A stretch of 10,266 nt of DNA from Candidatus Methanoperedens sp. (GTDB taxonomy: Archaea; Halobacteriota; Methanosarcinia; Methanosarcinales; Methanoperedenaceae), in NCBI GenBank assembly GCA_028679855.1, contig JAJRAP010000002.1, positions 1 through 10,266 of the forward strand, in the 5' to 3' direction. Under the pieces are notes generated by a model. The model saw nothing but the letters and a program-made list of their open reading frames with translations. It did no database searches and had not been told where the DNA came from. Both the position numbers and the translations under genes were made by a program. Below, piece after piece: positions 1 to 10,266 of this stretch (position 1 is its first letter; every line of letters begins with the position of its first letter).

Positions 1-563
1 ATATCCTTTGCCAGCTCAGGTATTACATTGTGAACAGCGCCGATGAAAAGCACACCAGTTTCATTATCTTTTAAGGAAATATCAATCGCCTTAGCAATAT
101 AAGCATCGCGCTCCTGCATCAGTTCATCTTTTATCTGGTCGTATCTGCGCGCTGCATCTGCTTTTTCTTCTGGCGTCCTGGCAGTTATAAGGGCTTTAAT
201 GTGCTCATATTCTTTCCTTAGCAGTTCCGGGCTTTCGGTTGCCTCGATTGCAGCTCCCCTTTCAATTAATTTCCTCACTATCTGGTAGTTCTTGCTCCCC
301 TTATCTGCCGTTTCCCTGACAATTCTCAATCCTAATTCGCCGCCGCAGGGAAGACCGTCCTGATATATTCTCGTCTTGCTGTAATCCAGACCGAGCCCAT
401 CTATTTCTTTCTCCAGTTCATCCCAGAATTTTTCGATTTTTCTCTGGTTCTCAAGCCATTTTTCTCTGCCCATCTTTGCCATCCCCTCTTTTACAAGTCC
501 TTCACCCATAGAACCCATATCACTGGAGGTATGAACTATCCGGATCAAAATCAGCTTTCTCAT
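1..563 (-). CDS. Conserved uncharacterised protein downstream of Cdc48, partial (3' end beyond window)
   Basis: An open frame starts at ATG 563-561, directly after the cdc48 TAG (566-564), and stays open for 187 complete codons to the window edge. The zero-base gap on the same strand implies co-transcription and probably translational coupling with cdc48. I do not recognise a named family. Visible blocks are an N-terminal beta-strand then HTSSDMGS (residues 11-18), a charged helical stretch (about 24-56), YQDGLPCGGE (67-76), GSKNYQIVRKL (89-99), ERGAAIEATE (101-110) and a second long charged helix (about 111-168). Near the edge comes the hydrophobic strand VLFIGAVHNV (171-180), whose glycine and histidine resemble an active-site strand. 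There is no signal peptide or membrane helix, so it should be cytoplasmic. The VLFIGAVH segment loosely recalls TraB/EreA-like proteins, but that is only a resemblance. Coding status is well supported by length and composition; function is unknown. Confidence 0.8.
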   Translation of the reverse strand, partial: MRKLILIRIVHTSSDMGSMGEGLVKEGMAKMGREKWLENQRKIEKFWDELEKEIDGLGLDYSKTRIYQDGLPCGGELGLRIVRETADKGSKNYQIVRKLIERGAAIEATESPELLRKEYEHIKALITARTPEEKADAARRYDQIKDELMQERDAYIAKAIDISLKDNETGVLFIGAVHNVIPELAKD

Positions 564-2702
564 CTAACTCTCGGTCTTTGGAATCTCATGCATTTTCTTA
601 TAAATATTTACGGCATCTTCAAAATGCTTTTGATGTATCTTGAAATCCGGTTTCCCGATATCTCCTTCATTCTCGATATATTCTTCAATTGCAAGCATGG
701 CAGCTTCCTTGCATATATATGACACATCTGCGCCAGTTAAACCCACCATCAGCATTATTAATGACTTTTCATCTATATCAGGACTGAGTGGTTTTTGCCT
801 GGTGTGGACTTTGAATATCTGCAGCAATTCATTTTTCCCTGGAGGCGACACTTCTATTATCAGGTCAAACCTTCCTGGACGCAGGAGGGCGGGGTCGATC
901 ATGTCCAGGCGGTTTGTGGCAGCCAGAACTGTGACTCCCTTGAGTTCTTCTATGCCGTCCATTTCAGTTAACATCTGGCTGACAGTGCGCTCAGTTACCT
1001 GAGTATCCGCGCCTTTGCCGCGTCTTGGCGCTATTGCATCCATTTCATCAAAAAAAATGACACATGGTGCTGCCTGTCTTGCTTTTTTAAACATCTCCCG
1101 GATTCCGCTCTCCGATTCACCCACCCATTTGGATAACAGTTCCGGTCCTTTTATTGATATAAAATTGGCATTGCTCTCGCTTGCCACTGCCTTGGCTATC
1201 ATGGTCTTGCCAGTACCTGGAGGCCCGTACAGCAATATTCCCTTGGGCGCTTTGATGCGGGTATAATTGAAGAGAGAGGCATATTTGAGCGGCCATTCGA
1301 TTGCCTTGATTAGTTCCTTTTTAACGTTTTCCAGTCCTCCGACATCGTCCCAAGATACGTTTGGCGTCTCCACAAAAACCTCTCGTGTAGTGGATGGAAT
1401 AATCTCAGAAAGCGCTTCCATAAAGTCATCCATCGATACCTTCATTTCTAAAATTATCTCAGGTGATATGTGCTCTGATTCAAGGTCTATTCCAGGCATT
1501 ATTTTGCGAATGGCGCTCATTGCTGCTTCCCTGCACAGAGCTGCCATATCGGCGCCAACGTAACCGTGTGTAACTTCGGCAAGCTGTGAAATATCAACGT
1601 TTTCATCCAGAGGCATTCCTCTCGTGTGAATATTCAATATCTCAAGTCGAGCATTTTTATCCGGAATGCTTATGCTGATCTCACGGTCAAATCTTCCCGG
1701 TCTTCGCAGAGCTGGATCAAGAGCATTTGGAATATTGGTAGCTCCAATGACAACTATCTGACCCCTTGATTTGAGGCCGTCCATCAATGCCAGTAACTGC
1801 CCCACCACTCTCTTTTCAACATCCCCCAGGATTTTCTCTCGCTTGGGAGCTATCACATCTATCTCATCAATAAAAAGTATGCTCGGAGCATTAGTGCTGG
1901 CTTGTGCAAAGACTTCACGCAGTTTCCCTTCGCTTTCCCCATAGAACTTATGCATGATCTCGGGACCGTTCACATGCATGAAAAAAGCTGAGGTTTCATT
2001 TGCCACTGCTCTGGCTATCAGGGTCTTCCCGGTGCCTGGGGGACCATAGAGCAATATTCCTTTTGGCGGCTCTATACCAAGCCGTTCAAACAGCTCAGGA
2101 TATTTCAGGGGAAGCTCTATCATCTCCCTTATTTTCTTGATTTCTTTACCCAGTCCGCCAACATCCTCATAGGAGATCTTATTTCCTTGCTTTACAGCTT
2201 CTTCTGCTTTTTTAAGCTGGATACTGGTTTTAGGATGCACAATAACAGCGCCCTGAGGACGTGTATCGATAACCGTATATTCCTGATAGCGTGTTCCAAA
2301 AAGGGTGATACGTACGATATCACCTTTTACAATCGGCAGGCCTCCAAGTAATTTGCCTATATACCTGGTATCCCTCCGAGTTGCTTTATTGGATGAAAGT
2401 TCAATGACCGATGCGGATTGAGCACTTGTTCTCCTTACCTTTACTTTTTCATCCACACCCACCTGTGCATTTCCCCTTACGATGCCGTCGATCTGAATTA
2501 TGCTCTTGCTCCTGTCACCTGAAAATGTAGGCATAAGTTTAGCCACGGTTGTTCTTTTACCTGTGATTTCAACTATATCCCCTACCTCAGCTCCAAGCAC
2601 TTTCATATCTTCCGGATCGATTCGAGCCAGTCCCCTTCCCACGTCTTTCGAAAAGGCTTCTGCAACCCTTAATGTTAAATCTCTTGATATTTCAGTAGTC
2701 AT
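564..2702 (-). CDS. cdc48: Cdc48/VAT-type AAA+ ATPase (double-AAA unfoldase)
   Basis: A 712-residue archaeal homologue of Cdc48/p97/VAT: a hexameric cytoplasmic ATPase that unfolds or extracts protein substrates, often for the proteasome. Domain order is N-domain barrel (about 1-90), second N-subdomain (about 105-165), D1 (about 180-430) and D2 (about 450-700). D1 has Walker A GPPGTGKT (220-227), Walker B ILFIDEID (275-282), ATN sensor (321-323) and arginine fingers R334/R337. D2 has Walker A at 493-500, Walker B VIFFDEMD (548-555), ATN (595-597) and fingers R608/R611. The pore-loop aromatics are F253-Y254 in D1 and W526 in D2. Both ATPase sites look competent and the length is near the archaeal norm. 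The C-terminus ends KTES, so there is no HbYX proteasome-docking tail. The ATG at 2702 begins the usual N-domain (LRVAEA at 11-16); AAGGA lies 3 nt upstream, a short spacing. Confidence 0.98.
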
Positions 2703-2765
2703 AATTCCTTGATATGTTGATTAATAACAATAGCATTATCCTGAGAGGCTTGTTTAAACTCTGAC

Positions 2766-2773
2766 TTAATAAA
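2766..2773 (-). promoter_or_regulatory. Candidate TATA box for cdc48
   Basis: On the minus strand the sequence reads TTTATTAA. An archaeal start site about 25 bp downstream would fall near 2742, giving a leader of roughly 40 nt that contains the weak AAGGA ribosome site at 2706-2710. The match to the TTTAWATA-type consensus is moderate and the region is AT-rich, so this is tentative. Confidence 0.35.
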
Positions 2774-2882
2774 CTTTATGAAGAAAACTTTCACTGTGAT
2801 CGGGAAGTAGCACGCCTGCCCCAGCCAAACACTGCGACCTAAAAAGAAGGAAAAAAGTCATCGACATAGAGGACTTAAGGTA

Positions 2883-2890
2883 TTTATACA
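2883..2890 (+). promoter_or_regulatory. Candidate TATA box for the XPB operon
   Basis: TTTATACA lies only 15 bp upstream of the first ATG of the operon. With normal archaeal TATA-to-start spacing, transcription would begin at about 2908-2913, on or just inside the annotated start codon. This suggests either a leaderless mRNA translated from ATG 2912 (Met3) or another, unseen upstream promoter. Confidence 0.45.
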
Positions 2891-2905
2891 AATAGGTGCG
2901 ATTGA

Positions 2906-4303
2906 ATGGATATGCAAATTATGTTGAAGCAGATGTGCAAAAATGATCTCAATGACTCCGATATTAAAGCAATCTGCAAAAGCCGTGGTTTTCCTGCTAA
3001 GGAGGCGACTTCTCGTGACATTTTTGAAAACTTCTTCATCTCCACGATTGGCATAAAGGAAGCACTGAACTCATTAACCTATGAGGAAGTTGTATTCCTC
3101 CACTTGCTCAATAAGATAAACAAAGAAGTTGATATCGAGTACTTCGAGAGACTATACGGCTGCGCAAAATATGCGAGCGGGTATGATTACGGGACTTTTA
3201 CCCAGCAGTATAAAGAAACATTCAAAAAGGTGAAGAATAATCTGGTGCAAAAGGGTGTGCTCATTATCATAGAGCAAGAATCGTATACCGGCTCTGCCAG
3301 GATGGAACGCTGGCGATTTCGTTTTCCTCCGGAATTCGGAGAGTTTCTTCCACCTGTTGTCAGAGCTTCGAAATTTAAAGAAGCCGGGGATTTCAAGAGA
3401 GAAGTATTGCGTGATAAACTGCTGGAGATTATTAGAGGGGAGCAAAAACCATCTCCTTTATCAAAAAAAATATCTTTCACACTCACTATCAAAGATGGCG
3501 ATCTGTCTATTGGAGCTGAAAAGTTCAGAGTAAGTCGCCTGTTGGAATGGCAGCAAACCTGCTGGCGTGCGTCCATTGAAGCAAATACTCAGATGCATAG
3601 TGGCGATATGGCTCCCATTGAAGTTACACTCTATGCACTCTCACAACTTAAAGAGCATGAATGGCTGCCCGCAGATGGTCTCGCGGTGATGCTTAAGATC
3701 TTTACAGGAGAGACGGCGGATCACCCCTGTGAACAGATCTGTGAGGCGGGCTGGGAGTGGGGCTGCCTGGTAAAAGTTGTGGTAGATGGAAAGGCATACT
3801 ACCGGTTACCTGACGATCCTCTCGAAGATGCGACTTCATCTCCGCCTGAGCATTATCTACAGATCGAGCCCGACGGTACAGTAGCTGTGAATCTGATGAC
3901 CATTCCGTACACCGCAATGGAAGTGCTGGCTTCGGTTGCAATTCTGGATGTTCATAATTCCAATCTGCGAGCGACCGCCAGCCTCATCAAGATCGGGAAT
4001 GCGCTTATGGCAGTTCGGAAAAAAAATGCTTTTGAGTGGCTCAGAGAGAATTCATCCGTTTTTCGCACCGCAATCGAGATGGCGCAAAAGAGATGGGGTA
4101 AACAGATAATTCATGAAGACCTGATGATTGCACGGGTAAAAGATCTGAGCCTTAAGGTGCAGATTGAAAACTCATTTGCTGATTCGCAAAGCCTTGTATC
4201 GCTTCCAAATGATTATATCGCATTTCCATGTGACCAACTTATGGCGATACAAAAACTTGTGGAGATGTCAGGGCATGTGATCAAGAAGGCGGGGGCAAAA
4301 TGA
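2906..4303 (+). CDS. XPB-operon protein 1: winged-helix and XPB clutch (Helicase_C_3)-like protein
   Basis: A 465-residue cytoplasmic protein with no signal peptide or membrane helix. Residues about 55-150 look like a winged-helix unit ending FRFPPEFGEFLPP (138-150). Residues about 238-302 look like a second small helix-and-wing unit. Residues 317-395 resemble the XPB/Ssl2 N-terminal 'clutch' domain: strand LQIEPDGTVAVNL (318-330), helices, then NSNLRATASL (351-360). The tail (about 396-465) resembles the end of bacterial XPB-partner proteins such as mycobacterial Rv0862c, from memory. No nuclease or ATPase motif is visible. It is first of three coupled genes and its stop overlaps the next ATG (ATGA, 4300-4303). 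The start is uncertain: ATG 2906 has AGGTG 7 nt upstream (2894-2898), while the TATA position favours ATG 2912. Probable role: a p52-like partner or regulator of the XPB helicase encoded last in the operon. The coding call is firm; the role is inferred. Confidence 0.9.
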   Translation: MDMQIMLKQMCKNDLNDSDIKAICKSRGFPAKEATSRDIFENFFISTIGIKEALNSLTYEEVVFLHLLNKINKEVDIEYFERLYGCAKYASGYDYGTFTQQYKETFKKVKNNLVQKGVLIIIEQESYTGSARMERWRFRFPPEFGEFLPPVVRASKFKEAGDFKREVLRDKLLEIIRGEQKPSPLSKKISFTLTIKDGDLSIGAEKFRVSRLLEWQQTCWRASIEANTQMHSGDMAPIEVTLYALSQLKEHEWLPADGLAVMLKIFTGETADHPCEQICEAGWEWGCLVKVVVDGKAYYRLPDDPLEDATSSPPEHYLQIEPDGTVAVNLMTIPYTAMEVLASVAILDVHNSNLRATASLIKIGNALMAVRKKNAFEWLRENSSVFRTAIEMAQKRWGKQIIHEDLMIARVKDLSLKVQIENSFADSQSLVSLPNDYIAFPCDQLMAIQKLVEMSGHVIKKAGAK

Positions 4304-6012
4304 TGGAACCAAAACCAAACCTGACTCCCACAAATATCGACGGACTGAGCGTCTTTTCCAACCAGTATGATCTGCGCCATGATCTGCACGCTTTTATTGA
4401 ATATGTTCATGATCGCGAGGTAAAACGGTCACACCGAAGCAATGAGTTGAGCGGATCTGACACAAAGCGATTGGCAAAACTTATGAGCGCTTCTTATGCA
4501 ATAGAAGAAGTAGAAACAAAAGGATATTCTGAGTGGATAAATTATGTCGATGAACTAGCGCTTCTATTCAAGTTCGTAAAATATGACACTGAGGGGACAT
4601 ATGCCGGATACACCAGTCGTGAACCATCATTTCCTGACAATTACATTGAATTTGATGCCAAAAGATATGAAGAGTTCATTGATCTACCACTTATAGAGCA
4701 GGAGAAGAAGCTTCTGGATATATTAGTAAAAAATTATATTGATGGTAAAAATGAGTTTTATGTTACAAGTGTGCTGGGCAGGCTATCCGGTTTCTCGACA
4801 TGGGGATCAGCGACTGGTATTATGCCGGGATTGGATTTTGCCAAACCAAGGCGATTTCTTATTGAGATTTTGCAATCCTGTAAAGCCGGTGTCTGGTACA
4901 CTACCTCCTCATTGATCCAATACCTGAAAGAGCATCATCCATTCTTTCTTATCCCGCAGAAGCCCAAGTATGAATATGAACATGATGCAAAGGACGGTCG
5001 ATATGGCAATTTTCGGGAGGAAAAGGAAAAGTGGGGTCGGGGGACACATATTCCGGAGCATGATGCGGATGCGTTTCTGCGGGTGGAAGGTCGCTATGTG
5101 GAACGATTCCTTGAAGGATTACCTCTTATTTTAGGATATATCGAGGTTGCCTATTCCAAAATAGAGTATAAGGGACTCCTGCCTGAAATGAATCAGCTTC
5201 TGGCGTTTCGAGTCAATGATAAGTTCTTGCACGTGATGAGCGGTGAAATCATAGAGCCCAAAGTTACAGTGCAGCCGAATTTCGAGGTGCACGTGGAATC
5301 GGAATTATATCCGGTCCGGACTCTTGCGCAATTGACAAAACTTGTAGATGTTGTAGCAAAGGATAGAACAAGCATCCTGAAACTTCAAAAAAAGAAAGTT
5401 CTAACCCAATTGAGCCAGAGAGAAGACCTTGATGTGATCAAGCTCCTGGAGAACATAAGTGGCAAGAAACTGCCACAGAATGTTCGAATCGAACTTGAAG
5501 AGTGGATCGGGGTTTCAGAAGCGTTTACTCTGTATGAGAAGGTTGTGCTTCTCGAGGGGGACAAAGATCTGCCCGATATCGACCAATTCACAATCGAAAG
5601 TATTTCACCGACGATGAGGATCGTGCATTCACCTGACAGGTTGTTCACGCATCTTGAGCAGAAGGAGTTGATCCCTCTTCACATAAAACATCGCTCATCA
5701 GCACTTACGCCTCTTCCAGACGGTGCACATACAGTCTTTCCCAAACGAGAAACAAGTGTTTCAAAATCAAAAGCAGGAGCAAAAGTAAAGAAACCTGTGA
5801 CAATAAAACGGGAAGTCCAGATCACATTTCACTTTCCAGCAAAAGAATTGATGGAAGAATTCCGCAAAGGACTTATAGCTGCCAGATGCCCTGTTGCTGC
5901 AGATTGGGGCAAATTGACCCTCTCCTTTGCCAGGCAATACGAATCAGAGGCAAAGAAAGTCAGTGAGGCACTTAAACAAGATTATACCATCCAGATCGAG
6001 GATATTGCATGA
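4300..6012 (+). CDS. XPB-operon protein 2: Helicase_C_3/XPB clutch-domain protein, p52-like candidate
   Basis: A 570-residue cytoplasmic protein. The N-terminal half (about 20-250) is helical and charged, with no family I can name. Residues about 258-316 look like a winged helix ending FRVNDKFLHVMSGE (303-316). Residues 321-430 form the clearest XPB clutch-like segment of the two partners: VTVQPNFEVHVES (322-334), DRTSILKLQKKKVL (355-368), then SGKKLPQNV (387-395) and EEWIG (400-404). A Lys/Ser-rich linker (about 486-500) leads to a small C-terminal domain (501-570), perhaps a separate interaction module. Its ATG lies in the ATGA overlap with the preceding stop, and its own TGA overlaps the XPB start, so the three products are likely made in fixed ratio. 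ATG 4303 is an alternative start one codon later. No catalytic motif is visible. By analogy with TFIIH p52, it may bind the XPB N-terminal domain; this is inference. Confidence 0.9.
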   Translation: MMEPKPNLTPTNIDGLSVFSNQYDLRHDLHAFIEYVHDREVKRSHRSNELSGSDTKRLAKLMSASYAIEEVETKGYSEWINYVDELALLFKFVKYDTEGTYAGYTSREPSFPDNYIEFDAKRYEEFIDLPLIEQEKKLLDILVKNYIDGKNEFYVTSVLGRLSGFSTWGSATGIMPGLDFAKPRRFLIEILQSCKAGVWYTTSSLIQYLKEHHPFFLIPQKPKYEYEHDAKDGRYGNFREEKEKWGRGTHIPEHDADAFLRVEGRYVERFLEGLPLILGYIEVAYSKIEYKGLLPEMNQLLAFRVNDKFLHVMSGEIIEPKVTVQPNFEVHVESELYPVRTLAQLTKLVDVVAKDRTSILKLQKKKVLTQLSQREDLDVIKLLENISGKKLPQNVRIELEEWIGVSEAFTLYEKVVLLEGDKDLPDIDQFTIESISPTMRIVHSPDRLFTHLEQKELIPLHIKHRSSALTPLPDGAHTVFPKRETSVSKSKAGAKVKKPVTIKREVQITFHFPAKELMEEFRKGLIAARCPVAADWGKLTLSFARQYESEAKKVSEALKQDYTIQIEDIA

Positions 6013-7667
6013 TATCACAAAAGCCGCTCATCATCCAGAGCGATCGCACTTTGATGCTTGAGGTTGGACACCCGGGGTACGTAGAATGTCGGGACTTTTT
6101 AGTTCTTTTTGCCGAGCTGGTAAAATCGCCGGAGTTTATCCATACCTACAGGGTCACACCACTGTCGCTCTGGAATGCAGCGGCATTGGGTGTGCCATTT
6201 AAAGAGATTGTTGAAGGTCTTGAAGACTTCTCACGTTACGGCATTCCGTCAAATGTCATTGTCGATATGAGGGAGTGGTATGAGACCTATGGTAAGCTGG
6301 TTTTACAGAAAGCCGCACATGATTGCTTAGAGCTTGAAGTGAAAGATTCCCGTATTCTGGAACGAATCCGTAACGATAAGTCATTAGAACACTTTTGGGT
6401 GGATAATGACGGTCACCCGGGACTTTTCATACTGCAAGTCAAACGCGGCGATCTTAAGCACGTATTGATAAAGGCAGGCTACCCTGTCAAGGACCTGTGC
6501 GGATATCTGGATGGAGAACGGTTCGATCTCACTTTGCGCAGCATTGACCTTGACGGTAACACATTTAACCTTCGCGATTATCAAAAAGAGGCGGTAGATC
6601 TGTTTTACTGTGCGGGACGAAAGACGGGTGGCAGTGGAGTGATTGTTCTTCCCTGCGGTTCAGGTAAGACGATTATAGGACTTGGAACTATGGCTCAGAT
6701 ATCAAGCCACACTCTGATCATCGCCACCAATAATGTCTCGGTTCGGCAATGGCGCGATGAACTTCTCTCCAAGACTCACATCGAAGAAACGGATATTGGC
6801 GAGTTTACAGGACGTGTCAAAGAGATCAAGCCAATCACGATCACCACATACCAGATGTTGACATATCGCCGCACAAAGGATGAACCGCTGCATAACCTGA
6901 ACATCTTTACCGAGCATAACTGGGGGCTCATTATATATGACGAGGTGCATATGCTCCCGGCTCCGGTATTTCGTGCAACAACGGCAATCCAGGCAAGAAG
7001 GCGACTTGGGCTGACTGCAACTCTGGTGCGCGAAGATGGTAAAGAGGATGATGTCTTTGCACTGATCGGTCCCAAGCGATATGATGTCCCATGGAAGACG
7101 CTTGAGAGTCGCGGCTATATCGCGGAAGCCATCTGTACCGAGTATCGCGTTCCTCTTTCGGCTGAAGAAGAGCTTAAGTACGCTCATGCTGATAAACGCG
7201 CTAAGTTTCGCATCGCGGCAGAGAACCAGCGCAAGAAAGAGCTTGTGTGTGAACTGTTAGACAACCACGCAGGTGAGAGCATCCTGATCATCGGTCAATT
7301 CATTTCGCAGGTAGAAAAACTTGCCAAAGAATTGGGGCTGCCAATTATCACAGGTAAGACCAGGGATGATGAGAGAGAGAGACTTTATGATGATTTCAGA
7401 CAGGGGCGCATCAAAATACTTGTAGTATCCAAGGTGGCGAACTTTGCCGTGGATCTGCCTGATGCCAGTGTCATGATCCAGGTCTCAGGTACATTTGGCT
7501 CGCGCCAGGAGGAAGCGCAGCGATTGGGGCGGATTCTGCGACCCAAAGAGAGAACATCTCATTTCTATACGCTGGTGTCGAAAGGGACGGTTGAGCAGAC
7601 GTTTGGGACGAATCGGCAGTTGTTTTTGGTGGAGCAGGGGTATAGGTATCAGATCAGGTACTTTTGA
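6009..7667 (+). CDS. xpb: Bacterial-type XPB (ERCC3) superfamily 2 DNA helicase
   Basis: A 552-residue ATP-dependent 3'-5' DNA helicase/translocase of the XPB family. An N-terminal clutch-like domain (about 1-95) starts LIIQSDRTLMLEV (7-19) and holds TYRVTPLSLWN (46-56). A damage-recognition-like region follows (about 105-178). Helicase motifs are all present: FNLRDYQ (186-192), motif I PCGSGKT (215-221, K220), Ia around 236-251, DEVH (311-314), TAT (336-338) with the XPB RED triad R341-E342-D343, SILIIGQ (424-430), motif V from about 470 and QEEAQRLGRILRP (500-512). The Thumb-like segment lies between the two RecA domains, about 383-412. Length and sequence match bacterial XPB (for example mycobacterial, about 540 aa) better than the roughly 450-aa archaeal XPB paired with Bax1, and no Bax1 follows. 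The ATG overlaps the upstream stop (ATGA 6009-6012), with GAGGA at 5998-6002. Likely roles are DNA opening in repair, transcription or defence. Confidence 0.97.
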   Translation: MISQKPLIIQSDRTLMLEVGHPGYVECRDFLVLFAELVKSPEFIHTYRVTPLSLWNAAALGVPFKEIVEGLEDFSRYGIPSNVIVDMREWYETYGKLVLQKAAHDCLELEVKDSRILERIRNDKSLEHFWVDNDGHPGLFILQVKRGDLKHVLIKAGYPVKDLCGYLDGERFDLTLRSIDLDGNTFNLRDYQKEAVDLFYCAGRKTGGSGVIVLPCGSGKTIIGLGTMAQISSHTLIIATNNVSVRQWRDELLSKTHIEETDIGEFTGRVKEIKPITITTYQMLTYRRTKDEPLHNLNIFTEHNWGLIIYDEVHMLPAPVFRATTAIQARRRLGLTATLVREDGKEDDVFALIGPKRYDVPWKTLESRGYIAEAICTEYRVPLSAEEELKYAHADKRAKFRIAAENQRKKELVCELLDNHAGESILIIGQFISQVEKLAKELGLPIITGKTRDDERERLYDDFRQGRIKILVVSKVANFAVDLPDASVMIQVSGTFGSRQEEAQRLGRILRPKERTSHFYTLVSKGTVEQTFGTNRQLFLVEQGYRYQIRYF

Positions 7668-7669
7668 GT

Positions 7670-7768
7670 CTACATAGTCACAGTGTAATTTACTTCCTGT
7701 TCTTCGTTACCGATACATCCTGCCAGTACAGACACAATGATCAAACACAAAACCCATCGTCCATGCAA
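7670..7768 (-). pseudogene. Truncated lipoprotein gene or 32-aa lipopeptide after mqnA
   Basis: A 32-codon minus-strand frame starts at TTG 7768-7766, immediately after and in frame with the mqnA TAA, and ends with TAG at 7672-7670, two bases from the xpb stop. Its product has a basic n-region (HGR, 2-4), a hydrophobic core (WVLCLIIVSVL, 5-15), a lipobox L15-A16-G17-C18, and then an acidic polar start of a mature chain (IGNEEQE, 19-25). GGTGG (7774-7778) lies five bases before the TTG, a good ribosome site inside the mqnA end. So it has start, ribosome site, signal peptide and lipobox but only 14 residues after the cysteine. The best reading is the 5' stub of a lipoprotein gene that lost its body where the XPB operon now ends; a genuine tiny lipopeptide, or chance, is possible. 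Confidence 0.45.
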
Positions 7769-8602
7769 TTAAACCACCATGTCCTGAGCATTATAAAACC
7801 TGAGTTCGACATCGTCCACGATCCCGCATTCTTTTGCATATTTAAAATAAAGCTTCAGGCTCTCCACGCTATCGCTGTCAAAATCATAGTTAAGGGTGTG
7901 AAGGTATTCGCGCATGAATCCGCAATCGATATTTTTTGCACTTCCTATGAAATTGGCTATCTCTCTGACGTTTTCATACGCGTATTCCTTCGACCGCAGG
8001 AGCGAATAAAGGACATGATCAACCTTATCAGGATGCTTCCTCGCGTAATCCTCCCTCACCACCCATAATGCGTACACCATCTTTTTTCCTGTCATCTTCT
8101 TCCATTCATTTCCCAGGTCTGCGATGATGCTGTAGTGACCGATGGCGTTTATGGCGCTGTCACCGATAAGGAGAGCCGCTTCACCCTGCTTGAGCATTTT
8201 ATTGATATCGGTTCCGGGGCACTGTTTAATGTTCACATTCACGCCGTTTTTCCAGAGTATGATCTTTATCAGTGTTGCTGAACTTGCAGTTGTCTCCGGA
8301 ATGCAGAGAGTTTGTCCTTCAAGGTCGGACAGGTCCATCTTCCCATTTGAGCATATCAGGACGCTTTTTGTGAAGTCATTGGAGGTGATGGAAAGCCGTG
8401 GAAGAATGAGAAGGTCATTGCGCTTTGCGTACATGATGGAAGAAATGGGGCTTATATCAAGCTCGCCTTCAAATAGCCTGCGTGCAAGCTCCACTGGATG
8501 GGCTTCTGTGATCTTTATGTCTGGCGCCCTGATCTTTCCATGCTCAAGTGCATAATACGGGAAATCACAATTAGCAAAGGCTATCTTGCCGAGTCGGATC
8601 AT
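7769..8602 (-). CDS. mqnA: Chorismate dehydratase MqnA (futalosine pathway of menaquinone biosynthesis)
   Basis: A 277-residue soluble protein of the MqnA/MqnD family with a periplasmic-binding-protein-like fold. MqnA dehydrates chorismate to 3-enolpyruvyl-benzoate, the first step of the futalosine route to menaquinone. Family features are the N-terminal GKIAFANCDFPYY (5-17, with conserved-position N11), DISPISSIMYAK (49-60), LPRLSI (67-72), TTASSATLIKI (104-114), AALLIGDSAI (142-151) and DLGNEWKKMTG (162-172) followed by ALWVVRED (178-185). These fit MqnA better than MqnD, and the length is typical of MqnA. There is no signal peptide. The ATG at 8602 lies about 25 bp from a TATA box with no strong ribosome site between, suggesting a leaderless mRNA. 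No other mqn gene is visible here. The gene converges on the XPB operon and diverges from the pilin-like cluster. Confidence 0.9.
   Translation of the reverse strand: MIRLGKIAFANCDFPYYALEHGKIRAPDIKITEAHPVELARRLFEGELDISPISSIMYAKRNDLLILPRLSITSNDFTKSVLICSNGKMDLSDLEGQTLCIPETTASSATLIKIILWKNGVNVNIKQCPGTDINKMLKQGEAALLIGDSAINAIGHYSIIADLGNEWKKMTGKKMVYALWVVREDYARKHPDKVDHVLYSLLRSKEYAYENVREIANFIGSAKNIDCGFMREYLHTLNYDFDSDSVESLKLYFKYAKECGIVDDVELRFYNAQDMVV
7774..7778 (-). promoter_or_regulatory. Ribosome binding site for the lipoprotein-leader frame
   Basis: GGTGG on the minus strand, within the last codons of mqnA, lies five bases before TTG 7768. It favours real (present or past) translation of the small lipoprotein-like frame. 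Confidence 0.4.
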
Positions 8603-8626
8603 ACTTCATTAGATTTATGAAAGCTG

Positions 8627-8635
8627 TATATATAT
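8627..8635 (-). promoter_or_regulatory. TATA box for mqnA (leaderless transcript predicted)
   Basis: The alternating run TATATATAT ends 24 bases before the A of the mqnA ATG. At normal archaeal TATA-to-start spacing, transcription would begin at or within a few bases of position 8602, leaving no room for a ribosome site. The repeat is symmetric, so orientation rests on the spacing to mqnA. Confidence 0.6.
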
Positions 8636-8665
8636 TAGTTTGTCGGGCAGCATCAATTCATAACA

Positions 8666-8673
8666 TTTATAAG
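8666..8673 (+). promoter_or_regulatory. TATA box for the pilin-like cluster
   Basis: TTTATAAG predicts a start site near 8692-8697, just before the strong AAGGTGG ribosome site at 8698-8704. This geometry fits a short-leader mRNA translated from about 8712. It stands about 30 bp from the mqnA TATA box on the other strand, a compact divergent promoter. Confidence 0.6.
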
Positions 8674-8697
8674 GGCAAAATAAAGTACACCGCCGAA

Positions 8698-8704
8698 AAG
8701 GTGG
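8698..8704 (+). promoter_or_regulatory. Strong ribosome binding site that points to a CTG start at 8712
   Basis: AAGGTGG is a near-ideal Shine-Dalgarno sequence. No ATG, GTG or TTG lies in the correct frame within normal distance; the in-frame codons at that distance are AAG 8709, CTG 8712 and TTA 8715. The next conventional start in frame, GTG 8745, is 40 bases away. Confidence 0.6.
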
Positions 8705-8711
8705 CATAAAG

Positions 8712-9203
8712 CTGTTACAAAGATTTCTCAAGGACGAGTCGGCGGTGGAAGGTATGCCGATGCGCATCGTTGTCACGGTTGTACTTTTCGCTGTGATACT
8801 CGGTCTTACCGGAAAGGCTGCATCAGACTTTATCGGTGATGTAAAAGAAAAAAAGCTCATGAACGAACTTGACAGGATAGAAAAACACGCCGCAGTAATG
8901 TATATTCAGGGAGGAGCAAGGGACATTAATGATCCCGTGGATCTCCCAGGCACGATGGAGAGCATGCGCGTGCAAATTCCGGACAATGCTGCTTTTGTGG
9001 TGTTCGGAGGAATGCCGGATGGCGCGGCAGATGCACGCACTGACAATGTATATTATTACGTCCTTAATAACGGCAGGGTTCAGGCAAAGTCCTCTATAGT
9101 GCGATTCTCCGGGCATGCTGTGTTTTATCCTGGTGAATATGAACTGGAACTTGAGCTTATCAGGAATAACAATGAAACGTTCGTAGCGATAAGAGGGGTA
9201 TGA
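8712..9203 (+). CDS. Pilin-like single-helix membrane/secreted protein 1 (probable CTG start)
   Basis: I place the start at CTG 8712, giving 163 residues; a conventional start would be GTG 8745 (152 residues). The longer form begins with Q-R-F-L-K-D-E-S-A (3-11), matching the N-termini of the next two genes (M-x-x-F-x-x-D-E-R-A), and is served by the AAGGTGG site 7 nt upstream. A hydrophobic helix follows (about 19-34), then a coiled, charged helix (about 36-60, DVKEKKLMNELDRIEKHAA) and a beta-rich tail with an N-glycosylation sequon (NET) near the C-terminus. This plan, a short polar leader, one N-terminal helix and an extracytoplasmic beta domain, is that of type IV pilin-like proteins; cleavage could follow A11. 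Its stop overlaps the next ATG (ATGA 9200-9203). The family is not recognised with certainty; a minor pilin or pseudopilin is the best guess. Confidence 0.8.
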   Translation: MLQRFLKDESAVEGMPMRIVVTVVLFAVILGLTGKAASDFIGDVKEKKLMNELDRIEKHAAVMYIQGGARDINDPVDLPGTMESMRVQIPDNAAFVVFGGMPDGAADARTDNVYYYVLNNGRVQAKSSIVRFSGHAVFYPGEYELELELIRNNNETFVAIRGV

Positions 9204-9823
9204 GGCGGTTTACTGACGACGAAAGGGCATGGGCTGATTTTTTCATAACACGAATAGGGGTGATATTATTTGCCGCGGTGCTGCTTCTTAGCGCATTCAA
9301 AATATATCCCATGTTCAATGAGCAACAGGCAAGGGCAGGGATGGATGCCGCTGCTTCAGATATCGCATCAAGGATCGAAGCCGTGGACGTCGTGACCGTA
9401 CCCGGTTATAAATATTTCTATGTATTTGATGAAAAAGATAAGAATAAAAGGATAGAGATATCCACTGAATTCGTGGTCGCCCGCTATAATCTCAGCACAC
9501 AGTGGGGGGAACGTGAACTTGTCCACGCAGAGCCTCTGGTCGCGCGTGTTTATCCTCCGAACAGCAATTGGAGCAATACATCAGGTCTGAGGAAAAAGCT
9601 TAGCGACCTTGGCGCAGGGAGAAATGGAGATGCGGTAAGCCCGCTTGATTTTTCGAGGGATAAAGAAATAGTGGATGGGATGTTCAATAATATCGAGGCT
9701 GAGCTTGCCCGTACCCCGTTCGTTCCTGATATGAACCGGTCACTGCTAATCGAAAAAGTAATGATCCATTATAGAGATGGAAATAGAAGTGTGGAGAGGG
9801 ACTATGTCATCATTTATCAGTGA
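9200..9823 (+). CDS. Pilin-like single-helix membrane/secreted protein 2
   Basis: A 207-residue protein in the same plan as its neighbours: leader MRRFTDDERA (1-10), one hydrophobic helix (about 14-36), a helical stalk (about 38-60, NEQQARAGMDAAASDIASRI) and a mixed extracytoplasmic domain. It has five N-x-S/T sequons: NLS, NWS, NTS and two NRS. This suggests exposure at the cell surface with archaeal N-glycosylation. The start ATG lies in the ATGA overlap with gene 1, with GAGGGG (9193-9198) just upstream. It overlaps gene 3 by 20 bases. If an archaeal prepilin peptidase (PibD/FlaK type) processes it, A10 is the natural -1 residue. Haloarchaeal pilus loci carry sets of small proteins of this kind beside PilB/PilC; I recall the similarity but cannot verify it. 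Confidence 0.85.
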   Translation: MRRFTDDERAWADFFITRIGVILFAAVLLLSAFKIYPMFNEQQARAGMDAAASDIASRIEAVDVVTVPGYKYFYVFDEKDKNKRIEISTEFVVARYNLSTQWGERELVHAEPLVARVYPPNSNWSNTSGLRKKLSDLGAGRNGDAVSPLDFSRDKEIVDGMFNNIEAELARTPFVPDMNRSLLIEKVMIHYRDGNRSVERDYVIIYQ

Positions 9824-10266
9824 TGAGCGCGCTATAGTGGAACCGCACGTCGATATGCCTGCAATGGCGCTGGCAGTTGTAGGATTTGTTGTCTTTATCG
9901 CCATAATGTCGCAGGCATACGGGGCATATCAGAACAAGGCTTTCATTTCAGAAAATTACCAGGATGCTTCGAACCTTGCTGAAAAGCTGAGCAGGGAAAG
10001 TACACTCACAGGAAGCATGCGTCCGGATGTTATCGATGCGGTGCGGCTTGAAGCGGTCGGAAATGATCCGAAAGAACTGATGCAAAAATATGGTGTGTAT
10101 TATTACTTTGTGCTCAAGGTTGAGGTGGACACCAAGAGAAGGACATACATCCGGATAATCCAGGATCCCAACATTACAGTATCAAGGTTCGGGATCTCAT
10201 CATCAATACCCGTAACTGTAAGGCTAAACGATGCACAGGAACTTCCGGGCATGCTGACAGTAAAAA
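9804..10266 (+). CDS. Pilin-like single-helix membrane/secreted protein 3, partial (3' end beyond window)
   Basis: ATG 9804 opens a frame of 154 complete codons that runs off the window. It overlaps gene 2 by 20 bases and has GAGAGGG (9794-9800) three bases upstream. The N-terminus MSSFISDERA (1-10) repeats the leader motif of genes 1 and 2, followed by I-V-E-P and a hydrophobic helix (about 19-35). The exposed part includes GVYYYFVLKVEV, a sequon NIT, and near the edge IPVTVRLNDAQELPGMLTV, a beta-strand pair seen at the ends of archaeal pilin-like domains. The RA/IVEP stretch recalls haloarchaeal DUF7285-type pilus-locus proteins (RGQVEPL), from memory. It is likely a membrane-anchored or pilus-incorporated subunit co-translated with the two upstream genes. 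The true length is unknown. Confidence 0.82.
   Translation, partial: MSSFISDERAIVEPHVDMPAMALAVVGFVVFIAIMSQAYGAYQNKAFISENYQDASNLAEKLSRESTLTGSMRPDVIDAVRLEAVGNDPKELMQKYGVYYYFVLKVEVDTKRRTYIRIIQDPNITVSRFGISSSIPVTVRLNDAQELPGMLTVK

Follow-up and report, generated by a model that had tools for sequence, protein, structure and literature searches.

The P1-P2-XPB cassette

The window, a 10,266-nt stretch of Candidatus Methanoperedens DNA, carries three consecutive genes on the plus strand, P1 (2906-4303; 465 aa), P2 (4300-6012; 570 aa) and an XPB helicase/translocase (6009-7667; 552 aa). As the initial annotation had it, they are joined by ATGA stop/start overlaps, at 4300-4303 and 6009-6012, and are met from the 3′ side by a convergent gene, which turned out to be an MqnA-like VitK2_biosynth gene on the minus strand (7769-8602). 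Upstream of P1, the AT-rich TATTTATACAAATA at 2881-2894 (plus strand) is a possible archaeal TATA box. Comparison with four relatives yielded dN/dS values of 0.35-0.48 for P1, 0.20-0.33 for P2 and 0.10-0.14 for XPB, i.e. all three genes are under purifying selection, with XPB evolving the slowest and P1 the fastest. These low ratios, along with a gene order that recurs in many genomes, indicate that P1, P2 and XPB are real genes. For some of the compared loci, gene calling followed a simple longest-ORF rule, so gaps and edges there are approximate.

The last gene indeed encodes an intact XPB of the bacterial type: over its full length it exceeds the curated cut-offs of NF045503 (818 vs 610 bits) and TIGR00603 (360.9 vs 328.7), it matches ERCC3_RAD25_C with an E-value of 2.1e-43, and its Walker A (GSGKT), DEVH at 311, RED at 341 and motif VI (QRLGRILR) at 504 are intact. 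Its residues 7-128 (6027-6392, plus strand) form the Helicase_C_3, or XPB N-terminal clutch, domain (PF13625, E 4.1e-28), unlike most archaeal XPBs, which have a DRD in place of this N-terminus (PMC3353954). Neither P1 nor P2 contains a GK[ST], DExH/D or motif VI pattern, in agreement with the earlier description of both as lacking catalytic motifs.

Relationship of P2 and P1 to known XPB partners

In profile comparisons, P2 falls within the XPB-partner (p52-like) superfamily, as a divergent protein with a p52-type clutch. The alignment of residues 17-524 with ten single-protein XPB partners extends over about 400 columns (hhalign E 1e-17), and the clutch-like domain at residues 310-425 (5227-5574, plus strand) matches the XPB N-terminus at 4e-7 and the partner at 1e-16, while 40 column shuffles for each comparison gave lowest E-values of 0.0082 and 0.021, respectively. 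A HMMER search with the P2 profile yielded eight partner-like places (E 6.9e-15 to 5.5e-11), four of which are XPB partners already identified separately. Single-sequence family searches with the P2 of the window reached no curated family, with no match to PF13625, Tfb2 (PF03849) or WYL; PF13625 matches 20 of 35 P2 sequences at E ≤ 0.1, the best at 5.3e-6. The clutch assigned to P2 in the initial annotation is upheld by hhalign, while the expected Helicase_C_3 and p52/Tfb2 profile matches are missing in the window, PF13625 from both partners and PF03849 from P2. The winged-helix-like segments it had mentioned were not recovered, their sole trace being a sub-threshold OST-HTH match in P2 (E 0.015).

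P1, which nearly always accompanies P2, matched no curated family, Helicase_C_3 included, in searches with either its sequence or its profile, and showed no informative relative. Its residues 390-460 yielded a profile match to XPB residues 87-161 with an E-value of 5.5e-4 for this best-chosen region and 0.02 against the whole XPB; none of 200 column shuffles was as good (lowest 0.0024). The proposal of two clutch partners is thus half supported, since the clutch is backed by profile comparison in P2 and is weakly hinted at, by resemblance to XPB, in P1. We rejected the idea that P1 is a duplicate of P2, as the two gave an hhalign E-value of only 0.058, and the two partners are unrelated proteins. 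Single-sequence PDB searches with P1 and P2 found nothing curated, profile searches against PDB gave chance-level matches only, and the two single-chain structure predictions, made from shallow alignments, were poor (mean pLDDT 45.8 and 43.1).

Distribution, gene order and horizontal transfer

The P1-P2 pair recurs across archaea and several bacterial phyla, and the predicted conservation of gene order was evident in the neighbourhood survey. Of 65 judged loci, 63 have P1 as one of the two ORFs preceding P2; XPB is the gene immediately after P2 in 44 of 66 and is absent from that place in the other 22. Among 24 genomes with no XPB seen directly after P2, 20 have an over-cut-off XPB in the genome. 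Alternative layouts place XPB before P1 (L144, L173 and L182) or divergently beside P1-P2 (L160). Within 392 genomes of the phylum, full-length P2 was found in 12, over-cut-off XPB in 20 and both in 11 (Fisher p 2.7e-15, kinship ignored), and nine of the 20 XPB-positive genomes have no full-length P2. Full-length XPB of the cassette type is present in nine of 60 genomes, that of the window included, with fragments only in three more.

A Helicase_C_3 search of seven archaeal cassette genomes returned XPB itself as the sole match in five of them; the extra match was a second, broken XPB in one (G046) and P2, below the cut-off, in another (G276). Since PF13625 is blind to the P2 of the window, such a search would also miss a further partner of equal divergence. 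In five Anaerolineae loci, a separate Helicase_C_3-type gene (confirmed by Pfam in four) adjoins the cassette, and P2 is perhaps not the sole clutch partner there. Apart from this gene, we could not discern a conserved fourth member: the commonest neighbour group occurs in only eight loci (six distinct), at varying distances, and belongs to the ABC-transporter ATPase superfamily, as checked in two members, which we take to be ordinary genes. Nor was a common gene found in place of the absent XPB among 13 neighbours (of 19 scanned in all) from loci where XPB does not adjoin P2; these include CobN, PKD, P-type ATPase and other unrelated families. None of the cassette neighbours in the surveyed loci points to a target of P1-P2-XPB.

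The archaeal cassette, about 4.8 kb long, is a recently transferred unit. It shares 85-90% DNA identity with cassettes from other archaeal families and from ANME-1; the protein identity of EF-2 between the same groups is 66-72%. In the window it spans 2839-7668 (plus strand) and is 89.6% identical over 4837 bp to that of G046, from another family, while the flanks at 1-2705 and 7677-10264 match a genome of the same genus, G013, which has no XPB match. The unit includes the DNA upstream of P1 (2839-2905, plus strand), where blastn matches to other archaeal cassettes start at 2839 (two), 2840, 2851, 2871 and 2905. Its edges exhibit no terminal repeats or target duplications of at least 9 bases, and decayed copies of the cassette exist.

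A putative three-subunit XPB complex and its alternatives

We consider it probable that P1, P2 and XPB are the three subunits of a mobile accessory XPB complex, and it is reasonable to describe it as a dedicated XPB machine. XPB would be the motor translocating on double-stranded DNA. Pairing between the P2 clutch and the homologous N-terminal domain of XPB would let P2 anchor the motor and tune its ATPase, much like p52 in TFIIH. P1 would be the third subunit, specific to this family and fast evolving; it travels with P2 and may steer the complex to its target. The complex would probably open or remodel abnormal duplex DNA, in accessory repair or in defence. The assembly of the complex, the pairing of the clutches, the activity and the target are all predicted. 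As to the three-subunit machine with two clutch partners put forward initially, the XPB type, the P2 clutch, the two unrelated partners and the gene order agree with it; P1 as a second clutch protein is not supported beyond the weak hint. In TFIIH, p52 regulates the XPB ATPase (PMC7708078), and its clutch and the effect on XPB are treated in PMC6422496 and PMC7708078.

Another reading, which we regard as possible but rather doubtful, is an anti-mobile-element defence system in which XPB would translocate on foreign DNA, P2 would couple the motor and P1 would recognise the invader. It would explain the recent exchange of the cassette between families and with ANME-1, the sporadic presence among the 60 genomes, the decayed copies and the fast evolution of P1. 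Some of the 127 neighbours scanned match PADLOC models well, such as PtuA, SoFic, and PDC-S02 immediately after XPB in L163, and, in L148, a GajB-like UvrD helicase; altogether, each of 200 PADLOC models had a match at E ≤ 1e-10 in one or more of these neighbours, a raw count. However, no model was matched by more than five of the 127, and the matches of mad3, the most frequent one, include an ordinary ABC transporter (L163). In these raw counts, PADLOC matches near cassettes are occasional and scattered rather than systematic. Furthermore, neither P1 nor P2 matches any PADLOC model at E ≤ 1, XPB matches only other helicases in PADLOC (best PbeA, 9.5e-24), no nuclease or toxin subunit was recognised, and P2 was found neither in phage and plasmid records (queried with one bacterial P2) nor in viral contigs (queried with the archaeal P2 alignment). 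A related reading, equally tentative, is that of a mobile machine for defence or DNA surveillance, so far undescribed and common to archaea and bacteria, with a TFIIH-like XPB-P2 core steered by the fast-evolving P1 as recognition subunit; if true, the eukaryotic XPB-p52 partnership would have a counterpart in prokaryotes that has spread horizontally and comprises three dedicated subunits.

In mycobacteria, XPB is found with one Helicase_C_3 protein (the Rv0861c/Rv0862c pair), and P1 and P2 might be two halves of a single Rv0862c-like partner whose gene was split. The alignment of P2 covers residues 181-601 of the single-chain partner, whose N-terminal 180 stay unmatched, P1 lies just upstream, and residues 50-72 of P1 match partner residues 62-84 (E 0.0055). 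This 23-residue match is, however, very short and weak, with no other P1 region scoring better than 0.06; P1 and P2 together (1035 aa) exceed the ten partners compared (557-772 aa); and in some Anaerolineae P1, P2 and XPB stand side by side with a separate partner, all of which makes a split improbable. We give very little credence to a TFIIH-like promoter-opening transcription factor, as the cassette is missing from the majority of the 60 relatives searched, was recently acquired, and is common to bacteria too, whose transcription apparatus is a different one. Its precedent is eukaryotic TFIIH, in which XPB opens promoters (PMC13024598); the same 2026 review describes what XPB does in archaea and bacteria as “more elusive”.

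The proposed three-subunit complex resembles XPB-p52-p8 of TFIIH in combining an XPB that has an N-terminal clutch domain with a separate partner carrying a homologous clutch. Unlike TFIIH, the three-gene cassette has no XPD, p44, p62 or p34 gene, the P1 and P2 profiles match no TFIIH chain in PDB up to E 10, and P2, in contrast to p52, has no Tfb2 match. With bacterial XPB plus one Helicase_C_3 protein it shares the XPB family (NF045503) and the homologous clutch partner, but there are two partner genes here, P1 being additional, the P2 of the window is too divergent for Pfam and has no WYL match, and the set is operonic and horizontally mobile. As in archaeal XPB-Bax1, XPB has a dedicated partner in an archaeon, although no nuclease family was among the P1 or P2 matches at the limits used.

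The titles and abstracts listed in searches of an open-access library yielded no P1-P2-XPB operon and no prokaryotic p52-like partners; a 2012 study states that p52 homologs had yet to be found in bacteria, and considers further bacterial XPB co-actors not excludable (PMC3353954). A conserved operon in which XPB is joined by a p52-like clutch protein and another subunit provides candidate XPB partners outside eukaryotes, and makes the role of XPB there testable with three small genes. Its presence in a methane-oxidising archaeon suggests that, outside eukaryotes as well, XPB is part of a machine with several components, and its recent spread between archaeal families, together with relatives in several bacterial phyla, suggests that it brings a transferable benefit. 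In ANME-1, XPB occurs with a divergent Helicase_C_3 protein, and four ANME-1-type partners match Tfb2 below the cut-off, the best at 2.7e-8 (33.6 vs 34.5 bits).

Gene content of the cassette and relationships of P1 and P2

The three-gene cassette is of real interest because it bears on the question of which proteins act with XPB in prokaryotes; neither it nor its mobility was found in the open-access literature searched at title and abstract level. It comprises P1 (2906-4303, 465 aa), P2 (4300-6012, 570 aa) and XPB (6009-7667, 552 aa), all on the + strand and linked by two ATGA overlaps, P1-P2 and P2-XPB, and is flanked on the P1 side by a gene for a CDC48-type ATPase (564-2702, − strand) and on the XPB side by a VitK2_biosynth/MqnA-like gene (7769-8602, − strand). 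XPB belongs to a known family: it scores 818 bits where the curated repair_heli_XPB model requires 610, and its motifs are intact.

As single sequences, neither P1 nor P2 reached a curated family in our family searches. The relatives of P2 are as little as about 30% identical, and a profile of 69 of them was compared with one built from ten single-chain XPB partners of 557-772 aa, of which six come from the ANME-1 side and four from Anaerolineae. The two profiles matched with an hhalign E-value of 1e-17, residues 17-524 of P2 aligning with partner residues 181-601. Helicase_C_3 (PF13625) exceeds its cut-off in all eight partners scanned, and the four ANME-1-type partners scanned also match Tfb2/p52, below its cut-off. 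The clutch stretch of P2 (residues 310-425), the clutch being the domain type common to the XPB N-terminus and eukaryotic p52, matched on its own both the partners (E 1e-16) and the XPB N-terminal domain (E 4e-7), while column-shuffled controls, 40 for each comparison, gave lowest E-values of 0.021 and 0.0082, respectively. When 392 genomes of the phylum were searched with the P2 profile, eight partial matches (E 6.9e-15 to 5.5e-11) appeared beyond the full-length P2s, and half of them were the partners at loci L076, L077, L078 and L093. The profile matches and shuffled controls thus place P2 in the known superfamily of XPB clutch partners, though on a divergent branch and, as it stands, outside the Pfam family, since PF13625 was found at E ≤ 0.1 in only 20 of 35 individual P2s (best 5.3e-6), and the window's own P2 gave no such match in that scan. 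In TFIIH, the p52 clutch is described as sharing the fold of the XPB N-terminal domain, with which it pairs in a pseudo-symmetric dimer (PMC6422496), and XPB ATPase is described as both stimulated and limited by p52/p8 (PMC7708078).

P1 corresponds to no named family in the libraries used: 33 diverse P1s yielded best E-values of 0.0096 and 0.0097 against Pfam and NCBIfam, the commonest match occurring in 5/33, and the best PDB match of the P1 profile had E 0.33. Its last 75 residues weakly resemble XPB 87-161 (E 5.5e-4 in the best-chosen region; none of 200 shuffles was as good, the lowest reaching 0.0024), but a 100-residue P1 window against the whole of XPB gave E 0.02 only; this likeness is treated as a lead. 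Profile comparison revealed no relation between P1 and P2.

Distribution and association with XPB

Scanning of genome contigs yielded 72 loci, one of them (L161) a decayed copy. The archaeal loci belong to ANME-2/Methanosarcinales, Methanoperedens-like archaea and ANME-1, and the bacterial loci (best-segment identity 31-55%) to Chloroflexi, Deltaproteobacteria (including a SeepSRB2 contig), Planctomycetes, Gammaproteobacteria, Verrucomicrobia, SAR324 and Bipolaricaulota. P1 lies within two ORFs before P2 in 63/65 judged loci (the contig ended there in the other 7), and XPB directly follows P2 in 44/66 (the contig ended there in 6); XPB precedes P1 in L144, L173 and L182. The 24 genomes in which XPB was not seen directly downstream of P2 (22 judged loci and two at contig edges) were searched for it: 20 have an XPB over the cut-off, two of these only when same-frame pieces are summed and one (L160) with XPB standing divergently beside P1; two have a strong truncated piece, which in L144 lies directly before P1; and in the remaining two the genome search found no XPB.

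In the phylum sample, full-length P2 occurs in 12 of the 392 genomes. Over-cut-off XPB occurs in 20, and these include 11 of the 12; G324, the remaining one, has an XPB piece of 488 bits. As nearly all P2 genomes have XPB and nine XPB genomes are without full-length P2, the dependence, with kinship ignored, looks one-way: P1-P2 goes with XPB, while XPB can occur without P1-P2. A Helicase_C_3 search of seven archaeal cassette genomes matched nothing besides XPB in five; the extra match in G046 is its second XPB copy, and that in G276 is P2. Further Helicase_C_3 proteins occur in several bacteria, and five Anaerolineae loci have one beside the cassette. A different XPB, at about 52-55% identity, occurs in ANME-1-type archaea (L076, L077, L078, L080, L083 and L093) together with a Helicase_C_3 partner transcribed divergently from it, and three of four such partners scanned end in a C-terminal WYL domain.

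Horizontal transfer, patchiness and decay

Cassette DNA (2839-7668) shares 89.6% identity, over 4837 bp, with that of G046, a genome from another family, and 89.1% with that of same-genus G028; EF-2 protein identities with the window genome are 71.7% for G046 and 90.8% (over 530 aa) for G028, and XPB dS is 0.31 and 0.32, respectively. Two ANME-1 genomes have cassette DNA 86.7-86.8% identical, with EF-2 at 65.8-66.6%, and G035 and G054 have 85.3% and 86.5%. The flanks (1-2705 and 7677-10264) match two contigs of same-genus G013 at 90% and 84%, and a search of that genome found no XPB match. At the right edge, relatives that lack the cassette at this place (G013, G024 and G011) become homologous from 7666-7678 on, adjoining the XPB stop. 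Same-genus homology resumes at 7677-7770 within the apparent start of a gene, lipoprotein- or cupredoxin-like as judged by eye, which continues in G013 and G024 and seems to have been cut by the cassette.

In a midpoint-rooted FastTree phylogeny, read without support values, archaeal cassette XPBs form one clade, which adjoins Bipolaricaulota and lies among XPBs of delta- and gammaproteobacteria and SAR324. Another group consists of XPBs from Chloroflexi (many cassette-linked), Planctomycetes, Verrucomicrobia and one Desulfobacterales, as well as the other ANME-1 XPBs.

Among 60 related genomes, the window's own included, nine have an XPB of the cassette type that is complete or nearly so; eight of them show all three genes, P1 being cut by the contig start in G055, and in the ninth (G058) the contig starts at XPB. 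Three more (G014, G025 and G047) have fragments only, and one of the two XPB copies in G046 is broken. Decayed cassettes in two same-genus genomes (L040, 9981-12282; L041, 12822-13785) have large internal deletions, with a common structure around the same part of XPB.

Possible role

That the cassette is mobile, patchily distributed and prone to decay suggests an accessory trait, which would serve either in repairing unusual damage or in defence. Single neighbours of the cassette lend some support to defence, namely PDC-S02 (L163), a GajB-like helicase (L148) and matches to PtuA and SoFic, but in a scan of the 127 neighbours alone no model of the anti-phage library PADLOC was matched by more than 5, and their commonest Pfam families were CdhD, ABC_tran and FeS (4/127 each). 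In the probable mechanism, XPB would translocate on duplex DNA and P2 would anchor and tune it clutch-to-clutch; P1, whose dN/dS (0.35-0.48) is the highest of the three genes (0.10-0.14 for XPB), would be the subunit that faces changing targets most, or the one under least constraint.

Downstream of P2 in L148 (2559-7010) lie two genes in the same direction, one for an uncharacterised protein (735 aa, weak DEAD match) and one for the GajB-like UvrD helicase (747 aa); they are possibly a separate defence pair. In the window, the CDC48-type ATPase gene is a sporadic extra copy; eight genomes of the same genus have close relatives at 79-93% identity, and best matches elsewhere are at ~51-61%. A run of small genes at 8745-10265, with N-terminal hydrophobic segments judged by eye and a single sub-threshold DUF7311 match, is of pilin- or archaellum-type resemblance.
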